Part shown: piece by piece, positions 1 through 7,067 of the stretch
How positions within the stretch are numbered: the stretch's first letter is position 1
How the letters are laid out: every line of letters begins with the position of its first letter
Assembly: GCA_946479125.1 (NCBI GenBank)
Contig: CAMLET010000165.1
Coordinates: forward strand, 1-7,067
Length of the DNA: 7,067 bases
Reading direction: 5' to 3'
DNA from: an uncultured Flavobacteriales bacterium
GTDB taxonomy: Bacteria > Bacteroidota > Bacteroidia > Flavobacteriales > Crocinitomicaceae
Position numbers and translations under genes: made by a program
Notes under the pieces: generated by a model
The model's database searches: none
Told to the model about the DNA's origin: nothing
Seen by the model: the letters and a program-made list of their open reading frames with translations, nothing else

Positions 1-1950
1 GAAGCAATGCATTCCGCTTTCCTTTACCATGGAATTCAGCATGGAATGGATATGGGAATCGTGAATCCTTCCATGTTGGAGGTTTATGACGATATCAATA
101 AGGAACTTCTTGAACGCGTTGAAGACGTTTTGCTGAATAGAAGAGATGACGCAACTGAGCGATTACTTGATTTTGCTGAAAGTTTCAAAGGCGAAGGCGG
201 AAAAAAGAAAGAAGCAGATCTTGAATGGAGAAAAAATCCGGTAAACGAGCGTTTGGCTCATGCATTGGTAAAAGGAATTGTGGACTATATTGATGAAGAT
301 GTTGAGGAATGTCGTCACCAGTTTCCAAGGCCAATTATGGTTATTGAAGGTCCGTTAATGGACGGAATGAACATTGTTGGAGATCTTTTCGGAAGTGGAA
401 AAATGTTCCTGCCACAGGTAGTGAAATCAGCACGTGTGATGAAAAAAGCAGTGGCTTATCTACTTCCATTCATTGATGCTGAAAAAGATGGAGTTTCATC
501 TTCTGCAGGTAAAGTTATTATGGCAACAGTGAAAGGTGATGTTCACGATATTGGTAAAAATATTGTTGGGGTTGTACTCAGCTGTAATAATTACGAAATA
601 GTTGATCTTGGAGTGATGGTTTCTGCAGAAAAGATCATTCAGGCCGCAATTGATGAAAAAGCAGATGTCATTGGTTTGAGCGGATTGATTACACCTTCTT
701 TAGACGAAATGGTTTACGTTGCTAAAGAAATGGAAAGAGCGAATCTAGAAATTCCTCTTTTGATTGGGGGTGCGACAACTTCTAAAGTTCACACTGCCGT
801 TAAAATCGAACAGAATTATACGAAAGGTCAAACCGTTCACGTATTGGATGCCTCAAGATCGGTAACAGTTGTTGAGCAATTGTTGGGTCATAAAAAAGAT
901 GCGTTTGTCAGCGATATCCAAGCTGATTATGCCCGTCTGCGTGAGCATCATGAAAAACACAGAGGCGCAAAACAGCTTTTAAGTTATGAAGATGCACTAA
1001 AAAATAAAGTGGTTTTAGACTTCAACAGCGAAACGGTTTACACTCCAAATGTAGGTGGAAAACAATACATTCTTGACCAAGACTTAGCTGAATTGGTTGA
1101 TTACATTGACTGGACACCATTCTTCCAAACTTGGGAATTACATGGAAAATATCCTAGAATTCTAACCGATGAAGTTGTAGGAGTTGAGGCAACACAATTG
1201 TTCAACGACGCTCAGGAAATGTTGAAGAAGATCATTTCAGAAAAATGGTTAACCGCTAAAGCCGCATTCGGTGTTTTCCCTGCAAATAGTGTTGATGATG
1301 ATATTGAGATCTATTCTGATGAAACCAGAAGTGAGGTTCTTTTTGTTCAACATGCACTTCGTCAACAAACCAAGAAAGCAGCTGGACAACCCAATTTGTC
1401 ACTTGCAGATTTTATTGCTCCAAAATCGAGTGGTGTTAAGGATTACGTTGGAGCGTTTGTGGTAACAGCCGGTCATGGAATTGACGAACATGTAACACGT
1501 TTTGAAAATGATCATGACGATTACAATTCAATTTTACTAAAAGCACTTGCAGACAGACTTGCTGAAGCCTTCGCTGAATTCCTGCATGCAAAAGTTCGAA
1601 AAGAAACTTGGGGTTATGCAGCAAATGAAACTTTAGATAACGATAAACTGATCTCAGAGGAATATCAGGGAATTCGTCCTGCACCTGGTTATCCAGCTTG
1701 TCCGGACCATACGGAAAAACCTGCGCTTTTCGAATTGTTGAACGCAACCGAAATTACAGGTGTAAGTTTAACTGAAAGTTTGGCCATGTTACCTACAGCA
1801 TCCGTTTCCGGTTGGTACTTCTCGCACCCTCATAGCAAATATTTTGGATTAGGCAAAATCACTAAGGATCAAGTAATTGACATATCAAATCGCAAGAAAA
1901 CAGAGTTAGATCAAATGGAACGTTGGCTGGGAAGCAACCTTGCTTATTAA
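1..1950 (+). CDS. metH: Cobalamin-dependent methionine synthase MetH, C-terminal part (5' end outside window)
   Basis: MetH transfers a methyl group from 5-methyltetrahydrofolate through cobalamin to homocysteine, making methionine in the cytoplasm. The frame is open from base 1, so the ATG at 7 is internal. The 649 visible residues match, from memory, roughly the second half of the ~1230-residue E. coli enzyme. In order: the tail of the pterin domain ([20 protein letters not shown]), the helical cap ([22 protein letters not shown], about nt 220-480), the B12 domain with DxHxxG at 538-555 (axial His codon 544-546), [11 protein letters not shown], and GGATTS at 766-783. Last is the AdoMet-binding reactivation domain (about 985-1947), with the RxxxGY motif at 1675-1692 and [11 protein letters not shown] near the end. 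The homocysteine/zinc domain is not visible; in many Bacteroidota it is a separate gene, so I cannot say whether this protein is full-length or split. No metF follows on this strand, although metF often sits there in relatives (recalled, not checked). No frameshift is seen. Confidence 0.97.
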
Positions 1951-1994
1951 AATTTCGTCTTTACATTCGGTAAAACTGTTATTTATTTAACTTA

Positions 1995-2044
1995 TTTACG
2001 CATAATAATTTTCTTTTATACAAAAGAGCTTTCATATGCGTGAA
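1995..2044. repeat. Inverted repeat upstream of the PKD-protein gene
   Basis: ACGCATA at 1998-2004 is the exact reverse complement of TATGCGT at 2035-2041. With one G-T wobble the arms extend to 1995-2004 and 2035-2044. The 30-nt spacer is AT-rich. The right arm ends 4 nt before the candidate -7 box at 2049, so it could be an operator or a transcript structure. It has no long U-run directly after it, so it is not a convincing metH terminator. AT-rich intergenic DNA yields such repeats by chance, so the role is unknown. Confidence 0.4.
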
Positions 2045-2048
2045 ATTT

Positions 2049-2056
2049 TATCTTTA
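2049..2056 (+). promoter_or_regulatory. Candidate Bacteroidota -7 box for the PKD-protein gene
   Basis: TATCTTTA matches the Bacteroidota -7 consensus TAnnTTTG in five of six fixed positions. A start site about 7 nt downstream would leave a leader of roughly 20 nt before the ATG at 2085. The best -33 candidate is TTTC at 2030-2033, only 15 nt upstream, which is short of the usual spacing. No Shine-Dalgarno sequence precedes the ATG (the bases are CAATTGCCCCAACT), which is normal in this phylum. The 134-nt gap and lack of functional relation to metH suggest separate transcription. Confidence 0.35.
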
Positions 2057-2084
2057 CATACTGAACTAAACAATTGCCCCAACT

Positions 2085-5000
2085 ATGAAGGTAATCTACG
2101 CCCTGTTAATAACGACTTGCCTCGCAGCAATCGCTTACGGACAAACGCCACCTACATCCAATTTCACTGCTACGCCAACAACGGTTTGCTTAGGGCTTCC
2201 CGTAACATTCAATAGTACTTCAACACAAGGTACTGCTGCGATTACAAGTTATGCATATGACTTTGGAGACGGAAACAGCGCAACTACAGCAAATGCTACC
2301 CATGTATATTCCTCACCTGGAACCTATACGGTAATCTTAACCGTTCAGGCATCCAACGGACAAGCAGATGCCGAGGTGAAAACAAATTTCATTACAGTTA
2401 ATCCTGCTCCTACTTCTTCATTCAGCGCAACGACGAATGGTTGTTCACTTCCAGTTGGAGTTACATTTAACAACACTTCTTCCGGAGGAACGTCTTACTC
2501 GTGGAATTTCGGTAATAGTCAAACATCAACAGCGCAGAACCCACCAACTCAGAATTACTCTACGGCGGGAACTTACAATGTAACTTTAATTACAACCAAC
2601 TCATTTGGATGTAAGGATACCTTGATTCAACCTATCGTAGTTTCAAACTTCCAGGCTGGCATTATTGCTCCTGCAACCGCATGTGCGAACACACCAGTCA
2701 ACATTCAGGATGGTTCTACAATTGGAGCAAATGCATGGAACTGGACATTTACGGGAGCTACATCACCAAGTTCAAGTAGTCAAAACAATAGTGTTACCTG
2801 GTCAACTCCCGGAACATATAACATCAGTCTTTCATCTCAAAATACAGGAAGTGGTTGTTCCGGTAATGCTTCTCAGCAAATCACCATTCTTCCGCTGCCG
2901 GTTCCTTCGTTTACAAATAATCCAACTACAGGTTGTGCTCCGCTTCCCGTAACATTTACAAATACGAGTGGAGCTGGAACATTTGTTTGGAACTTCGGTG
3001 ACGGATCTCCGAATTTCACTGGACAAAATCCACCAGTACACAACTACACAACAAACGGTTCTTATACGGTAACGCTTACTATGACGAACGCAAATGGTTG
3101 TGTCGGTACGTTCTCTACAGTTGCTGTAAACATGGTTGCTCCGGCTGCTGGTTTCACAAGTGATGTTGTAGATGGTTGTGATCCGCTTTCAGTACAATTC
3201 AGTGATGCATCAAGTGGATCAGGTCAAACCATTAACTCATGGACGTGGATCTTTGGTGATGGATCGCCGAACTTTAACGGTCAAAATCCTCCTGTTCATG
3301 TTTACAATCTAGGTGTTTACGATGTTACGTTGGTTGTTTCAACAACTCAAGGATGTGTTGACACGATTACAATTGATGAATACATTGAAGTAGGGCATAT
3401 TGATTTAGTTGATTTCGATATCGATGCATCTCCACAATGTGCTAAAACGAATATCGATTTCACGAATCAAAGTGTAATTCTTGCACCACATGATCCTGCG
3501 GATGTAACATATGACTGGGATTTTGGTGACGGAGGAAGTTCTACTCAGGAAAATCCAGGGTATTCATATCCAAACGATACCGGTTATTTTGATGTTAGTT
3601 TAATCGTTACTTGGCGCGGATGTAAAGACACATTGATTCAAACGGATGCTGTTTACATTAAAGCACCGATTTCAAATTTCCAACCAGCTCAAACGCTTTA
3701 CTGTAATCCCGCTTCATTCCCTGTGAATGTTCCTGTAACAGATAATTCGATCATTGGAAAATTAACAGACGACTGTTCGATGATCTGGCGTTGGGGAGAT
3801 GGATCAACTACGAATTTTGATGATCCTGACTTTGATGATGCGGACAAAGGATCAACCAGTCATAATTACAATGCCTACGGCTCGTATATTATTAAGCAGG
3901 TTATTTATAATACTACTACTGGTTGTTCGGATAGTACAACGCAAACGGTACACATTTCTCAAACAATTGCAGGCATTTCTCCTCCAACGAACGACTCTGT
4001 TTGTGTTGGAAGTACTTTTGCACTAGACGATAACTCTACTTCATCGCATTCATTCGGAACGTATTCATGGAATATGGGGAATGGTCAAACAGTTACTGGT
4101 TCAAATCCATCTTACGCTTACCCAAGTTTTGGAACATTTACCATTACGCTTACAGCAACAAATTCTGTAGGTTGTGCGGATGATGCCACGTTTGCTCCAA
4201 TGATCGCTCTGGCGAATCCTCAGGCAGCTTTAAGTGCCAATGACGCTGTTGGCTGCGCACCGCATTTGGTAACCTTCACTAATAACTCAGCATTACAAAA
4301 CAATGGTGTTCCGTTAGAATCTTTTGTGTTCACATTCTCAGATAACAATTCTACTCAAAACACAAGCAACGTTGCTACAACTGTGCAGCATACATTCAAT
4401 ACTGAAGGATCATTTACGGTTACACTTGTTGCTACGGATGAATTTGGTTGCGTGTCAGCACCCGCAAATACGGTTATCACAATTACAAAACCTGTCGCTA
4501 ATTTTACTGTAGATGCAGTAGTTTGTGAATTAGAAAACTTCGTAGTGTCCAATACTTCAAGCGGTGTTGCTCCTATGACCTACCAATGGTTTATTGACGG
4601 AGCGCAAGTTTCAACAAGTCAGGATTATCCAAGTTCACACAACGAACCTTCGAGTAATACAGTTTCAAACTGGACACATAACTATCAATTGATCACAACA
4701 GATGCAAATGGATGTAAAGATACCGTTGTTCTGCCTGTTGTAGTTTCAACTCCGGTAGCAATTATTGATTACGAGTTAGACGGAGCGGCAACAAATGCAA
4801 ATGGAGATTTCCTTTGTCCACCAGTATTTGCAGATTTCACTGACGAATCATTGACACTTGGAAATATCACAGGATATTCATGGGTATTTGGAGATGGAAA
4901 AACTTCGGTTCTTACAAATCCAAGCAACACATACGTATTCCCTGGAACATATAGTGTTACTATGTCAATCACGGATGAGTACGGTTGTACTTCGGATACA

Positions 5001-5822
5001 ACATTGGTTGACTACTTAACCATTTTTGGTCCAACCGCTAACCCAAGTTGGGTTCAGGATCCTACAGTTTGTGGTCAGTTAGTAGACTTTACAATTGGAG
5101 CCAACACGAACGTTACAGACATAGTCTGGAGCATGGGAGACGGCGTTACAGTAAATGACAGTACTGACTTTACATATGGTTATTTAGATGTAACAACTTA
5201 CAATCCTACTGTAACTGTTTATGACGACAACGGATGTCAGGTTATTTATCCTTTGAATCCAATCACCATTCCTGATAATGGATTGAATGCTTACTTTGGA
5301 ATTGCTCCAAATCCATCAGACTTAGGAGATGTAGTTGTTTTTGACGATATGTCAACTGCTAATGTTCCTATTATTTCATGGACATGGGATTTGGTAAACA
5401 TTGATCCTTTCACCCAAAACAACGGAAGTTCTGTTTCCAATGTTTACGTAACACCTGGTGATTTCGTTATTACATTACTTATCCAGGATGCCAACGGATG
5501 TTTCGACAGCTACAAAAGCACCCTTCATGTGAATGGTGAGTTCTCAATGCCGAACGTAATTACTGCTGATGGTGATGGAGTTAACGATGTTTTTGAATTT
5601 AAGTATCCGATCTTTGAAAAATTCGATATCATCATTGTTGACCGTTGGGGAAGTGTGGTACAAGAAGGAAAAAACATGACCGGAAAAGTATTTTGGGATG
5701 GTCGTAATAAAGGTGATGAACTCGTAAACGATGGCGTTTATCACTACATCCTTGACGCTGTTTTAACAGATGGAACACCATTGCATAAAAATGGATTCCT
5801 CCATGTATACGCTAAAAGATAA
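2085..5822 (+). CDS. Secreted multi-PKD-repeat protein with C-terminal gliding-motility/T9SS type B sorting domain
   Basis: A 1245-residue exported protein. Residues 1-19 form a signal peptide (basic K2, hydrophobic core, A-Y-G before Q20). Cleavage before Gln fits the known Bacteroidota Q-rule, in which the new N-terminus becomes pyroglutamate. Residues 21-1151 hold about 13 PKD/Ig-like beta-sandwich repeats of 80-99 residues. Clear core motifs are YDFGDG at 58, WNFGDG at 302, WIFGDG at 388, WDFGDG at 478, WRWGDG at 568, WVFGDG at 933 and WSMGDG at 1015. Repeats 3, 9, 10 and 13 are degenerate. Residues 1152-1245 resemble the CHU_C/TIGR04131 type B sorting domain: MPNVITADGDGVNDVF, then DRWG at 1186, FWDG at 1203 and NDGVYHYIL at 1215. 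The family is exported through the type IX system and released or held at the surface. No enzymatic domain is seen, so adhesion or matrix scaffolding is inferred from PKD arrays in general. The ligand is unknown. Start: the only ATG giving a signal peptide. It is flanked by its own candidate promoter and a terminator, so it is probably monocistronic. Confidence 0.93.
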   Translation: MKVIYALLITTCLAAIAYGQTPPTSNFTATPTTVCLGLPVTFNSTSTQGTAAITSYAYDFGDGNSATTANATHVYSSPGTYTVILTVQASNGQADAEVKTNFITVNPAPTSSFSATTNGCSLPVGVTFNNTSSGGTSYSWNFGNSQTSTAQNPPTQNYSTAGTYNVTLITTNSFGCKDTLIQPIVVSNFQAGIIAPATACANTPVNIQDGSTIGANAWNWTFTGATSPSSSSQNNSVTWSTPGTYNISLSSQNTGSGCSGNASQQITILPLPVPSFTNNPTTGCAPLPVTFTNTSGAGTFVWNFGDGSPNFTGQNPPVHNYTTNGSYTVTLTMTNANGCVGTFSTVAVNMVAPAAGFTSDVVDGCDPLSVQFSDASSGSGQTINSWTWIFGDGSPNFNGQNPPVHVYNLGVYDVTLVVSTTQGCVDTITIDEYIEVGHIDLVDFDIDASPQCAKTNIDFTNQSVILAPHDPADVTYDWDFGDGGSSTQENPGYSYPNDTGYFDVSLIVTWRGCKDTLIQTDAVYIKAPISNFQPAQTLYCNPASFPVNVPVTDNSIIGKLTDDCSMIWRWGDGSTTNFDDPDFDDADKGSTSHNYNAYGSYIIKQVIYNTTTGCSDSTTQTVHISQTIAGISPPTNDSVCVGSTFALDDNSTSSHSFGTYSWNMGNGQTVTGSNPSYAYPSFGTFTITLTATNSVGCADDATFAPMIALANPQAALSANDAVGCAPHLVTFTNNSALQNNGVPLESFVFTFSDNNSTQNTSNVATTVQHTFNTEGSFTVTLVATDEFGCVSAPANTVITITKPVANFTVDAVVCELENFVVSNTSSGVAPMTYQWFIDGAQVSTSQDYPSSHNEPSSNTVSNWTHNYQLITTDANGCKDTVVLPVVVSTPVAIIDYELDGAATNANGDFLCPPVFADFTDESLTLGNITGYSWVFGDGKTSVLTNPSNTYVFPGTYSVTMSITDEYGCTSDTTLVDYLTIFGPTANPSWVQDPTVCGQLVDFTIGANTNVTDIVWSMGDGVTVNDSTDFTYGYLDVTTYNPTVTVYDDNGCQVIYPLNPITIPDNGLNAYFGIAPNPSDLGDVVVFDDMSTANVPIISWTWDLVNIDPFTQNNGSSVSNVYVTPGDFVITLLIQDANGCFDSYKSTLHVNGEFSMPNVITADGDGVNDVFEFKYPIFEKFDIIIVDRWGSVVQEGKNMTGKVFWDGRNKGDELVNDGVYHYILDAVLTDGTPLHKNGFLHVYAKR
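2145..5537 (+). repeat. Array of about 13 PKD/Ig-like protein repeats
   Basis: Approximate repeat bounds read from the translation: 2145-2405, 2406-2648, 2649-2900, 2901-3140, 3141-3404, 3405-3668, 3669-3965, 3966-4217, 4218-4493, 4494-4754, 4755-5033, 5034-5282 and 5283-5537. A typical unit opens with F-x-x-x-x-x-x-C-x-P-x-x-V-x-F-x-N-x-S, has a W-x-F-G-D-G core, then Y-x-x-x-G-x-Y-x-V-x-L, and closes with an x-G-C-x-D turn. Units 2-12 each carry one Cys near the start and one in the closing turn. Units 4 and 5 share an almost identical SPNFxGQNPPVH segment. At DNA level the repeats have diverged strongly at third positions, so this is an old array, not a recent tandem expansion. Borders are my estimates to within several residues. 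Confidence 0.85.
5538..5819 (+). other. CHU_C-like T9SS type B sorting domain (protein residues 1152-1245)
   Basis: This 94-residue segment follows the last PKD unit and contains no Cys. It keeps the family's landmarks: an opening P-N-V-I-T, a D-G-D-G-x-N-D acidic loop (1162-1168), an R-W-G turn at 1187-1189, W-D-G at 1204-1206, and D-G-V-Y-x-Y close to the end. In the common form the loop reads TPNGDGIND; here it is TADGDGVND, which adds an acidic side chain. Known members direct cargo across the outer membrane through the type IX secretion machinery. The matching secretion genes are not in the window. Confidence 0.85.
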
Positions 5823-5838
5823 TCGAAAATAAAAAATG

Positions 5839-5866
5839 AAAGCCTTCCAATCGGAGGGCTTTTTTT
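5839..5866 (+). terminator. Intrinsic terminator of the PKD-protein gene
   Basis: The arms AAAGCCTTCC (5839-5848) and GGAGGGCTTT (5853-5862) form a 10-bp stem with one G-T wobble and an AATC loop. A run of seven T covers 5860-5866. It begins 16 nt after the stop codon, the classic place for a Rho-independent terminator. The opposite strand has a T-rich tail after the stem too (interrupted by CA), so it might work weakly in both directions. Confidence 0.92.
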
Positions 5867-5890
5867 ATGTCTTATAGTGATTACGAAAGG

Positions 5891-5933
5891 TATAAAAACA
5901 CAAGAAGTGGTATCGGGCGACACCACTCCTTGT
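5891..5933 (-). terminator. Candidate minus-strand intrinsic terminator (long hairpin plus U-run)
   Basis: Positions 5900-5914 pair with 5919-5933 around a 4-nt loop (5915-5918). Thirteen of 15 positions are Watson-Crick. The other two, 5905/5928 and 5912/5921, are A-C on the plus strand, hence G-U wobbles in a minus-strand RNA. Only a minus-strand transcript therefore forms an unbroken 15-bp stem. On that strand the stem is followed by G then five T (5898-5894), while the plus strand has no T-run after it. The transcript it would end is unknown: a small RNA starting within 5934-6203, or read-through from the minus-strand gene beyond rnhA. Confidence 0.5.
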
Positions 5934-5997
5934 TAACCTAACCTAACCACTATTCACTGAATCACTGGCTGCATAGCAACCAGCACTCGGCACAAAA
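5891..5997 (-). ncRNA. Candidate structured minus-strand RNA (speculative)
   Basis: Read on the minus strand, this ~105-nt stretch gives a CTGG-T-TGC/GCA-G-CCAG hairpin (plus coordinates 5965-5983), a short ATTC/GAAT hairpin (5952-5962), three GGTTA pentamers, and the strong terminator-like hairpin at 5900-5933. A weak -7-like box, CACTTTTG on the minus strand, lies just upstream, but I find no good -33 box at proper spacing. I recognise no known RNA family. It could equally be the 3' end of a longer transcript or a dispersed palindromic element. Confidence 0.22.
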
Positions 5998-6068
5998 GTG
6001 AGAAAAAAGTCACAAATAACCTCGTAAATTCGAAAACATATTATTTTGAAACTATATTTTTATATTCA

Positions 6069-6133
6069 ACTAATTTTTTATTAGTCGTAAATATTTGGCT
6101 ATTAGTCGAAAGAAGATAAAGCTTGATATTAGT
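6069..6133. repeat. TATTAGTCG direct repeats and ACTAAT/ATTAGT inverted repeat upstream of rnhA
   Basis: TATTAGTCG occurs exactly at 6079-6087 and 6100-6108, 21 bp apart, which is two helical turns. A shorter copy, TATTAGT, is at 6127-6133. The first copy also forms a perfect 6-bp inverted repeat with ACTAAT at 6069-6074 across a T5 spacer. Repeats on one DNA face upstream of a gene suggest an operator, but no regulator is known and the DNA is AT-rich. Confidence 0.4.
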
Positions 6134-6192
6134 TTCCATGGTAAATAGCTTGGATTCCTAACCATAAAAACACGTGAATAATTAGAAAATCT

Positions 6193-6200
6193 TAACTTTG
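6193..6200 (+). promoter_or_regulatory. Candidate -7 box for rnhA, almost touching the start codon
   Basis: TAACTTTG is a perfect match to the Bacteroidota -7 consensus TAnnTTTG and ends 3 nt before the ATG at 6204. Transcription normally starts 5-8 nt after this box, which would place the first base at or just inside the ATG. No good -33 TTTG lies 17-23 nt upstream (the nearest is CGTG at 6172-6175), so the match might be chance. Confidence 0.4.
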
Positions 6201-6203
6201 AAT

Positions 6204-6671
6204 ATGTCCGATTATATTCACTTGTACACAGATGGTTCTTCAAGGGGAAATCCAGGTCCGGGAGGATACGGGATTGTGCTAAGATACAAAGATTATTACA
6301 AAGAACTGTCTACAGGGTACAGACTGACCACAAATAACCGAATGGAATTGCTGGCTGTAATTCACGGACTGCAGCAATTAAAAACCAATACGATTCCCGT
6401 TCGCGTCTTTTCAGATTCTAAATATGTAATTGACACGATTCAAAAAGGATGGCTGAACGGATGGCTTAAAACCAACTTTAAAGGAAAAAAGAACAAAGAC
6501 CTTTGGTTGGAGTACATTAATGCATCAAAAGGCTTAAAAGTGGAGTTCTTTTGGGTCAAAGGACACAATGGTCATCCGGAAAATGAGAAATGTGATGAAT
6601 TAGCCGTAAATGCCGCAACGGGCTCAGGCCTTCTTGTTGATCAGGGTTACGAAGCGGAACACGTAAAATAA
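6204..6671 (+). CDS. rnhA: Ribonuclease HI
   Basis: RNase HI cuts the RNA strand of RNA:DNA hybrids, removing R-loops and replication primers. The protein has 155 residues, the same length as the E. coli enzyme. All catalytic residues are present: D10 (YTDGS), E48 (NNRMEL), D71 (FSDSKYV), H121 (WVKGHNGHPENE) and D131 (KCDELA). The basic protrusion is kept (WLNGWLKTNFKGKKNKDLW, residues 83-101), and there is no extra N-terminal hybrid-binding domain. I chose ATG at 6204 because it puts D10 exactly at the family position. An in-frame TTG at 6198 would add two residues, but it is part of the -7 box TAACTTTG. No Shine-Dalgarno is seen. The stop codon lies 4 nt from that of the convergent gene on the minus strand, leaving no room for a terminator between them. 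Confidence 0.97.
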   Translation: MSDYIHLYTDGSSRGNPGPGGYGIVLRYKDYYKELSTGYRLTTNNRMELLAVIHGLQQLKTNTIPVRVFSDSKYVIDTIQKGWLNGWLKTNFKGKKNKDLWLEYINASKGLKVEFFWVKGHNGHPENEKCDELAVNAATGSGLLVDQGYEAEHVK

Positions 6672-6675
6672 GTCA

Positions 6676-7067
6676 CTACCCCACTTTTGCCAAACAAGAT
6701 TTCAGAAAAGTATAGATTAATGGATGCGGTAATTCTCTTGTGGAACTGATTTGCGGACAAAAACCACAGGAAACGAAAAACGGTTTAGATTTCAGACTAA
6801 TGATCTCAGGTTCCTCAAACTGATTGAACGCTTCGATATCAACCCCTAAACCTGAAAGGGCGTCTACCAGTTGTGGATACATTGAATATCTTGTAGAAGT
6901 AAGTTCAACACTGCTGTGCGTTGAATACAAATGCTTCAATTCAGAACTTTGGGGTATAATCGTTACTTGTTCAAATTGATTTCCATCAACAAGATTATCA
7001 GAGATCAATTTCTCTCCTTGAGCATTTAGATTGTTTTTCTGTACAACAACATCCAACAAAGCTTTGT
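6676..7067 (-). CDS. CTP-synthase amidotransferase-like protein, C-terminal part (5' end outside window)
   Basis: The minus-strand frame is open to the right edge, giving at least 129 residues ending at the TAG at 6678-6676. The TTG at 7059 is not needed as a start. The last ~80 residues follow the pattern of the CTP synthase glutamine-amidotransferase end: STRYSMYP (compare HRYEVN), LVDALSGLGVDIEAF, then E-I-I-S-L-x-x-x-P-F-F-V and P-H-P-L-I-Y-x-F-L-K-x-x-L. Yet the catalytic segment, normally QFHPExxS, reads GFCPQISS, so both the His and the Glu are gone, and with the nearby Cys it forms CGFC, a CxxC (codons 6768-6757). It is probably not a normal glutaminase and not PyrG itself. I recall a family of stand-alone proteins named for the CTP synthase C-terminal region, some selenoproteins, which may be the home of this gene, but this is unchecked. 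The nucleophile-elbow region lies outside the window. Function unknown. Confidence 0.65.
   Translation of the reverse strand, partial: KALLDVVVQKNNLNAQGEKLISDNLVDGNQFEQVTIIPQSSELKHLYSTHSSVELTSTRYSMYPQLVDALSGLGVDIEAFNQFEEPEIISLKSKPFFVSCGFCPQISSTRELPHPLIYTFLKSCLAKVG

Follow-up and report, generated by a model that had tools for sequence, protein, structure and literature searches.

The stretch of DNA analysed here, a window of 7,067 nucleotides, ends in a gene that probably encodes a pseudo-enzyme kept as a binding protein: a class I glutamine amidotransferase domain, derived from CTP synthase, that stands alone and has lost its catalysis. The window end cuts this pseudo-glutaminase gene, and its 5' end lies beyond. 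For the full gene, whose recovery had been proposed, we obtained the closest full-length homologue among those listed, P0001 (224 aa), which is 99% identical to the 129-residue part in the window. Residue numbering is that of P0001. The open frames of pseudo-glutaminase genes are 224-267 aa long in the genomes of the family to which genome G001 belongs. The database source calls the homologues 'CTP synthase (UTP-ammonia lyase)', a name contradicted by the lost catalytic triad and the missing synthase domain. The following features are considered.

6676..7065, minus strand: pseudo-glutaminase gene, C-terminal part, 129 codons and stop (residues 96-224 of about 224).
6742..6774, minus strand: VSCGFCPQISS, in the place of the (Y/F)HPE motif of PyrG, from alignment to PyrGs.
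6766..6768, minus strand: codon of C195, a column that is Cys in 2 of 32 Bacteroidota PyrGs and in the E. coli enzyme as well.
6757..6759, minus strand: codon of C198, replacing the catalytic His of PyrG.
6751..6753, minus strand: codon of Q200, replacing the catalytic Glu of PyrG (position derived from the residue numbering).
6772-6783, minus strand: PFFV flank.
6715-6729, minus strand: PHPLI flank.
6889..6891, minus strand: R154, matching R470 of E. coli; 211 of the 212 family rows have Arg here and 1 has Lys.
6904..6906, minus strand: E149, matching E465 of E. coli; all of the best 120 of 169 homologues have Glu here (position derived from the residue numbering).
6198..6671, plus strand: ribonuclease HI, a convergent neighbour.

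The ribonuclease HI gene adjoins the pseudo-glutaminase gene in 28 of 75 loci (the window included, with short flanks) and is not counted as a part of the system. Elsewhere in the window, positions 2085-5822 on the plus strand encode a protein of 1245 aa in which PKD repeats are combined with a CHU_C type IX secretion domain. Positions 1-1950, also on the plus strand, hold the 3' part of a gene which we read, from its sequence, as probably that of the cobalamin-dependent methionine synthase (MetH).

The nucleophile elbow corresponds to residues 90-96, just outside the window end. There P0001 reads VTGEGYK against GICLGMQ of PyrG, so that the catalytic Cys is replaced by Gly, in a gapless block of 15 residues between proteins of low overall identity (17-20% to CTP synthases in the PDB). 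The Cys-His-Glu triad of PyrG is absent from P0001, which has Gly, Cys and Gln instead, and judged from these residues the known glutaminase mechanism is not open to the pseudo-glutaminase. The nucleophile column was followed over 234 full-length rows (homologues of 200-300 aa from the matches listed, plus 74 loci, some of them near-duplicates) and contains Gly in 212, Asp in 10, Ser in 10 and Cys in 2. The 212 rows with a Gly elbow, all of which have PQ instead of PE, are called the family below; the other 22 are excluded from the Cys counts. The former CTP-synthase glutaminase fold suggested in the preliminary description agrees with this identity to CTP synthases and with the predicted model, which has the class I glutamine amidotransferase fold. 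Pfam gave no match over cut-off, PF00117 included, for either P0001 or the window fragment.

An exchange of His for Cys and of Glu for Gln at the HPE site had been claimed from the window alone, and it is real. The VSCGFCPQISS segment aligns without gaps with the HPE segment of 12 Bacteroidota PyrGs, and FVACQFHPE of E. coli PyrG also aligns without gaps, its His falling on C198 and its Glu on Q200. In E. coli PyrG these are H515 and E517. The flanks typical of the family, PFFV and PHPLI, are intact beside the lost His and Glu, as described. The second Cys three residues before is present as C195 but is not an exchange: the column is itself variable in PyrG (V 21, A 5, C 2, G 2, T 1 and S 1 in the 32 Bacteroidota PyrGs) and is also Cys in E. 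coli, so only C198 counts. Conservation of the two Cys is near-universal among the best 120 of 169 homologues, with C195 kept in 117 and C198 in 118, but neither holds family-wide. P199 and Q200 are invariant in these 120. The motif thus goes beyond chance, but 55 to 59 of the 224 columns are conserved at least as well as the CxxC positions.

The family HMM search gave NF004836 (PRK06186), the CTP synthase C-terminal region-related (seleno)protein, as the best NCBIfam match of P0001, and with it the '(seleno)protein' relative that the preliminary description had mentioned. The scores, 95.1 bits for P0001 and 47.8 bits for the window fragment, stay below the curated cut-off of 260. NF004836 is likewise a stand-alone amidotransferase domain, of about 230 aa, and in both proteins an N-terminal GD(F/Y)N replaces GKY. 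Its Iodobacter members P0163 (330.9 bits, over the cut-off) and P0166 are the only two of the 234 rows with Cys at the nucleophile column. They keep the elbow Cys (GTCGG) and the Glu, with His replaced by Gln (FQPE), whereas in the window family the elbow is Gly, the Glu place Gln and the His place mostly Cys, and the GxC/UxG elbow of NF004836 is not found in P0001. Table 1 of PMC13188914 gives NF004836 as a selenoprotein with the motif GxUxG, a listing that traces to the deep-Sep paper (PMC12013277). Because the elbow is GTCGG in P0163 and P0166, GxUxG would fit the nucleophile elbow and neither C195 nor C198. Homologues with Sec at either Cys, which the preliminary description had envisaged, did not appear, since no in-frame stop (TGA/Sec) lies inside the full-length matches listed (59 in G001's family and 71 places in the order).

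More distant relatives with a Ser or Asp elbow (P0126, P0130-P0137, L088; P0121-P0128, L084-L086) also stand alone with a changed triad. They differ in their motifs, GTSxGCQ with F(H/L)PQ, or (T/A/S)DKTYK with FNP(L/I) and similar. In L088:4611-5348(-) and P0130 the nucleophile is Ser with a Cys three residues later, and the His is kept in some such relatives (FHPQ). Judged by these residues, the GTSxGCQ relatives are an intermediate step of triad loss. A graded series for studying the stepwise loss of a glutaminase is thereby available: Cys/His/Glu in PyrG, Cys/Gln/Glu in NF004836, Ser/His or Leu/Gln, and Gly/Cys/Gln.

The preliminary description took the CxxC for a redox or metal centre. If it were a working thiol centre, the thiol would have left the nucleophile elbow for the His loop on the opposite side. 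Both Cys are present in 165 of the 212 family rows and in nearly all of the best 120 of 169 homologues, and the related family has a Sec form. Against this, the CxxC is incomplete or absent in 47 of the 212 rows (C195 only in 9, C198 only in 26, neither in 12). Ser, Thr, Tyr, Leu and others serve as substitutes, position 198 being Ser, Tyr, Thr or Leu in some rows, and the variants include CGFSPQ, CAFTPQ, CAFYPQ, LSYYPQ, SMSLPQ, ATGFCPQ and TMFCPQ. On a quick tree of 107 rows less than 80% identical, 11 of them from outside the family and with the motif columns removed, at least 8 state changes are counted for each of C195 and C198; both Cys occur in 64 rows, C195 alone in 5 and C198 alone in 17. 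Together with the lack of in-frame stops in the full-length matches listed, this makes a thiol centre highly improbable. The deep branches bear T..C, so the Cys pair appears secondary. This suggests an older C198 and a later C195, although the tree is limited by long branches and weakly resolved forks. A sign test for coupled change of the two positions had only 4 supported independent pairs and is uninformative on joint loss. We infer that the CxxC is no catalytic dyad but lines the dead pocket in one branch of the family.

The pocket itself is under strong constraint. Residues matching G352, E465 and R470 of E. coli CTP synthase persist in 49/49, 49/49 and 48/49 rows, and variability at 13 old-site columns, which we picked while viewing the alignment, is below that of random columns (P 0.003; P 0.03 for a 9-column subset). 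R470 of E. coli CTP synthase is a glutamine ligand. In fly CTPS, GTP is contacted by Lys306, Arg479 and Arg481 (PMC8325340). On our own mapping by spacing, Arg481 would match E. coli R470, so the kept Arg does not name the ligand. It is rather unlikely that the protein is a regulatory or decoy CTP synthase subunit that binds PyrG or replaces it in tetramers. Fold and ancestry are shared with PyrG, which is present in the same genomes (in G001 and G002 its own gene has an open frame of 545-550 aa). However, compared with PyrG the window protein has no synthase domain and no triad, 48 of 49 rows have Asp for the GTP-site Lys of the GKY motif, the residue matching R468 has been lost (mapped by us from the fly contacts), and no linkage to pyrG is seen in the neighbour clusters. 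A different reaction in the same pocket, carried out by new catalytic residues such as Lys at the Q383 column or Gln at the Glu column, would be in keeping with the strong constraint and with the make-up of the Q383 column, which is Lys or Arg in 47 of 49 rows and in 117 of 118 close homologues. This is nevertheless quite unlikely, as we recognised no arrangement of residues known from an enzyme and Pfam finds nothing in P0001. A decaying, functionless remnant, as the lost triad might indicate, is hardly credible: purifying selection on the gene is strong, with dN/dS of 0.005-0.032 (estimable in 7 of 9 pairs, with dS saturated in several), the gene is present in 59 of 60 genomes of G001's family, at 38-70% identity, and the matches listed contain no in-frame stops. 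These same values bear out the original reading of exchange and not decay. Under the preferred reading, a dead domain kept for binding, the old glutamine pocket would still bind a ligand or partner without chemistry.

Among the matches listed, the named ones are Crocinitomicaceae and Fluviicola. Of 199 genomes covering the order, 66 carry the gene with a score of at least 231 bits, and 5 hold a distant relative scoring 61-114 bits; other matches were to PyrG, or there were none. The gene is accompanied by that of an unannotated lipoprotein of about 215 aa (for example L007:836-1456(+), L126 and L127), with a lipobox Cys invariant in 27 of 27 rows, followed by the consensus C.KHEVIPAP. A lipoprotein profile built from the upstream genes in 58 of 74 loci matches over its full length, with at least 187 bits, in 66 of the 199 genomes, after dropping 3 more with short matches only (21-24 bits), and these are the identical 66 genomes that carry the pseudo-glutaminase. 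In all 66 the lipoprotein gene lies upstream on the same strand, with a gap of 15-336 bases (median about 48) between match ends; one stop codon falls within each of 5 lipoprotein matches among the 66, and genome G129 has a second, partial match (130.6 bits) elsewhere. In a sample of 395 genomes from the phylum, with few candidates scored per genome so that weak copies could be missed, both profiles match the same 2 genomes (E 1e-13 or better). In the 5 genomes with distant Ser- or Asp-elbow copies no lipoprotein was found; the lipoprotein itself gave no named family by Pfam or NCBIfam and no convincing fold match. The window is cut before the lipoprotein gene; its organism presumably has the pair as well.

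The pairing may in part reflect the common descent of one family, yet the order was kept while other neighbours moved; as linkage controls, a small upstream gene lies within 5 kb of the pair in 33 of 65, and ribonuclease HI adjoins the gene in the 28 of 75 loci given above. As a clue to function this pairing tells more than the CxxC. The strong pocket constraint, the universal presence and the fixed partner suggest a binding role tied to the lipoprotein. The cytosolic pseudo-glutaminase would then serve a process involving the co-encoded envelope lipoprotein, through regulation or through help with making or exporting it. A two-part cross-envelope system confined to one Bacteroidota family, in which the pseudo-glutaminase senses a ligand or acts as a chaperone for one dedicated lipoprotein that never occurs without it, is a possible but tentative extension, and co-encoding does not require a protein of the cytosol and a lipoprotein of the envelope to act jointly. 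The two genes are a core pair of a whole bacterial family, and their function is open to genetic testing.

The small upstream gene encodes a very variable protein of about 106 aa with a conserved C-terminal (Q/L)(I/L)RA (L007:423-734(+), L128), which is present in 99 of the 199 genomes at E 0.001. A second small protein is encoded between this gene and that of the lipoprotein in 13 loci (L037-L049 region, for example L039:2365-2745(+)).
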